Assembly (NCBI RefSeq): GCF_016863275.1
Contig: NZ_BOOO01000015.1
Location: forward strand, 186,001 to 250,000
Direction: 5' to 3'
DNA: 64,000 nucleotides
Source of the DNA: Planotetraspora mira
GTDB taxonomy: Bacteria; Actinomycetota; Actinomycetes; Streptosporangiales; Streptosporangiaceae
Shown: positions 1 to 64,000 of the stretch, piece by piece
Numbering within the stretch: position 1 is the first letter of the stretch
Layout: the number at the start of each line of letters is the position of its first letter
Notes under the pieces: model-generated
What the model was told of the DNA's origin: nothing
The model's input: only the letters and a program-made list of their open reading frames with translations
Databases searched by the model: none
Made by a program: the position numbers and the translations under genes

Positions 1-1
1 C

Positions 2-712
2 GCCGAGTGGCCCACGCTCGTCGAGAAGGCTCTGGCCGTACAGGCCGGGGGTGCGATCGAGATCACAGGGATCTGGTCGCACTTCGCCTGTGCCGACATT
101 CCAGGACACCCCTCGATCGATCGCCAGATCTCGACCTTCGACGAAGCCCTCGCCATGGCGGACAAGGCGGGCGTGTCGAGCACCGTCATCCGGCACATCT
201 CCAACTCGGCCGCCACGCTCACCGTGCCCCGGGCCAGATACGACATGGTCAGGACGGGCATCGCCCTCTACGGCCTGAGCCCCGTTCCCGAGCTCGGCGA
301 CTTCGGGCTGCGCCCTGCCATGACCCTTACGGCCAGGCTTGCCCAGGCCAAGCGGGTCCCGGTCGGCTCCGGCGTCTCCTACGGCCACCTGTACGTCACC
401 GAGCGGGAGACCACGCTCGGTCTCGTTCCGCTCGGGTACGCGGACGGGATCATGCGGCACGCGACGAACCTGGCCGAGGTGCTGGCCGCCGGGAAGAGGC
501 GGACGATCGCCGGGCGGGTGTGCATGGACCAGTTCATGCTCGACTTCGGCGACGATCCCGCGGAGGCGGGCGACGAAGTGATCCTTTTCGGGCCCGGGGA
601 CCATGGCGAGCCGACATGTCAGGAATGGGCGGATTCCCTGGGCACGATCACTCATGAGATCGTGACGAGGATCGGGTCCCGCGTGCCGCGCGTCCACGTG
701 GACGGACGCTGA
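2..712 (+). CDS. alr: Alanine racemase, C-terminal part (5' end outside window)
   Basis: PLP-dependent racemase that makes D-alanine for peptidoglycan. The frame is open from base 2 to the TGA at 710-712, giving the last 236 residues of a protein that is normally about 370. Visible family motifs are the barrel segment WSHFACAD near the fragment start, the SYGHLY motif carrying the catalytic tyrosine of the C-terminal beta domain, the following GYADGI, and AGRVCMDQ. The N-terminal PLP-lysine region lies off the window. The next gene starts 25 bp downstream and tsaE follows, the usual actinobacterial alr-hydrolase-tsaE order. Identification is secure; only the start is missing. Confidence 0.95.
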   Translation, partial: AEWPTLVEKALAVQAGGAIEITGIWSHFACADIPGHPSIDRQISTFDEALAMADKAGVSSTVIRHISNSAATLTVPRARYDMVRTGIALYGLSPVPELGDFGLRPAMTLTARLAQAKRVPVGSGVSYGHLYVTERETTLGLVPLGYADGIMRHATNLAEVLAAGKRRTIAGRVCMDQFMLDFGDDPAEAGDEVILFGPGDHGEPTCQEWADSLGTITHEIVTRIGSRVPRVHVDGR

Positions 713-737
713 GCCGCGGTTGCGAGGAGAAGCGGGA

Positions 738-1784
738 ATGAGCACACGTCGCAGGGTCGGCATCGCCGGAGCGGTCGTCGGTGCGGCTTCGGCCGGCGTG
801 GCCGCCGCCGCCCTGGCCAAGAGGTATGCGGTCGGCCGCATCCGGTTGCGCCCGGATCTGGAGGCCAACGAACCCTTCGGTGAGCTCCGGGGACGTCCCG
901 TGGCGCTCACGACGTCGGACGGCGTGCTGATCCACGCCGAGGTCGACGGGCCGGAGGACGCGCCGCTCACGATCGTGTTGTGTCACGGCTACTGCCTCAC
1001 GCTGGACTCCTGGCACTACCAGTGGCGGGATCTGCGCGAGTCCTACCGTCTCGTGCTGTGGGACCAGCGATCCCACGGCCAGTCGGCGCGGTCGGAGGAC
1101 TGCTCGATCGACCGCCTCGGCGAGGATCTCGCGCACGTGCTGGACGAACTGGTCCCCGGCCCCTGCGTGCTGGTCGGCCATTCCATGGGCGGTATGACGA
1201 TCATGGCGCTGGCCGACCGGCGGCCTGAACTCTTCGGCGACAAGATCCGCGGCGTCTCGCTGATCTCCACGTCGGCGGGCAAGCTGGCCGAGCTCACCCT
1301 GGGCCTGCCGGCCCTGCTGTCGAAGGTCGTGCACCGGGCCGTCCCCTCCGCGGTGTCGGTCATGCGCAGGAGCGGCGCGCTGGTGGACCGCGGCCGGGAG
1401 GCGGGCACCGACCTGTCCTTCCTCGCCCTGCGCCACCTCGGGTTCGGCGACTCGAAGAGCGTGAGCCCGACGGTGGTGGACTTCGTGGATTCGATGATCA
1501 GGGCCACGCCCAGCGAGGTGATCGCGGACTTCTATCCCGCCCTGATGTCGCACGACAAGCTGACCGCGCTCGACGTGCTCAACAAGGTGCCCACGGCGAT
1601 CATCGTCGGTGAGCGCGACTGGCTGACCCCCCTCGACCACAGCAGGGCCATCGCGGCGGCCGTGCCCACCGCGGAGCTGACCACGGTGGCCGGCACCTCG
1701 CACCTCGTGCAACTCGAACGGCCGGGCGAGGTGAACGACGCCCTGCGCGTGTTGCTGAAGCGGTCGGAGAAGGAGGACGCGTGA
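738..1784 (+). CDS. Alpha/beta hydrolase
   Basis: A 348-residue alpha/beta-hydrolase-fold protein. The nucleophile elbow is GHSMGG and a likely catalytic histidine sits in GTSHLVQLERP near the C-terminus. Residues about 8-28 are Ala/Gly/Val-rich and could be a signal anchor, so the enzyme may be membrane-tethered. ATG at 738 is chosen because GAGGAG lies just upstream; a TTG at 720 in the same frame lacks this. Its stop overlaps the GTG of tsaE, so translation is probably coupled. This gene is commonly found between alr and tsaE in actinobacteria; its substrate cannot be told from sequence. Confidence 0.85.
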   Translation: MSTRRRVGIAGAVVGAASAGVAAAALAKRYAVGRIRLRPDLEANEPFGELRGRPVALTTSDGVLIHAEVDGPEDAPLTIVLCHGYCLTLDSWHYQWRDLRESYRLVLWDQRSHGQSARSEDCSIDRLGEDLAHVLDELVPGPCVLVGHSMGGMTIMALADRRPELFGDKIRGVSLISTSAGKLAELTLGLPALLSKVVHRAVPSAVSVMRRSGALVDRGREAGTDLSFLALRHLGFGDSKSVSPTVVDFVDSMIRATPSEVIADFYPALMSHDKLTALDVLNKVPTAIIVGERDWLTPLDHSRAIAAAVPTAELTTVAGTSHLVQLERPGEVNDALRVLLKRSEKEDA

Positions 1785-2269
1785 GCACGACACCACCCGG
1801 CCCGCAGACCCGGGACGTCCAGGAGATCGGAGCGGAGACCGCGGAGGAGATGCGGGCGGTGGGAGCGCGGCTGGCGACGCTGCTGCGCCCCGGCGACATG
1901 GTCGTCCTCAGCGGACCTCTGGGCGCGGGCAAGACCACCCTGGTGCAGGGGATCGCCGAGGGTCTCAAGGTGCGGGGTCCCATCACCTCGCCGACCTTCG
2001 TGATCGCCCGGGTCCATCCGTCGCTCTCCGGCGGCCCCGCCCTGGTCCACGCGGACGCCTACCGGCTGGGCGGCTCGCTGGAGGTGGACGACCTCGACCT
2101 GGACGCCTCACTGGAGGAGTCCGTCACGGTCGTCGAATGGGGCGAGGGCCTCGTCGAGGGGCTCTCCGACGACCGGCTCGAGATCCACATCGAACGCGGC
2201 GACGAGGACGAGCGGCGCCTGGTGCGACTCCGCGGCGTCGGCGCGCGGTGGGCCGGCGCCGTCGTCTAA
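1781..2269 (+). CDS. tsaE: tRNA threonylcarbamoyladenosine biosynthesis ATPase TsaE
   Basis: Small P-loop ATPase that drives turnover of the TsaB-TsaD complex making t6A37 in ANN-decoding tRNAs. The 162-residue protein has Walker A GPLGAGKTT at residues 45-53, the switch segment SPTFVIAR, the HADAYRL strand and the VVEWGEG motif typical of TsaE. It starts at GTG 1781, overlapping the hydrolase stop. In many actinobacteria tsaB follows directly; here the PadR-ABC and sortase modules (2.3-7.3 kb) separate them. Confidence 0.95.
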   Translation: MSTTPPGPQTRDVQEIGAETAEEMRAVGARLATLLRPGDMVVLSGPLGAGKTTLVQGIAEGLKVRGPITSPTFVIARVHPSLSGGPALVHADAYRLGGSLEVDDLDLDASLEESVTVVEWGEGLVEGLSDDRLEIHIERGDEDERRLVRLRGVGARWAGAVV

Positions 2270-2323
2270 TTTCGGGCTCCATCTCTCTTCATTTCAGAGG
2301 GTGACGAACCACACGTCTTGCTG

Positions 2324-2351
2324 TACACACGGCATGTATACATCGTGTGTA
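2324..2351. promoter_or_regulatory. Probable PadR operator (imperfect inverted repeat)
   Basis: Arms TACACACG (2324-2331) and CGTGTGTA (2344-2351) flank a perfect palindrome ATGTATACAT (2334-2343). The element ends 11 bp before the ATG of the PadR gene, so bound protein would block its transcription. PadR-family operators are typically ATGT/ACAT-type palindromes just upstream of the regulator-exporter operon. Autoregulation is inferred. Confidence 0.65.
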
Positions 2352-2362
2352 TATTCCCTGGC

Positions 2363-2887
2363 ATGTCGATTGGACAGACCTTCCTCGGTCTCCTCGAGTC
2401 CGGACCGCGTCATGGCTACGACCTGAAGAAGACGTATGACGACCGGTTCGGCCATGCGCGCCCCCTGCACTACGGCCAGGTCTACGCCACGCTCTCGCGG
2501 CTGCTGAAAGACGGCCTCGTCGAACTCGACGGCGTCGAGCCGGGTGAAGGCCCGGAGCGCAAGCGGTACGCCGTCACCTCCGCCGGAGTGAGCGACGTCG
2601 AGTCGTGGCTGGCCAGCGCCGAGAAGCCCGAGCCGTATCTGCAGAACACCCTCTACACGAAGGTGATCCTGGCGCTGCTCACGGGCCGGTCGGCCGCCGA
2701 CCTGCTCGACGTGCAGAGGGCCGAGCACCTCCGGCTGATGCGGGAGCTCACCCGCCGCAAGGCCGGCGGCGACCTCGCGGACAACCTCATCTGCGACCAC
2801 GCGCTGTTCCACCTCGAGGCCGACCTGCGCTGGCTGGAGCTCACCGCGGACCGGCTCGACGACCTCCGCAGGCAGGTGCGGGCATGA
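2363..2887 (+). CDS. PadR family transcriptional regulator
   Basis: A 174-residue PadR regulator: N-terminal winged helix (SIGQTFLGLLESGPRHGYDL, then QVYATLSRLLKDGLVE) and a C-terminal helical dimerisation region. ATG 2363 is chosen because the family normally starts a few residues before the first helix, and because upstream codons would run through the inverted-repeat operator. No clear Shine-Dalgarno precedes it, so a short leader or leaderless start is possible. Its stop overlaps the ABC ATPase ATG (ATGA). PadR proteins next to ABC exporters usually repress them until the substrate binds. Confidence 0.9.
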   Translation: MSIGQTFLGLLESGPRHGYDLKKTYDDRFGHARPLHYGQVYATLSRLLKDGLVELDGVEPGEGPERKRYAVTSAGVSDVESWLASAEKPEPYLQNTLYTKVILALLTGRSAADLLDVQRAEHLRLMRELTRRKAGGDLADNLICDHALFHLEADLRWLELTADRLDDLRRQVRA

Positions 2888-3579
2888 CCGGGCAACCGTT
2901 GCTGGAGGGCGACGGCCTGCACAAGGCGTTCGGTCCGACGAAGGCGCTCGACGGTGCGTCGATCGCCATCAGGGCCGGTGAGATCGTCGCCATCATGGGG
3001 CCGTCGGGATCGGGCAAGTCGACCCTGCTGCACTGCCTCGCCGGCATCGTCCGGCCCGACTCCGGTCACGTGCGGTATCAGGGCGCCGAGATCTCGGCGA
3101 TGACCGACGGGGAACGCAGCGCGCTGCGCCGCACCCAGTTCGGCTTCGTCTTCCAGTTCGGTCAGCTCGTGCCGGAGCTGACCTGCCTGGAGAACATCGC
3201 CCTCCCGCTGCGCATGGAGGGGGTCCGTCGCCGCGAGGCCGAGGCCCGGGCCGCCGAGTGGCTCGACCGTCTCGATCTGGCCGACGTGGGGAGCAAACGG
3301 CCGGGAGAGGTCTCCGGAGGCCAGGGTCAGCGGGTCGCCGTGGCCCGTGCGCTCGTCACGCGGCCGCGGGCGGTGTTCGCCGACGAGCCGACCGGCGCCC
3401 TCGACTCACTCAACGGTGAACGGGTGATGCGGCTGCTGACCGAGGCGGCTCGCGAAACCGGCGCGGCCGTGGTGCTGGTGACCCACGAAGCGCGGGTGGC
3501 CGGATACTCCGATCGGGAAATCGTCGTGCGCGACGGCCGCACCCGCGACATCGCGCGGGAAATGGAGGAGGCGCTGTGA
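2884..3579 (+). CDS. ABC transporter ATP-binding protein (MacB/LolD-like)
   Basis: A 231-residue nucleotide-binding subunit. Walker A is GPSGSGKST, the Q-loop is in FGFVFQFGQLVPELT, the signature is VSGGQGQR, Walker B plus D-loop is AVFADEPTGALD, and the H-loop is VTHEAR. Length and GALDS-type D-loop fit the MacB/LolD subfamily that pairs with FtsX-type permeases. ATG 2884 overlaps the PadR stop, and its own stop overlaps the GTG of the permease, so the three form one translation-coupled operon. Probably an efflux or envelope-stress exporter; substrate unknown. Confidence 0.93.
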   Translation: MTGQPLLEGDGLHKAFGPTKALDGASIAIRAGEIVAIMGPSGSGKSTLLHCLAGIVRPDSGHVRYQGAEISAMTDGERSALRRTQFGFVFQFGQLVPELTCLENIALPLRMEGVRRREAEARAAEWLDRLDLADVGSKRPGEVSGGQGQRVAVARALVTRPRAVFADEPTGALDSLNGERVMRLLTEAARETGAAVVLVTHEARVAGYSDREIVVRDGRTRDIAREMEEAL

Positions 3580-5906
3580 GCGTCGGCCGGGGCAGGGGAG
3601 GGGCGTCCGCGTCGCGCGACGTGCTGCTGGGCATGCGGTTCGCCTTCGCCGGCGGCCGCGACGGATGGACCCGCACCGTTCTCACCGCGGTGGGGGTGGG
3701 GATCGGCGTCGCGCTGCTCCTGCTCGCCGCCGCGGTGCCGGGCGCGTTGCAGGCCCGCCAGGAACGCACCGACGCCCGCAGCGACCTGCGGCTGGGGGAG
3801 CAGATTCCGGCGGCGGCCGACACCATGCTGGTGGGGCAGGTCGACACCTCCTTCCGCCAGACGCCGGTGCGCGGGCGTCTCCTCCACCCCGAAGGCCCGC
3901 GGGCGCCCGTCCCGCCCGGACTCACGGCCGTTCCCCGGCCCGGCGAGGTCGTGGTTTCGCCGGCGCTGAAGGACCTGCTCGACTCGCCGGACGGACGCCT
4001 GTTCGCCCCACGCCTCGGCGGCGCCCGAGTGACCGGGACGATCCGGCAGGAAGGCCTGTCCGGCCCGGGTGAGCTGGCCTTCTACCGCGGCGTCGACGCC
4101 CTGCCCGCCGACGAGGCCACCAGACTGCGAACCTTCGGCGACGACTTCTCCTCGGAGGGTCTGGGGACGCTGCTCTCCGTCCTCGTCGTGATCATCATTG
4201 TCGTGCTGTTGCTGCCCATCGCGGTCTTCCTCGGCGCGGCCGTACGGTTCGGAAGCGAGGGCCGTGACCGGCGGATGGCGGCCCTCCGGCTGATCGGCGC
4301 CGACCGCCGGATGACCCGCCTGATGGCGGCAGGCGAGACGATGGCCGGGGCCTGCCTCGGGTTACTGGTCGGCGGTGTGCTGTTCCTCGTCGGCCGCCAG
4401 GTCGCGCCGATGCTCTCGCTCTGGGACATCAGCGTCTACGCGTCGGACGTACGGCCGAGCCTTCCGCTTGTCGCGGTCATCGTGCTGGCCGTACCGGCGA
4501 TGTCGGTGGCGGTGAGCGTGATCGCGCTGCGAGGGGTGGCGATCGAGCCGCTGGGAGTGACCCGGCGGGCGACTCCGCCTCGGCGCAGGCTCTGGTGGCG
4601 GCTGATCCTGCCCGGGATCGGCCTGGTGCTCCTCGTCCCGCTGGTCGGCGGTCTGCCCGCGACCATGGGCGGCGTCGTCCAGTATCAGGTCGCGGCGGGG
4701 GCCGTCCTGTTGCTGATCGGCGCGGTCACCGTGCTCCCCTGGGTGATCGAGCTGGTCGTGCGTCCCCTGCGCGGCGGCCCGGTCGGCTGGCAGCTCGCCG
4801 TCCGGCGGCTGCAGCTCGACAGCGCCATGTCGGCGCGCCTGGTCAACGGGATCGCGGTCGCGGTCGCCGGCGCCATCGCCCTGCAGATGCTCTTCGCGGC
4901 CGCGCAGAAGGAGTCGACCGTTCAGACCCGGCAGGACCCATCCCGGGCGCAGGCGCAGATCCGCACCCACGACCCGGCCTCGGCGGGACGGATCGCGGCG
5001 CGGCTGCGCGCCACACCGGGGGTGACCCGCGCCACCGAGACGCTGGTCGACGGCGTGTCCGCCGAGCCGCCCGCCGGAGCGGCCGGGCGGGATCCCGTCT
5101 TCGCCGTGCTGCAGGTGGGGGATTGCGCCGCGCTGGCGGAGTACGCGGACCTGGGATCGTGCGCCGGCGGCGACGTCTTCATCGCCCGGGCGACGCCCGT
5201 CGACCCGGCCGCGCAGGAGGCCATCCGCCCCGGCGCCACGGTCACGGTCGGAGAGGGCGGGCCACGGTGGAAGGTGCCTGGTGACGCCCGGCAGGTCCCC
5301 GCGCGCAAGGACCCCTCCGGGGTCTACCAGGACGTCATCCTCGCCACGCCGGGCGTCGTCGACGCGGACGCCGTGCCGAGATCGATCGCGAACACGTTCG
5401 TCAGCGTCGACCCGGGCGATCCCGACGCGATGGACCGGGTCAGGAACGTGGTGGCGCAACTCGATCCCCTCGGGACGGTCGCGACTCTGGCGGCCAGCGC
5501 GACCGTCGGCAGGTTCGACGGCATTCGTCGCGGCCTCTACGTGGGCGTCATGGTGACGCTCCTGCTGATCGGGGCCAGCATGCTGGTGGGAACCGTGGAA
5601 CAGCTGCGCGACCGGCGCCGGCTGCTCGCCATGCTCGTCGCGGTCGGCACGCGGCGCAGCGCGCTGAGCTGGTCGGTGCTCTGGCAGACGTTCATACCGG
5701 TCATGATCGGTCTCGTTCTCGCGGTCGTCTTCGGGCTGGGACTCGGCGTCGCTCTGCTGAGGATGGTGTCGGTGCCCGTGTCGATCGACTGGGCGACGGT
5801 AGCGATCTCGGCGGGCATCGGCGCGGCCGTGGTCCTGCTGGTGACCGCGTTGAGCCTGCCCACCCTGTGGCGGCTCACCCGGCCGGAGGGCCTGCGCATG
5901 GAGTGA
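3576..5906 (+). CDS. FtsX-like ABC transporter permease
   Basis: A 776-residue permease with two FtsX cores. Hydrophobic segments lie near residues 36-56, 199-223, 250-273, 295-316, 342-360, 366-390 and 417-436. A large polar, probably extracellular region follows, then a last group near 648-668, 698-722 and 735-758. This is the duplicated arrangement seen in actinobacterial antimicrobial or lipoprotein-type exporters. It starts at GTG 3576, overlapping the ATPase stop. Substrate cannot be inferred. Confidence 0.88.
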   Translation: MSVGRGRGGASASRDVLLGMRFAFAGGRDGWTRTVLTAVGVGIGVALLLLAAAVPGALQARQERTDARSDLRLGEQIPAAADTMLVGQVDTSFRQTPVRGRLLHPEGPRAPVPPGLTAVPRPGEVVVSPALKDLLDSPDGRLFAPRLGGARVTGTIRQEGLSGPGELAFYRGVDALPADEATRLRTFGDDFSSEGLGTLLSVLVVIIIVVLLLPIAVFLGAAVRFGSEGRDRRMAALRLIGADRRMTRLMAAGETMAGACLGLLVGGVLFLVGRQVAPMLSLWDISVYASDVRPSLPLVAVIVLAVPAMSVAVSVIALRGVAIEPLGVTRRATPPRRRLWWRLILPGIGLVLLVPLVGGLPATMGGVVQYQVAAGAVLLLIGAVTVLPWVIELVVRPLRGGPVGWQLAVRRLQLDSAMSARLVNGIAVAVAGAIALQMLFAAAQKESTVQTRQDPSRAQAQIRTHDPASAGRIAARLRATPGVTRATETLVDGVSAEPPAGAAGRDPVFAVLQVGDCAALAEYADLGSCAGGDVFIARATPVDPAAQEAIRPGATVTVGEGGPRWKVPGDARQVPARKDPSGVYQDVILATPGVVDADAVPRSIANTFVSVDPGDPDAMDRVRNVVAQLDPLGTVATLAASATVGRFDGIRRGLYVGVMVTLLLIGASMLVGTVEQLRDRRRLLAMLVAVGTRRSALSWSVLWQTFIPVMIGLVLAVVFGLGLGVALLRMVSVPVSIDWATVAISAGIGAAVVLLVTALSLPTLWRLTRPEGLRME

Positions 5907-6061
5907 TCCCGAGGACGGGCGGGCAGCGCGCCCGATCCCGGGGCGACGGTAACCCCCTTGTCACCTCGACACGTTTGCGGAACATGCCGAAAAGAAGATC
6001 TCTAGTCATGGATTGGCATAGATTTTCTGGGTAAATGACCGGGCGTGGGAGGGGTTGGCCG

Positions 6062-6697
6062 ATGAGCAGGGTCACGCAGGTCGCCGTCGCGGGAGTCGTG
6101 CTGTTCGGCGCGCTCGGCTGCTCGGCCTCCGCCCAGACGGACACACCCACACCGGGGATCACGCTGACCCCAGGGCTTCCCTCGCCGACGGTCACCATTC
6201 CGCGCCAGGACATCGACGTCGTGGTGGAGCCCGCGACGATCACCGGTGGGGCGACCAGGAGCGTCCGCATCACGGCTCGCTGCCCGCTCCCGCAGGGCGG
6301 CCCCGCGTATCGGGCCGCCGCCCGCTCGGACGCCTTCACCGGCCCGGTGACGCTGCTACCCCCGGTGACGACGCCCTCGGCCTCCCCGACGACCGAGCTC
6401 GCCGTGCCGGAGTTGACGGGCAGCGCCCCGGTCCGGGCGGACGCGAAGCCGGGCGGCTACAAGGTGCAGGTCCGCTGTGAGGCCACCAACGACATCGGCA
6501 GCGCCTCGTTCAAGATCGTCTCACCGACTCCGGCGCACACGCGGATACCCACCCGGGCGCCGCACGCGGGCGGCGGAGGCACCGCGGCAGGCGGCCCGAC
6601 CGACGATTCCGGGCTGCCCGTCGGTGTGACCGCGGTGGCGCTGCTCGCCGTCCTCGGCATCGGCATCGGCGTGTCCCGCAGGCGCTCGAGGAGCTGA
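6062..6697 (+). CDS. Secreted surface protein with C-terminal anchor, probable partner of the adjacent sortase
   Basis: A 211-residue exported protein. Residues 1-25 form a signal peptide (hydrophobic run ending GALGCSASA; a weak lipobox with Cys is possible). A Pro/Thr-rich stretch (TDTPTPGITLTPG) and a beta-rich middle follow, then a Gly/Pro linker. The C-terminus is a hydrophobic segment (LPVGVTAVALLAVLGIGIG) and a basic tail RRRSRS. This is the layout of a sortase sorting signal, but no LPXTG is visible; only SGLPVG precedes the membrane segment. ATG 6062 has GGGAGGGG upstream. The sortase gene begins 3 bp after the stop. Confidence 0.75.
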   Translation: MSRVTQVAVAGVVLFGALGCSASAQTDTPTPGITLTPGLPSPTVTIPRQDIDVVVEPATITGGATRSVRITARCPLPQGGPAYRAAARSDAFTGPVTLLPPVTTPSASPTTELAVPELTGSAPVRADAKPGGYKVQVRCEATNDIGSASFKIVSPTPAHTRIPTRAPHAGGGGTAAGGPTDDSGLPVGVTAVALLAVLGIGIGVSRRRSRS

Positions 6698-6699
6698 CC

Positions 6700-7254
6700 T
6701 TGGGGGTCTCGTCCCGGTGGGTCGTGGTGGCCGGGGTCGTCACCGGGCTCGCGTTGTTCGCGGCGAACGGCCGTTCGCAGGAGCCGCGCCCCGCCGCCCG
6801 TCCGGACCCGGTCGTGCCGAAGCGCATCGACATCCCTTCATTGAGCCTGAAGGCGCCGCTCATGAAGCTCGGGCTGGACTCGGCGGGCGACGTCGAGCTT
6901 CCGCCGTTCGACAAGCCGTCCACAGCGGGGTGGTACACCGGCAGCGCGGTGCCGGGGAACCCCGGCGCCTCAGTGATCATCGGCCACGTCGACACCAAGA
7001 CCGCACCCGCCGTGTTCTACAAACTGCGCGATCTCCGCAAGGGCGCGCTGGTCAAGGTCGTGCGCAGCGACGGCAAGACCGCCGACTACCTGGTCGACTC
7101 GGTCGAGCGGGTGTCCAAGAACGACTTCCCCGCCGAGCGTGTCTACGCCGAGAGCGGGCTGCGGCTGATCACCTGCGGCGGCGCCTTCGACTGGTCGGAG
7201 CACCAATACCGGGACAACATCATCGTCTACGCGTCCCTGGAGGCGGACGTCTGA
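6700..7254 (+). CDS. Class F-type sortase
   Basis: A 184-residue single-pass sortase. A hydrophobic N-terminal anchor (residues 7-22) is followed by a disordered Pro-rich linker, then the sortase barrel with all three catalytic residues: His96 in GHVDT, Cys159 in TCGG and Arg171 in YRDN. The GHVDT and ITCGG wording matches actinobacterial class E/F sortases. It starts at TTG 6700, with GAGGAG ending 7 bp upstream inside the preceding gene. Together with the preceding surface protein it forms a two-gene module. No canonical LPXTG substrate is seen nearby, so its recognition motif is unclear. Confidence 0.88.
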   Translation: MGVSSRWVVVAGVVTGLALFAANGRSQEPRPAARPDPVVPKRIDIPSLSLKAPLMKLGLDSAGDVELPPFDKPSTAGWYTGSAVPGNPGASVIIGHVDTKTAPAVFYKLRDLRKGALVKVVRSDGKTADYLVDSVERVSKNDFPAERVYAESGLRLITCGGAFDWSEHQYRDNIIVYASLEADV

Positions 7255-7341
7255 GGCCGCCGCCCCCGCCGCCCGGCGGGACGTCGTCATGATGCGGTCC
7301 CACCCGTTCGCCGATCGGTCTTCCGGTACCTGTGCACCGAC

Positions 7342-7347
7342 TACCCT
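7342..7347 (+). promoter_or_regulatory. Candidate -10 box for leaderless tsaB
   Basis: TACCCT fits TANNNT and lies 8 bp before the GTG at 7356, so transcription would begin at or next to the start codon. There is no ribosome binding site at that position. No convincing -35 is visible. Confidence 0.35.
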
Positions 7348-7355
7348 TGACGTTC

Positions 7356-8078
7356 GTGCTTGTCTTGGCCTTCGACACCGCCACACCCGCCGTCACGGCC
7401 GCCCTGCATGACGGAGAACGCGTGCTGGCCGAGTCGACGACGATCGACGCGCGGCGGCACGGGGAGCTTCTCGCCCCCGCGATCGAGCGCGTCCTGCGCG
7501 ACGCGGGTGTGACGCTGCGGGATCTCACCGCGATCGTCGCCGGAACCGGCCCGGGGCCGTACACCGGCCTGAGGGTCGGTCTGATGACCGCGACGGCGCT
7601 CGCGGCGACCGCCGGAGTCCCCGCCTTCGGGGTGTGCACCCTCGACGCCCTCGCGTACGCCGCGCAGTCACCCGGCCCGTTCCTGGTCGCGACCGACGCG
7701 CGGCGCAAGGAGGTCTTCTGGGCGAGGTACGGCGACCGCGAGACGCGCCTCGACGGCCCCCGGGTCGACAGGCCGCACGATCTCCCCGGCGACCTGCCGG
7801 TCGTGGGAGCGGGGGGCCGTCTCTACGCGGACATCGTGGGTCCCGGCCGCGTCGAAGGCCCCGAGCACCCGTCGGCGGGAGCCCTTGCCGCGCTGGCCGC
7901 CGGGCACCTCGCCGCGCTCACGGACGAGGAGGCCGCCGAGATCGCCCGCGTGCCCGAGGGCCGCGTCGACTCGGTGGAGAAGGCGCGCGAGCTCGGTGTG
8001 CTCGGCCCGCCCCGGCCGATCTACCTGCGCCGCCCCGACGCCCAGGTGCCCGGCGCGCCCAAGAAGGTGACGGCGTGA
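7356..8078 (+). CDS. tsaB: tRNA threonylcarbamoyladenosine biosynthesis protein TsaB
   Basis: ASKHA-fold partner of TsaD in t6A synthesis. The 240-residue protein begins LVLAFDTATPAVTAAL, typical of TsaB, and contains AGTGPGPYTGLRVG, the strongest TsaB signature. GTG 7356 is chosen because the family starts one or two residues before the LAFDTA strand; an in-frame ATG at 7332 would add eight unlikely residues. rimI follows 25 bp after the stop and tsaD after that, the standard order. Confidence 0.93.
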   Translation: MLVLAFDTATPAVTAALHDGERVLAESTTIDARRHGELLAPAIERVLRDAGVTLRDLTAIVAGTGPGPYTGLRVGLMTATALAATAGVPAFGVCTLDALAYAAQSPGPFLVATDARRKEVFWARYGDRETRLDGPRVDRPHDLPGDLPVVGAGGRLYADIVGPGRVEGPEHPSAGALAALAAGHLAALTDEEAAEIARVPEGRVDSVEKARELGVLGPPRPIYLRRPDAQVPGAPKKVTA

Positions 8079-8103
8079 GCGCCACGGTCGACGGAGCGGC
8101 GCG

Positions 8104-8580
8104 ATGAGCGGGCCCGATCCCGTGGTGCGGCAGATGACCATGGACGACCTCCCGGCGGTCATGGAGATCGAGCGGACCACCTTCCCCGCCGACGCGTGGA
8201 GCGAGTCCATGATGCGTGGGGAACTGAACGACCAGCCGCGCACCCGGCACTACGTCGTCGCGTGCGTCGGCGACGCGATCGTCGGCTACGGCGGGCTGGC
8301 GGCCGCCGCCGACCAGGCCGACATCCAGACGATCGCGGTCCTGGCCGGGCACCGCCGGTCCGGCATCGGGGCCGCCCTGATGGACGCCCTGCTCGCCGAG
8401 GCGGCTCGTCGCGACACCGAGGCGGTCTTCCTCGAGGTGCGGTCGGACAACGAGCCCGCGCAGGCCATGTACGAACGGTTCGGCTTCGAGCGGCTCGGTG
8501 TCCGGCGCCGCTACTACGAGGACGGGACCGACGCCATCACGATGGTGAAGAAACTCGACGGACGAGGGGACGGGGCATGA
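8104..8580 (+). CDS. rimI: Ribosomal protein bS18-alanine N-acetyltransferase RimI
   Basis: GNAT acetyltransferase of 158 residues. The acetyl-CoA pyrophosphate loop is seen in [19 protein letters not shown], and the C-terminal [22 protein letters not shown] with [17 protein letters not shown] matches RimI. RimI acetylates the N-terminal alanine of ribosomal protein S18. It sits between tsaB and tsaD, as usual in actinobacteria, and its stop overlaps the tsaD ATG by 4 bp. Confidence 0.93.
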
Positions 8581-9614
8581 GCGGAGCTGACGAGCCGATC
8601 GTCCTGGGGATCGAGACGTCCTGCGACGAGACGGGCATCGGCATCGTCCGCGGCCACACGCTCCTCGCGGACACGATCGCCTCCAGCATGGAGGAGCACG
8701 CCAGGTTCGGCGGCGTCGTGCCCGAGGTGGCCTCACGCGCCCACCTGGAGGCCATGACGCCGACGGTGGAGAGCGCGCTCGCCAAGGCGGGCCTGCGGTT
8801 CTCGGACATCGACGCGGTCGCCGTCACGGCCGGCCCCGGTCTCGCGGGCGCCCTGCTCGTCGGCGTCGCCGCCGCCAAGGCCTATGCCATGGGGCTCGGC
8901 GTCCCGCTCTACGGCGTCAACCACCTGGCCGCGCACGTGGCCGTCGACCAGCTAGAGCACGGCCCGTTGCCGAAGCCGGCCATCGCGCTGCTGGTCTCGG
9001 GCGGGCACTCCTCGCTGCTGCTCGTGCCCGACGTGGCCCGCGACGTCGTCTCGCTCGGCTCCACCGTCGACGACGCGGCCGGTGAGGCGTTCGACAAGGT
9101 GGCGCGGGTGCTCGGCCTGCCGTTCCCCGGCGGCCCTCACATCGACCGCGCCGCCCGTGAAGGATCCGGCACGGCCGTCGCCTTCCCCCGGGGCAAGTAC
9201 GACGACGGAACGCTGGACTTCTCCTTCTCCGGCCTGAAGACGGCGGTCGCCCGCTGGGTGGAGGCCCGGGCGGCGGCAGGCGAGTCCGTGCCGATGAATG
9301 ACGTCGCCGCCTCGTTCCAGGAGGCCGTCGTCGACGTGCTCACCCGCAAGGCCCTCCAGGCGTGCGCCCGTCACGGCGTCGAAGACCTGTTGATCGGTGG
9401 TGGCGTGGCGGCCAACTCCCGGCTCCGCGCGCTGGCCCAGGAGCGGTGCGACGCCGCTGGCGTCCGGTTGCGGGTCCCGCGGCCGGGGCTGTGCACCGAC
9501 AACGGCGCGATGGTGGCCGCCCTGGGATCGGAACTGGTCGCCGCCGGCGCCGAGCCCTCCACGCTGGAGATCCCGGCCGACTCCTCGCTCCCGATCACGA
9601 CCATTCACATCTGA
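8577..9614 (+). CDS. tsaD: tRNA N6-adenosine threonylcarbamoyltransferase TsaD
   Basis: Catalytic subunit that transfers the threonylcarbamoyl group to A37. The 345-residue protein has the N-terminal [10 protein letters not shown], the metal-binding pair His116 and His120 in NHLAAHV, SGGHS in the nucleotide site, [11 protein letters not shown] and the terminal CTDNGAM with the metal-binding aspartate. ATG 8577 overlaps the rimI stop; an in-frame continuation upstream is not needed. It ends the t6A operon; a short hairpin with a T tract follows. Confidence 0.96.
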
Positions 9615-9639
9615 CCGGCTGCGGCCGGGCCTGGCCTGA

Positions 9640-9655
9640 CTGGCCGTGCGGCCAG
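9640..9655. terminator. Candidate terminator between convergent tsaD and coiled-coil gene
   Basis: CTGGCC (9640-9645) pairs with GGCCAG (9650-9655) across a 4-base loop and is followed by GGGGTTT. The stem is short (6 bp) but well placed, 25 bp after tsaD and 18 bp before the opposing gene's stop. Confidence 0.5.
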
Positions 9656-9672
9656 GGGGTTTCGCCGGGGGA

Positions 9673-10485
9673 TCAGTCGCCGGGGGAGCGCACCGGCCGC
9701 AGCAGGGCCTCGGCGAGCGCCAGCATCGTCTCTTCGAGCGCGGCCAGCCGCCGGGCCACGTCACCGTGGACGGGCTCCACGACCCGGCTCGTCGCCTCTG
9801 AGACGGTCTCGGCGATCTGGTCGCGGTCGGGGCGGTTCCTGATCGCCTCCAGGAGAGGGGCGAGTGAGCTCGCGGTGGCGCTGACCTCGGCGCCCATCTC
9901 GGCGACGGCCGCGCGAAGCTCACCGACCTCGAGCTCGGCGGGCAGCCCGCCCACACGTTCGCTCGCGGCCTCCAGCCGTTCGTCGACGGCGTCGAGCCGG
10001 CCGAGGACGGCGGCCTCCAGACGCTCGACGCGCTGGACCGCCTCGGTGACGGCCTTGTCGAGGCGGGTGAAGCGGCCCGCCGCGGCCTCCATCCCCGCGT
10101 GGACCTGACCGAGCCGCTGGCTGAATGCGGCCACCTGGTCCGCGACGTCCTGGGTGCGGCCCCTGACCTCGTCCACGTGCTCGCGGAGCGACTCCACATG
10201 CTGGGCGAGGGCCTCGGCCCAGGCGGGCGGCCGGGCGGTCATGTCCTCGAGCCGTCCCGCCACGCTCTCGACGGCGCCGCTCAGGCCGCCGAGCTCGCGC
10301 TCGCGAACCTCGCGCAGCAGCCACTCCATGCCCTCCAGGCGCTGCCGGATCTCATCGAGGACGGCCCCCTGCGTGCGCTGCTCGTAGACGTGGTCCTGAG
10401 CCGCGCGGGCCAGAAGCTCGCGCATCCGATCGGAGATGGCGGTCTGGCTGCCCGCCTGGAGGAGGGTGTGGCTGGAATGGTCCAC
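9673..10485 (-). CDS. Coiled-coil protein of unknown function
   Basis: A 270-residue soluble protein, nearly all amphipathic helix with heptad-like spacing of Leu/Val and many Glu, Arg and Ala (for example RLDKAVTEAVQRVERLEAAVLGRLDAVDERLEAA). It resembles apolipoprotein- or chromosome-structuring-type coiled coils. It has no enzyme motif, signal peptide or membrane segment. GTG 10485 is chosen because AAGGAG lies 7 bp upstream; in-frame ATGs up to 10620 lack this. It is transcribed convergently to tsaD. Function unknown. Confidence 0.75.
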   Translation of the reverse strand: MDHSSHTLLQAGSQTAISDRMRELLARAAQDHVYEQRTQGAVLDEIRQRLEGMEWLLREVRERELGGLSGAVESVAGRLEDMTARPPAWAEALAQHVESLREHVDEVRGRTQDVADQVAAFSQRLGQVHAGMEAAAGRFTRLDKAVTEAVQRVERLEAAVLGRLDAVDERLEAASERVGGLPAELEVGELRAAVAEMGAEVSATASSLAPLLEAIRNRPDRDQIAETVSEATSRVVEPVHGDVARRLAALEETMLALAEALLRPVRSPGD

Positions 10486-10649
10486 CGAAAGCTCCTTCAC
10501 TCGCTGAGGCGGTGGTATCGGCCCGGTCTCGCGGAAATGAACGAACAGGGGGAACAGACCGCGCCGCCAACTGTAGGCCCTGTACGGCATGGCTTTCGGG
10601 TGGACTGTAAAAGATCGCAATTCTCGATGAATTGCCGGGATTGATGTGA

Positions 10650-11915
10650 TCAGTGCTGGTCAACGGGGTCGCAGAGCAGCACGAAGGGCCGGTCATCGAT
10701 ACGGGTGAGAACGACGACCGCCGAATTTCCACCGGAAAGCCGGAGGTCTTTCCGCAATCGCTCGATATCGACGGCTGAACCACGTTTCTTGATGGTGACG
10801 TTCCCGACTTTCCGGTTTCTCAGCGCGCTCCGGAGGTGCTTGAGCGAGAAGGGCATCACGTCGGTGATCTCGTAACAGGACGCCCATTCCGTGGCCACCT
10901 GACCGTCGCCGGTGATGTAGGCGATCCGAGGGTCGAGCAGGTGTCCGCCGACCATCTCGGCCACCTCGGCGACGAGATGCGCCCGGATCGCGGCGCCGTC
11001 GGGTTCGTAGAGGTAACGGCCCACCGGCCCCGCCTCGGCCTCGGCGCCGGAGGGCGTGAGCGTCGCGCCGGAGGGCAACATCGTCGCGCGCCGCCCGCTC
11101 GCTTCCGTGCCGATCCAGATCGCCGCCTCCTTGACCTCTCTCCTGTGGGAGACCCACTCCGCCTCCGCCCCTCCGGGGACCAGTTCGTGCGGGATGCCGG
11201 GGGCGACCTTGAGACAGGCCGTGCGCGCCCGAGCGACCAGGTCGAGCACTTCGGGCCAGGTGGGGGAGTAGGCCATCGGATCGAAGATCCGTCCCCTGAC
11301 GCCACGCCGCGCCGGATCGGCGAAGAGCAGGTCGTATCCGGAGGGGTCGGCCTCGACGGCGTCGGCTGTCCGGACGTCGACGAGGCCGGACAGCCCCAGT
11401 GCCGCGGCGTTGGCCCGGGCGACCTCCACGGTCAGCGGATCGAGGTCCACGGCGTCGACGGCGAACCCGGCCCGGGCGAGCGCGATGACGTCGCCTCCGA
11501 TGCCGCAACACACGTCGAGGACCCTCGCGGCCGGCCCTGCCCCCGGCTCCGTGTCCAGCGCTGTGCCCGGCCCTGCGCCCGGCTCCGTCCCTCGCTCCGT
11601 GCGCGTTCCTCCGGCCGGTGCGGCGAGCAGGCGGGCGCGGTGGGCGCGATGAGTGGCGACCTGCGTGCGGGTGGCCTGCTCGAGCCCGTGCGGCGTGAAA
11701 TACATCACGGCGGCGTCCGCGCCGAACTTGGCCTCGGCCCGTCGCCGTAGGGCCGCCTGGGTGAGCGCCGCCGCCGTGAGGTCGGCCGGGTGGCTCCGGC
11801 GGAGCGTGGTGGCCGCCACGACCGGATCGGCTCCCGCGGCCGCCAGTTCCACCGCCTGCGCCAGGGCCTTCTGCCCGGCCGGTTCGAGCAGGTCGCGAAA
11901 CGCCACGAGGTCCAC
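10650..11915 (-). CDS. Class I SAM-dependent methyltransferase with THUMP-like C-terminal domain
   Basis: A 421-residue protein. Residues about 1-90 are helical; then comes a Rossmann methyltransferase with motif I VLDVCCGIGGDVIALA, acidic motif II DAVDLDP and motif IV LFADPARR. The C-terminal 100 residues (TDVMPFSLKHLRSALRNRKVGNVTIKKRG) match the THUMP-like domain of this actinobacterial family. The region between the N-terminal part and motif I holds a short low-complexity Gly/Thr/Pro insertion (TERGTEPGAGPGTALDTEPGAG). GTG 11915 fits the family N-terminus (VDLVAFRDLLEP); TAACGT 8 bp upstream suggests a leaderless start. The substrate, probably an RNA, is not known. Confidence 0.8.
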   Translation of the reverse strand: MDLVAFRDLLEPAGQKALAQAVELAAAGADPVVAATTLRRSHPADLTAAALTQAALRRRAEAKFGADAAVMYFTPHGLEQATRTQVATHRAHRARLLAAPAGGTRTERGTEPGAGPGTALDTEPGAGPAARVLDVCCGIGGDVIALARAGFAVDAVDLDPLTVEVARANAAALGLSGLVDVRTADAVEADPSGYDLLFADPARRGVRGRIFDPMAYSPTWPEVLDLVARARTACLKVAPGIPHELVPGGAEAEWVSHRREVKEAAIWIGTEASGRRATMLPSGATLTPSGAEAEAGPVGRYLYEPDGAAIRAHLVAEVAEMVGGHLLDPRIAYITGDGQVATEWASCYEITDVMPFSLKHLRSALRNRKVGNVTIKKRGSAVDIERLRKDLRLSGGNSAVVVLTRIDDRPFVLLCDPVDQH

Positions 11916-12150
11916 GCCTCCCGACGTTAGCGCCTCGCCGTAAGGGCGCCGGCCGGGCGAGCGGCCGGGCTCATGATCCCGGCGGCCCGATCGGCACCGG
12001 CCGCGGCGCCGATCCGCGGGACGCACGACCCGCCACGCGCGCCGCCTGAGCGGTCCCGGACGGGCGACGGCCGAGGGCGCCCGCCCGGACGCGGGCCGGT
12101 TCCGGTGGGGTGCGGCCGGAAAGCGAGATGACCTGCGACGTGGGTTCGTG

Positions 12151-12179
12151 TTGACTGTCACGGCCCCCTTGCATACTGT
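12151..12179 (+). promoter_or_regulatory. groES-groEL vegetative promoter
   Basis: TTGACT (12151-12156), a 17-bp spacer and TACTGT (12174-12179) make a near-consensus principal-sigma promoter. The predicted start site falls inside the CIRCE element a few bases downstream, the usual arrangement for HrcA repression. Confidence 0.8.
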
Positions 12180-12185
12180 TTCGTG

Positions 12186-12212
12186 TTGGCACTCGCCTAT
12201 CGAGAGTGCCAA
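12186..12212 (+). promoter_or_regulatory. CIRCE heat-shock operator
   Basis: Perfect 9-9-9 inverted repeat: TTGGCACTC (12186-12194), a 9-base spacer, GAGTGCCAA (12204-12212). This is the HrcA-binding CIRCE element with G/C in place of the A/T at position 3, as in other high-GC actinobacteria. It predicts heat-inducible control of groES and groEL. Confidence 0.93.
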
Positions 12213-12302
12213 CATGCGACGAGGCAGGTCTGACACCCGCGACGGCAGGCCGCTGGTCGCCTCTTCAGCTCATTCATCGCAATCTGAAGGGGAGGTCCGA
12301 TC

Positions 12303-12614
12303 GTGACGACCGCCACTAAGGTTCCCGTTAAGCCGCTTGGTGACCGCATCGTGGTCCAGCCGCTCGAGGCTGAGCAGACCACCGCTTCCGGTCTGGTCAT
12401 CCCGGACACCGCCAAGGAGAAGCCTCAGGAGGGCCGGGTCCTCGCTGTGGGCCCCGGCAACTGGGACGAGGACGGCGACAAGCGGATTCCGCTCGACGTC
12501 AAGGAGGGCGACATCGTCCTCTACAGCAAGTACGGCGGCACCGAGGTCAAGTACGGCGGCGAGGAGTACCTGGTGCTCTCGGCTCGCGACGTGCTCGCCA
12601 TCATCGAGAAGTAA
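12303..12614 (+). CDS. groES: Co-chaperonin GroES
   Basis: The 103-residue heptameric lid of the GroEL chamber. It has the typical [14 protein letters not shown] start, the mobile loop around [29 protein letters not shown], and the C-terminal [19 protein letters not shown]. It begins with GTG 12303, with GGGGAGG upstream, and is controlled by the CIRCE element. groEL follows after 69 bp containing a hairpin. Confidence 0.97.
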
Positions 12615-12629
12615 GCCGCGCAAGCATGA

Positions 12630-12660
12630 GGAGCCCCGGGACGTTCGCGCCCGGGGCTCC
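12630..12660 (+). promoter_or_regulatory. Hairpin between groES and groEL
   Basis: GGAGCCCCGGG (12630-12640) pairs with CCCGGGGCTCC (12650-12660), an 11-bp stem with a 9-base loop and no U tract. It begins 16 bp after groES and ends 24 bp before groEL. It could protect or set a processing site in the bicistronic mRNA, changing the groES:groEL ratio; that is inference. Confidence 0.7.
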
Positions 12661-12683
12661 CGTGCTCCTATAAGGAGACTTGA

Positions 12684-14309
<1,626 letters not shown>

Positions 14310-14358
14310 CGCCTGCGCGTCTTCCCCGATGAAGGGGACGCACCGTGAGAATGCAGTT

Positions 14359-14387
14359 CGGCTCCCGCCTCAGTGAGGCGGGAGCCG
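14359..14387 (+). terminator. groES-groEL terminator
   Basis: CGGCTCCCGCCTC (14359-14371) and GAGGCGGGAGCCG (14375-14387) form a perfect 13-bp stem with a 3-base loop, followed by TACTTCTTTAT. It lies 50 bp after the groEL stop. Confidence 0.9.
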
Positions 14388-14441
14388 TACTTCTTTATAG
14401 AAGTCAGGCCATCTGACAATTCCCGACGATTTGGCCATTTG

Positions 14442-14457
14442 GTTGGAATGTTCCAAC
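14442..14457. promoter_or_regulatory. Palindrome upstream of the sigma factor gene
   Basis: GTTGGAA-TG-TTCCAAC is a perfect 7-2-7 inverted repeat, 68 bp before the sigma factor ATG, with TTGTGT (14462-14467) and TTATCG (14486-14491) just downstream as a weak promoter. A regulator binding site is plausible; no known consensus is recognised. Confidence 0.4.
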
Positions 14458-14525
14458 GGTATTGTGTTCGGTTGATTACAGCTGGTTATCGCCGCGTCAA
14501 TGTGACCAATCCGTAGCCGTCAACC

Positions 14526-15182
14526 ATGACGACATGCACGATCGTGGCGGGCATCATGCCTAACGTGACCGAGGGACGCGTCGCCGACGCCGCAACTGGG
14601 GTAAGGCTTGCGACGAGATCGGATGAGTCCGACCTCAGGGAACTGACCAGCCTTGCCGTACAAGGAGATCGCAGCGCGATCGAATCGCTTCTGGGGCATC
14701 TGCGCCCCATGGTGGTGCGATATTGCCGAGCCCGGTTGGGTAGGGTCTCCGGTCATTACCACATCGCCGACGACGTCGCGCAGGAAGTGTGCATCGCCGT
14801 TCTTTCCGCGTTGCCGCGTTATCGCGATATGGGCCGGCCGTTCGCGTCGTTCGTGTTCGGAATCGCCTCGCACAAGGTGGCCGACGCGCTGCGCAGTTCT
14901 GTGCGCTCCGCGGTGCCGACACAGGACCTGCCGGACGGGCCGGACGAGGGGCCGGGGCCGGAGGAGACCGTCGTCCGCTACATCGAGGCGCAGCACGCTC
15001 GTGACCTGTTGTCGCGCCTTCCGGACAACCAGCGCGAGCTCCTCATCCTTCGGGTGGTGTCGGGCCTTTCGGCCGAGGAGACCGGTAATGTACTCGGCAT
15101 GTCACCAGGTGCCGTCCGGGTCGCCCAGCATCGCGCCCTCGCCAGGCTGAGGCAGCTGGCCGAGCTGGAGTCGATTGCGTGA
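14526..15182 (+). CDS. shbA: Sigma-70 family sigma factor, ShbA/SigD type
   Basis: A 218-residue ECF-like sigma factor. Region 2 is visible as [19 protein letters not shown]...[42 protein letters not shown] and region 4 as [48 protein letters not shown]. This wording matches Streptomyces ShbA (which transcribes the principal sigma gene hrdB) and mycobacterial SigD; both lie near guaB, as here. The start is uncertain: ATG 14526 or ATG 14556. The stop overlaps the following small gene, the position of the anti-sigma factor RsdA in mycobacteria. Confidence 0.85.
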
Positions 15183-15400
15183 CCACGAAACGTCGTCGTC
15201 GTCCGGCACGCTTCCTCGGGTCGTACGACGACGCCGACGTGGAGGCCGAAGTACAGCGGACCGACGCGATCCTCGACGGGCTGGCCCGGCGTGAGCCGGT
15301 GGCCTCAGGCGCCGACGCCGCGATCCGGATGCTGGGCGCGCTCGTGGCCGACGTGGAGAGTCAGCGGCTCTCCTCGGTGTCGATCACCCCGTCCACGTAG
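15179..15400 (+). CDS. Short RsdA-like (anti-sigma-D) protein
   Basis: A 73-residue protein beginning at GTG 15179, overlapping the sigma factor stop. After a basic start ([11 protein letters not shown]), residues 18-62 ([20 protein letters not shown]...[15 protein letters not shown]) resemble the short sigma-binding segment at the N-terminus of RsdA, the anti-sigma of SigD. Mycobacterial RsdA is about 300 residues with a membrane helix; this protein stops before any such helix. Its 3' end overlaps the opposing DUF5319 gene by 40 bp. RsdA relationship is inferred from position and segment character and is not certain. Confidence 0.6.
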
Positions 15401-15738
15401 CCCCGGGCGTACTCCCAGCTGACGTAGTCGGTCGGGTCGGGCTGAAAGGCCGGCTCGTGTACCTGGGGCCGGCCGTTGTCGATCATCTGGCGAAGGTTGC
15501 CGCGGAGCAGGTCCCAGTCGAAGTAATGCTGCTCGCCGCACTCGGGGCAGTCGAGGACCAACCCCAGCACACCCTGGGGCTCCAACAGGGAACGGAAGAC
15601 CTCCACGTCGGCGAGGTCGGTCAGCGCCTCATCCCGCTCGGCGACACTGAGCGGCTCCGGGTCGTCGGGCTCGCCCAGCTCGGCAGCGGGGTCGTTCGGG
15701 TCATCCGCGAACGGGTCGCGGGGGACGTCTTCCAGCAC
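15361..15738 (-). CDS. DUF5319 family protein
   Basis: A 125-residue acidic protein with VPRDPFADDPNDP near the start, a central SLLEPQGVLGLVLDCPECGEQHYFDWDLLRGNL and a C-terminal [16 protein letters not shown]. The CPEC pair with GEQH suggests a small zinc-binding knuckle. The family is conserved next to sigD and guaB in actinobacteria, in the same orientation as here; its function is unknown. GTG 15738 is chosen for AAGGTGG upstream; in-frame ATG 15768 is an alternative. The 3' end overlaps the small RsdA-like gene. Confidence 0.85.
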   Translation of the reverse strand: MLEDVPRDPFADDPNDPAAELGEPDDPEPLSVAERDEALTDLADVEVFRSLLEPQGVLGLVLDCPECGEQHYFDWDLLRGNLRQMIDNGRPQVHEPAFQPDPTDYVSWEYARGYVDGVIDTEESR

Positions 15739-15846
15739 GCATCCCACCTTATGACCAGGACCCACCATGGTGAGTGAAAGTGGACCCCATCTACTGATTG
15801 GGCTGTCATAACCGGACCAGCGTGCCAGATGCCCGCCCGGCAGGGG

Positions 15847-16842
15847 TCACAACCAGCCGCGACGCGCGGCCTCGACTCCGGCGTGGAAGCGGGACTGCGC
15901 CCCCAGCTCGGCCATCGCCTCGGCGAATCTGGCCCGGACCGTCCGGACGGAAAGGCCCAGGTGGCGGGCGATTCCCTCGTCGCTGAGCCCTTGCGCGGCG
16001 AGCCTCAGCACCTGGGACGTGCCGCTGTCGCACGACGACACTGGGACGGCCCTGGCCCACAGTTCCTCGAAGAGCGTACGGAGCGCGGCCACGACGATCG
16101 GCGCCCGGACGAGGTAGCAGTTGTAACCGTGCTCCGGCAGGGAGTCGCCCCATTCGGCAGGCAGGCCCGCGGTGTCGTCGCCCAGGGCGAAGAACCAGCT
16201 CGGCACCCGGTCGAGGGTGCGGATGCGTGCACCCGCCTCGGTCAGCCGGTCGCACACCTCCCGTATGCCGGGCACCTCCATCACCGAGATGGGGATGACG
16301 GCCCGCGAGGACAGCAGGCCGTCCTTCATGGCCGCCGTCCAGGGGCCGGTGTACTTCTCGACCAGATCGCACATCGTCCGCCGGTCCGGGATCGCGGAGA
16401 CCAGGTCGGCCGGCGGCGCCTGCAGGGCCAGGCCGACGACGCTCTCGTAGAGCTCGTCCGCCCCGCTCACGAGGTCGACGGCGAACTGTCCGTTCTGGTA
16501 GTCCCGGCCGGCGTCGTAGTGGTGGGTGAGGGGTGCGACGGAGGCGAGGGCCGCGTCGATCTGGCGGCTCTCCCTGGCCAGCCGGTCGAGCCTCTCGGCC
16601 ACCAGCCTCCCGATGGCGGCGGCCGGGTGACGGGCGAGGTACTCCCCCTGCTGCTCGTCGACCGTGCCCAGCCGTACGAGCCGGGTGAGCCGGTCGAGCA
16701 CGTCGTCGACGGGCGCGTCGACGGCGCGGGCGATCTCGGCGAGGGTGGCCCGATGGAGTTTCAGCACCACGGTGTAGAGGTCCCTGTGCTCCTGGGTGAG
16801 GCCGAGGGCTTCGAGAGGGTCCGCGTTCCGCGTCGTGATCAT
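15847..16842 (-). CDS. LuxR-type regulator with N-terminal TrmB-like helix-turn-helix
   Basis: A 331-residue regulator. Residues 10-70 form a winged helix resembling TrmB/helix-turn-helix proteins (LYTVVLKLHRATLAEIARAVDAPVDDVLDRLTRL). The middle is a sensor-like region, and the C-terminus is a LuxR helix-turn-helix (VLRLAAQGLSDEGIARHLGLSVRTVRARFAEAMAELG). No receiver or ATPase domain is present. This architecture is common in Streptomyces-like actinomycetes. GGAG lies 7 bp upstream of ATG 16842. The gene sits between DUF5319 and guaB, which are neighbours in mycobacteria, so it may be an insertion. Two TTTGTGCANNTGCA boxes lie in its upstream region. Confidence 0.85.
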   Translation of the reverse strand: MITTRNADPLEALGLTQEHRDLYTVVLKLHRATLAEIARAVDAPVDDVLDRLTRLVRLGTVDEQQGEYLARHPAAAIGRLVAERLDRLARESRQIDAALASVAPLTHHYDAGRDYQNGQFAVDLVSGADELYESVVGLALQAPPADLVSAIPDRRTMCDLVEKYTGPWTAAMKDGLLSSRAVIPISVMEVPGIREVCDRLTEAGARIRTLDRVPSWFFALGDDTAGLPAEWGDSLPEHGYNCYLVRAPIVVAALRTLFEELWARAVPVSSCDSGTSQVLRLAAQGLSDEGIARHLGLSVRTVRARFAEAMAELGAQSRFHAGVEAARRGWL

Positions 16843-16995
16843 CAGCCGCTCCGTTGGTCGTTCCGCTCCGCGTCAAATCCGCGGTCGCGCCAATGGCGGA
16901 ACTCGCGGAAGTCCGATCCCTCGCGTCGCGAGAATAGCCGCGCCCTCCGGCGCCGTGCCGGGCGTTCGCGTATTCGGAAGAGCGCGCGAAGAACT

Positions 16996-17010
16996 TTTGT
17001 GCATATGCAC
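16996..17010. promoter_or_regulatory. Palindromic box 1, TTTGTGCANNTGCA
   Basis: TTTGTGCATATGCA (16996-17009) contains the perfect 12-bp palindrome GTGCATATGCAC (16999-17010). It shares TTTGTGCANNTGCA with box 2, 65 bp downstream. It lies about 155 bp upstream of the LuxR-type gene's start. Confidence 0.5.
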
Positions 17011-17053
17011 GTTCCAAAGCTTTCTTCGCCCGCACTTTCGAAACGGCGACAAA

Positions 17054-17075
17054 ATGCAACTTTGTGCAGTTGCAT
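17054..17075. promoter_or_regulatory. Palindromic box 2, TTTGTGCANNTGCA
   Basis: ATGCAACT (17054-17061) and AGTTGCAT (17068-17075) form a perfect 8-bp inverted repeat around TTGTGC, and TTTGTGCAGTTGCA (17061-17074) repeats box 1 with two differences. The 65-bp spacing of the two boxes is close to six helical turns. Likely target of a dimeric regulator, possibly the adjacent LuxR-type protein. Confidence 0.5.
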
Positions 17076-17112
17076 CTAGCGACATTGCGCTTGGACGCTT
17101 CGTGACGCATCC

Positions 17113-17140
17113 TTGACTCAGCGTTAGCGAACGGTACGTC
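17113..17140 (+). promoter_or_regulatory. Candidate guaB promoter
   Basis: TTGACT (17113-17118), a 16-bp spacer and TACGTC (17135-17140). It implies a leader of roughly 290 bases before guaB that includes the hairpin at 17189-17217. Confidence 0.5.
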
Positions 17141-17188
17141 ATTCGAGCGCGGAGGGGGGCTCGATGGCGTGGCCTGAGTGACGCACAT

Positions 17189-17217
17189 GTGGGGGGACCG
17201 CTCGTCGGTCCCCCCAC
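17189..17217 (+). promoter_or_regulatory. Strong hairpin in the guaB leader
   Basis: GTGGGGGGACC (17189-17199) pairs perfectly with GGTCCCCCCAC (17207-17217), loop 7 bases, followed by CTTGTCTTCT. If transcribed from the promoter at 17113 it would be a stable leader structure and could act as a terminator or attenuator. No purine-riboswitch fold is recognised. Confidence 0.55.
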
Positions 17218-17392
17218 CTTGTCTTCTCCGGAGCCGCCTCGGGGGCCGCCTCCGGAGTCGATCCCGGCCCGCGCCGGGCCCCGTGGCGGTCTCCGTCTCC
17301 GTCTCCGGCCGGCTCACCTCCCGGTTCGCGTCCTGCCTGTTCCGCAGGGCCGGGGAGGGAACCCCGGAACCGCGTGCTGAGGAGCCCACTAG

Positions 17393-18925
<1,533 letters not shown>

Positions 18926-19016
18926 GGGAGCCGTCCGGCACCGTATCGATACGGGCTCGGTACGGCTTTCGCGCCCGGCGGGAGCCGTACGCACATGAAT
19001 GGAAAGAGCAGGCGAG

Positions 19017-20135
19017 ATGACTCAGGTGGAGATCGGGCGCGGCAAGAACGGCCGTCGTGCGTACGCGCTGGACGAGATCGGCATCGTGCCCTCCCGGCGC
19101 ACCCGTGACCCCGAGGAGGTCTCGATCTCCTGGCAGATCGACGCCTACCGGTTCGAGCTTCCGCTCGTGGTGAGCCCGATGGACAGCGTCGTCTCGCCCA
19201 GGACCGCGATCGAGATCGGCAGGCTGGGCGGCCTCGCCGCCCTCGACCTCGAAGGTCTGTGGACGCGCTACGAGGACCCCGCGCCGCTGCTCGAGGAGGT
19301 CGCCACCCTCGACCAGGAGGCCGCCACCCGCCGCCTCCAGGAGATCTACACTGCCCCGATCCAGGACGAGCTGATCGCCCGGCGCATCGGGGAGATCCGC
19401 GAGGCGGGCGTGACCACGGCGGTACGGCTGTCGCCCCAGCGGACGGTGCAGCACCACAAGGCCGTGATCGACGCCGGCGTCGACATCTTCGTCATCCGCG
19501 GCACCACGGTCTCGGCCGAGCACGTGTCGGGGCGGGCCGAGCCGCTGAACCTCAAGCAGTTCATCTACGAACTGGACGTGCCCGTCATCGTCGGCGGCTG
19601 CGCCACCTACACCGCCGCGCTGCACCTGATGCGCACCGGCGCGGCCGGCGTGCTGGTCGGCTTCGGCGGCGGCGCCTCGCACACCACCCGCAACGTGCTC
19701 GGCGTGGTCGTGCCGATGGCGACCGCGATCTCGGACGTGGCCGCGGCCCGCCGCGACTACATGGACGAGTCGGGCGGCCGCTACGTCCACGTCATCGCCG
19801 ACGGAGGCATGGGCGGCTCGGGGGACATCGCCAAGGCGATCGCCTGCGGCGCCGACGCCGTCATGGTCGGCTCACCCCTCGCCCGGGCCGCCGAGGCCCC
19901 GGGCCGCGGCTTCCACTGGGGGTCGGAGGCGCACCACCCGGACCTGCCGCGTGGCAGGCGGGTCGAGTTCGGCACGATCGGGACGCTGGAGCAGATCCTG
20001 CACGGCCCGTCGTCGGTGGCGGACGGCTCGATGAACCTCATGGGTGCGCTGCGCCGCACGATGGCGACCGCGGGCTACTCCGACCTCAAGGAGTTCCAGC
20101 GCGTCGAGGTCGTCGTCGCCCCTCCGCAGCCCTGA
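19017..20135 (+). CDS. guaB3: GuaB3 family IMP dehydrogenase-related protein
   Basis: A 372-residue IMPDH/GMPR-fold protein without CBS domains. It starts EIGRGKNGRRAYALDEIGIVPSRRTR, the signature of the GuaB3 group. The phosphate-binding ADGGMGGSGDIAKAIACGADAVMVGSPLA is intact, but the segment equivalent to the catalytic loop reads IRGTTVSAEH, without the GSICTTR cysteine of GuaB. ATG 19017 has AGAGCAGG upstream. GuaB3 follows guaB in many actinobacteria; whether it is an active dehydrogenase here cannot be told. Confidence 0.92.
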   Translation: MTQVEIGRGKNGRRAYALDEIGIVPSRRTRDPEEVSISWQIDAYRFELPLVVSPMDSVVSPRTAIEIGRLGGLAALDLEGLWTRYEDPAPLLEEVATLDQEAATRRLQEIYTAPIQDELIARRIGEIREAGVTTAVRLSPQRTVQHHKAVIDAGVDIFVIRGTTVSAEHVSGRAEPLNLKQFIYELDVPVIVGGCATYTAALHLMRTGAAGVLVGFGGGASHTTRNVLGVVVPMATAISDVAAARRDYMDESGGRYVHVIADGGMGGSGDIAKAIACGADAVMVGSPLARAAEAPGRGFHWGSEAHHPDLPRGRRVEFGTIGTLEQILHGPSSVADGSMNLMGALRRTMATAGYSDLKEFQRVEVVVAPPQP

Positions 20136-20150
20136 TCAACGGGAGCGGGC

Positions 20151-20176
20151 CCCGCGTGATCGGGTGATCACGCGGG
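20151..20176. terminator. Bidirectional hairpin between guaB3 and nagA
   Basis: CCCGCGTGATC (20151-20161) and GATCACGCGGG (20166-20176) pair perfectly with a 4-base loop. It overlaps the last codons of nagA and lies 15 bp after guaB3, so it probably ends guaB3 transcription. There is no U tract. Confidence 0.6.
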
Positions 20177-21304
20177 TTCCCGCACCCAGACGCCGCGCCT
20201 CATGACGCCGTCGAGGCGCAGATCCTCGTCGAGGACGACCAGGTCGGCGTACTTGCCGACGGTGATCGAGCCGATCTCGCCGTCGAGGCCGAGCACCCGC
20301 GCCGGGGTCAGCGAGGCCATCGTGGACGCGTCGACGAGCGAGGCGCCCATCTCACGGACCGTGCGGCGGAAGGCCACGTCCATGGTCAGCGTGCTTCCGG
20401 CGATCGTGCCGCCCTCGGACAGGCGCGCCACGCCGTTCTCGACGTCGACGGTCATCGGGCCGAGCGGGTAGCGCCCGTCGCCCATGCCGGCCGCGGCCAT
20501 CGCATCGGTGATCAGCGCCGTCCTTGCGGGGCCCGACTCGTGCGCGGCGAGACGCAACATCGCGGGGTGGACGTGGACTCCGTCGTTGATGAGTTCCACG
20601 GTGACCCGATCGTCTTGGAGGAGGGCCGCGACCGGGCCGGGATCGCGGTGGCTCAACGGCGGCATCGCGTTGTACAGGTGGGTGGCGACGCTGCCGCCCG
20701 CCTCGATCCCCGCGAGCGTCTGCTCGTAGGTGGCGTCACTGTGGCCGAGTGCGGCGATCACACCCTCGGCCGCGGCGTCCCTGATGACGTCGAGCGCGTT
20801 CGGCAACTCCGCCGCGATGGTCAGCATGCGGACGTGGCCCCGGCCGGCCCGCACCAACTCCCGGAACTCCGCCCGGTCGGGCTCGCGCAGCAGCGCGGGG
20901 TCGTGGGCGCCGCAGCGGGCCTTCGAGATGTACGGACCCTCGAAGTGGATGCCGGCGATGAGCCCCTGTTCGCAGAGATCGGCCAGGGCGGACGCCGTAC
21001 GCGCCAGGGTGGCGGGTGAAGCGGTGACCAGGCTGGCCAGTGTGGTGGTGGTGCCGTGTCCGAGGTGGAACGCGGCGACCTCGGCCGCCTTCTCCGGATC
21101 GCCCTCCGGGTAGGAGCCGCCGCCCCCGCCGTGCGTGTGGACGTCCACGAAACCCGGGACGACCGTCCGGCCGCCCAGAGACCGGCCGTTGCCGGGCGCC
21201 TGGCCTCGGCCGATATGGGTGATCTTGCCGTCCTCGATGGTCAGCCAGCCGTCGTGGACCCCTTCCGGCGTCACGAGGCGAACATCAGAGACAGTGAGGC
21301 TCAT
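20168..21304 (-). CDS. nagA: N-acetylglucosamine-6-phosphate deacetylase
   Basis: A 378-residue amidohydrolase that deacetylates GlcNAc-6-P, feeding amino sugars from chitin or wall recycling into metabolism. Metal- and substrate-binding motifs are present in order: VDVHTHGGGGG, HFEGPYISKARCGAHD, ALGHSDATYEQ, ATHLYNAMPPLSHRDPG and ITDAMAAAGMGDG. ATG 21304 (SLTVSDVRLV) fits the family N-terminus; an in-frame ATG 33 bp upstream adds an unlikely tail. Divergent from glpD; no DasR-type operator was recognised in the gap, which has a TATAAA on the minus strand at 21363-21368. Confidence 0.93.
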   Translation of the reverse strand: MSLTVSDVRLVTPEGVHDGWLTIEDGKITHIGRGQAPGNGRSLGGRTVVPGFVDVHTHGGGGGSYPEGDPEKAAEVAAFHLGHGTTTTLASLVTASPATLARTASALADLCEQGLIAGIHFEGPYISKARCGAHDPALLREPDRAEFRELVRAGRGHVRMLTIAAELPNALDVIRDAAAEGVIAALGHSDATYEQTLAGIEAGGSVATHLYNAMPPLSHRDPGPVAALLQDDRVTVELINDGVHVHPAMLRLAAHESGPARTALITDAMAAAGMGDGRYPLGPMTVDVENGVARLSEGGTIAGSTLTMDVAFRRTVREMGASLVDASTMASLTPARVLGLDGEIGSITVGKYADLVVLDEDLRLDGVMRRGVWVREPA

Positions 21305-21526
21305 GAGCCCATCTTTCCGCCCGGGGGCCGGGATCACAGATCGGGGGAGGTGGAACGGCTCGTTTATAGCAAAAAACCAGCATCGATCCGGCGCGTCGTG
21401 CCTGATCTCCTCGTGCCGACCGGGCGATGAAGATCATTTGGCGTGAGGGGTGGAAGTAGGATTTGCTGGTCAGAACCTACGGGTAGAAAACGACCGCACA
21501 GGCGAAAGCCGTACCGAGGGAGCCCT

Positions 21527-23269
21527 ATGACCGCGCGGATGGGCACCGCAGCGCTCGGCCCCACAGAGCGTTCCGCCGCCCTTGACCGGATGCAATCGCA
21601 GGAACTCGACGTGGTCGTGATCGGCGGCGGTGTCGTCGGTGCAGGTGTCGCCCTCGACGCCGTGACGAGAGGCCTGTCGGTGGGTCTCGTCGAGGCGAGG
21701 GACTTCGCCTCCGGGACCTCCTCGCGCTCGTCCAAACTGATCCACGGCGGTCTGCGCTACCTGGAGCAACTCAACTTCGATCTGGTGAGAGAGGCGCTGA
21801 GGGAGCGGGCCCTGCTGCTCCAGCGGATCGCGCCGCACCTGGTCAGGCCGGTGCCGTTCCTGTTCCCGCTGACCCACCCGGGCTGGGAGCGGCCGTACGT
21901 GGGGGCGGGGCTCGCGCTCTACGACACGCTGGGCTTCTCCTTCGGCTTCAGCCGGGGCATGCCGGGCCACCGGCACCTGTCGCGGCGGCGGGCCCTGCGG
22001 ATCGCCCCCGCGCTCAAGCGCTCGGCCTTCACCGGCGCGGTGCAGTACTGGGACGCCGGGGTGGACGACGCCCGATACGTGATGACCATGCTCAGGACCG
22101 CCGCGACATACGGTGCCGACGTGGCGTCGCGGGTCCAGGCGGTCGGCTTCCTGCGCGAGGGCGAGCGCGTCACCGGGGTCCGCGTGCGCGACCTGGAGAG
22201 CGGGACCGAGTTCGACGTCCGGGCCCGCCAGGTCGTCAACGCGACGGGGGTCTGGACCGACGACGTCCAGGAACTCGTCGGCGGGCGCGGCCAGATCCAC
22301 GTCAAGGCGTCCAAGGGCATCCACCTCGTGGTGCCGCGCGACCGCATCCACTCCCTGACGGGGATCATCATGCGCACCGAGAAGTCGGTGTTGTTCGTGA
22401 TTCCCTGGGGCCGGCACTGGATCATCGGCACCACCGACACGGAGTGGACACTCGACAAGGTCCATCCCGCCGCCTCCCGGACGGACATCGACTACCTGCT
22501 CGACCACGTCAACTCCGTCCTCGCGGTGCCGTTGACCAGGGACGACGTGGAAGGTGTGTATGCCGGGCTGCGGCCGCTGCTCGCCGGCGAGTCGGAGGAG
22601 ACGTCCAAGCTCTCGCGTGAGCACGTGGTGGCCCACCCCGTCCCCGGCCTCGTCATGGTGGCCGGCGGCAAGTTCACGACGTACCGGGTGATGGCGGGCG
22701 ACGCGGTCGACGCCGTCGCGCACGGCCTCGACCGGCGCGTGCCCCCGTCCTGCACCGACCAGATCCCCCTGGCGGGGGCGGAGGGCTATCGGGCGTTGTG
22801 GAACTCCCGCCATCGGCTCGCCCGCTCGTCCGGTCTGCACGTCGCGCGGATCGAGCACCTGCTCCAGCGGTACGGTTCCATGATCGACGAGGTGCTCGAG
22901 CTGATCGAGCGGGATCCCTCGCTGGGACGGCCCCTCGCGGGGGCCGACGACTACCTGCGTGCCGAGATCGTCCACGCGGCCACCCACGAGGGCGCCCGCC
23001 ACCTCAACGACGCGCTGACCCGCCGGACCCGCATCTCGATCGAGACCTTCCACCGCGGCGCCGCCGTCGCGCAGGAGGCCGCGGAGCTCATGGCGAAGCC
23101 GCTCGGCTGGGACACCGAGCAGGTCAAGCGGGAGGTGGAGTACTTCACCAAGAGGGTCGAGGCCGAACGGGCCTCGCAGGAGCAGGACACCGACCAGGAG
23201 GCCGACGCGATCCGTCTCGGTGCTCCCGAGATCGTTCCCGTCGCCCTCCCGGAGGGTCACGGCGTCTGA
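21527..23269 (+). CDS. glpD: Glycerol-3-phosphate dehydrogenase (FAD-dependent)
   Basis: A 580-residue flavoprotein oxidising sn-glycerol-3-phosphate to dihydroxyacetone phosphate and passing electrons to quinone. The FAD site is VVVIGGGVVGAGVALDAVTRG, followed by ARDFASGTSSRSSKLIHGGLRYLEQ and the GlpD-specific ITGTTDTEW-like segment IIGTTDTEWTLDKVHPA. The C-terminal helical domain is complete. ATG 21527 has GAGGGAG upstream; in-frame upstream starts lack this. It converges on the beta-propeller gene with only 7 bp between stops. Confidence 0.95.
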   Translation: MTARMGTAALGPTERSAALDRMQSQELDVVVIGGGVVGAGVALDAVTRGLSVGLVEARDFASGTSSRSSKLIHGGLRYLEQLNFDLVREALRERALLLQRIAPHLVRPVPFLFPLTHPGWERPYVGAGLALYDTLGFSFGFSRGMPGHRHLSRRRALRIAPALKRSAFTGAVQYWDAGVDDARYVMTMLRTAATYGADVASRVQAVGFLREGERVTGVRVRDLESGTEFDVRARQVVNATGVWTDDVQELVGGRGQIHVKASKGIHLVVPRDRIHSLTGIIMRTEKSVLFVIPWGRHWIIGTTDTEWTLDKVHPAASRTDIDYLLDHVNSVLAVPLTRDDVEGVYAGLRPLLAGESEETSKLSREHVVAHPVPGLVMVAGGKFTTYRVMAGDAVDAVAHGLDRRVPPSCTDQIPLAGAEGYRALWNSRHRLARSSGLHVARIEHLLQRYGSMIDEVLELIERDPSLGRPLAGADDYLRAEIVHAATHEGARHLNDALTRRTRISIETFHRGAAVAQEAAELMAKPLGWDTEQVKREVEYFTKRVEAERASQEQDTDQEADAIRLGAPEIVPVALPEGHGV

Positions 23270-23276
23270 CGCCGGA

Positions 23277-25259
23277 TCACACGAAGGGGATCCATGCCCG
23301 GTCGGCGAGGCTCGTCGCGTCGCTGACCTTGAGGCCGCCGTCGGAGACCGTCCAGATGGCGTCCCCGATGACCATGCAGCGGCGGATGCCCTGGTCGACC
23401 GGTGCGAACGAGCCCTGCACGGTCTTGCTGGGATGGCTGATCAGGCCGACCTTGTCGATCCCGCCGTCGCCGACCTTGAGCACGAGGGCGGAACTGCCCT
23501 CGATGACGTCGCCGCCCCAGCTCTGGAGGGGCAACATCGCCAGGCCCGACTGCGGCCAGTAGACGAAGGCGTGCGGATCCCACTCGGCCTCCGAGCCGGA
23601 CTTCTCCTGGAGGAACCGGGAGACGATCTTCGGGCTGGCCGGGTCGCTGACGTCGAACAGGGAGATCTGGGTGCCGATCGTCTGGCCCGACTGGGTGGCC
23701 TCCTGGCCGACGCCGAGCAGGCGCCCCTCGCCGCCCGGGTGCAGGTAGGCCGAGTAGCCGGAGATCTTCAGCTGGCCCGTGACCTTGGGGTCGGCCGGAT
23801 TCCGCAGGTCCAAGGCGTAGAGCGGGTCGGTCTGCTTGAAGGTGACCACGTAGCCGACGTCGCCGATGAACCGGACGGAGTAGATGCGCTCGCCCTTGCC
23901 GAGTCCCGTCACCGAGCCGACCGGGGACAGGCTCGCCGCGTCGAGGACGTAGACCCCGCTCTCGCTCGTCTCACGGGCCCCGCCGAAGGTCTCCGAGTTG
24001 GACGTCGTGGCCACGCGGAGATTGCCCTTGCTCTCCGACAGGGAGTACTGGTTCAGCAGGCGCCCGGGCACCGAGCCCGAGTCGACGTAGCGGGGGGACC
24101 CCGCGGCGGTGATGTCGAACCGGTGCACCTCGGTGCGCTCGGGGGGCGTGGTCGGCGTCGGTGCCGGCTTGCGCGGCTTCCCCGTCACTCGGGGAGTCGG
24201 CATCGGCATGTCGTCGATCACCATCGGCCGCAGCCACCAGCGGGGGTTGCTGGTCACGTAGAGGCTGGTCGCCGTGCCGTACACGGTGTCGCCGTCGGCG
24301 GCCACGCTGATCGGGGAGTCGGGGGAGAACGTCTGGTCGGCGGCGAGGTCGATCGTGTGGACGGTCAGCATCGAGGTCCCGGTGTACTCGGCCGGGTGGC
24401 TGATCTTCTCGCACTTCACCGCGTCGGTACGGGTGACCCCGTCGCCCTTGATCTGGAAGGCGGGCAGCCAGGCGTTGACCGGCGCGGCGAGCACGGCCTT
24501 GCGGTTGCGCTCGAGCAACTCGGACTCGGGCATGTCGGGCTTGGGGGGAGGGAGCGTGATGTTCGGCTGGGACCTGACGACGATCCGGACGGTCGACCCG
24601 ACCTGGCGGGCGTCGACGTGCATGCCGTCGGCGGTCATCGTGGACAACACCTTCGGCCGGCCGGAGAGGTCGACCAGGACGTACTTGGGCCCCGCCGGTC
24701 CCGGCATCACCTTGGCCATCGCGCCCAGCGGGATCATCCCCCCCACGCCCTCGAACAGCACCAGCGCCCGGTTGCCGGAGATCAGCAGATCGGCCTGTGC
24801 CCAGGCCTGCTCCTTGGGGACGAGACGCAGGGTGCCGGTCACCCGGCGGCTCTCGATGTCGACGACGCGGAGCAGGCCCTGGCTGACCGTGATGACCCGC
24901 TGGCCGTCGGTCTTGACCAGGTCGGGCTCGTCGACCCCGGCCTCGTGGACGTTGGTCGTCGAGTACGACTGGTCGGAGACGGCTCCCTTGGCGGCGGTCG
25001 CCGCGGGCATCGCGTCGGCGGCCTCCGAGAACGCCCGTCCGTAGACGGCGGGGCCTCCGACGCCCCAGGGAGTCGCGTTCTCGGCGGTCTTGCGCCGGAT
25101 GTCGTTCAGCATGTCGTCGCAACTCGTGTATGAGACGAGGGAGACCTTGTCGGTCAGGTCGACACGCGGAGGAGCCTCCGCCGCGCGGCCTTCCGAGCAC
25201 GCCGTGGCGAGCAGCCCGGCCAGGGCGATGGCGCCCGCCGTACGAATCGATGTCCTCAT
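23277..25259 (-). CDS. Secreted beta-propeller domain protein (probable lipoprotein)
   Basis: A 660-residue exported protein. Residues 1-21 form a signal peptide ending LLATACSEG, consistent with a lipobox cysteine at 21. The rest matches the bacterial 'beta propeller domain' family: TTNVHEAGVDEPDLVKTDGQRV near residue 100, then repeated strands such as RIYSVRFIGDVGYVVTFKQTDPLYALDLRNPADPKVTGQLKISGYSAYLHP and DPHAFVYWPQSGLAMLPL. A Pro/Thr linker (KPAPTPTTPPERTE) sits mid-protein. No catalytic motif is evident. It is divergent from the aldehyde dehydrogenase. Function unknown. Confidence 0.88.
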   Translation of the reverse strand: MRTSIRTAGAIALAGLLATACSEGRAAEAPPRVDLTDKVSLVSYTSCDDMLNDIRRKTAENATPWGVGGPAVYGRAFSEAADAMPAATAAKGAVSDQSYSTTNVHEAGVDEPDLVKTDGQRVITVSQGLLRVVDIESRRVTGTLRLVPKEQAWAQADLLISGNRALVLFEGVGGMIPLGAMAKVMPGPAGPKYVLVDLSGRPKVLSTMTADGMHVDARQVGSTVRIVVRSQPNITLPPPKPDMPESELLERNRKAVLAAPVNAWLPAFQIKGDGVTRTDAVKCEKISHPAEYTGTSMLTVHTIDLAADQTFSPDSPISVAADGDTVYGTATSLYVTSNPRWWLRPMVIDDMPMPTPRVTGKPRKPAPTPTTPPERTEVHRFDITAAGSPRYVDSGSVPGRLLNQYSLSESKGNLRVATTSNSETFGGARETSESGVYVLDAASLSPVGSVTGLGKGERIYSVRFIGDVGYVVTFKQTDPLYALDLRNPADPKVTGQLKISGYSAYLHPGGEGRLLGVGQEATQSGQTIGTQISLFDVSDPASPKIVSRFLQEKSGSEAEWDPHAFVYWPQSGLAMLPLQSWGGDVIEGSSALVLKVGDGGIDKVGLISHPSKTVQGSFAPVDQGIRRCMVIGDAIWTVSDGGLKVSDATSLADRAWIPFV

Positions 25260-25369
25260 GCCCCTAGGACGTATCGCGCCGGGCTTCGGTTCGAGCGTTC
25301 CTTGGGGCCGCCTGAAGGTTGCTTTACCAACCAGTAGCTTTAGTGGGGTCCCCGGAATATTCTTCCGCC

Positions 25370-26926
25370 ATGGCCGCCACGATTCGGACGCTCGACAGCG
25401 CCATGGTCGATCGAGTCCTCGCGCACGTCACCTCGGAGGGCAAGACCCGGCAGATCGCCGTCCCGTTCACGGGTGAGCCCCTCGCCGACATCCCGATCTC
25501 CTCGGCCGACGACGTCAGGGCCGCGTACGCCAAGGCCAGGGCCGCGCAGGAGGCGTGGGCCGCGCTGCCCGCCCGGGAGCGGACCAGGCCGTTCCTGCGC
25601 CTGCACGACGCGATGATCGACCGTCGCGACGAGATCCTCGACATCGTCCAGACGGAGACGGGGAAGGCCAGGCGGCACGCGTTCGAGGAGGTTCTCGACG
25701 TGGCCGGATGCAGCCTCTACTTCGCCAGGCGCGCGCCGGGGCTGCTGGAACCGCAGCGCCGCCGGGGCATCTTCCCGGTCGCCACCCGGGTGACCGAGCT
25801 TCGCCACCCCAAGGGCGCCGTGGCCGTGATCAGCCCGTGGAACTACCCGCTGTCCCTGGGGGTGACCGACGTGGTCCCCGCGCTGATCGCGGGCAACGCC
25901 GTCGTCCACAAGCCCGACACGCAGACCGCGCTGTCCACCCTCTGGACGATCGACCTGCTCGTGGAACTCGGCATGCCGCGCGACATCTGGCAGGTCGTGC
26001 TGGGCGACCCCGAGGACGTCGGCGGTCCGCTGATCGACGGCGCCGACTACGTGGCGTTCACCGGATCGACCAGGGGTGGCAGGAAGGTCGCCGCCGAGGC
26101 CGCCGCCCGGCTCGTCGGCTGCTCGCTGGAACTGGGCGGCAAGAACCCGATGATCGTGCTCGACGACGCCGACCTCGACCTGGCCGCGCAGGGAGCCATC
26201 CGGGCGTGCTTCACCAACGCCGGCCAGTTGTGCATCTCGATCGAGCGGCTCTACGTGCAGGAATCGGTCGCCGACGCGTTCCGGGACAAGTTCGTCCGGG
26301 CGGTGGAGAACATGAAGATCGCCGCGGGGTTCGACTGGGACACCCAGATGGGGTCCCTGACACACCGGCGGCAACTCGACGCGGTGACCGATCACGTGGC
26401 CGACGCCGTCGCCAAGGGCGCGAAGGTGCTGACCGGAGGCCGCGCGCGGCCCGACCTCGGGCCGCTGTTCTACGAGCCGACGGTCGTCGAGGGCGTCACC
26501 GAGGACATGGACCTGTGCCGCGACGAGACCTTCGGCCCAGTCGTCGCCCTCTACCGGTTCTCCGCCGAGGACGAGGCCGTCGCTCTCGCGAACGACACGC
26601 CGTACGGGCTGAACGCCTCGGTCTGGACGCGCGACCTCGGGCGGGCCCGCCGGGTCGCCGCCCGCGTCAAGGCGGGCACCGTCAACGTCAACGAGGGGTA
26701 CGGCTCGGCCTACGCGTCCTACGACGCCCCGATGGGCGGCATGAAGGCCTCCGGCCTCGGCCGCCGCCACGGAAGCGAGGGCCTGCTCAAATACACCGAG
26801 GTCCAGACCGTCGCCAGCCAGGCGTCGTGGCTCGGCTTCGAGCCGATGCTCGGCCTGTCGTACGACACCTACGCCGACACCCTCGCCGGCGTCCTCAAGA
26901 CGATGAAGCGGCTTCACCTCAAATAG
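25370..26926 (+). CDS. Aldehyde dehydrogenase (succinate-semialdehyde dehydrogenase-like)
   Basis: A 518-residue NAD(P)-dependent aldehyde dehydrogenase. The motifs ISPWNYPLSLGVTDVVPALIAGNAVVHKPD, AFTGSTRGGR, the catalytic glutamate in LELGGKNP and the catalytic cysteine in NAGQLCISIERLYV are intact. The wording resembles actinobacterial succinate-semialdehyde dehydrogenases. ATG 25370 is preferred; an in-frame TTG upstream would start inside the probable promoter. The GMC oxidoreductase starts 7 bp after its stop, so the two likely act together on an alcohol-to-acid oxidation. Substrate not determinable. Confidence 0.92.
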   Translation: MAATIRTLDSAMVDRVLAHVTSEGKTRQIAVPFTGEPLADIPISSADDVRAAYAKARAAQEAWAALPARERTRPFLRLHDAMIDRRDEILDIVQTETGKARRHAFEEVLDVAGCSLYFARRAPGLLEPQRRRGIFPVATRVTELRHPKGAVAVISPWNYPLSLGVTDVVPALIAGNAVVHKPDTQTALSTLWTIDLLVELGMPRDIWQVVLGDPEDVGGPLIDGADYVAFTGSTRGGRKVAAEAAARLVGCSLELGGKNPMIVLDDADLDLAAQGAIRACFTNAGQLCISIERLYVQESVADAFRDKFVRAVENMKIAAGFDWDTQMGSLTHRRQLDAVTDHVADAVAKGAKVLTGGRARPDLGPLFYEPTVVEGVTEDMDLCRDETFGPVVALYRFSAEDEAVALANDTPYGLNASVWTRDLGRARRVAARVKAGTVNVNEGYGSAYASYDAPMGGMKASGLGRRHGSEGLLKYTEVQTVASQASWLGFEPMLGLSYDTYADTLAGVLKTMKRLHLK

Positions 26927-26933
26927 GACTGTC

Positions 26934-28604
26934 ATGGACTACGACGTCGTCGTCATCGGGTCGGGATTCGGCGGGAGCGTGACGGCCCTCCGCCTGACGG
27001 AGAAGGGCTATTCGGTCGGCGTCCTGGAGGCCGGCAGGCGGTTCGAGGACGGCACGCTTCCCAAGACGTCCTGGCGGGCCAGGGACTTCCTGTGGGCCCC
27101 GCGGCTCGGTCTCAAGGGCATCCAGCGGATCCACCTGCTGCGCGGCGGAAGCGGCGTCATGGTCCTCGCCGGGGCGGGGGTGGGCGGCGGCTCGCTCGTG
27201 TACGCGAACACCCTCTACGAGCCCCTGGACCCCTTCTTCGACGACCCCCAGTGGAGCCGCATCACGGACTGGAAGAGCGAACTCGCCCCTTACTACGACC
27301 AGGCCAAGCGGATGCTGGGGGTGACGCGGAACCCGACCGTGACGCCCGCCGACGAGGTCATGCGGAAGGTGGCCGAGCGGATGGGGGTCGGCGACACCTT
27401 CCATCTCGCTCCCGTGGGGGTGTTCTTCGGCGCTCCCGGCGTCGAGGTCGACGATCCGTACTTCGGCGGGGCCGGTCCGCGGAGGCGGGGATGTCTGGAG
27501 TGCGGCGAGTGCATGACGGGCTGCCGCCATGGCGCCAAGAACACGCTGGTCAAGAATTACCTCCACCTCGCGGAGAGCGCGGGGGCGACGGTCCACCCGG
27601 AGACGACCGTCAGGAGCGTGCGCCCGGTCGACGGCGGATACGAGGTCACGGCCAGGAGGACCGGTTCCCTGGGCGGGAGCCGCGCCTTCACCGCGCGGCA
27701 GGTCGTCTTCGCCGCCGGCACGTACGGCACGCAGCGGCTGCTGCACCACCTGAGGGCGACCACCCTGCCCGGGCTCTCGGCTCGGCTCGGCGTCCTGACC
27801 CGGACGAACTCCGAGGCCCTGCTCGGGTTCGAGCGGCTGACGGTCAAGGGGGACAAGCTCAACCGCGGGGTGGCGATCACCTCGTCGATCCACCCCGACG
27901 CCGAGACGCACATCGAACCCGTCCGGTACGGCGACGGCTCCAATGCGATGGGCATGCTCCGCACGCTGCTCGTCGACGGCGGGGGCAGGGTGCCTCGCTG
28001 GCTCAAATTCCTCGGCGCGGCCCTCCGCCGGCCCCATCTGGTGCCCCGGCTGTTCAATCACCGGAGATGGTCGGAACGGGCCGTCATCGCCCTCGTCATG
28101 CAGGCCAAGAACAACTCGGTCACGGTCTCCCTCCGGGGGCGCGGTCTGCGGGCCGATCCCGGCCACGGCGAGCCCAATCCCACCTGGATCCCCGCGGGGC
28201 ACCAGGCCGCACGGCTGGCCGCCGAGGAGATCGGCGGTATGCCGGGCGGTTCCTGGCTGGACCTGTTCGACATCCCGGCCACGGCGCACTTCCTCGGCGG
28301 CTGCGCGATCGGCGACTCCCCGGAGAGCGGTGTGATCGACGCCTACCACCGGGTCTACGGGTACGAGGGCCTGCACATCGTCGACGGGTCGGCGATCTCC
28401 GCCAACCTGGGCGTCAACCCCTCGCTCACCATCACGGCCCAGGCGGAGCGGGCCATGGCGCTGTGGCCGAACAAGGGAGAGCCCGACCCTCGCCCGGCCG
28501 TCGGATCCGCCTACGCGAGGGTCTCGCCGGTCGCGCCGCTCCATCCGGTCGTGCCGGCGGCGGCGCCGGGAGCGCTCCGGCTGCCGATCGTGGAGATCAC
28601 CTAG
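26934..28604 (+). CDS. GMC-type FAD oxidoreductase (cholesterol-oxidase-like)
   Basis: A 556-residue flavoprotein. The FAD site is VVVIGSGFGGSVTALRLTEKG at residues 5-25; RGGSGVMVLAGAGVGGGSLVYANT follows; and the C-terminal FLGGCAIGD...HIVDGSAISANLGVNPSLTITAQAE is the GMC active-site region. Unusually, a four-cysteine cluster CLECGECMTGCRHGAKN near residue 188 is present, as in a distinct subgroup of cholesterol-oxidase-like proteins; it could hold an iron-sulfur cluster. It follows the aldehyde dehydrogenase by 7 bp. Substrate probably a sterol or other hydrophobic alcohol, by family only. Confidence 0.9.
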   Translation: MDYDVVVIGSGFGGSVTALRLTEKGYSVGVLEAGRRFEDGTLPKTSWRARDFLWAPRLGLKGIQRIHLLRGGSGVMVLAGAGVGGGSLVYANTLYEPLDPFFDDPQWSRITDWKSELAPYYDQAKRMLGVTRNPTVTPADEVMRKVAERMGVGDTFHLAPVGVFFGAPGVEVDDPYFGGAGPRRRGCLECGECMTGCRHGAKNTLVKNYLHLAESAGATVHPETTVRSVRPVDGGYEVTARRTGSLGGSRAFTARQVVFAAGTYGTQRLLHHLRATTLPGLSARLGVLTRTNSEALLGFERLTVKGDKLNRGVAITSSIHPDAETHIEPVRYGDGSNAMGMLRTLLVDGGGRVPRWLKFLGAALRRPHLVPRLFNHRRWSERAVIALVMQAKNNSVTVSLRGRGLRADPGHGEPNPTWIPAGHQAARLAAEEIGGMPGGSWLDLFDIPATAHFLGGCAIGDSPESGVIDAYHRVYGYEGLHIVDGSAISANLGVNPSLTITAQAERAMALWPNKGEPDPRPAVGSAYARVSPVAPLHPVVPAAAPGALRLPIVEIT

Positions 28605-28608
28605 TCCT

Positions 28609-28692
28609 GGCGTCCTCTCAGGAGGCCCGGGCGACGACGTCCTCGATGGCGGCGTCCTCTCAGGAGGCCCGGGCGAGGACGTCCTCGATGGC
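28609..28692. repeat. 42-bp tandem duplication at the 3' end of a hydrolase gene
   Basis: Two adjacent 42-bp units (28609-28650 and 28651-28692) differ at one base (GCGACGACG versus GCGAGGACG). The right unit holds the last codons and stop of the minus-strand hydrolase; the left unit is an extra copy of that end lying between it and the GMC oxidoreductase stop. A recent slippage or unequal-crossover duplication. Confidence 0.95.
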
Positions 28693-29430
28693 GGCGACCA
28701 CGGTGCCGGGGTTCTTGCTCAGGATCTGCACGTGGTTGCCGGGCGTCGTCGCGAACACCGACACGCGCTCGTTCATCGACACCGCCTCGGCGGCGGTGGC
28801 GCGCATCGTGCGCATCTCCTCCTCCGAGGCGCCCGAGTGCGGTCCGGTGCCGACGACATACACGGCCGGGCATTCCAAAGCCTCGAAGTCGGGGCCGAGT
28901 TCGCCGTTCATGGAGTCCACCTCGATGACGATCTCGGCCGACTCGGCGGGCGTCATCCGGGCCGAACGGCCCAGGGCCGCCATGATGCGCATGATCCAGC
29001 CAAGCCGGCGGAACTGCTTGCGCACGGCTCCCTTGCCCGCCTCGTCGAACATGGAGATCGGGTAGGCGCCGTCGACGAGCACGAGCCCGGCGACCTGCTC
29101 CGGGTGCTCCGCCGCGTACCGCACCGCGATCGTCGCACCGTGGGACCACCCCACCAGGACCGGCCGCTCGATCCCGGTCGCCTCGATCACGCGGCCGATG
29201 TCGTCGATGGCGCCACGGATGGAGTAGTCGGCCGAGGTGCCCGACTTCCCGCGTGCCCGTGCGTCGAACGTGACGGTGCGGTGCCTGCCGCCGAGGCGCC
29301 GGATGACGCCGTTCCAGTGCCGCTGCGTCGCGAACCCGCCGTTGAGGAAGAGCAGCGGACGACCCTCACCGGGAGTCTCGGTGCCGTCGAGCCGGGTGTC
29401 CGCGGCCGGAATGGTGAGCTGACGAGACAT
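28660..29430 (-). CDS. Alpha/beta hydrolase
   Basis: A 256-residue alpha/beta hydrolase with oxyanion region LLFLNGGFATQRHW, nucleophile elbow GWSHG, catalytic acid probably in the GPDFEALECPAVYVVG region and His in TTPGNHVQIL near the C-terminus. ATG 29430 (SRQLTIPAADTRLDG) is chosen because upstream codons run into the preceding gene's spacer. It lies 38 bp downstream of the MarR/GbsR gene on the same strand, a probable two-gene operon. Its last 14 codons are duplicated beyond the stop. Substrate unknown. Confidence 0.85.
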   Translation of the reverse strand: MSRQLTIPAADTRLDGTETPGEGRPLLFLNGGFATQRHWNGVIRRLGGRHRTVTFDARARGKSGTSADYSIRGAIDDIGRVIEATGIERPVLVGWSHGATIAVRYAAEHPEQVAGLVLVDGAYPISMFDEAGKGAVRKQFRRLGWIMRIMAALGRSARMTPAESAEIVIEVDSMNGELGPDFEALECPAVYVVGTGPHSGASEEEMRTMRATAAEAVSMNERVSVFATTPGNHVQILSKNPGTVVAAIEDVLARAS

Positions 29431-29468
29431 GGGGGGCTGCCTTTCGTCCGGGTGCCCGCAAGGGGTGA

Positions 29469-29939
29469 TCAGCGGTGACGTGCGTCGCGCCGGGCGTGCC
29501 ATTCGGAGAGCAGGGCGGGCATCCGCTCGGCGAGGAAGTCGTAGAAGGCGGCACCCTCCTCGAGCATCGAGCGCCGCTCGGAGGGGCCCTCCTCGAGCAG
29601 GTCCAGCGCCTCACGCGCGAGCGTCGCCTGCTCCTGATACGTCGCGCCCGCGAAACCCGTGGGGTCGAGCGCTCGGGGATCGAGGGTGACGTGGTCCACA
29701 CGCTGCCCCGCCGACCGGGACCGGCGCACGACGTGATGGCCCGCCAGGAGGGTGACCGCCCCCGTGACCGCGCTGCGGCTCGCGAGCAGGGCCGCGCCGA
29801 TCTCGTCGATGGTCTGCTGGGGAGGCCGGCAGATGAGCAGGTAGCCCAGCACTCGGCCGGCCACGGGCGGGAAGCCGTACTCCCGCGCGTAGAAGTGGGC
29901 CATGCGATCGGTGAAGGCGAGCTCATCGGGAGTGGTCAT
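29469..29939 (-). CDS. GbsR/MarR family transcriptional regulator
   Basis: A 156-residue winged-helix regulator: FTDRMAHFYAREYGFPPVAGRVLGYLLICRPPQQTIDEIGAALLASRSAVTGAVTLLAGHHVVRRSRSAG is the DNA-binding half, followed by a helical dimerisation tail. The FYAREYGFPPVAGRVLGYL wording is typical of the GbsR-like group. ATG 29939 is the first start fitting the family. It precedes the hydrolase and probably controls it. AT-richer sequence upstream (29940-30000) with ATAAC repeats is a likely promoter/operator. Confidence 0.85.
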   Translation of the reverse strand: MTTPDELAFTDRMAHFYAREYGFPPVAGRVLGYLLICRPPQQTIDEIGAALLASRSAVTGAVTLLAGHHVVRRSRSAGQRVDHVTLDPRALDPTGFAGATYQEQATLAREALDLLEEGPSERRSMLEEGAAFYDFLAERMPALLSEWHARRDARHR

Positions 29940-30073
29940 GTGACGACTATAACTGAGATGACGCAGATAACACAAATAAATGTCATTTGGATTTTGCGAG
30001 TGGAGAGGATGAGGCGCGATCCCCGCCGACCCGGGCGGGGAAGTGTCGGGGCTGGTCGGGGGAACCGCGCCGA

Positions 30074-30079
30074 TAGACT
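30074..30079 (+). promoter_or_regulatory. Candidate guaA -10 box
   Basis: TAGACT matches TANNNT, 35 bp before the guaA GTG. The -35 at 17-bp spacing (GCTGGT) is poor. Start of a short leader with GGGGG as ribosome binding site. Confidence 0.45.
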
Positions 30080-30114
30080 GGCGACACCGCTCGTTTCCTT
30101 TGGGGGTCCTTCCG

Positions 30115-31662
30115 GTGTCTGAGTTCGACACGGTCCTGGTGGTCGACTTCGGCGCGCAGTACGCGCAGCTGATCGCTCGCCGGGTGCGTGAATGTCACGT
30201 CTACTCCGAGATCGTCCCGTCGACGATGCCGGTGGCGGAGATGCTGGCCAGGAAGCCCAAGGCGATCATCCTGTCGGGCGGCCCCTCGTCCGTGTACGCC
30301 GAGGGCGCCCCGCCGGTCCCCGACGGCCTGTTCGCGACGGGTGTGCCCACCTTCGGCATCTGCTACGGCTTCCAGGCGATGGCGCAGGCGCTGGGCGGGA
30401 CGGTGAACAGGACGGGCGTCGCGGAGTTCGGCGGCACCTCGTTGCAGGTGCTCGGGGACGGCGTGCTGTTCGCCGGGCTGCCGTCCACGCAGTCGGTCTG
30501 GATGTCCCACGGCGACTCCGTCGCCGGAGCCCCGGCCGGGTTCGCCGTCACCGCGTCCACCGAGGCCACGCCGGTCGCCGCGATCGAGAACCCCGACCAG
30601 GGCCTGTACGGCGTGCAGTTCCACCCCGAGGTCCTCCACACCGCGCACGGGCAGACGGTCCTCAAGCACTTCCTCGAGGCGGCCGGATGCCGTCCGTCGT
30701 GGACCATGCTCAACATCGTCGAGGACGCGGTCGCGGCGGTGCGCGAGCAGGTCGGCGACGGCAGGGCGATCTGCGCGCTGTCGGGCGGCGTGGACTCCGC
30801 CGTGGCGGCCGCCATCGTCCAGCGGGCCATCGGCGATCGCCTCACCTGCGTCTTCGTCGACCACGGCCTGCTCCGCAAGGGTGAGGCCGAGCAGGTCGAG
30901 CGCGACTTCGTGGCCGCGACCGGGGTGAAGCTCCGGGTGGTGGACGCCGCCGAGCGGTTCCTCAAGGCTCTGTCCGGGGTGGTCGACCCCGAGGAGAAGC
31001 GCAAGATCATCGGCCGGGAGTTCATCCGCGTCTTCGAGGACGAGCAGCGGGCCATCCTCGCGGACGGCCCGGCGGACTTCCTGGTCCAGGGCACGCTCTA
31101 CCCCGACGTCGTCGAGTCGGGCGGCGGCACCGGCACCGCGAACATCAAGTCCCACCACAATGTGGGCGGACTTCCCGACGATCTTCGGTTCCAGCTGGTC
31201 GAGCCGTTGCGGACGCTGTTCAAGGACGAGGTCAGGCGGGCCGGCGAGGAATTGGGCCTTCCCTCGGCGATGGTCTGGCGGCAGCCGTTCCCCGGCCCGG
31301 GGCTGGGCATCCGGATCATCGGCGAGGTGACCGCCGAGCGGCTCGACATCCTGCGCGAGGCCGACGCCATCGCACGCGAGGAGCTGTCCCGGGCGGGGCT
31401 CGACCGCGACATCTGGCAGTGCCCGGTCGTCCTGCTGGCCGACGTCCGCTCGGTCGGCGTCCAGGGCGACGGCCGCACCTACGGACACCCTGTCGTCCTG
31501 CGGCCCGTCACCTCGGAGGACGCGATGACGGCCGACTGGGCCCGCGTGCCGTACGACGTGTTGTCCCGCATCTCGACCCGGATCACCAACGAGGTCCGCG
31601 AGATCAACCGGGTGGTCGTCGACGTCACCAGCAAGCCCCCCGGCACCATCGAGTGGGAGTAA
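30115..31662 (+). CDS. guaA: GMP synthase (glutamine-hydrolysing)
   Basis: A 515-residue enzyme converting XMP to GMP. The class I glutamine amidotransferase half has the nucleophile cysteine in GICYGFQ and the HPE motif in [11 protein letters not shown]. The ATP pyrophosphatase half has the P-loop [11 protein letters not shown], and the C-terminal dimerisation part ends KPPGTIEWE, the canonical GuaA end. GTG 30115 is chosen to give [23 protein letters not shown] at the N-terminus. It completes the guanine pathway with guaB in this window. Confidence 0.97.
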
Positions 31663-31696
31663 CCCCCCCACACACACCCCACGCACACCCCTCCCG

Positions 31697-31981
31697 CGTG
31701 ATCATGCACAGGTTCGCGGAAATGCCCTCCGACCTGCCCATGCCTCCATCGTGATCATGCACAGGTTCGGCGGCATCCCCAGTGACCTGTCACTTTCCGG
31801 TTCGTGATCATGTGCACTTTCGGTCACGTATCGTCTGACCAGCGCGTATTCCTTTCGTGATCATGCGCGAATTCGTGGATGCGGTGCCTGGGCTGCGGCT
31901 TTCCATCTGTTGATCATGCACAGGTTCGGGAAGGCCGCATCCGACCTGGGGTCATGTGTTTCGTGATCATGCACAGGTTCG
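31697..31981 (+). repeat. Six-unit direct repeat with exact 53-bp period
   Basis: Box A, consensus CGTGATCATGCACAGGTTCG (20 bp), begins at 31697, 31750, 31803, 31856, 31909 and 31962, each exactly 53 bp apart. Copies 1, 2 and 6 are identical; copy 5 differs at two bases, and copies 3 and 4 keep CGTGATCATG and the final TTCG. In the intervening 33 bp, box B (GACCTG, at spacer positions 15-20) is exact in units 1, 2 and 5 and GACCAG in unit 3, GGGCTG in unit 4; the rest varies. 53 bp is about five DNA turns, so the boxes share one helix face. Confidence 0.95.
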
Positions 31982-32012
31982 TCGGCGGCGGCCCATCGGC
32001 AACCGGCTTGTT

Positions 32013-32212
32013 CCTGATCGCGCACGACGACCGCTGTCACCAATTGCATGATCACGCAAGGGGGTGCGTGTGGGCGGGGGAGAGTTGACTGTCACGAATT
32101 GCATGATCACGTGGGAGGTGGCCTTGCCTGCCCACGTGAATGGTGACCTTGGCCTGCCCGCGTGAGGGTGGCGTTTCATGATCATGTGATTTGGGTGAAA
32201 TGCATGATCGTG
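32013..32212. repeat. Degenerate and inverted copies of the array core
   Basis: A degenerate forward copy begins at 32013 (TGATCGCGCAC). The core then appears in opposite orientation as TGCATGATCACG at 32045-32056 and 32100-32111, 55 bp apart, both inside a longer repeat CTGTCAC-S-AATTGCATGATC (32034 and 32089). Two more related sites follow: the 10-bp palindrome CATGATCATG (32177-32186) and TGCATGATCG (32201-32210). The last ends about 67 bp before the acyltransferase start. Confidence 0.85.
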
Positions 32213-32277
32213 GCAGGGGGGAGTGAAAAAGGCGTACATATGGGTGTGGGTCAGGCGTCAGCGGTAAGTTGAGGCTG

Positions 32278-33483
32278 GTGATTGCCACACAGGTCGCCAT
32301 CGCACCCGCACGTACACAGGCCGCCCGCCTCGCCTGGCTGGACGCGTTACGCGGGATCGGTGCGATGGCCGTGGTGGCCGAGCACATGCTTCCGTGGCTC
32401 ATGCCCGCGCTGCGGCCGTACTGGTTCAACCTCGGCATGTACGGCGTGCTGGTGTTCTTCCTGGTCAGCGGGTACATCATTCCGGCGTCCCTGGAACACA
32501 GGGGAGACGTAAGGTCCTTCTGGATCAGCCGCCTCTTCCGCCTCTACCCGCTCTATCTGCTGGTCATCGGGCTCGTCCTCGTCATGGCGATCTGGGTGCC
32601 GGTGCGCATGGAGGTCCCCCGCCGACCGTCATCCGTCGCGGCCCACCTGTCGATGCTGCTCGACGTCGTCCACATGGGCGGGGTCGCCGATCCGATGTGG
32701 ACCCTGTCGTACGAGATGGTGTTCTACCTGATCGTCACCGCGCTCTTCGTAGGCGGCGTGCACAGGCGCAGCGGCATGCTGGCCATCGCGTTCGGTGGTG
32801 CTGCGGTCGCCGCGGGCCTGGTGTTGTCCGCGCCGCTGCTGCCGGGCGAATGGCCGGCCGTCGTGACATGCGTGATCTTTCTCGCCGGCCTCGTCTGCCT
32901 GATCTCGGGCCGGTTCCGGACGACCGCCGCCTACTCCCTGGGCCTGATGGCGCTCGTGCTGCTCATGTTCGGCAGCTACGTGCCCTGGTTCGGCGCGGCG
33001 ATCCTCGCGGTGATGTTCACCGGGACGGCCATCCAGCGCTGGGAGGCGGGCACGGGCGGGCTGACACCGGTCGTGGTGTCGGCGGCGCTGGTGGCCGCCT
33101 CTCCAGTGTGGTCGATCCAGGCGGGCTGGTGGTGGGTCCAGCCGGACGTGTGGATCACGACGATGGCGCTCGCGGGCGGCACGTTCGCCCTTGGGATGGC
33201 GTGGCGGGGCCGCCCCATCCCCGGCGTACTGACGTGGATCGGCCTGATCAGCTACTCGATCTACCTGCTGCACCACCCCCTGCTGCGGGGGCTGAACTCC
33301 ATGATGGGCGACCTCCGAGGCCTGCCGGCCGCGCTTTCGTCGGCCATCAGCCTGGGGTATCTGATCGTGCTCCTCACCTTGAGTTGGCTGACGTACCGCT
33401 TCGTGGAGGCCCCGGCGCAGCGGCTCGGCAAGCGGATCAGCCGTTCGCTGAGGTCCCCGCAGGAGGCGTCCTCCCAAGGGTGA
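32278..33483 (+). CDS. Acyltransferase 3 (OafA/YrhL) family membrane protein
   Basis: A 401-residue integral membrane protein with about ten hydrophobic segments. The N-terminus RLAWLDALRGIGAMAVVAEH matches the LDxLRGxxAxxVVxxH motif of O-acetylating acyltransferases; FLVSGYIIPASL and WTLSYEMVFYL follow. It would transfer acyl groups from the cytosol to an envelope glycan. GTG 32278 is chosen: TAAGTT at 32265-32270 lies 7 bp upstream, suggesting a leaderless start; TTG 32269 is an alternative. It is the first gene of the surface polymer locus and lies directly after the repeat array. Confidence 0.9.
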   Translation: MIATQVAIAPARTQAARLAWLDALRGIGAMAVVAEHMLPWLMPALRPYWFNLGMYGVLVFFLVSGYIIPASLEHRGDVRSFWISRLFRLYPLYLLVIGLVLVMAIWVPVRMEVPRRPSSVAAHLSMLLDVVHMGGVADPMWTLSYEMVFYLIVTALFVGGVHRRSGMLAIAFGGAAVAAGLVLSAPLLPGEWPAVVTCVIFLAGLVCLISGRFRTTAAYSLGLMALVLLMFGSYVPWFGAAILAVMFTGTAIQRWEAGTGGLTPVVVSAALVAASPVWSIQAGWWWVQPDVWITTMALAGGTFALGMAWRGRPIPGVLTWIGLISYSIYLLHHPLLRGLNSMMGDLRGLPAALSSAISLGYLIVLLTLSWLTYRFVEAPAQRLGKRISRSLRSPQEASSQG

Positions 33484-33538
33484 TCATCCGGGACGGAGAC
33501 CCGTGAGCCTCGGGCCACAGACGGCCACAGACAGCCCC

Positions 33539-33560
33539 TTACGGCCGTAGACGGCCGTAA
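33539..33560. terminator. Inverted repeat after the acyltransferase gene
   Basis: TTACGGCCGT (33539-33548) and ACGGCCGTAA (33551-33560) form a perfect 10-bp inverted repeat with a 2-base centre, 55 bp after the acyltransferase stop. It may be a terminator without U tract or an operator for the transferase genes downstream. Confidence 0.45.
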
Positions 33561-33631
33561 ACGTTCGGCCAAGGACGAGCACATGACGGCCGCTCCGCCG
33601 CCCGTTTCGCGATGCTGTCCCAGTCGCTGCC

Positions 33632-35650
33632 ATGAGAACCGGCGACCCGGAGCAGGGCGATTCGAGGGAGGAGGCCGGGGTGGTCCGTTCCGCCTCCCGT
33701 GCGCCGCGGACATGGGGAACGAGCGCCGGTTTCGGCCACTGCCCGGAGTGGCTCGGCCGGGTCGTCGACGGCTTCAGCGGCCCGTGGCACGTCCCGGACG
33801 CGGCCGGTGCGCCGCGAGAGCCGTACGACTGCGTGGTCGTCGCCGTCCGGACACTCAGCGACCTGCGCAGGGTCGTCCCAATGCACAGGCTTCTCCCCAG
33901 TGCCGGACGGGTACGCGTCGCACTGGCCGAGGTGCCCCCATGGGCCACGGAGCCGATTCCCGTCTCCGGGCAGTCGGACGCCTGGCGGCACCTCGCCGAC
34001 CTGCGGATCACTCGTACGACCTCGGGCTGGCACCTCGACGCGTCGTTCGCCGAACCCGTCGCGGCGGGCGAGGTGATCGCCTCAGTGGCGCGCGGCCTTC
34101 TCGGGACGGGCCGTCACATGAGCCAGCCGGTGATCGGCCTCGCGGGCGATCACGCCGACGAGTGGCGGCCCGGCGACGCCAACGCGACACCTGTGGAGCT
34201 CACTCTCCCGCCGCCGGAGCGCCGTGACGCCCCCGGCTGCGACCTGCTCCTCCGCCTCGGCCGAGACCACGACCACGACCACGACCACGACCGGGACCAC
34301 GACCGGGACCACGACCGGGACCACGACCGGGACCACGACCGCGGCCGAGACGGGGGCCGGAGCCGAGACCGGGCCGAAGTGCGTGCCGGTGGTGCCCACA
34401 TCGACCTCGGCGCCGGGCGTGACCACGCCGACCCAGGCCCGCTGCCGCCGGTCGACGAGGCCGTGATCAACCCCATCGGCTTCAAGAGGCACCCCACGGG
34501 TCCCCTCGCGGTGCTCGGCCCGGACTTCGCCGTCACCGGTGGCTCCGACGTGCTCGTACGGCTCGGGCCGCGTGGAGAGCTGACGGACGTCGAGGTGGCC
34601 CGCCTCAGGGACGTCAGGGGCGTGGTGATCCCGTCCTGCGACGGGGCAGGGCCCGCCCCGATCAGGATGGCCTCCGGGGTCACCGCAGGGACCGCGGTCG
34701 CAACTGTCGCCAGGATCGTCGCCGGGCTCGCCGCCGCCGGGGTGCCGGTGATCGCGCGGCCCGACGCGGCTCGCGACGCCGCCCTCGGGCCCGAACTGGC
34801 CGAGGCGGTCGCGGCGGTGGGTGAGGAGGACCTCGCGTCCGACCTCCGGCGTGAGGAGACCGCGATCCGGCTGCGCAGGATCGCACTGCGCGCCCACGGC
34901 GCGGTCGCCCGATGGCGTGCCATCGCCGCATCGGCCGGTCTGCCCGTGCCTCCAGAGCCGATGGTGTCGGTCCTGCTGTGCACCCGCAGGCCGGAGATGA
35001 TCCCTTTCGCGATCCAGCAGATGGAACGCCAGCGCGGGGTGCGGTTGGAGCTCATCGTGGGGCTCCACGGGCTGCCGGCCGGCTCGGTGCCCGCTACGAG
35101 CCTCCCGGTCACGGTGGTCGAGGCCCCCGGCGGTCTGTCCTTCGGGGCACTGCTCAACCGGATGGCGGCCGCGGCCTCGGGGACGTTCCTCGCCAAGGTC
35201 GACGACGACGACTGGTATGGGCCCGACCACCTCGCCGACCTCCTGCTCGCGCAGCTGTACTCCGGTGCGGACCTGGTCGGTTCCGCCCCGGAATTCGTCT
35301 ACCTGGAGCCCATCGACGTGACGATCAGACGGCGTGTCGGCACGGAGCGCTTCGCCCCTTTCGTGGCCGGAGGGACCGTGCTGATCACCCGGGCGATGTT
35401 CGACGCGGTCGGCGGATTCCGGCCCATCCCGCGGACCGTCGACGGGCAGTTGCTCGAAGCCGTGCAGGCCGCCGGTGGCCGGATCTACCGCACCCACGGC
35501 TTCAACTACGTCCTGCGCCGCAGGAACGCGCGCGAGCACACCTGGCGGCCGCCCGTTCAGTCGTTCCTCACGTCCTATGAGGAGCAGTGGCGCGGCCTGG
35601 TCTTCAACGCCCTGATGGAAGATGCTCCGGCGTACGGCAGGCAGAAGTGA
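33632..35650 (+). CDS. GT2-type glycosyltransferase with His/Asp/Arg repeat
   Basis: A 672-residue cytosolic protein. The C-terminal part (from about residue 445) is a GT-A family 2 domain: MVSVLLCTRRPEMIPFAIQQMERQ, then FLAKVDDDDWYGPDHLADLLLA with the metal-binding aspartates and FAPFVAGGTVLITRAMFDAVGG. The first 430 residues are not recognised. Residues 211-237 are a run of alternating Asp with His or Arg, encoded by a 12-bp tandem DNA repeat. The start at ATG 33632 is only moderately supported. The next glycosyltransferase overlaps the stop. Confidence 0.82.
   Translation: MRTGDPEQGDSREEAGVVRSASRAPRTWGTSAGFGHCPEWLGRVVDGFSGPWHVPDAAGAPREPYDCVVVAVRTLSDLRRVVPMHRLLPSAGRVRVALAEVPPWATEPIPVSGQSDAWRHLADLRITRTTSGWHLDASFAEPVAAGEVIASVARGLLGTGRHMSQPVIGLAGDHADEWRPGDANATPVELTLPPPERRDAPGCDLLLRLGRDHDHDHDHDRDHDRDHDRDHDRDHDRGRDGGRSRDRAEVRAGGAHIDLGAGRDHADPGPLPPVDEAVINPIGFKRHPTGPLAVLGPDFAVTGGSDVLVRLGPRGELTDVEVARLRDVRGVVIPSCDGAGPAPIRMASGVTAGTAVATVARIVAGLAAAGVPVIARPDAARDAALGPELAEAVAAVGEEDLASDLRREETAIRLRRIALRAHGAVARWRAIAASAGLPVPPEPMVSVLLCTRRPEMIPFAIQQMERQRGVRLELIVGLHGLPAGSVPATSLPVTVVEAPGGLSFGALLNRMAAAASGTFLAKVDDDDWYGPDHLADLLLAQLYSGADLVGSAPEFVYLEPIDVTIRRRVGTERFAPFVAGGTVLITRAMFDAVGGFRPIPRTVDGQLLEAVQAAGGRIYRTHGFNYVLRRRNAREHTWRPPVQSFLTSYEEQWRGLVFNALMEDAPAYGRQK
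34262..34344 (+). repeat. 12-bp tandem repeat coding the His/Asp/Arg tract
   Basis: A (GACCAC) run then GACCACGACCGG repeated about four times, in frame, giving alternating D-H and D-R dipeptides. Likely variable in copy number by slippage; each gain or loss of 12 bp keeps the reading frame. Confidence 0.85.
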
Positions 35651-37026
35651 GGCAGGCGGCGGCTGCTTACGTGCCGCGCCCCCGGATCCCGCTCAACGAC
35701 TACGGGGTGCTCGGCGACCCGCCTGAGCCGGGCGCGTGGACCCCCACCCTGCCCGTCAGCGTGGTCGTCTCCACGCTGCGCGGCCACGCTCGGAGCCTGC
35801 CGTTGACGCTGGCCGGTCTCGCGGCCCAGAGCTATCCGGATCACCTGCTGGAGGTCATCGTCGTCGACGCCGGCGACGGGCCGCCGGTCGTGCTTCCCGA
35901 CCGCGTGCCCGGGCGCACCCGGGTGATCCGGCCGGAACCGGGAACGTCGACGACGCCCGATGCGGGAGCCGCGGTCGCCGACGGGCATGTCGTCCACCTG
36001 CTCGACGCCGACCTGGTTCTCCTGCCGGAGCACATCGAGGCGCACATGCGCTGGCACCACCTCGCGGACCACCTCGTCGTGCTGAGCCGCCCGCGGCACG
36101 CGCCCGGCATGGACGGGACGCGGATGGACGGACGACTGGACAGACGACTGGACACGACGTCGGACCTGCGGGCCGCGGGACCGAAGGCGTTCAACGCCAT
36201 GGTGGGCGTCCCCGCCTCCGTCCCGGCTGCCCTGCTGCGCGCGAGCGGCGGATGGCAGCCGTCGGGGGAGTACACCGAGCTGGGATACCGGCTCGCCCTG
36301 GCCGGAGCCGTCTTCGTGGCCGAACGGCACGCGCGGAGCGTGCACACCGGTACCCCCGCCGAGCCGGACCGGTCGTACCTGGCCGAGCACGTGCCGACGC
36401 TGCGGCGGCTCAGGAAGCAGCGGCGGACCCACCTGGTGCCGTACGTCGAGGCCGTCGTGCCCGTGGGAGACGCGGCCGCCGAGGACGTCCGGGCCACGGT
36501 CGACGGCCTGCTCGCGAGCGACCTGCACGACATCGTCGTGATCGTGGCAGGCCCGCCGACCACCGGCGTACGGGCGATCCGGGAGGCCTACGCGGGACGG
36601 AGCCGGGTGGTCTTCGCGGAGGACGCCCCCGGCATGGCCTCCCGGAGCGTCCCGTTCCGTTTCCACTGCCCGCCGGGCTGGGTGCCTTCGCCGCAGACCC
36701 TGCGGTCGATCGTCGCGTTCGCCGACCGCAAGGCCCTCGGCGTCCTGTCGCTGGCGCTCGACGAGCGGGAGGGCGTCGTCAGCGCCCGGCTGGAGCGCAC
36801 GGCCGCCATGAACAGGGCCCGACTTCTCGCGCGGCCGGGGGAGGACCTGGACGACCTGGTTCATGAGACGTTCGGGACGCTCTGGGAGGCCGGCGAGACC
36901 TGGGGGATCGCCCCCGCCTCGGCCCCGCGCCCGGAGACAAGCCGGCCCGGGCAACGGAGGGTGGCGGCACGACGGAGCCGCAACCCCTTGCGACGCGGGC
37001 TTGTCGGGCTTCTGACGCGCACGTGA
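35647..37026 (+). CDS. GT2-type glycosyltransferase
   Basis: A 459-residue protein starting at GTG 35647, overlapping the previous stop. Residues 35-170 are GT-A: LPVSVVVSTLRGHARSLPLTLAGLAAQSYPDHLLEVIVVDAGDG and VVHLLDADLVLLPEHIEAHM with the DxD-like LDADL. The rest (residues 240-440) is not recognised and ends with a basic tail (RRVAARRSRNPLRRGLVG) that may hold it at the membrane. A short repeat (DGTRMDGRLDRRLD) lies at about 156-170. Part of the surface polymer operon. Confidence 0.82.
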   Translation: MRQAAAAYVPRPRIPLNDYGVLGDPPEPGAWTPTLPVSVVVSTLRGHARSLPLTLAGLAAQSYPDHLLEVIVVDAGDGPPVVLPDRVPGRTRVIRPEPGTSTTPDAGAAVADGHVVHLLDADLVLLPEHIEAHMRWHHLADHLVVLSRPRHAPGMDGTRMDGRLDRRLDTTSDLRAAGPKAFNAMVGVPASVPAALLRASGGWQPSGEYTELGYRLALAGAVFVAERHARSVHTGTPAEPDRSYLAEHVPTLRRLRKQRRTHLVPYVEAVVPVGDAAAEDVRATVDGLLASDLHDIVVIVAGPPTTGVRAIREAYAGRSRVVFAEDAPGMASRSVPFRFHCPPGWVPSPQTLRSIVAFADRKALGVLSLALDEREGVVSARLERTAAMNRARLLARPGEDLDDLVHETFGTLWEAGETWGIAPASAPRPETSRPGQRRVAARRSRNPLRRGLVGLLTRT

Positions 37027-37048
37027 AGAGCTGGTAAAGCAAAACGGC

Positions 37049-37065
37049 CGTCACGATGCGTGACG
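37049..37065. promoter_or_regulatory. Inverted repeat before the third glycosyltransferase
   Basis: CGTCACG-ATG-CGTGACG, a perfect 7-3-7 inverted repeat, directly upstream of TAGCCT (37067-37072), a possible -10. Could be a small operator at an internal promoter of the locus. Confidence 0.4.
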
Positions 37066-37083
37066 CTAGCCTTACAGCTCGCT

Positions 37084-37095
37084 GTCGCATGCGAC
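37084..37095. promoter_or_regulatory. 12-bp palindrome GTCGCATGCGAC
   Basis: Perfect palindrome 15 bp before the ATG at 37110, downstream of the candidate -10 at 37067. It would lie in the transcript leader or act as an operator. Confidence 0.35.
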
Positions 37096-37109
37096 ACCCG
37101 GGGGGAAGA

Positions 37110-38579
37110 ATGGCAAAGCCTGAGGTGAGCGTGATCCTGCCGATGCGGGACGCGGGCGGATGGCTGCGGGACGCTCTCGACTCCATCGACGCCCAGAGGT
37201 TCCGTCACCGTGTCGAGGTGATCCTCGTCGAGGAGGGCTCCGGCGGAGAATCCGCCGACGAGGTCCGAGTGCTCGGCAAGCCCATGCGCCGTGCCGAGAC
37301 GGTCGCCGCCGCCGTGGCCGGAGCGCAGGGACGTCATGTCGCCTTCCTCGACACCGGCGACGTCTACGTGCCCGGAGGACTGGACGGCCTGATGGAGCTG
37401 GCCGCGCGGCATGACGCCGACGTGGTCGTCGGTGACATGGTCGGCACGGCTCCCGGCTGCGCGTGGCGCAAGGAGCTCGCGCTCGGGGAGCGGGTCATCG
37501 GCTCTGTCGCCGAGGCGCCGGACATCGTGTGCGGCGGGCCCGCCTCGAACAAACTCTTCGCGCGTGAGCTGGTGGCGACCACACGGGCGGATCTCTCCAG
37601 CGGCGTCCCGGCCCTGCTGGCGCTCATGCTCGACGCGCGCAGCCTGGTGCTGAGCGATCAGGTCTGCTGCCGGTCGGCCCGCGAACAGAGCGCACCTCAA
37701 GGGGAAGGCCACGGGGTCATGGCCCTCCTCGCGGACGCCGAGCAGGTCGCCGGCCACTGCGAGGGCCGTCCGCCCGCGGTGCGGAGGGCGCTCATGCGCT
37801 GGGTGGGCGCCACACAGCTCCGTCACGCCGAGACCGCGGCGACCTCTCTCGACGACGCCGGGCTCGCCGACTTCGCCCACCGGACGTCGATCATGTTCAA
37901 GGAGATCTCCCCTCCGGTGATGACCGAGATCCTCACGGAGGTGCTGGCCCGGCGCGGCGCCCGTCTGGACGACGGGCTGCGCGCGATCGGGACCTGCAGG
38001 GGAGAGCCGGAGACGATCAGGCGGCCGGTGTCCCGGGGGCGGCTCCGCGTGCTCGCGGGCCGCGTCTACCTGGACCTGCCCGATCTCGAGACGTTCGGCG
38101 ACCTGCTCAGGGTCCAGCCGCTCACCGCCGTCGTCTGCAGGGTGCGCACGGCCGGCCACGCCACCCTGCTCCGCGTGGGTGGCCAGGTCCTCGCACCCGG
38201 GTTCCTCGCGACGCAGGGAGAGGTGCGCACCGACCTGCTGCTCGAGGTGGGCGATGCCGTCTGCCGCAGGGACGTGCAGGTCACCCGGGCCAAGCCCGGG
38301 TTCTTCTCCTGGTCCTGCGATCTGCCCCAGCGTGCCCTGCCGTACGGCGAGGCGGGACTGCGGCTCGTCGCCCGCGACCGGTTCGGAGCCGAGACCGCGC
38401 TGCCGCTCAGCGTCATCCGGGACGACCGCGCGGTGGCCGACTTCGACGGGCGCCGCGTCAGGTTGCGCGCCACCCCCGAAGGGGCGGGGCTCGTCACCAC
38501 CAGGACGGGACCGCTGCGCTGTGCCGTGACGAGGGCGCGGGTTCTCGGAGCGGCGATGCGGGGGACCGTCCACCGCTGA
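37110..38579 (+). CDS. GT2-type glycosyltransferase-like protein
   Basis: A 489-residue protein. Residues 1-100 begin as a GT-A domain (VSVILPMRDAGGWLRDALDSIDAQRF, VEVILVEEG, HVAFLDTGDVYVPGGLDGLMELAARHDADVVVGD), but the usual DxD is LDTGD, so metal binding may be altered. GPASNKLFARELV matches the segment also found in the two following large proteins (TNKLWRRSFWD, ANKVFRRAFWD). The C-terminal 170 residues are beta-rich and unrecognised. ATG 37110 follows GGGGGGAAGA. It may be a partly degenerate or specialised transferase of the locus. Confidence 0.75.
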   Translation: MAKPEVSVILPMRDAGGWLRDALDSIDAQRFRHRVEVILVEEGSGGESADEVRVLGKPMRRAETVAAAVAGAQGRHVAFLDTGDVYVPGGLDGLMELAARHDADVVVGDMVGTAPGCAWRKELALGERVIGSVAEAPDIVCGGPASNKLFARELVATTRADLSSGVPALLALMLDARSLVLSDQVCCRSAREQSAPQGEGHGVMALLADAEQVAGHCEGRPPAVRRALMRWVGATQLRHAETAATSLDDAGLADFAHRTSIMFKEISPPVMTEILTEVLARRGARLDDGLRAIGTCRGEPETIRRPVSRGRLRVLAGRVYLDLPDLETFGDLLRVQPLTAVVCRVRTAGHATLLRVGGQVLAPGFLATQGEVRTDLLLEVGDAVCRRDVQVTRAKPGFFSWSCDLPQRALPYGEAGLRLVARDRFGAETALPLSVIRDDRAVADFDGRRVRLRATPEGAGLVTTRTGPLRCAVTRARVLGAAMRGTVHR

Positions 38580-38629
38580 TCGACGCGCCGGACACCGCCA
38601 TCCGACGGACGAGTTCTAAGGATTCACCT

Positions 38630-41600
38630 GTGCCTCGTATCAGCGTCATCGTCCCGATCTACGACGTGGAGCTCTATCTTCCCGCCTGCCTGGAGTCGGT
38701 GTCGGCGCAGACCTGGGAGGACATCGAGGTCGTCATGGTCGACGACGGATCCCCCGATTCCAGCGCGGAGATCGCGCGGGGGTTCGCGGAGCGGGACGAG
38801 CGGTTCCGGCTGGTCCGCCAGGGCAACCTCGGGCTGGGCGCGGCGCGGGACACGGGGGTGCGCCACGCGACCGGTGACTTCCTCGCCTTCCTCGACAGTG
38901 ACGACCTGCTCCCGCCGTACGCGCTCGAGTACATGCTGGCGAGCCTGCTGGAGTCCGGTTCCGATCTGGCCACGGGCAACGTCGGCAGGTATGACGGGCG
39001 ACGGGTCCGGCAGTCGGCGATGCACCGGGTCGTCTTCTCCGGCCCGGCGACGACCACGCATGTGACGCGGACCGGCGTCCTGATGAGGGACCGGCAGGTC
39101 ACCAACAAGTTGTGGCGCCGGTCGTTCTGGGACGCCCACGGGTTCAGCTTCCCCCGCGGCGTGCTGTACGAGGACATGCTCGTGGCGTTGCGGGGCCACG
39201 TCCTGGCGGGCTCCGTCGACGTGCTGCCGGCCCAGGTGTACCTGTGGCGCGAGCGCACCGCGGGCAGCCGGTCGATCACTCAGGACAAGACCCGCGTACG
39301 GCATCTCGACGACCGCTTCTCCGCTGTGCGGTCGGTGCGGGAGTTCCTCGTGGCCGAAGGCCTCGCGGCTCACCTCCCCGCCTGGGACCACGCCGTCCTC
39401 GACAGCGACCTGACGAATTTCCTCGACGTCCTCGACCAGGCGCCGGAGGCCTACCGCGGTCGCTTCCTCGATCTCGCCGGCGACTATCTGGACGGCGTCT
39501 CGCCCGCGGTGTTCGACGGGTTGCCCGCCATCAGGCGGCTGGAATGGCATCTCGTCCGGCACAGGAGGCCCGCGGACCTGCTCGAGGTCGTCGCATGGGA
39601 CCGCCAGGCGGTGTCAGGCGCCAGGCTGGTGAGACGGCTGGGGCGGTCCTATCTGGCCACACCGTTGCTGGAACGGCTGCCCGCCGCGCTCTCGCGCGTC
39701 GGAGACACCCTCCACCACCGGATCGACGAGATCGGCTGGCGGGACGGCAGGCTGGTCGTGGAGGGACGGACGACGCCTCGGCATCTGCGGCCGACCCGGC
39801 GGTTCCATCAGCAGGTCTTCGCGTCGCTCGTCCAGGAGGAGACGGGACGGCGTGTCCGCGTCGGCGCGTCGGTCAGGCGCGCGAAGGTCTCCCGGGGTGG
39901 GCACGACGACCGCGAGGACTGGGGCGGGTTCCGTCTGACCATCGATCCGAGGCGTCTCGGCGCCGCCGACGAGGGACTGTGGCACGTCGAGATGCGACTG
40001 GTCCACCGGGGCACGCTCGTGCGGGGGCCGCTGGCGGATCCGGGAGCCGGCCGGCCGGCGCAGGTGGGCGCCCGGCCTCTCGGGCGGGATCGGTACGTCG
40101 TGCCGCTGCTCACGGAGGCCGGGCTCCTGACCCTGCGGATCGAGAGCGAGCGGGCGCGGGTCGTCAGGCAGAGCCTGTGGGGCGGCCGGTTGCGCCTGGA
40201 GGGCCGGGTCGTGACGGGCACAGTGACCGGCACAGTGACCGGCAGAGCGACGCGCACGGCCAAGGGCGGTGCTCGGCATGGGACGAAGGGCGGCGCGGCG
40301 CGTGCCGTCAAGCGCGGGGCGAGGTCCCGGGTCGGCGAGGACGTGGGCCTCGGCCCGGAGCCGGTGCTCCGGGTGACGCGCAGGCCCGGCGGTGTGCCGC
40401 TGCTCTACCCGATCAGGATCGACGGCCGCGTGTTCACGGCCGACATCGACCTGCGTGACGTCCTTCCGGCGCGTGGATCGGCGGTCGCCGAGAGAGGGCT
40501 GCCGGACCGGCCCGCCGAATGGCGGGTCGAGGTGCGGTCGGCCGACGGCGTGCTGACGCCGGTGACCTTCGCCGAGGACCTGCCCGAGGGGCGCCACGGC
40601 CTCGCCGGACGGGAGATCGTCGTGTCCCGCGACCACGGCGGTGGGCTCGTGCTGCGGGACCAGCCCGCCGCCGCGTTCGTGGACCTGGCGGAGTGGCTGC
40701 CGGGCGGCGAACTGCTGATCGAAGGCGGCTTCGCCGAGCCGTACGAGACGGACGCCCTGGTGATCCGCTCGCGCGACGGCAGAGTCGAGCGGACGGCGCC
40801 GATCGAGGGGACGGGCGCCCGGTTCCGGGCGCGGCTCACGCCGGAGGGCGTCGGCTCTCCGCTGGGCCGGCTTCCGCTGCCGCGCGGCCGGTACGGCCTG
40901 GCCGTCAGGGTCAGGGGCTCGGACCGGGAGTTGCCGGTCGAGTTCACGCCCGACTTCGCGCTGGTTCACGAGACGGCCCGTCGCACCTTCACTCTCGACG
41001 GGGACGCGACCGGGCATGCGGTCCTCGTCGTGAGCGGCGACCTGTCGGGCGACGAGAGGGGCGTGCGGGCCCAGCGGGCACTGCGCAAGGAGGCCTACCC
41101 GGCGCTGCGCGACAAGCCGCTGTGGCCCGCGGTCCTCTTCGACTGCGACGACGGCACGGCGTTCTCCGACAGCCCTCGCGCCATCTACCAGGAGCTCGCC
41201 CGGCGGAACACGGAGCTCACCGTCCTGTGGAACGTGCACGACGGGCAGGTGGCCCTGCCCGGCGACGTGGAGGCGGTGCGCACGCACGGCCGGGAGTACT
41301 ACGAGGCGCTCGCCCGCTGCCGTTACGTCGTCACCAACGACCATCTGCCGCCGTGGTTCGAGCGGCGGGCCGGTCAGACCGTCCTGCAGACCTGGCACGG
41401 ATCCCCGCTGGAGAAGGTCGGCCACGACGGGGCCGTGCGGCACGGGCGGCTGTCCAGGCAGGTCGGGCAGTGGAGTCACCTGCTCTCGGCCGGGCCCTGG
41501 TGGACGCCGCTGCTGCGGGAGGCCTTCGGATTCCACGGGGAGATCGTGGAGGTGGGCCTGCCGCGCAACGACGTCCTGCGGGCCCCCGGCCACGAGGCGG

Positions 41601-42106
41601 CGGCCGTGCGTGTTCGGAGGAGGCTCGGAGTCCCGGACGGATGGCGGCTCGTGCTGTACGCCCCGGAGGGGGAGGAGACGCTCGACCTCGAACGGGTCGT
41701 GGCCGCGCTCCAGGACGACCGTGTGCTGCTGGCCCGGCGCGCGGACGCAGGGCGGCCGGCGCCCGCCGGCGTCCTCGACGTGTCGGCGTTCCCGGACGGG
41801 CACGAGCTCTACCTCGCCGCCGACGCGCTGGTGACGGACTACTCCAGGGCGATGTTCGACTTCGCCGTGACAGGCCGTCCGATCCTCTTCCACGTCGGCG
41901 CTCCGCGCACCGGCCTCTACCTCGACTTCCAGGCCGAGGCGCCGGGCCCGTTGCTGCGCGGCGCCGACGAGGTCGCCGAGGCGATCCGGAACCTCGGGGA
42001 GGTCGCGGAGAAGTACGCGGGCCTGGGCGACGCCTTCGTCGCGCGGTACTGCCCGCTGGACGACGGCCGGGCCGCCGCCCGGGTGGCCGACCGGCTGTTC
42101 GCCTGA
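38630..42106 (+). CDS. Bifunctional GT2 glycosyltransferase / CDP-glycerol glycerophosphotransferase
   Basis: An 1158-residue fusion. Residues 1-230: GT2 domain, PRISVIVPIYDVELYLPACLESV, VVMVDDGSPDSSAEI and FLAFLDSDDLLPPYALEYM with the DxD. Residues about 230-780: helical then beta-rich linker regions, with a repeat GTVTGTVTGRATRTAKGG near 525. Residues about 815-1150: Glyphos_transf domain, with WHGSPLEKVGHD, GLPRNDVL, LYAPEGEE and VTDYSRAMFDFAVTGRPILFHV. By family it would add a sugar and a polyol-phosphate unit to a teichoic-acid-like polymer. GTG 38630 follows AAGGA. It is 51 bp from the previous gene. Confidence 0.88.
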   Translation: MPRISVIVPIYDVELYLPACLESVSAQTWEDIEVVMVDDGSPDSSAEIARGFAERDERFRLVRQGNLGLGAARDTGVRHATGDFLAFLDSDDLLPPYALEYMLASLLESGSDLATGNVGRYDGRRVRQSAMHRVVFSGPATTTHVTRTGVLMRDRQVTNKLWRRSFWDAHGFSFPRGVLYEDMLVALRGHVLAGSVDVLPAQVYLWRERTAGSRSITQDKTRVRHLDDRFSAVRSVREFLVAEGLAAHLPAWDHAVLDSDLTNFLDVLDQAPEAYRGRFLDLAGDYLDGVSPAVFDGLPAIRRLEWHLVRHRRPADLLEVVAWDRQAVSGARLVRRLGRSYLATPLLERLPAALSRVGDTLHHRIDEIGWRDGRLVVEGRTTPRHLRPTRRFHQQVFASLVQEETGRRVRVGASVRRAKVSRGGHDDREDWGGFRLTIDPRRLGAADEGLWHVEMRLVHRGTLVRGPLADPGAGRPAQVGARPLGRDRYVVPLLTEAGLLTLRIESERARVVRQSLWGGRLRLEGRVVTGTVTGTVTGRATRTAKGGARHGTKGGAARAVKRGARSRVGEDVGLGPEPVLRVTRRPGGVPLLYPIRIDGRVFTADIDLRDVLPARGSAVAERGLPDRPAEWRVEVRSADGVLTPVTFAEDLPEGRHGLAGREIVVSRDHGGGLVLRDQPAAAFVDLAEWLPGGELLIEGGFAEPYETDALVIRSRDGRVERTAPIEGTGARFRARLTPEGVGSPLGRLPLPRGRYGLAVRVRGSDRELPVEFTPDFALVHETARRTFTLDGDATGHAVLVVSGDLSGDERGVRAQRALRKEAYPALRDKPLWPAVLFDCDDGTAFSDSPRAIYQELARRNTELTVLWNVHDGQVALPGDVEAVRTHGREYYEALARCRYVVTNDHLPPWFERRAGQTVLQTWHGSPLEKVGHDGAVRHGRLSRQVGQWSHLLSAGPWWTPLLREAFGFHGEIVEVGLPRNDVLRAPGHEAAAVRVRRRLGVPDGWRLVLYAPEGEETLDLERVVAALQDDRVLLARRADAGRPAPAGVLDVSAFPDGHELYLAADALVTDYSRAMFDFAVTGRPILFHVGAPRTGLYLDFQAEAPGPLLRGADEVAEAIRNLGEVAEKYAGLGDAFVARYCPLDDGRAAARVADRLFA

Positions 42107-42127
42107 CGAGCCGACGGGATCGAAACG

Positions 42128-45100
42128 ATGGACCATGCACCCGCGTGCCGGCCGCTGCCTGCCCGCGTGCCCCCCGTGCTGTCGGTGATCGTGCCTGTCC
42201 TGGGCGGGGAGGAGCACCTCGAGGAGTGCCTCGACTCGCTCAGGGACCAGACCCTCACGGGGATCGAGATCGTCCTCGCCGGTCCTGCGGCGGGAGCCGT
42301 ACGGGATCGGTGGTCGTCCGTCGTCGTGCCGGAGGGCCGCGACGCGGGCACGGCGAGGAACGCCGGAGCGGAGCGGGCGACGGGGGCCTACCTGGCCTTC
42401 ACCGGCGTCGACTCCGTCGTGCCCGCCGGCGCCTACCGGACGCTCGTGGGAAGTCTCGAGGCCACCGGATCGGATCTGGCCTGCGGGAGGTCGGCTCCGC
42501 TGCCCGCGGGACGGGCGCCGGCCGTCGAGGAATGCGCCTGGCTTGCCGCCGAGGGGACCGACGGCGCCGATGTTCCGCGCACGCACGTCACGAGGCTTCC
42601 CCGGCTGATCCATGACCGATCGGTGGCGAACAAGGTCTTCCGCCGCGCGTTCTGGGACGAGCACCGATTCCGGTTCCCCGACGGCATGCCCGCGGACTTC
42701 CCCGTCGCCGTCCCCGCGCACGTGCTGTCCCGGTCGACGGACGTGCTGGGCGACGTCGTACGGCTGTGCCGCGCGGCGGACGACGAACCCGTCGACCCCG
42801 TACGGCGGCTGGCGGCCATGCTGGAGATCTCCGCACTTCTGGATCGGCGTGATCCCCGGCTGAGGCGACGCTGGGACAGGGAGGTGGAGGAGGCCCTCAC
42901 CGAGGTCCTCGACGCCGCCGTCGTCCAGAGGGATCTCGGCGGGTTGTGGACTCTCGCTCCCGCCCTCGTGGAGTTGCACCCGCACGCCGCCGACGGGTTC
43001 ACCGCGCTCAGGCGCCTCGTGTTCTTCCTGCTCACGCGGGGCATGGCGAAGGAGCTGTCGGAGGTCCAGCGATTCGCGGCAGAGCAGATCATGGATCGCG
43101 GCGTCGTCAGGCGAGGCCTGTTACGGCCCCGCTGGTTCCTCGACTATCCCTTCCTTTACGACGACAGGATTCCCGGCGAGGTCCACTCGGCGGAGCACGA
43201 CTTCGAGCTTCACGCCAGGGTCGACGACGTGCGAACCGGCGGCGACGGCGTGGTGCGGGTCGAGGGACACGCCTACATCGCCCATCTCGGCAGCCGGCGC
43301 AGCCACGTGGAACTCTGGCTCCAGCGTGGGGACGAGCGGATCGAGCTGCCGGTCAGGCGGGTTCCGCGGCCGGATGTGACCGCGGACTCCCGGCAGTCCG
43401 CCGCCTGCCATGACAGGTCGGGCTTCGTGGCCGAGGTGGCCGTGCACGGCCTTCCTCCCGGCCGATGGACGCTGCACGTGCTCGTCTCCGCCCGCGGGGT
43501 GACCCGGTCCGGCAGTGCCGCGGGCGGCCGGCACGCGGGCGAGCGGACGTTCCGGACCGGCGGAGTGCGGGTGACCCTCACGCGGGAGGACGGGCTGATC
43601 CTCAGGCCGGCCGGCCAGCCGGCACCCGCACCGTACGTGGGGGACCAGGTGACCGTGGTCGAGTGGACCGGCGCACACGAGTTGGTCCTGTCCGGAACGG
43701 GGGACGGGGACGGTGACGGGCACGGGTACGGGGACCGGATCGTGACGACCTGCGGGGCGGAACGCCACGAGTGGCCGCTGCGCCGCGACGGCGGCCGCTG
43801 GGCGGCGACGATCGGCAGGACGGCCGGGGGACTGCCCCTGCGCAGCGGAACATGGCGGGTGTCCACCGGCGGACGGCGACTGCGGCTGAGCCCGGATCTG
43901 GTGGCGGAACTGCCGGGGCCGCACACGACCCCACTCCACGAGATCTCCTTCAGGACCAACCTGGCCCGGGAGCTCAGCCTGACGGTCAGGCCCGCGCTGG
44001 GGCCTGGCGAGCGCGGCCGTTACGCGACCCTGCGGCGGCGCGGGCACGGCCCGTTCCGCAGAGGCGGCCTTCTCGGGGGTGTCCTCGTCCGCGACGGCCG
44101 CCGGCTCGGGGACGCCGCGCTGTTCGACAGCTACGGGGGCGGCCAGTACTCCTGCAACCCGAGGGCGATCTCCGAGGAACTCGCGCGCCGCAGCCCCGGC
44201 ACGGAGCTGATCTGGGTCACCAGGGACGGGCAGTTCACGGCGCCGGCGGGTGTGCGCACGGTCCTGTACGGCTCCCGCGAACACGAGCACGCCCTGCGCA
44301 CCAGTCGTTTCGTCGTGGCCAACAGGAGGACCCAGCCCAGCTGGTACCGCAAGCGTTCTGGCCAGTTGTTCGTGCAGACCTGGCACGGCACACCGCTCAA
44401 ACGCCTGGGCCGTGACATCGGCGCCATGCCGTACGCGCAGCGGGACCTGGACGGCGATCTGGAGCGCTATGCCGCTATGTGGGACGTGCTGGTCTCGCCC
44501 AACCCGTTCTCCACGCCGATCCTGCGAAGCGCGTTCGCCTACCGGGGGGAGGTGGTGAACTCGGGTTATCCCCGCAACGACGTGCTCTTCCGCCAGGGAC
44601 ACGGCCCGCGTGTGCGCCGCCTCCTCGACATCCCCGAGGAAAAGCGGATCGTCCTCTACGCGCCCACGTGGCGGGACGGCGAACCGACAGGGGAGGGTGA
44701 CCTCCGGATGCGGCTCGACGTCGATCGCGCCGTGGCGGCTCTGGGCGAGGACCACGTGCTGCTGGTGCGGGCGCACTACCTGGTGGCCGACCGGATGACC
44801 GTCCCACCCGGCGCCATCGATGTCTCGAGATTTCCGGATATGGCGGACCTGCTGGCCGCCGCGGACGTGCTCGTCACCGACTACTCGTCGGCCATGTTCG
44901 ACTTCGCCTGCACAGGCCGGCCGATGGTGTTCTTCACCTACGACCTCGAGCGCTACCGCGACGAGATGCGCGGGTTCTACTTCGACTTCGAGGCCGACGC
45001 CCCCGGGCCGATCGTCCATACATCCGACGAGGTCATCCAAGCCCTGAAATATGGCGATCCATCGTCCTACAAGGTCAGATACGACGATTTCCGATTTGCC

Positions 45101-45160
45101 TTCTGCCCGTGGGACGACGGACACGCCTCCGAACGAGTGGTCTCCAGGATGCTGACATGA
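42128..45160 (+). CDS. Bifunctional GT2-like / CDP-glycerol glycerophosphotransferase
   Basis: A 1010-residue paralogue of the preceding protein. The N-terminal GT2-like domain has VLSVIVPVLGGEEHLEECLDSLRDQ but its DxD position reads LAFTGVDSVVP, so catalysis is doubtful. Then come ANKVFRRAFWDEHRF and beta-rich segments with a GDGDGDGHGYGD run near residue 530. Residues about 640-1005 are a complete Glyphos_transf domain: QTWHGTPLKRLGRDIG, NSGYPRNDVLF, LYAPTWRDGEPT and VTDYSSAMFDFACTGRPMVFFTYDLERYRDEMRGFYFDFE, very like TagB/TagF. ATG 42128 is 21 bp after the previous stop. Its stop overlaps the GT39 ATG. Confidence 0.88.
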   Translation: MDHAPACRPLPARVPPVLSVIVPVLGGEEHLEECLDSLRDQTLTGIEIVLAGPAAGAVRDRWSSVVVPEGRDAGTARNAGAERATGAYLAFTGVDSVVPAGAYRTLVGSLEATGSDLACGRSAPLPAGRAPAVEECAWLAAEGTDGADVPRTHVTRLPRLIHDRSVANKVFRRAFWDEHRFRFPDGMPADFPVAVPAHVLSRSTDVLGDVVRLCRAADDEPVDPVRRLAAMLEISALLDRRDPRLRRRWDREVEEALTEVLDAAVVQRDLGGLWTLAPALVELHPHAADGFTALRRLVFFLLTRGMAKELSEVQRFAAEQIMDRGVVRRGLLRPRWFLDYPFLYDDRIPGEVHSAEHDFELHARVDDVRTGGDGVVRVEGHAYIAHLGSRRSHVELWLQRGDERIELPVRRVPRPDVTADSRQSAACHDRSGFVAEVAVHGLPPGRWTLHVLVSARGVTRSGSAAGGRHAGERTFRTGGVRVTLTREDGLILRPAGQPAPAPYVGDQVTVVEWTGAHELVLSGTGDGDGDGHGYGDRIVTTCGAERHEWPLRRDGGRWAATIGRTAGGLPLRSGTWRVSTGGRRLRLSPDLVAELPGPHTTPLHEISFRTNLARELSLTVRPALGPGERGRYATLRRRGHGPFRRGGLLGGVLVRDGRRLGDAALFDSYGGGQYSCNPRAISEELARRSPGTELIWVTRDGQFTAPAGVRTVLYGSREHEHALRTSRFVVANRRTQPSWYRKRSGQLFVQTWHGTPLKRLGRDIGAMPYAQRDLDGDLERYAAMWDVLVSPNPFSTPILRSAFAYRGEVVNSGYPRNDVLFRQGHGPRVRRLLDIPEEKRIVLYAPTWRDGEPTGEGDLRMRLDVDRAVAALGEDHVLLVRAHYLVADRMTVPPGAIDVSRFPDMADLLAAADVLVTDYSSAMFDFACTGRPMVFFTYDLERYRDEMRGFYFDFEADAPGPIVHTSDEVIQALKYGDPSSYKVRYDDFRFAFCPWDDGHASERVVSRMLT

Positions 45161-46710
45161 ACCTCGTCCTCCCCCGCATGGCGCGCCTGTCCATCCCCCG
45201 CACGGCCGCCTGCGTCGCCGTACCGGCCGTGCTGGCGCTCGTCGCCGGGCTGTGGGACCTGGGCGGACCGCCTGTCTGGCGGGACGAGGCGGCGACGGTC
45301 AGCGCGGTGACCAGGACGCCGGCCCAGCTCGCGCACCTGTTGAGCGGCGTCGACGCGGTGCACGGCCTCTACTACGCGGTCATGCACGTCGTCGCCGTGG
45401 TGTTCGGGACCGGCGAGGTGGCGCTGCGCCTGCCCTCCGTCCTGGCCGGAGTGCTCGCCGCCGCGGGCGTGGGCGCGCTCGGGCGGGCGCTCGGCGACCC
45501 CCGAGCCGGTCTGTACGGCGGGGCCCTGATGGCCATGACGCCGGTCTTCTCCCGTTACGTGCAGGAGGCCAGGCCGTACCCGATGACGATGGCGGCGACC
45601 GTCGGTGTGACCCTGCTGCTCCTGCGCGCGGTCCGCGAGTCGTCGAGGAGGGCCTTCCTGCTGTACGGCACGGCCCTCGCGGTCCTGGCCTTCCTGAACC
45701 TGTTCGCAGTCCTCGTGGTGGGAGCGCACGGCGTCTACGTCGTCTGGTCGCGGGGGCCCCTCGGGAGATGGGCCGCGGCCGCGTTCCTGGCCTTGGCGGC
45801 GGCCGCTCCGCTCGCGTGGATCGCGTCCGGGCAGAGTGACCAGATCGGCTGGATCTCCGCACCCGACGCGGGGGACGCCGGGATGCTCGTGGTCCAGCTC
45901 TTCGGGGACCTCGGAGCGTCGACCCCCGCATGGGTGGGAGTCGCCCCCCTGGCGTGGGGTCTCACGATCTTCGGGCTCACCCGCCGGATCCGGCGGACCA
46001 GACGAGCCCGGCACGGCGTGGAGACCCGCGCGCCGTCGACCGAGCTGACCCGGCTGGCGTTGCCCTGGCTGCTGATCCCGCCGCTCGTGTTGTTCGCCGC
46101 CTCGTGGGCGGCGCATCCGGTCTACGTCTTCCGGTACGTCTTCTCCAGCGTGCCCGCCGCCGCGCTCCTCGCCGGAGCGGGGCTGGCCGCGCTGCCCTGG
46201 AAGAGCGCCGTCGCGCTCCTCTGCGTGGCGTTCGGGTTGTCGCTCCCGGGGCAGATCGCGACGCGCGGGGCCGACGGCAGGCAGGACGACCCCGAGCCCG
46301 TCGCGGCGGTGCTCGCGTCCACGGCGCGGCAGGGAGACGGGGTGATGTTCGTCCCCGGCAAGGTCAGGAAGTACGAGCTCGTGTACCCGGATGTCTTCGC
46401 GCGCCTGGACGACGTCGCCCTGTCCAGGTCGCCGCGCCGAGACGGAACCTTCGCCGGCCGCCACGTCGGGCGCCGGGCGCTGGCCGACCGTCTGACCGGC
46501 ATCCCCACCGTCTGGGTGGTCGGCCACACCGGGAAGACCCGGAACTGGCAGATCGACGTCCTGAACGGCTCCTACACCCCCACGGGCCGGTGGGCGTCAC
46601 GCGGGTTCTTCGTCGTGCGCTATGAACGGCCGCCGGGTGTGCCCTCTTCGGCTCCGGCGGCCGTCCGACCGCAGGCTCAGGCGAGCTCGAAGGGCGCGGG
46701 CATCGGGTAG
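45157..46710 (+). CDS. GT39-type integral membrane glycosyltransferase
   Basis: A 517-residue membrane protein with about ten hydrophobic segments. The first external loop has PPVWRDEAATVSAV, where the acidic pair matches the catalytic D/E of GT39/ArnT-type (GT-C) transferases, and the segment RYVQEARPYPMTMAATV is characteristic of that group. It would use a polyprenyl-phosphate sugar outside the membrane. The last 150 residues are a soluble domain. ATG 45157 overlaps the preceding stop (ATGA). Its 3' end overlaps the opposing Stealth gene by 34 bp, so there is no room for a terminator. Confidence 0.85.
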   Translation: MNLVLPRMARLSIPRTAACVAVPAVLALVAGLWDLGGPPVWRDEAATVSAVTRTPAQLAHLLSGVDAVHGLYYAVMHVVAVVFGTGEVALRLPSVLAGVLAAAGVGALGRALGDPRAGLYGGALMAMTPVFSRYVQEARPYPMTMAATVGVTLLLLRAVRESSRRAFLLYGTALAVLAFLNLFAVLVVGAHGVYVVWSRGPLGRWAAAAFLALAAAAPLAWIASGQSDQIGWISAPDAGDAGMLVVQLFGDLGASTPAWVGVAPLAWGLTIFGLTRRIRRTRRARHGVETRAPSTELTRLALPWLLIPPLVLFAASWAAHPVYVFRYVFSSVPAAALLAGAGLAALPWKSAVALLCVAFGLSLPGQIATRGADGRQDDPEPVAAVLASTARQGDGVMFVPGKVRKYELVYPDVFARLDDVALSRSPRRDGTFAGRHVGRRALADRLTGIPTVWVVGHTGKTRNWQIDVLNGSYTPTGRWASRGFFVVRYERPPGVPSSAPAAVRPQAQASSKGAGIG

Positions 46711-48263
46711 TAGGCCTCGAGGAACCGGCCCAGGAGCGCGTCCTGCTCCGGGGTGGTCGGCGCGGTGTCGTTCAGGCAGAAGGCGTCGTGCTTGCGCCGG
46801 GCCAGCATGCGGCGCAGCTTGGCCGGGGTCTTGCGGAGCGACAGGTCCACGTAGGTGTACTCCACGGCGCCGGGCACCGCCCTGCCGTTCAGGTAGCCGT
46901 AGTAGTGCGCCAGCGAGGACGTGACCGAGATGTCGGAGGTCCTCCTGAACTTGCCGCGCGCCGTCGCCTCGAACTCGTCGCTGAACCGCTCCTCGAGCTC
47001 GAACATGGCCGAGCGGCGCAGGGCGTAGGGCGCGTGCTTGAGCTTGCGCGTCAGCGTCCGTCCGTAGATGTCCTCCAGCATGCGCCGGTTGTTGATGCCG
47101 GCCGCGTGCACGGGAGACTCCTCGCCCTCGGGCTCGCCGAACGGCACGTGCGCCAGACTGGGGAAGAAGTGGGTGATCCCGTTTCCCTCGAAGAACATCC
47201 GCGGTGAGAGCGGCCGGCCCAGGAAGAAGTCGTCGTTCAGGTAGAGGAAGTGCTCGGCCAGCCCGTCGATGTGGTGCAGCTGGGTCTCGATCGCGTGCGA
47301 GTTGAAGACAGGCAGCACCGAAGGATCGTTGAAGATCTCCTTGTGTTCCACCACCCGGATCATGGGATGCGACGTGTCGAGCCAGGACGGCGTCTGCCCG
47401 TCGGTCACGATCCACACGCGGTTGATCCAGGGCGCGTATGTGATCAACGAGCGCAGCGAGTAGCGCAGCTCGTCCCTGCTGGTGAAACGGGCCTCGGTCG
47501 TGGCCATCTCGCTGAGGGCGCCGGACGGCCCGCCGTCGGCTCCCTCAGCGAGGGCCTGGTCCCTGCGTGATCGCCACGCGGGATCCGCGCCGTCGACCCA
47601 GGTGTAGACCGCGTCGATGGGGAAGTCGATGTCGTCGACCAGGCGCCGGGTGAACTCCCGCCGCGTCCGGTAGGTCCGCACACCCTGCCCGGCGGACACG
47701 AGCGGGTTGAACAGCTCCTCGCCGCCCTCGACGATCTCGCCCTTGGCCGGAACGACCGCGCACGCGGGGTTCGCCCTCGGTGCGACGAGCATGTTCTTCT
47801 GCTTGGCCCAGAACTCCAGGTCGCAGCCGTGCTCCGGCCCGAGCGTCAACGTCCGGGACGGGCTGGAGAACAACAGGCCCACCCGCACGGCCCACGCGTC
47901 GTTCAGCATCGCCGCCGCCCGCTTCAGCGGTCGCAGCCGGCCGATCTCATCGGGCGCCTGGCCCCGGGCGTGTTTGCCGTACGGCAGGCGCGCGGCGAGC
48001 AGCGGCCTGCCGCTCGAGGCGAGGACGGTGAGCGCCCGCTTGCGGTCACGCTGCGAGACGGCGACGACCGGCGGGTGGCCCGGCATCGGACGGACGCAGA
48101 AGTAGGGCACCTTGGCGGCGGAAAGCAGCGTGCAAACGATGTCCAAGGTTTCCCGCTGCGCCTGAAGCGGACTGGCGTCCTCGCGGATCAGAGCCGACCG
48201 CGGTGTGGTCTCCCACGACGGCAGTCGCTCCTGCAGCTGTCGATACAACGTAATCACCGGCAT
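46677..48263 (-). CDS. Stealth family hexose-1-phosphate transferase
   Basis: A 528-residue cytosolic enzyme. Stealth conserved regions appear in order: CR1 IDAVYTWVDGADPAW; CR2 SRDELRYSLRSLITYAPWINRVWIVTDGQTPSWL continuing through NSHAIETQLHHIDGLAEHFLYLNDDFFLGRPL; CR3 around GINNRRMLEDIYGRTLTRKLKHAPYALRRS; CR4 near the C-terminus (RKHDAFCLNDT). The family makes phosphodiester-linked polysaccharides by transferring sugar-1-phosphate. ATG 48263 starts a complete protein. Transcribed opposite to the glycosyltransferase genes and divergent from the CDP-alcohol transferase. Confidence 0.93.
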   Translation of the reverse strand: MPVITLYRQLQERLPSWETTPRSALIREDASPLQAQRETLDIVCTLLSAAKVPYFCVRPMPGHPPVVAVSQRDRKRALTVLASSGRPLLAARLPYGKHARGQAPDEIGRLRPLKRAAAMLNDAWAVRVGLLFSSPSRTLTLGPEHGCDLEFWAKQKNMLVAPRANPACAVVPAKGEIVEGGEELFNPLVSAGQGVRTYRTRREFTRRLVDDIDFPIDAVYTWVDGADPAWRSRRDQALAEGADGGPSGALSEMATTEARFTSRDELRYSLRSLITYAPWINRVWIVTDGQTPSWLDTSHPMIRVVEHKEIFNDPSVLPVFNSHAIETQLHHIDGLAEHFLYLNDDFFLGRPLSPRMFFEGNGITHFFPSLAHVPFGEPEGEESPVHAAGINNRRMLEDIYGRTLTRKLKHAPYALRRSAMFELEERFSDEFEATARGKFRRTSDISVTSSLAHYYGYLNGRAVPGAVEYTYVDLSLRKTPAKLRRMLARRKHDAFCLNDTAPTTPEQDALLGRFLEAYYPMPAPFELA

Positions 48264-48296
48264 GATCTCCCCCTGGACACGGACTGTAACCGACGG

Positions 48297-48316
48297 CCGT
48301 CCGCGTCGGCGGACGG
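48297..48316. promoter_or_regulatory. Hairpin in the divergent Stealth / CDP-alcohol transferase promoter region
   Basis: CCGTCCGC (48297-48304) and GCGGACGG (48309-48316) with a 4-base centre, extended imperfectly outward by GTAACCG and GGTTTAC. It lies 34 bp upstream of the Stealth start and could be a shared operator. Confidence 0.45.
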
Positions 48317-48417
48317 TTTACCCAGGTCGGGGGAACAGTCAAGAAGTGGCAATGAGATGCCCTACCTGTTCTCGAAGTGCGGGCTACTCGCTACTCACTG
48401 TAGTCATTCTTACCTGC

Positions 48418-49305
48418 ATGGGGCGCTACACGCTGGACGACATACTCGCAACTCGCAAGTCGAGAGACGCATGGTGGACCGTTTTCATGGTCGACCCGAT
48501 CGCCTGCAGGATCGCGCTGCTCGTCGCGAACCACACCTCGCTCACGCCTAACGCGCTCACGGCGCTGTCGATGCTCATCGGCTTCGGCTCCGTGGCCGCG
48601 TTCGGCATGGGCGAGCTGGTTCTCGGAGCGGTGCTGTTCTACCTGAGCTTCATGGTCGACTGCATGGACGGGAAGATCGCCCGTCTGAAGGGAACCGGCA
48701 CGCCGTTCGGCCTCTGGCTCGACTTCGTCGGCGATCGGATCAGGTTCGCCTGCTGCGCCTTCGGGCTCGGCGTCGGCGAGTACTCGCGCACGGGGGACCA
48801 CGCCTTCCTGGTCGCGGGCGTGGGCGTGGTTCTTCTCGATTTCTTCCGCTACATCAACGGGCCGCAGCTCAAGAAGGTCAAGGACGCCACTCGCGCACTG
48901 GCCAAGGCGAGGACTCAGACGCAGGTCGTCTTCGTCGAGGACGTGATCAAGGCTCGGCCGGAGCTGGACGCGACCACGGCGGTCCGGGAGGTCGAGGAGA
49001 ATCACACCGAAGGCCAGGCGGTCGTCGACCTGCAGAAGGCCTTCCATGCCCGTTTCCCCTGGTACGACCGCTTCCGTCTCGCACTCGTCAAGTACCGCGT
49101 GCGCACACATTTCTTCAGCGGGATCGAGTTCGAGGCGGCGGTGTTCGTCGTCGCCCCGTTGCTCGGCTCCTGGGCGTTCGTGCCCACGTCGATCGGCGCG
49201 AGCGCGCTGCTGCTGGCCTTCGAGATGAGCCTCATCTACCGCGTCTGGCTGGCATCGCGCCAGGTACCGAAGCGCGCGCCGGAGAAGGCCAAGATCCTCG
49301 TCTGA
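48418..49305 (+). CDS. CDP-alcohol phosphatidyltransferase family protein
   Basis: A 295-residue membrane enzyme. The signature D-G-x2-A-R-x8-G-x3-D-x3-D is exact in DGKIARLKGTGTPFGLWLDFVGD. Hydrophobic segments lie before (ALSMLIGFGSVAAF, VLGAVLFYLSFMV) and after it, with a soluble segment between residues 150 and 220. It would transfer a phospho-alcohol head group from a CDP-activated donor, perhaps a lipid anchor or polymer precursor. ATG 48418 (GRYTLDDILATRKSRDAWW) fits similar proteins; ATG 48352 in frame is an alternative. It is divergent from the Stealth gene. Confidence 0.85.
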   Translation: MGRYTLDDILATRKSRDAWWTVFMVDPIACRIALLVANHTSLTPNALTALSMLIGFGSVAAFGMGELVLGAVLFYLSFMVDCMDGKIARLKGTGTPFGLWLDFVGDRIRFACCAFGLGVGEYSRTGDHAFLVAGVGVVLLDFFRYINGPQLKKVKDATRALAKARTQTQVVFVEDVIKARPELDATTAVREVEENHTEGQAVVDLQKAFHARFPWYDRFRLALVKYRVRTHFFSGIEFEAAVFVVAPLLGSWAFVPTSIGASALLLAFEMSLIYRVWLASRQVPKRAPEKAKILV

Positions 49306-49426
49306 ACCGCCGATCGATACACCGCGTGCCGGAGCCTCGCACCCGGCACACGAGCGGCAGGCCGCCTCCACGGGGGCGGCGGCCCGCCATCACGCCTTTT
49401 AACTCACATCACGGGGGATTGATCTC

Positions 49427-50467
49427 ATGCAGTCCGACAGACCGCTATTCGTGGTCGGTTGCCCGCGTTCGGGCACCACGATGCTGCAGCTCATGCTGCA
49501 CTCCCACCACCGCATCGCCGTACCGCCGGAGACCCGCTTCCTAGGCCCCGCATACTTCTCGCGCAGGATGTACGGCGACATGCGGCTGGCGGACAACCGT
49601 CGCAAGCTCGCGAAGTGGATCGCCAACGGGCGCAACACCAAGTTCCGCGAGCTGGGCCTCGACCCGGCCGAGTACATCCAGGCCGCCATGCTCGGCCCCG
49701 GCAGCCTCGGCTCGGTCACGGGCATGGTCTTCAAGGCCTACGCCGAGCGGTTCGGCAAGCCGCGCTGGGGCGACAAGCGGCCCAGCTACTACCGGCACGT
49801 CGAGATCCTCACGCGCATGTTCCCCGACGCCCAGTTCGTGCACATCGTCAGGGACGGGCGCGACTGCGTCGCCTCCCTGAAGGAGATGCCCTGGTACAAG
49901 CCGGACAGCATCCACGCGATGGCCAACTGGGCGGAGGCCGTCGACTTCGGCCGCCGCCACGCGCGCAAGCTGCCGGCCGACGCGTTCTACCAGCTTCGCT
50001 ACGAAGACCTGACGGCCGACCCGGAGGGCGAGCTCAGGAAGCTTTGCACGTTCATCGGCGAGGACTACGACCCGGCGATGTGCGAGCCCCAGCACATGGC
50101 CGAGGTGGCCGTGCCCAAGCACAAGGTGTGGCACAGCAACACCCACGGAGAGGTGACCACGGCGCGCTCGGGAAGCTGGGCGTCCCGGCTCGAACCGTGG
50201 GAGATCGCCCTGTGCGAGGACGTTCTGAGCGAGCGGCTGGCCCACCACGGATACGAGCTCAGCGGCGCGCCCAAGGCCGAGCGCCAGCACGTGGCCGCGT
50301 ACAAGGACGCCGCGTCCAAGCGCAAGTCGGCGCGGCTGCGCAAGTACAACCGCGACCGGTTCAGCCGGCTCCGTGAGCCCGGCCCCATCGCGGCGCTGCT
50401 GACCGACGGCCAGCGCAGGCTGGCCGGGCTGCCGCAGCAGCGGACCCGCGAGCTCGTCGCCCGCTGA
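49427..50467 (+). CDS. PAPS-dependent sulfotransferase
   Basis: A 346-residue cytosolic sulfotransferase. The 5'-phosphosulfate loop is GCPRSGTTMLQLML at residues 11-24 and the 3'-phosphate-binding segment is FVHIVRDGRDCVASLKEM; YEDLTADPEGELRKLCTFIG follows as usual. The last 60 residues are basic and helical (KRKSARLRKYNRDRFSRLREP). It lies 121 bp after the CDP-alcohol transferase on the same strand and ends the polymer locus, suggesting sulfation of the polymer or of a lipid. ATG 49427 follows GGGGGA. Confidence 0.92.
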   Translation: MQSDRPLFVVGCPRSGTTMLQLMLHSHHRIAVPPETRFLGPAYFSRRMYGDMRLADNRRKLAKWIANGRNTKFRELGLDPAEYIQAAMLGPGSLGSVTGMVFKAYAERFGKPRWGDKRPSYYRHVEILTRMFPDAQFVHIVRDGRDCVASLKEMPWYKPDSIHAMANWAEAVDFGRRHARKLPADAFYQLRYEDLTADPEGELRKLCTFIGEDYDPAMCEPQHMAEVAVPKHKVWHSNTHGEVTTARSGSWASRLEPWEIALCEDVLSERLAHHGYELSGAPKAERQHVAAYKDAASKRKSARLRKYNRDRFSRLREPGPIAALLTDGQRRLAGLPQQRTRELVAR

Positions 50468-50581
50468 CGCCTCCCGCGCGGGAGCACGCCGGCCCACGAC
50501 AACACACCGCGTTCACAGCGGCGGGCCGGTCTCCCTGAAGCATTCCCTGGCTTCTCGGAGTCTCCCGCGCGGCGACGCTCA

Positions 50582-50608
50582 GATGCCGCCTCCGCATGAG
50601 GCGGCATC
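50582..50608. terminator. Terminator between convergent sulfotransferase and coxG
   Basis: GATGCCGCCTC (50582-50592) and GAGGCGGCATC (50598-50608) form a perfect 11-bp stem with a 5-base loop, 15 bp before the coxG stop. Confidence 0.75.
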
Positions 50609-50622
50609 GGGCTCCGCGCATC

Positions 50623-51300
50623 TCACCTGCGCAGCAGTCTGCGCACCAGATAGGCCAGCACGGCGACGGCGGCCAGCGCGCCGAGCGCGGGGGTGAGACG
50701 CCGCACCAGCGGCGCACCGGCGATCTCGAGCAGGTCGAGCGCCTCCTCCTCGGCCGACCGGTAGGTCCGGGAGACACCCTCAGGCTCGGCGTCGACACTC
50801 CCCGCGGCCTCCGGCCACGGGGCCGGGGACTGCGCCCGGTCCTCCTCCAGGCCCTCTTCGAGGAGCGCGGCGAGGTTGGCGGCGAAGCGGTCGATGAGCC
50901 GGGCGCCGACGTCGGCCAGCACGCCCCGCCCGAACTGCGCGGGCCTTCCCGTGACGGTGAACGACGTCTCCACATGGACCCGGGTCCGGTCGGCCTCGGG
51001 GGATAGGCGGGCCGTGACCTCGGCGTCGGCGGTGCCCGCCCCGCGGGCCTCCTTGGCCGACGCCTTCAGCGTGACCGTCCGGGCGTCCTTGTCGACGTCC
51101 TCGAAAGCCGCCTCTCCCCGGTAGGTGACGGTGATCGGCCCGACCTTCACCCGCATGCGGCCGGCGAAGGCGCCGTCCTCGACGGACTCGAGCGCCGCTC
51201 CCGGCAGGCACGGGGCGATCCGCTCGACGTCGATGAGCACCGACCACGCCTGCTCGACCGGCACCGGAACCGTGAACTCGTGCTCGAAGCGCATCGCCAT
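50623..51300 (-). CDS. coxG: CoxG-like SRPBCC protein with C-terminal membrane anchor
   Basis: A 225-residue protein. Residues 1-145 match the CoxG family (MRFEHEFTVPVPVEQAWSVLIDVERIAPCLPGAALE... FAGRMRVKVGPITVTYRG), an SRPBCC fold that in carboxydotrophs anchors or matures CO dehydrogenase. An acidic linker leads to a single membrane segment near the C-terminus (GALAAVAVLAYLVRRLLRR). ATG 51300 has GGAG upstream. It lies 216 bp after coxM on the same strand and probably ends the operon. Confidence 0.88.
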   Translation of the reverse strand: MAMRFEHEFTVPVPVEQAWSVLIDVERIAPCLPGAALESVEDGAFAGRMRVKVGPITVTYRGEAAFEDVDKDARTVTLKASAKEARGAGTADAEVTARLSPEADRTRVHVETSFTVTGRPAQFGRGVLADVGARLIDRFAANLAALLEEGLEEDRAQSPAPWPEAAGSVDAEPEGVSRTYRSAEEEALDLLEIAGAPLVRRLTPALGALAAVAVLAYLVRRLLRR

Positions 51301-51516
51301 GGCTCGACTCCGTTCTGAGATGGGCCCGCGATCCCGGCAGCCGGCGTGAGATCCCGCGCGAACCCCCATTTGTGACACTACGACTCGCGAAACCGGATCC
51401 GCCACCTCGCGGGGGACGCACGACGGTGCGGTTCCGCCGTCCGCGACCTCGGGAAGGCCGGGGTCGCAAACGGCGGAACGTCCCTTCCTACGGCCCGTTC
51501 CCGGGACTCCGCTCCG

Positions 51517-52392
51517 TCACGTCTGAGGGGACCGGTGGGCGGACGCGGAGACCAGCGCGCGATGCGTCAGCACCCGGGCGAGGTGCTTCCGGTAGTCGGG
51601 CTGAGCGTGCAGGTCGGCCGGCGGATCGGTGCCCTCGGCGGCCTGCTCCGCCGCCTGGCGCAGCGAGCCATTCCGCCCCGCCTCGACGCCCCGGGCCGCC
51701 GCCTCGACGCCCGCCGCCCGCACCGGGGTGGGACCCATGTTGGTCAGGCCGACACGCACCTCCTCGACGGTCCCGTTCGTCTGCCTGACGGCGGCCGCGA
51801 CCCCCACGGTGGCCCAGGCCTGCGCCGTACGGTGGAACTTCTCGTAGTGGAAGCCCCATCCGGGGCCGAGCTTGGGCACGCGCACCCCGGTGAGGATCTC
51901 CCCGGGCTGAAGGGCCGACTCGAGGTAGTCGAGGAAGAAGTCGGCCGCCGGGATCGTCCTGTCGCCCGTGGATGAACGGACCACGAAGACCATGTCGAGG
52001 GCGAGGGCGACGGCGGGCAGGTCGCCCGCCGGGTCGGCGTGCGCGAGCGAACCGCCGAACGTGCCGCGATGCCGTACGGCCGGGTCGGCGACCGTCGCGG
52101 TCGCCAGGGCGACGAGCGGGCAGTGCTCCCTGACGATCGGCGAGCGGACGACCTCGTCGTGGGTGGTGGTCGCGCCGATGTGGACGTGGTCGCCCCGATC
52201 GGCGACGCCTCGCAACTCGGCGACGCGGCCCACGTCGACCATGGCCGTGGGATAGGCCAGCCGCAGCCGAAGAAGGGGCAGCAGCGACTGGCCTCCGGCC
52301 AGGACCTTGGCCTCTTCGCCCGCCCCCGCGAACACCTCGAGTGCCTCGTCGAGGGTCGACGGCCGGAAGTAGTCGAACGATGCGGGAATCAT
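51517..52392 (-). CDS. coxM: Molybdenum hydroxylase FAD-binding (medium) subunit
   Basis: A 291-residue FAD subunit of the xanthine oxidase family. The two FAD-binding motifs are AGGQSLLPLLRLRL (residues 32-45) and TFGGSLAHADPAGDLPA (about 110-126). The C-terminal CO_deh_flav_C domain follows. It passes electrons from the iron-sulfur clusters to an acceptor. ATG 52392 overlaps the coxL stop, so the subunits are translationally coupled. Confidence 0.93.
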   Translation of the reverse strand: MIPASFDYFRPSTLDEALEVFAGAGEEAKVLAGGQSLLPLLRLRLAYPTAMVDVGRVAELRGVADRGDHVHIGATTTHDEVVRSPIVREHCPLVALATATVADPAVRHRGTFGGSLAHADPAGDLPAVALALDMVFVVRSSTGDRTIPAADFFLDYLESALQPGEILTGVRVPKLGPGWGFHYEKFHRTAQAWATVGVAAAVRQTNGTVEEVRVGLTNMGPTPVRAAGVEAAARGVEAGRNGSLRQAAEQAAEGTDPPADLHAQPDYRKHLARVLTHRALVSASAHRSPQT

Positions 52393-54794
52393 GCGGACTC
52401 CCCCTCTACGGACCGCAGGGTTCGCCAGACCCGTTCAGGCGTGCACGGCATCCGCACGTCGTGCACGCCGTGTGGGCGCAGCGCGTCGACGATCGCGTTG
52501 ACCACCGCGGGGGTCGAGGCGATCGTGCCCGCCTCGCCGACGCCCTTGACGCCGAGCGGGTTCGTGGTCGCGGGGGTCTCGGTGCGGTCGGTGGTGAAGG
52601 ACGGCAGGTCGGCGGCGGACGGCAGCAGATAGTCGGCCATCGTCGTGGTGAGCAGGTTGCCGTCGGAGTCGTAGACCGCCTCCTCGAACAGCGCCTGCGC
52701 GATGCCCTGGGCGATGCCGCCGTGGACCTGCCCCTCGACGATGAGGGGGTTGACCACGTTGCCGACGTCGTCGACGGCCACGTACGACCGGATCGCCGTC
52801 GCGCCCGTCTCGGTGTCGACCTCGACGGCGCACAGGTGCGTCCCGTGGGGGAAGGAGAAGCTCTCCGGGTCGAAGGTGGCGCTCGCGTCGAGCCGCGGCT
52901 CGAAGCCGTCCGGCAGGTTGTGCGCCGCGAACGTCGCGAGCGCGATCTCCTGGATGGTCTGCGACGTCCCGGTTCCGCGGACCCGGAACCGGCCCTCGGA
53001 GAACTCGACGTCGTCGGGCGAGGCCTCCATCAGGTGCGCGGCGACCTGCCGGGCCTTCTCCTTCACCTTGTCGCAGGCGTGGACGACGGCGATCCCGCCC
53101 ACGGCCAGCGAGCGCGAGCCGTAGGTGTCCATGCCCTTGTGCGACGACGCCGTGTCTCCATGGAGGACCGCCACGTCCTCGAACGGCACGCCCAGCGAGT
53201 CGGCGACGATCTGGCTCCACGCGGTCTCGTGGCCCTGGCCGTGCGGACTGGTGCCGGTGACGACCTCGACCTTGCCGGTCGGGAGGACCCGGACGTCCGC
53301 GTGCTCCCAGCCGCCCGCGGCGTAGGAGAGGCTGCCCAGGACGCGGCTGGGCGCCAGGCCGCACATCTCGGTGTAGGTGGAGATGCCGATGCCGAGCTGG
53401 ACGGGGTCCTCACGTTCGCGCCGGTCCGACTGCTCGGCGCGCAGCTTGTCGTAGCCGAACAGGGCGAGCGCCCGGTCGGTGGCCGCCTCGTAGTTGCCGG
53501 AGTCGTAGGTCAGGCCGCAGATGGTGGTGTACGGGAACTCGTGGTGCCGGATCCAGTTCCGCCGCCTGATCTCCATCGGATCGACGCCGATCTCGGCCGC
53601 CAGTTCGTCCATGACGCGCTCGATCGCGAAGGTGGCCTCGGGCCGCCCCGCGCCGCGGTAGGCGTCGGTCGGCATCTTGGTGGTGAAGACGCCGGTGCAC
53701 GTGAAGTCGTAGGCGTCCATCTTGTAGATGCCGTTGTACATGAACGCGCCGAGGATCGGGACGCCCGGCGTGACCAGCATCAGGTACGCGCCCATGTCGG
53801 CGAGCAGCTTCACCTGCACGCCCCTGACCCGGCCGTCGGCGTCGGCGGCGACGCGGATGTGCTGGATCTGGTCGCGTCCGTGGTGGACGGTCAGGTTCCC
53901 CTCGGACCTGGCCTCCGTCCACTTGACCGGCTTGCCGAGGCGGCGCGTGATCAGCAGGCAGAGCACCTCCTCCGCGGTGACCTGCAGCTTGGAGCCGAAA
54001 CCGCCGCCCACGTCGGGGGCGATCACCCGCAGTTTGTGCTCGGGGATCCCGGTGGTGAGGGCGAGCATCACCCGCAGGACGTGGGGGATCTGCGTCGAGG
54101 TGTGCAGGGTGAAGGAGTCGCCGTCGGTCTGCGCCACGACCGCGCGCGGCTCCATCGCCGAGGGGATGAGCCGCTGCTGGACATAGGTCCTGTCGATGAC
54201 GACCGGCGCTTCACGGAAGGCCGCTTCGATGTCCCCTCCGGCGAACTTCCAGGTGAAGGACTCGTTGCCGGTCTCATGGACCTTCGGGCTGCCCTCCGCC
54301 AGCGCCTCGTTCATGTCGAGGACCGGCTCCAGCGGCTCGTAGTCGATCTCGATGGCCTCCAGGGCGTCCGCCGCCTTGTAGCGATCGGTGGCGATCACAC
54401 AGGCCACCGCCTCGCCGACGTACCGGACCTCGCTGACGGCCATCGGCGGGTGGTCGGGGATGACGGTGTCCGGGGTGACCGGCCACGCGCACGGCAGGCT
54501 GCCCTGCTCGCCGGCGAAGTCCTGGCCGCTGAAGACGGCGACGACTCCGGGCCGGGTGCGGGCCGGCGAGGTGTCGACCCGGGTGATGCGGGCGTGCGCC
54601 ATCGGGCTGCGCAGGAACGCCACGTGGAGCAGGCCGGGTAACTGGATGTTGTCCGTCCACTGGGTGCGGCCCGTGACCAGGCGTGCGTCCTCCTTGCGCC
54701 TGCGCGCCTTGCCGACCTCGCCGCCGGGGGCGCCGAGCGCGCCGTTCTCCTTCACCTGCTGGGTGACCGTGCCCGCCTCGAGTTGCTCGGTCAT
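52389..54794 (-). CDS. coxL: Molybdenum hydroxylase large subunit, form II CoxL-like
   Basis: An 801-residue molybdopterin-binding subunit of the CO dehydrogenase / xanthine oxidase family. Residues about 25-140 form the a/b hammerhead domain; GGGFGSK binds molybdopterin cytosine dinucleotide; the active-site loop AYRGAGR (residues 378-384, bases 53643-53663) marks form II CoxL, not the AYXCSFR of true CO dehydrogenase; and GQGHETAWSQIVAD and GVKGVGEAGTIASTPAVVNAIVDAL close the site. ATG 54794 overlaps the coxS stop. Form II enzymes have unproven or broader aldehyde/aromatic substrates. Confidence 0.93.
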   Translation of the reverse strand: MTEQLEAGTVTQQVKENGALGAPGGEVGKARRRKEDARLVTGRTQWTDNIQLPGLLHVAFLRSPMAHARITRVDTSPARTRPGVVAVFSGQDFAGEQGSLPCAWPVTPDTVIPDHPPMAVSEVRYVGEAVACVIATDRYKAADALEAIEIDYEPLEPVLDMNEALAEGSPKVHETGNESFTWKFAGGDIEAAFREAPVVIDRTYVQQRLIPSAMEPRAVVAQTDGDSFTLHTSTQIPHVLRVMLALTTGIPEHKLRVIAPDVGGGFGSKLQVTAEEVLCLLITRRLGKPVKWTEARSEGNLTVHHGRDQIQHIRVAADADGRVRGVQVKLLADMGAYLMLVTPGVPILGAFMYNGIYKMDAYDFTCTGVFTTKMPTDAYRGAGRPEATFAIERVMDELAAEIGVDPMEIRRRNWIRHHEFPYTTICGLTYDSGNYEAATDRALALFGYDKLRAEQSDRREREDPVQLGIGISTYTEMCGLAPSRVLGSLSYAAGGWEHADVRVLPTGKVEVVTGTSPHGQGHETAWSQIVADSLGVPFEDVAVLHGDTASSHKGMDTYGSRSLAVGGIAVVHACDKVKEKARQVAAHLMEASPDDVEFSEGRFRVRGTGTSQTIQEIALATFAAHNLPDGFEPRLDASATFDPESFSFPHGTHLCAVEVDTETGATAIRSYVAVDDVGNVVNPLIVEGQVHGGIAQGIAQALFEEAVYDSDGNLLTTTMADYLLPSAADLPSFTTDRTETPATTNPLGVKGVGEAGTIASTPAVVNAIVDALRPHGVHDVRMPCTPERVWRTLRSVEGESA

Positions 54795-55267
54795 GGCGTG
54801 GTCACCCGCATCTCCTGCGCGGCCCGCCGTACGGCGCGGACGATGTTGCAGTAGCCGGTGCACCGGCACAGGTTCCCCTCCAGGCCCTGGCGCACGGCCT
54901 CCTCCGACGGGTCGGGATCGTCCTTCAGCAGGTCGATGGAGGCCAGGACCATGCCGGGGGTGCAGTAGCCGCACTGGAGGGCGTGCTCCTCGTGGAAGGC
55001 CTTCTGCACGGGATGCCAGACCCCGTCGCTCGAAACGCCCTCGATGGTGGTGATGTCGCACCCGTCCACCTGGACGGCGAGTACGGAGCAACTCTTCACG
55101 CTCCTGCCGTCCAGGAGCACTGTGCAGGCGCCGCAGTTGGTGGTGTCGCAACCGATCGGGGTCCCCGTCTTCCCCAACCGATCTCGCAGGTAGTGGACGA
55201 GGAGCAACCTCGGCTCCACTTCGTCCTCGTAGGCGATTCCGTCGACCTCGACGGAGATTCGGGCCAT
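54791..55267 (-). CDS. coxS: Molybdenum hydroxylase iron-sulfur (small) subunit
   Basis: A 158-residue subunit with two [2Fe-2S] clusters: the plant-ferredoxin-type GCDTTNCGACTVLLDG and C-terminal QCGYCTPGM...NLCRCTGYCNI. It carries electrons from molybdenum to the FAD subunit. It is the first gene of the coxSLM(G) operon on the minus strand. An inverted repeat upstream (55277-55331) is a probable control site. Confidence 0.95.
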   Translation of the reverse strand: MARISVEVDGIAYEDEVEPRLLLVHYLRDRLGKTGTPIGCDTTNCGACTVLLDGRSVKSCSVLAVQVDGCDITTIEGVSSDGVWHPVQKAFHEEHALQCGYCTPGMVLASIDLLKDDPDPSEEAVRQGLEGNLCRCTGYCNIVRAVRRAAQEMRVTTP

Positions 55268-55276
55268 AACAGCCTC

Positions 55277-55331
55277 CCGAACAGAGCAGTGAGACCGGAT
55301 ACGAGTGAACGTACGCTCCCGTTCTGTTCGG
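55277..55331. promoter_or_regulatory. Spaced inverted repeat upstream of coxS
   Basis: CCGAACAG (55277-55284) and CTGTTCGG (55324-55331) are perfect 8-bp inverted arms 39 bp apart. Between them GAACG (55307-55311) and CGTTC (55320-55324) form an inner inverted pair. The element starts 9 bp before the coxS ATG, fitting a repressor site over the promoter. Confidence 0.5.
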
Positions 55332-55381
55332 TCAACCCCCCGGAATCGCGAGGGCCGGAATCCGTCAGGCCGCCGGCTGCG

Positions 55382-55462
55382 GGAAACGCCGGGGCCGTCA
55401 CCGCAGGAAACGCCGGACCGTCACCGGCTGACCCTCACCGCCGGATCGTCACCGCCGGATCG
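55382..55462. repeat. Short tandem repeats between coxS and the PspC-linked gene
   Basis: GGAAACGCCGG-(G)-CCGTCACCG occurs twice (from 55382 and 55406), then TCACCGCCGGATCG twice in tandem (55435-55448, 55449-55462). These lie just after the stop of the small membrane protein gene on the minus strand. Probably slippage products. Confidence 0.75.
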
Positions 55463-55464
55463 TC

Positions 55465-55695
55465 TTACCGGCGGATCGCCTTGGCGATGATCGCGACGAA
55501 GGCCGCGAAGCCGAGGCCCCCGACGACCACGGGGGTCATGACGACGGCGTCGGCCGCCGGCGCGGCCATGTAGGTGATGCCGACGCCGATGAAGAGCAGA
55601 CCGCACAGCAGGGCCATCCAGTCGGTCCTGTGCACCCGCCGCGGGCGCGCCGGCAGCTCCGTGCCGGGAGAGGCCGGCTTCGCGTCAGGCCGCAC
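55465..55695 (-). CDS. Small two-helix membrane protein
   Basis: A 76-residue protein starting at GTG 55695, overlapping the end of the PspC-domain gene by 11 bp. After a polar N-terminus (residues 1-25) it has two hydrophobic helices (WMALLCGLLFIGVGITYMA and VVMTPVVVGGLGFAAFVAIIAKAI) and a short basic end. No family is recognised. Its coupling to the PspC gene suggests a shared envelope role. Confidence 0.7.
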   Translation of the reverse strand: MRPDAKPASPGTELPARPRRVHRTDWMALLCGLLFIGVGITYMAAPAADAVVMTPVVVGGLGFAAFVAIIAKAIRR

Positions 55696-57229
55696 GGCGC
55701 ACCTCCACGTCCCCGATGCCCGCCTTGACGTGCAACTCGATCGTCGGCGCGTCGGCGGTGCCCGTGACCTCGGGTTCGAGGACCCGGTCGAACTGCACGT
55801 CGGCGCCGTCCTCCACCTTGTGGTCGATCTTTACCTCGCCCAGCCGGGTGTATCCGTACACCTCGACCCTGGCGGTCGCGGGGACGATCACAGTGATCTG
55901 CCCGACCGCCACCGACGCGTTGAACCTGACCCGGGCGCCCGGAGTGAGGGGGACGTCGCTCAGGTCGAGCCTTCCCTCACCCATCCCGAGCGCGTAGTCC
56001 TCGGTCGTCTGGGTGACCGTCACCGGGTGCCAGACGAAGCTGCCGACCTTCTTCGGAATTCCGTTCACCGTCGACCCCGCGACCAGGACGAGTGACACGA
56101 ACATGCCGGCGACGACGAGCCCCGCGCCCCGGCCGAACCACGTCGCGACGAGCAGGCCCGCCCCGATCGTGACGAGAACCGCCCCGCCGACCATCGGCAG
56201 GCTGACCGAGCCGGTGCCCGACTGCTGAACCGCAGCCATGACTCCTCCAACAATGAGAGCCAGGCAGAGGGTGAGTCCGCCGATGAAAGATCTGGGACGC
56301 TTCGGCTTGACCGGTCGCGGTGGCGGCGGCACTGCCGTAGGTGGTTCCTCGGGCCGGTACGGCTCCCGCACCGAGTAGGGACCATGGGGTGCGAAGGGCT
56401 CACCGGTGGCGTAGCCGTACGTGCCGGCGCGTGCCTCCCTGGCGAGATCGGACAGACGCCGGTATCCGCCCGTCGGGCCCGTGGGGGGGACCGCGGTCGG
56501 CGGCTGCGGCGCGGGTCCGGCCGGGTTCGTGGTCTCGGCGGGGGCGCCGGCCTCCCCCTCGACGCCGGCGCCCGCCGTGTCCCGCTCGGGAGCGGTGTCC
56601 TGGCTGGACGCGGTGTCCTGCCCGGAGGCCGTGCCGCCCGGTGCTCCGGCGGGAGCGGCGGTGAACGGCGCGGAGGGAGATGAGGGAGTCCAGCCGGCGT
56701 ACTGCGCCCCCGAGGAGGGGGAGCCGAACGGGTTCTCGACGGGATTGCGGGTCATGCCACGCCGCCCGATCGCCCGGTCCGGCACGGACTTGGCCATCGT
56801 CAGCAGGTCGACGCCGCGGGAGTGGGCGGCGAGCAGCACGATCGCCAGCAGCGTGCCCACCACGATCGTGCCCCGGTTGATCCCGCCCGACGCCACGTTG
56901 ATGATCAGTCCGAACGCGAAGACGGCCGCCATCAGGGCCAGCACGGTCTCGGCGTCGAACAGGCGGTGCGTCCAGCGCTCCAGGTAGCCGGGCCCCCCGC
57001 CGGGCTCCCGCATGAGCAGGAACGCGGCCACGTACAACATGGCCCCGATGCCCGAGGCGAGCAGGAGGACGGCGAAACCCACCCGGAACAGGACCGGGTC
57101 CATCCCCGTGTACCTGCCGAGCCCCGCGCAGACGCCGGTGACCATGCGGCCGGAGCCGCTCCGGCACAGCGGGCGCTCCGGCTCGGGGCCCGTGGTGGGT
57201 TCGTCGGTGGTGGGTGGTGCCTCGGTCAT
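55685..57229 (-). CDS. PspC domain membrane protein
   Basis: A 514-residue protein. Residues 18-75 form a PspC domain (RPLCRSGSGRMVTGVCAGLGRYTGMDPVLFRVGFAVLLLASGIGAMLYVAAFLLM). Two more hydrophobic segments follow, then a 130-residue disordered Pro/Ala/Thr region (about 160-300), three hydrophobic segments (about 318-395), and a C-terminal beta-rich domain (VRFNASVAVGQITVIVPATARVEVYG) like the LiaF/toast-rack type. PspC proteins act in envelope-stress sensing. It is divergent from an 88-residue gene, and a PspC-kinase lies 0.9 kb away. Confidence 0.88.
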   Translation of the reverse strand: MTEAPPTTDEPTTGPEPERPLCRSGSGRMVTGVCAGLGRYTGMDPVLFRVGFAVLLLASGIGAMLYVAAFLLMREPGGGPGYLERWTHRLFDAETVLALMAAVFAFGLIINVASGGINRGTIVVGTLLAIVLLAAHSRGVDLLTMAKSVPDRAIGRRGMTRNPVENPFGSPSSGAQYAGWTPSSPSAPFTAAPAGAPGGTASGQDTASSQDTAPERDTAGAGVEGEAGAPAETTNPAGPAPQPPTAVPPTGPTGGYRRLSDLAREARAGTYGYATGEPFAPHGPYSVREPYRPEEPPTAVPPPPRPVKPKRPRSFIGGLTLCLALIVGGVMAAVQQSGTGSVSLPMVGGAVLVTIGAGLLVATWFGRGAGLVVAGMFVSLVLVAGSTVNGIPKKVGSFVWHPVTVTQTTEDYALGMGEGRLDLSDVPLTPGARVRFNASVAVGQITVIVPATARVEVYGYTRLGEVKIDHKVEDGADVQFDRVLEPEVTGTADAPTIELHVKAGIGDVEVRRAA

Positions 57230-57448
57230 ACGTCCATCCTGGCGTTCGGCGCTATCGGCGCACTATCGGGGGAACCCCTGACTCGTCCCGGAGCCGGGGA
57301 CTCCGGTGACGGATGGGCCCGAGGGTCCGGGGGCTTGGCGAGAGCCGTACAAGGAGGTATCAAAGAGATCAGATCGGCGATCCTGGGGTGATGTCCGTCG
57401 AGTGGCGCACAGAGGATCGCCAGACAGGAGGAGCGCGATCGTGATCCA

Positions 57449-57715
57449 GTGAGCCGCAAGTGGGTCGGGCCCATGTTGAGCGCGGCGGCCGGCCTCGGGT
57501 CGGCCATCCTGGCCTCCGGCCAGCCGACGCCCGTCCCGATCCTCGCGACCGCTGTCGGAGTGGCGGCCGTGTCGGTGATCCTCTTGGGGGTCGTCGCCTG
57601 TGCCGCGACGTTCTCCCAGACCCACGGCGACCGGGCGCTGAAGGTGCTCGCGCTGCTGATCGGGCGGGACGAGCCCGAGCCTCCGGACGGAGGTGAGGCC
57701 CGCTCCGGCTCCTGA
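57449..57715 (+). CDS. Small two-helix membrane protein
   Basis: An 88-residue protein from GTG 57449. It has two hydrophobic segments, residues about 8-24 and 29-52 (ILATAVGVAAVSVILLGVVACAATF), then a polar acidic tail. No family is recognised. It lies divergent to the PspC gene and may belong to the same envelope-stress neighbourhood. Confidence 0.6.
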   Translation: MSRKWVGPMLSAAAGLGSAILASGQPTPVPILATAVGVAAVSVILLGVVACAATFSQTHGDRALKVLALLIGRDEPEPPDGGEARSGS

Positions 57716-58115
57716 TCGTCGCCGGGCCGCCGGTCGGATTCACGGGGGTCCCGGTGGCCCCATGCGGCTTCATGGGCATCGCGCGAACTCACGAACCCTG
57801 CTCCGGCTCACGGGTGCGCGAGCGGCTCAGGGCTGCGCGAGTGGTTCACGGGCGCGCGAGCGGCTCACACCGCCGCCTGCGCCTCGTCAGGCGCGACCGG
57901 CTCATGAGCGAGCGGACCCGCGCACGCTTTCCCGGCGCTCGCCGCCACGCTTGCCGGTCGCCCCATATGGTCGGAGGTGAGGGAACTGAAGGAGGGACCC
58001 CGAAGCACAGGACGTCGTCTCGGGGACGGGCCAGGGGCATGCCTGATGCGCGCCGTGCCGCGGCGTGTGACGATGCTTGCCAAGATGTCCGCCGTCACCG
58101 GAATGCGTCGCCGAA
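57716..58115. other. 400-bp intergenic region before the PspC-kinase
   Basis: Holds a 19-bp tandem repeat (57804-57868) and otherwise GC-rich sequence with short Arg/Ala-rich spurious frames. No convincing gene or promoter. Confidence 0.5.
57804..57868. repeat. 19-bp tandem repeat, 3.4 copies
   Basis: Units at 57804-57822, 57823-57841 and 57842-57860 plus a partial fourth (57861-57868). Consensus CGGCTCACGGGTGCGCGAG, with two to four differences between copies. Confidence 0.85.
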
Positions 58116-59336
58116 ATGTCAGTCATGTCAGAAGTCGGGATCAGAGTGCGGGAAACCGAGGTGTCCAACGCTCCTGAGGCGTACCCGAGACTCGTCAGGC
58201 CCGTGAAGGGCCGCGTGGTCGCGGGCGTCGCCCAGGGCGCCGCCGCCCAGTTGCGACTCGACCCGGTCGTGCTGAGGCTGGCCTTCGTGCTGCTCACCGT
58301 CGTCGACGGGCTCGGGTTCGTGGCCTACGCCGCGTTGTGGATGTTCACCCCGAAGGAGCAGATCAAGGGCCGTGAGCCCGGACGAGACTGGGGCCAGCTC
58401 GCGGCGTACGGCGTGCTCTGGCTGGCGCTCGCCGCCTTCGGCTGGATGACGGGCGCCTCGAGTGGGGGATTCGGGACCTGGCCGATCGCCGTCGGCGGCA
58501 TCGGCGCGCTGATCCTGTGGCAACAGGCCGATCCCGGCCGGCGGCAGCGGTGGATGACCGGCGCGGTCAAGCAGGTCAGCACGACCTGGGTGCGGACGAT
58601 CATCGGTGCCCTGCTCGTGGCCGTGGGGGCCATCGGGTTCCTCGCCGCCAGCGGTGAGCTCGCCAAGGCGCGGACCGGCCTGGTCTTCACCGCCGTCGTC
58701 GTCGGCGGCATCCTCATGATCGCGGCGCCGTACCTGGCCTCCCTGGTCAAGGAACTCCAGCGGGAGCGCACCGAACGCATCAGGCAGGAGGAGCGCGCGG
58801 AGGTGGCCGCACACGTCCACGACTCCGTGTTGCACACACTGACTCTGATCCAGCGCAACGCGAGCGACGCGCGCGAGGTGACCCGCCTCGCCCGTTCGCA
58901 GGAACGCGAGCTGCGCAACTGGCTCTACCAGCCCAAACAGGACGCCGACGCCACCCTCGCAGCCGCCGTGCGGAGGGTCGCCGCCGAGGAGGAGGACGCC
59001 CACGGCGTGCCGATCGAGGTGGTCTGCGTGGGCGACTGCGAGCTGACCGACGGTCTGGTGGCCTTGCTCCACGCCGCCAGGCAGGCGATGGTGAACGCGG
59101 CGAAATACTCCGAGTCGCCGGTGATATCCGTCTACGCGGAGGTCGAGGCCGACGAGGTGACGGTGTTCGTCCGCGACCGCGGGAAGGGATTCGTGCTCGA
59201 CGACGTCCCGGAGGACCGGATGGGCATCCGCCAGTCGATCATCGGCAGGATGGAACGCCATGGAGGCGGCGCCCGGGTCAGGACCGAGCCCGGAGACGGT
59301 ACGGAGGTCATGCTGACCATGAAGAGGAACACTTGA
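58116..59336 (+). CDS. PspC-domain sensor histidine kinase
   Basis: A 406-residue kinase. Residues about 25-90 are a PspC domain (RPVKGRVVAGVAQGAAAQLRLDPVVLRLAFVLLTVVDGLGFVAYAALWMF), followed by about four membrane segments to residue 215. The HisKA_3-like dimerisation region has the phospho-accepting histidine in AHVHDSVLHTLTLIQRN, and the ATPase domain ends VFVRDRGKGF...MGIRQSIIGRMERHGGGARVRTEPGDGTEV. The N box is HAARQAMVNAAKYS. The start is uncertain (58116, 58125 or GTG 58161). The stop overlaps the response regulator ATG, so they are a cognate pair, probably sensing envelope stress. Confidence 0.9.
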   Translation: MSVMSEVGIRVRETEVSNAPEAYPRLVRPVKGRVVAGVAQGAAAQLRLDPVVLRLAFVLLTVVDGLGFVAYAALWMFTPKEQIKGREPGRDWGQLAAYGVLWLALAAFGWMTGASSGGFGTWPIAVGGIGALILWQQADPGRRQRWMTGAVKQVSTTWVRTIIGALLVAVGAIGFLAASGELAKARTGLVFTAVVVGGILMIAAPYLASLVKELQRERTERIRQEERAEVAAHVHDSVLHTLTLIQRNASDAREVTRLARSQERELRNWLYQPKQDADATLAAAVRRVAAEEEDAHGVPIEVVCVGDCELTDGLVALLHAARQAMVNAAKYSESPVISVYAEVEADEVTVFVRDRGKGFVLDDVPEDRMGIRQSIIGRMERHGGGARVRTEPGDGTEVMLTMKRNT

Positions 59337-59974
59337 TGAAGACCGTGCGTGTCCTGATCGTCGACGACCACCGGCTGTTCCGGTCGGGTGTCCGCGCCGA
59401 GCTCGGGCCGTCGATCCAGGTGATCGGCGAGGCCGACGACGTGGATTCGGCCGTCGCCGCCATCGCCGACCTGCAGCCCGACGTCGTCCTGCTGGACGTG
59501 CACATGCCGGGCGGCGGCGGCCAGGAGGTGCTCAAGCGGGTGCTCGGCCCGGGCTCGCAGGTCCGGTTCCTCGCCCTGTCGGTGTCCGACGCGGCCGAGG
59601 ACGTGATCGGCGTGATCCGCGGCGGCGCCCGGGGCTACGTCACCAAGACCATCAGCGGCGCGGAGCTCACCGACGCGATCAACCGGGTGTCCGACGGCGA
59701 CGCGGTGTTCTCGCCCCGGCTCGCGGGGTTCGTCCTGGACGCGTTCGCCTCCACCGAGGCCCCGCCGATCGACCCGGAGCTGGACTCGCTCACCCAGCGC
59801 GAGCGCGAGGTGCTGCGGCTCATCGCCAGAGGCTACGCGTACAAGGAGATCGCCAAGGAGCTGTTCATCTCGGTCAAGACGGTGGAGACGCACGTGTCGA
59901 GCGTGCTCAGGAAGCTCCAGCTGTCCAACCGGCACGAGCTCTCCCGCTGGGCGACCGCCCGCCGCCTCGTGTAG
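59336..59974 (+). CDS. LuxR/NarL-type response regulator
   Basis: A 212-residue regulator. The receiver domain has the acidic pair in VLIVDDHRLFRSG, the phospho-accepting Asp in VVLLDVHMPGGGG, and the conserved lysine in ARGYVTKTISG. The C-terminal LuxR helix-turn-helix is LTQREREVLRLIARGYAYKEIAKELFISVKTVETHVSSVLRKLQ. It follows the PspC kinase with a stop/start overlap. Three direct repeats at 22-bp period begin just after its stop and could be its target. Confidence 0.95.
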   Translation: MKTVRVLIVDDHRLFRSGVRAELGPSIQVIGEADDVDSAVAAIADLQPDVVLLDVHMPGGGGQEVLKRVLGPGSQVRFLALSVSDAAEDVIGVIRGGARGYVTKTISGAELTDAINRVSDGDAVFSPRLAGFVLDAFASTEAPPIDPELDSLTQREREVLRLIARGYAYKEIAKELFISVKTVETHVSSVLRKLQLSNRHELSRWATARRLV

Positions 59975-59980
59975 TTCCGG

Positions 59981-60038
59981 GGGAACGGTCGGATGGTTCG
60001 GAGGGAACGGTCGGATCTGAACCTCGAAACGGTCGCAC
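59981..60038 (+). repeat. Three direct repeats at 22-bp period upstream of the GCS2-family gene
   Basis: GGGAACGGTCGGAT at 59981-59994 and 60003-60016 is identical; a third, diverged copy CGAAACGGTCGCAC begins at 60025. The 22-bp period is two helical turns. They sit 67-124 bp before the ATG at 60105, the position of activator sites. Confidence 0.75.
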
Positions 60039-60104
60039 TCGCGTCAAATGCGGGGAAGGTACCTCCTATGTGATCGGGGGTCCAGGCGCCGCTCGGAGGT
60101 TCAG

Positions 60105-61565
60105 ATGGGCCGTGACGTTCCCGCCATCGCGTTCACCAGGGAAGACCGCCGCCGCTACCGCGACAAGGTCAGGCGGTCGCTCGACGTCCTCGCGCAGATG
60201 TTGCGCGAGTCGCGCTTCGAGCTCGACCGCCCGCTGGCCGGGCTCGAGATCGAGCTCAACCTGGTCGACGCGCGCGGTGAGCCGGCCATGAAGAACGCGG
60301 AGGTCCTGGAGGTCATCGCGGAGCCCGACTGGGCGACCGAGCTGGGCCAGTTCAACGTCGAGATCAACATCGAGCCTCAGGAGCTCGGCGGCGACGGATT
60401 CCTCAGGCTCGAGGAGTCCGTACGGCGCCGCCTCAACCATGCCGAGGAGCGGGCACGACAGGTGGGCGGGCACCTCATGCTCGTGGGGATCCTGCCCACG
60501 CTGAAGGAGACGGACGTCAGCGAGGCGACCCTGTCCGCCAACCCGCGGTACAAGCTGCTCAACGAGCAGATCTTCGCCGCGCGCGGAGAGGACCTGCATT
60601 TCGAGATCGAGGGGACCGAGCGCCTCGACACCTACGCCGACAGCATCACGCCTGAGGCCGCGTGCACGAGCGTCCAGCTGCATCTGCAGGTGAGCCCTTC
60701 GGCGTTCGCCGACCACTGGAACGCGGCGCAGGCCATCGCGGGAGCCCAGATCGCGGTCGCGGCCAACTCGCCGTACCTCTTCGGACGGGAGCTCTGGCGG
60801 GAGACCCGCATCAGCCTGTTCGAGCAGGCGACCGACACCCGGCCGGACGAGCTGAAGGCGCAGGGCGTGCGGCCGAGGGTCTGGTTCGGCGAGCGGTGGA
60901 TCACCTCGGTCTTCGACCTCTTCGAGGAGAACGTCCTCTACTTCCCGGCTCTGCTCCCGATCTGCGAGGAGGAGGACCCGCGGGAGGTGCTCGACCAGGG
61001 AGGCACGCCCGAGCTGCACGAGCTCACCCTGCACAACGGCACCGTCTACCGGTGGAACCGGCCCGTGTACGCCGTCGTCGACGGCGTCCCGCATCTGCGG
61101 GTGGAGAACCGGGTGCTCCCCGCGGGGCCCTCCGTGGTCGACATCGTCGCCAACGCCGCCTTCTACTACGGGCTCATGCGCGTGTTGCCGATGGAGGAGC
61201 GGCCGGTGTGGACGCGCATGTCCTTCGCCGCCGCGGAGGAGAACCTGCGCAACGCGGCACGCCACGGCCTCGACGCACGCCTGTACTGGCCGGGGCTCGG
61301 GGAGGTGCCCGCCGCCGAGCTCGTTCTGCGCCGGCTGCTGCCGTTGGCCCACCAGGGTCTCGACCTGTGGGGGGTCGATCCCGTCCAGCGCGAGCGACTG
61401 CTCGGGATCATCGAACGGCGATGCCTCACGGGCCGCACGGGGGCGGCCTGGCAGGTGGACGCCGTCCGCGACCTCGGCGGCGGGTACGAGGCCCTGCGCC
61501 GGATGACCCTGAGGTACCTGGACCGCATGCACGAGAACAAGCCGGTCCACCTCTGGGATCTTTGA
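60105..61565 (+). CDS. GCS2-family glutamate-cysteine ligase-like protein
   Basis: A 486-residue carboxylate-amine ligase of the GCS2 family (glutamate-cysteine ligase / YbdK type). The fold's metal- and ATP-binding segments are visible as LAGLEIELNLVD (first glutamates), QFNVEINIEPQEL, ACTSVQLHLQVSP and ENRVLPAGPSVVDIVANAAFYYG. It is longer than EgtA or YbdK. Actinomycetes generally use mycothiol rather than glutathione, so the true product is unclear. ATG 60105 has CGGAGG upstream. The metallopeptidase follows 5 bp after the stop. Confidence 0.82.
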   Translation: MGRDVPAIAFTREDRRRYRDKVRRSLDVLAQMLRESRFELDRPLAGLEIELNLVDARGEPAMKNAEVLEVIAEPDWATELGQFNVEINIEPQELGGDGFLRLEESVRRRLNHAEERARQVGGHLMLVGILPTLKETDVSEATLSANPRYKLLNEQIFAARGEDLHFEIEGTERLDTYADSITPEAACTSVQLHLQVSPSAFADHWNAAQAIAGAQIAVAANSPYLFGRELWRETRISLFEQATDTRPDELKAQGVRPRVWFGERWITSVFDLFEENVLYFPALLPICEEEDPREVLDQGGTPELHELTLHNGTVYRWNRPVYAVVDGVPHLRVENRVLPAGPSVVDIVANAAFYYGLMRVLPMEERPVWTRMSFAAAEENLRNAARHGLDARLYWPGLGEVPAAELVLRRLLPLAHQGLDLWGVDPVQRERLLGIIERRCLTGRTGAAWQVDAVRDLGGGYEALRRMTLRYLDRMHENKPVHLWDL

Positions 61566-61570
61566 CCGGG

Positions 61571-62263
61571 ATGGGTCACTATGACGGAGTGATCCTGCGA
61601 CGTCTCCTCGTACTCGTCCTCGCGGGGACACTGGCCGCGGCCTGTGGCGGTGACGCGAGGGATCCCACCGGTGCCTCCCCGCGCGGCTCGGCCGCCGGAT
61701 GCGACGCGAGGGGCGAGGACTTCGCCGGAGACGTCGAGCTGGCCAGGTGTCTCACCGAGCGGTTCTGGGCGCGGCGTTTCCAGGCGAGCGGGAGCACGTA
61801 CGCGCCCATCAGCGATTTCGTCGCCTACAACGGCGAGGACGGCCCCGACTGCGGCCGGGAGCCTTCGGTGCCGAACAACGCGTTCTACTGCCCGAGCGGG
61901 CATTTCATCGCCTACGACGCCGCGTGGCTGGAGGGGATGTACGACCGGATGGGAGACGGGGCCGTCTACCTCGTCATCCCGCACGAGTTCGGGCACGCCG
62001 TGCAGGCGCAGCTCGTCAACGACTTCCGCTTCAGCGTGCAGCGTGAGTTACAGGCGGACTGCTACGCCGGGGCCACCCTCAGCGGGCTGATCCAGGAACA
62101 GGCCCTCCAGGCCGACGAGGGGGACGGCGCGGAGCTTCTGGCCAACCTCGAGGCGGCCGGCGATCCCACCGACGCGTGGTGGGCGCCGGACGCCCACGGC
62201 ACGGCGGCACAGCGCCAGGCGTCCTTCGCCAAGGGATTCGGCCAGGGCGTCGGGGCCTGCTGA
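61571..62263 (+). CDS. Neutral zinc metallopeptidase, probable lipoprotein
   Basis: A 230-residue exported protease. The signal peptide ends LAGTLAAACGGD with a lipobox cysteine near residue 25. The catalytic motif is VIPHEFGHAVQAQ (HExxH) with a downstream ELQADCYAGATLSG that supplies the third metal ligand, as in the YpfJ-type family. PNNAFYCPSGHFIAYD is also typical. ATG 61571 is used; GTG 61589 in frame is an alternative. Five conserved cysteines suggest disulfides outside the cell. Confidence 0.88.
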   Translation: MGHYDGVILRRLLVLVLAGTLAAACGGDARDPTGASPRGSAAGCDARGEDFAGDVELARCLTERFWARRFQASGSTYAPISDFVAYNGEDGPDCGREPSVPNNAFYCPSGHFIAYDAAWLEGMYDRMGDGAVYLVIPHEFGHAVQAQLVNDFRFSVQRELQADCYAGATLSGLIQEQALQADEGDGAELLANLEAAGDPTDAWWAPDAHGTAAQRQASFAKGFGQGVGAC

Positions 62264-62327
62264 CGCTCGTGGCGTGGCCGCCGGTGGCAGCATGGCGGCA
62301 AGGGCGCTCGCCGGTGAGAGGACATCT

Positions 62328-63074
62328 GTGAAGGGCATCGACCCGCTCGTGACCTCACTCGGCGTGCTCGCCGGGGCGAACGTGCTGAACAACCGCGTCG
62401 CCGAGCGCTGGGCGCCGGTGACGTCGGCCGTCGCCACAGCGGCCCTCCTCGGCGTCGCGCGGCGTGAGGGGCTGACGTGGCCTGCGCTGGGCTTCGAACG
62501 TGCGGAGCGCGGAGCGCGGATCGGCGGTCTCCTCGCGGCGGGGGTGGCCGCGGTCTACGCGGCAGGGATCGCGCTGCCTCGGACCCGGCCGCTGTTCCAC
62601 GACGAGCGTGCGCTCGCCCTGTCCCGGGGCCGTCTGCTGGAGGAGATCCTCGTCCAGGTGCCCGTCGGGACCGTGCTGCTGGAGGAGGTCGCCTTCCGCG
62701 GCGTCCTGCCCGCCCTCCTGGCGCGCAGATGCTCCTCGCGTACGGCTCTCGCCGGATCGGCCGCCCTGTTCGGGCTGTGGCACGTGCTGCCGTCCATGGA
62801 CATGGCCCGTGCCAACCCCGCGCTGGGAGGCATGGCCTCGGATCCCACAGTTCTCACGGCGGGGCCTGCGGGATCCGCAGGTCTCACGGCGGGACGTCGC
62901 CCGGCCACGGCGCGCGTGGTGGCGGGGACGGTCGTGTCCACCGCCGCGGCCGGCGTGCTCTTCCACGAGTTGCGGCGCCGGGGCGGCCTGCTCGCGCCGT
63001 CGCTGTTCCACCTCGCCACGAACTCCTTCGGCTACGTGGCGGCGCGCGTCGCCGCCCGGGTGGCGTCGCGCTGA
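62328..63074 (+). CDS. CPBP family intramembrane metalloprotease
   Basis: A 248-residue membrane protein of the CPBP (CAAX/Abi) family: motif 1 EEVAFRGVLPALLARR, motif 2 FGLWHVLPS and motif 3 SLFHLATNSFGYV carry the putative metal ligands. About five hydrophobic segments. An insertion of 35 small residues (MASDPTVLTAGPAGSAGLTAGRRP) lies between motifs 2 and 3. GTG 62328 has GAGAGGA upstream; ATG 62274 and 62292 are possible. Substrate unknown. Confidence 0.87.
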   Translation: MKGIDPLVTSLGVLAGANVLNNRVAERWAPVTSAVATAALLGVARREGLTWPALGFERAERGARIGGLLAAGVAAVYAAGIALPRTRPLFHDERALALSRGRLLEEILVQVPVGTVLLEEVAFRGVLPALLARRCSSRTALAGSAALFGLWHVLPSMDMARANPALGGMASDPTVLTAGPAGSAGLTAGRRPATARVVAGTVVSTAAAGVLFHELRRRGGLLAPSLFHLATNSFGYVAARVAARVASR

Positions 63075-63089
63075 GGCTTGCGGCGTGTC

Positions 63090-63827
63090 TCACCTGGAGA
63101 AGCGGCCACGGGCCGCCAGTTCGATCGTCACCATGACGGCCACGGACTCCGCGGCGAGCAGGGCGACGAGCACGGCGACCTGGACGACTCCCGCGTGGAC
63201 GGGATCGGAGCCGGCGATCATCATGCCGACGAACGCGCCGGGAAGCGTGACCAGGCCCACGGTCCTCGTCTGGTCCAGCGCGGGGATGAGCGCCTGGGCG
63301 GCGGAGGTTCTGCAGATCTCCATCGCCGCGTCCCGCTGGGAGAAGCCCAGTGACAGCGCCGCCTCCACTTCGCCGCGCCGCTGTTCGAGGGCGTCCAGCG
63401 CCCGGCGCCCGGCCAGGGAGGTGGCGGTCAGGCACCCGCCCAGGAGGATGCCGGTGACCGGGATGAGGACCATTCCCGTCACCGGCATCACGCGGGCTCC
63501 CAGCATCAGGACCAGGACGGGGACCACTCCCGCGGCGATGGGCAGAGCGGCCCACCAGGCGGTGCGGCCACGGGCGATCCGCCGTCCCGCGGTGAAGGCC
63601 GCCACGCCGTACATCAGCAGCAGGAACCCCGTCGCGGCGGGCAGGTGGCTGATCGCCCAGACGATGATCAAGGAGACCGCGGAGAGCTGCACGGCGGCCC
63701 GCAGGGAGGCGGTCAGGATCGCCGTCGAGTGCCCCAGCCGCCCGACCGCGGCGACGCCCGCGCCCGCGAGGGCGAGCAGGACCACCACCACGCCGAGTTG
63801 CGGGGTGACGGGAAGCAGCGTGTTCAC
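63090..63827 (-). CDS. FetB-like ABC transporter permease (UPF0014 family)
   Basis: A 245-residue permease with about seven membrane segments. LRAAVQLSAVSLIIVWAI, MPVTGMVLIPVTGILLGGCLTATSLA and LPGAFVGMMIAGSDPVHAGVVQVAVLVALLAAESVAVMV match the UPF0014/FetB family, linked to iron export in enterobacteria. GTG 63827 fits the family start and has AGGATCGG upstream. The partner ATPase (FetA) is not in the window. It is convergent with the CPBP gene, 15 bp apart. Confidence 0.88.
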   Translation of the reverse strand: MNTLLPVTPQLGVVVVLLALAGAGVAAVGRLGHSTAILTASLRAAVQLSAVSLIIVWAISHLPAATGFLLLMYGVAAFTAGRRIARGRTAWWAALPIAAGVVPVLVLMLGARVMPVTGMVLIPVTGILLGGCLTATSLAGRRALDALEQRRGEVEAALSLGFSQRDAAMEICRTSAAQALIPALDQTRTVGLVTLPGAFVGMMIAGSDPVHAGVVQVAVLVALLAAESVAVMVTIELAARGRFSR

Positions 63828-63930
63828 GTGACCGATCCTGCCCCGCCGTGCCCACCCGACCCGCACCGGTGCGGCCACGGCGGTGGAAGGCGGGCAGCCG
63901 GGCGGCGGAATCAGATGGGCGGCCGGCGGT

Positions 63931-64000
63931 CTGGAGGCCGGGCTCGAGGTGGCGATGGTGCCGGGCTGGAGGTCGGGCTCGAGGCGGTGACGGTGCCGGG
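63931..64000. repeat. 35-bp tandem duplication at the window edge
   Basis: Units 63931-63965 and 63966-64000 differ at four bases. The period is not a multiple of three. The repeat runs to the last base of the window and may continue. Confidence 0.85.

Follow-up and report, generated by a model that had tools for sequence, protein, structure and literature searches.

Downstream of a gene of Planotetraspora mira that we take, from its sequence, to be guaA (GMP synthase), six copies of a short sequence follow one another at exactly 53 bp, and the locus raises the question of what so regular an array might do there. The preliminary description of this DNA offered several answers: an iteron-like or nucleoprotein-assembly array, a switch for the neighbouring acyltransferase and surface-polymer locus, or a repeated source of small RNAs. 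Coordinates below are those of the window, the whole stretch of 64,000 nucleotides that was analysed, and genes were called with our own codon-usage caller.

The array at the guaA 3' end

Read from the window sequence, the six cores start at 31697, 31750, 31803, 31856, 31909, and 31962, which confirms the exact 53-bp step. Box A is intact over all of its 20 nt in only three of the six copies (31697, 31750, and 31962); at 31909, its first two bases differ, and the copies at 31803 and 31856 diverge further. The second box that had been described as recurrent, GACCTG, is indeed exact at unit positions 35–40 in units 1, 2, and 5, but it is altered to GACCAG in unit 3 and to GGGCTG in unit 4 and is missing from unit 6. 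Similarly, the inverted cores of the tail are exact at 32045 and 32100, and the further sites claimed there are present but degenerate (32175 and 32201). Allowing at most one mismatch, the core CGTGATCATGCA matches six times in the window, always inside this array; 100 shuffled sequences gave 0.24 matches on average and never as many as six. The features of the locus are as follows:

30115–31662, + strand: guaA, 3' end abutting the array; start codon uncertain, 30043 also possible (gene calls)
31663–31696, + strand: C-rich, G-poor border from the guaA stop codon to the first core (sequence)
31697–31749, + strand: unit 1, box A exact at 31697–31716, GACCTG at 31731–31736 (sequence, core search)
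31750–31802, + strand: unit 2, box A exact, GACCTG (sequence, core search)
31803–31855, + strand: unit 3, diverged box A, GACCAG; no 53-bp unit here in the G004 orthologue (sequence, orthologue comparison)
31856–31908, + strand: unit 4, core CGTGATCATGCG, box B GGGCTG (sequence, core search)
31909–31961, + strand: unit 5, core GTTGATCATGCA, GACCTG (sequence, core search)
31962–32014, + strand: innermost left-arm core, box A exact, then spacer without box B (sequence, core search)
32045–32056, − strand: inverted core of the apparently decayed right arm (core search)
32100–32111, − strand: inverted core of the same arm, 55 bp beyond 32045 (core search)
32175–32186, − strand: degenerate inverted core (core search)
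32201–32212, − strand: outermost degenerate inverted core (core search)
32213–32225, no strand: G-rich right border, mirroring the C-rich left border (sequence, border statistics)
32269–33483, + strand: gene for an acyltransferase-like membrane protein, by our own reading of the sequence (gene calls)

The C-rich left and G-rich right borders go beyond the preliminary description, as do the genome-wide family discussed below and the appearance of the tail, which resembles a right arm that faces inward and has decayed. In G001, the right arm at this place is regular (spacings of 53, 52, and 53 bp), and the array of G004 has exactly one 53-bp unit fewer; in P. phitsanulokensis, one core and one inverted core are left, which may be read as a collapse. 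(G001 is presumably P. thailandica, G002 P. phitsanulokensis, G003 P. kaengkrachanensis, and G004 P. silvatica.) All 12 relatives searched have conserved guaA, and in none of them is there an array at its 3' end; in 10 of the 12, the acyltransferase-like gene follows guaA after a short gap, again with no array. That these 12 relatives lack an array at guaA indicates that the one in the window is probably a gain of the Planotetraspora line. When the RNA of the guaA 3' region was folded, Planotetraspora and the relatives could not be told apart.

The window contains other repeats. A 25-bp tandem repeat (2.6 copies, 32108–32172) lies within the decayed right arm; GACCAC/GACCGG hexamer repeats at 34265–34341 encode a His-Asp-Arg stretch in the open reading frame 33632–35650, which by our own reading resembles a glycosyltransferase; and a 42-bp direct repeat (2.1 copies, 97% alike) occupies 28609–28696, at the junction of two called genes.

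A dispersed family and its distribution

The guaA array is one copy of a dispersed genome-wide family. In the 9.03-Mb genome of P. mira (G000), TGATCATGCACA with at most one mismatch gives 859 matches as against 7 for the reversed control, and the exact pair TGATCATGC-N44-TGATCATGC gives 638 as against 0. This pair is also found in G001 (679), G002 (127), G003 (545), and G004 (644), so that all five genomes of the genus are positive, and a search for box A over the genome and its relatives, as had been proposed, thus recovers the fixed 53-bp period throughout the genome and again in related genomes. Contigs C1 and C2 of P. mira (700 kb contiguous) hold 22 arrays, or roughly 30 per Mb there; the P. 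mira arrays outside C1, C2, and the window, as well as the G004 stretches, were picked because arrays were present in them. An array that is one of so many, at least six others of which enclose apparently unrelated genes (our own reading), is hard to reconcile with a switch dedicated to the acyltransferase or surface-polymer locus. The many dispersed copies also speak against an iteron role in replication, which is unlikely.

Each 53-bp unit consists of the core, a TTCG box, and a GACCTGC box at positions 35–41, with the consensus CGTGATCATGCACAGGTTCG ... TGACCTGC ... A/C at 46–47. Among 621 same-strand neighbours lying 30–80 bp apart, 584 are spaced at exactly 53 bp, 19 at 52, and 1 at 54. 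In P. mira, 34 of the 77 arrays have all their cores in a single orientation, and 11 of these are halves of arrays that bracket a gene; the remainder have both orientations, generally as two inward-pointing arms around a variable centre. Where cores face each other in the Planotetraspora stretches (at most one mismatch and at most 200 bp), they are 21–177 bp apart, start to start, with a mode of 25 (11 cases). Outer units are nearer to the consensus than inner ones: A at position 12 falls from 0.96 at rank 0 to 0.64 at rank 2, and A at position 14 from 0.98 to 0.72.

The 53-bp period was searched for in sets of 60, 338, and 394 genomes. That the array is restricted to Planotetraspora was suggested by the exact pair, which occurs in 0 of 55 genomes of other genera, but this idea is refuted by arrays with drifted cores in the genera g65, g69, and g80. 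The pattern GTGATCNTGNA-N41-43-GTGATCNTGNA matches 15 of 338 genomes of the family, with a reversed control of 0 throughout: all 5 of Planotetraspora, 1 of 1 in g65 (352 sites), 2 of 2 in g80 (25 and 136 sites), 5 of 15 in g69 (3–193 sites), 1 of 1 in g72 (2 sites), and one genome in g6, whose single site has no GACCTG and is probably due to chance. The cores differ between genera (CGTGATCATGCACAGGTTCCCG in g65, CGTGATCTTGCAGAAACTCGCA in g80, and CGTGATCTTGTAGTTTGTCGCA in g69), and P. thailandica has mainly ..CAGAAGTTCG (23 of 30 units, at loci selected via a 52-bp pattern); a scan of contigs with a pattern of 52-bp period returned 75 stretches, all of them from Planotetraspora. Stretches from g65, g69, and g80 share a GACCTGC-like box, the 53-bp period (with some at 52 and 54), inward arms, and C-rich borders. 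The architecture is therefore present in four genera, in which the period and the GACCTGC box have been kept and the core has drifted.

Outside the family, the class-wide draw (394 genomes) contains four genomes that match with other motifs (7, 8, 1, and 1 sites); in G373 and G432, from this draw, GTGATCATGCA pairs lie about 52–54 bp apart with other inner motifs and no GACCTGC in the sites listed. Related cores also occur as inverted pairs, with no match to the 53-bp pattern, in G028, G078, and G075 (genera g25, g58, and g56), mostly 38 bp apart in the first, 28 in the second, and at various distances in the third; these pairs are perhaps a simpler form of the element. Array positions are not shared between P. 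mira (C1, C2, and the window) and G105 at any of nine orthologous gene ends, one bracketed ABC-transporter gene apart (see below). An apparent polarity with respect to the replication strand over 700 kb was rejected for G105, where the sequence has sites on both strands.

Conservation, placement, and borders

Orthologous arrays reveal which parts of the unit are maintained. Flanks of 23 of 29 G004 arrays could be placed in P. mira sequence, and an array was present at all 23 places; a P. mira array likewise corresponds to 16 of the 17 G003 arrays for which the region is comparable, with none at the seventeenth, and the P. mira array at C1:60117 has no core in G003. Over 132 orthologous unit pairs between P. 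mira and G004, spacers are 17.7–18.3% divergent, as against 3.0% for TTCG and 2.7% for the core, values that are low partly by construction since both motifs were used in finding the units. Box B was not so used, and positions 35–41 (GACCTGC) are nevertheless only 6.4% divergent (Fisher p 3e-20 against the spacers, a rough value since the sites share ancestry), so that a second conserved box, as first described, is supported. The spacers outpace both fourfold sites (7.4% over 38,472 sites) and alignable non-array intergenic DNA (4.3%), and they do so mostly by single substitutions (ts/tv 355/190).

The spacing itself behaves differently from the spacers. Gap openings number 9.5 per kb in non-array intergenic DNA, and at this indel rate about 39 of 78 orthologous spacings (78 × 53 bp, in 24 half-arrays) would be expected to have changed; only 3 have. 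This count covers half-arrays of equal unit number with intervals of 40–70 bp, the unit number being unequal in 14 of 38 half-arrays, which were left out. Selection on spacing, which had been proposed from the guaA array alone, thus holds between these two species: array spacers tolerate substitutions, small indels are rare, and whole units are gained or lost. At orthologous places, P. phitsanulokensis has shorter arrays (a mean of 2.7 cores as against 6.5, over 13 intervals) and is probably a natural case of loss; its few units (127 pairs) suggest that the function of the element is dispensable there. The retention of the period, box B, the borders, and the inward layout across the four genera while the core drifts is the pattern expected of a protein–DNA assembly with a selected geometry.

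Most of the arrays lie at gene ends. A gene 3' end is found within 70 bp of 68 of the 77 P. mira arrays; in terms of the nearest called genes, 71 of 77 adjoin at least one 3' end and 6 lie between divergent genes, as against a divergent share of 67/189 among gaps longer than 200 bp in general. The inward 3' sides start at most 60 bp after the stop codon in 72 of 75 cases, and on 20 of the 75, the TGA of the outermost core serves as the stop codon. The 20 nt outside the outermost core are C-rich and G-poor in P. mira (C 0.53 and G 0.18 at 3' ends, n = 50; C 0.53 and G 0.19 at 5' ends, n = 34), in G105 (3' ends: C 0.52, G 0.21, n = 31; 5' ends: C 0.51, G 0.20, n = 17), and in g80 and g69 taken together (C 0.625, G 0.125, n = 14), compared with C 0.365 and G 0.338 in the 30 nt after 705 other stops. 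Since this border is alike beside 3' and 5' gene ends, it seems to be part of the element rather than of the gene. The outermost units match box A at 18.5 of 20 positions beside 5' ends (n = 36) and at 19.1 of 20 beside 3' ends (n = 67), and this near equality suggests that sense transcription does not shape them. Folding is weaker over the first 60 nt past the stop codon where an array follows than at other gene ends (medians of −15.7 and −22.6 kcal/mol, n = 75 and 458, p 7e-10), partly as an effect of the C-rich border; scored by folding alone, this is the opposite of what an intrinsic terminator would give.

Single genes may also be enclosed between inward half-arrays (less than 3 kb). There are nine such cases (six in P. 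mira, two in G004, and one in G105) as against one with outward half-arrays, and both G004 brackets are orthologous to P. mira ones. In four of the six P. mira brackets, units of corresponding rank on either side of the gene include at least one strong match (around a thiolase-like gene, the matches at ranks 0–3 score 25.1, 18.9, 17.7, and 11.1 bits); one of the other two matches out of rank, and one has no clear match. In four of the six, an arm lies 14–36 bp upstream of a called start codon, once within a PadR-ATPase-permease cluster. The functions of bracketed genes are our own reading of their sequences. The gene for the ABC-transporter ATPase has such a bracket in P. mira and also in G105, a genome of another genus, within the same PadR-ATPase-permease order, and was noticed since both had it:

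G000:C22:139001–159000 and G105:C1:520001–540000: inward half-arrays around the ABC-transporter ATPase gene

Possible roles and comparison with known systems

What the arrays do may be approached from these properties. That they act at the level of DNA, through phased protein binding, is the reading that we consider probable, and the nucleoprotein-assembly array of the preliminary description finds support to this extent, by inference from the conserved boxes and spacing. A putative protein would bind the core, TTCG, and GACCTGC boxes; as 53 bp corresponds to five helical turns, bound copies would share one face of the helix, and they might form a stiff multimeric complex. That this binding is combined with a boundary role between genes is plausible, if somewhat short of an even chance. 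The complex would then constitute a boundary at gene ends, where it would hinder RNA polymerase and/or take up converging supercoils; transcripts arriving from either side would have, in the C-rich border, an unstructured, Rho-friendly leader. New array copies probably arose through the copying and inversion of whole arms. We infer the protein, its assembly, and its role in boundary formation, termination, or supercoil handling from patterns in DNA sequence.

The weaker folding after stops, with a C-rich leader on both sides, fits Rho-type termination against a roadblock, and an arm inside an apparent operon or just upstream of start codons speaks against a plain strong terminator. Other observations also count against phased binding with a boundary role: the 34 of 77 arrays in one orientation only (11 of them halves of brackets); the codon GC3, a proxy for expression, which does not differ between genes with a 3'-end array (0.917, n = 72) and others (0.915, n = 1001); the few units of P. 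phitsanulokensis; the RNA folding at guaA, which gave no contrast with the relatives; and, as regards a strictly conserved place, the two arrays left unmatched between P. mira and G003. A more elaborate form of the boundary reading, which is doubtful, would have a predicted dedicated protein, co-evolved with the genus-specific core, on inward phased arms that pair or bridge; arms so joined would isolate the intergenic gap or a whole gene, like convergent architectural sites in eukaryotes.

A close rival of the gene-boundary reading is a DNA-topology element, in which the arrays would attract gyrase or a nucleoid protein to gene ends, in the way of the BIME/REP elements of enterobacteria, and leave transcription unblocked. 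Placement at 3' ends, rarity between divergent genes, and inward symmetry are all consistent with this, as are the near indifference to the direction of the neighbouring genes and the tolerance of an arm within an apparent operon. However, a strict 53-bp period with three boxes is not known to us from gyrase sites. This explanation, taken by itself, is unlikely.

Another possibility is that the arrays are remnants of mobile elements (MITE-like or REP-like), with iterated transposase sites, which spread genus by genus and now only persist. The patchy distribution (15 of 338 genomes of the family) would be explained in this way, as would the array-free guaA 3' ends of 12 relatives and the 0 of 9 G105 array ends shared with P. 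mira, along with the inverted arms, whose units match even around a whole gene. The arms are indeed related: at the outermost rank, likeness within one array averages 5.4 bits (n = 39) as against 0.02 between arrays, and changes between species affect one arm in 116 cases and both in 16 (17 matched unit pairs), so that the arms look like inverted copies that are drifting apart. Neutral relics, however, would not retain spacing and box B while their spacers diverge, and near copies between arrays are rare: of 88,116 unit pairs taken from different P. mira arrays, only 37 score above 25 bits, the top 12 being 11 pairs of innermost centre palindromes and one bracket-arm pair. Inspection of guaA by eye against the array-free relatives revealed no target-site duplication. 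A link to the Y1 transposase (RAYT, PF01797) was rejected, the domain being missing from 7 of 12 array-bearing genomes, including P. mira, and present in 8 of 12 genomes with no match to the 53-bp pattern. The mobile-remnant explanation is accordingly rather improbable.

Less probable again is an RNA-level element, in which transcribed arms would pair as a long stem, ending transcripts or protecting them. The inverted arms are compatible with such a stem, the own partner arm ranks in the best 5% for 9 of 36 full arrays, and 16 positions have changed jointly in both arms; against this stand the 116 one-arm changes, a median rank of 0.24 for the own partner, and the many arrays with a single orientation (34/77). 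The idea that the arms are kept complementary, as RNA or as a cruciform, is weak for the first two of these reasons. Within units, 29 of the 30 strongest position pairs by mutual information (439 units) are no more than 3 positions apart (43–53 is the exception), and ten possible stem pairs (13–23/31–40) reach at most 0.026, compared with 0.035 for the 99% point of the null; a hairpin inside the unit (CAGGT...ACCTG) was rejected on this lack of covariation. Rfam gave no match in 31400–32500, and the proposal of a repeated small-RNA source likewise finds no support.

Finally, it is very improbable that the arrays are CRISPRs, intact or relic, which is what annotation software may make of such regular short repeats with unlike spacers: the spacers bear their own conserved box and diverge by substitution between orthologues, the arms face each other, and in an emulation of CRISPR calling, a 23-nt repeat at 75% consensus is attained by only 2 of 107 half-arrays in P. 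mira. A published table gives 3 to 64 CRISPRs per Planotetraspora genome (4, 15, 3, 18, and 64; PMC11431748); these counts may in part be the present arrays, even though the emulation (half-arrays called: 2/107, 1/26, 0/43, and 1/69) did not reproduce them. The array family calls for caution in CRISPR calling in such genomes.

To return to phased protein binding, the predicted protein, once found, would show how genes are separated or supercoils handled in large-genome actinomycetes, and a natural contrast for finding its gene is provided by P. phitsanulokensis, with its shortened arrays, and by genus g69, which has genomes with and without arrays.

The preliminary description knew of no element with this layout, and likewise no description was found in the open-access literature by motifs, genus, or element type. 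Several known systems share some of its traits. Plasmid iterons and phased operator arrays are direct repeats at multiples of the helical turn, and the likeness is one of layout only: they serve one origin or operator, whereas the present arrays are many and dispersed, with paired inward arms and C-rich borders. CRISPRs have short repeats and unlike spacers of equal length; the array spacers, unlike theirs, carry a common box and mutate mostly by scattered single substitutions, the arms are inverted, and the repeat is mostly too short. MITEs and transposon ends resemble the arrays in their inverted arms, their patchy distribution, and the ability of the arms to bracket a gene, but the arrays have few near-identical copies, no link to a Y1 transposase, and a conserved unit spacing. 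REP and BIME elements prefer gene 3' ends. Those of enterobacteria and pseudomonads are, like the arrays, dispersed intergenic repeats in high copy and mixed orientations, and the arrays are themselves intergenic, mostly at gene 3' ends (68/77), and numerous (22 in 700 kb). REPs are described as palindromes of 20–40 bp that alternate in orientation in BIMEs (PMC3733652, PMC2817692) and are tied to tyrosine transposases (PMC2817692), with hypothesised roles in supercoiling, termination, or mRNA stabilisation (PMC3733652). The arrays differ from them in having 53-bp units with three boxes, strictly phased and facing inward, with neither stem covariation nor a RAYT link.
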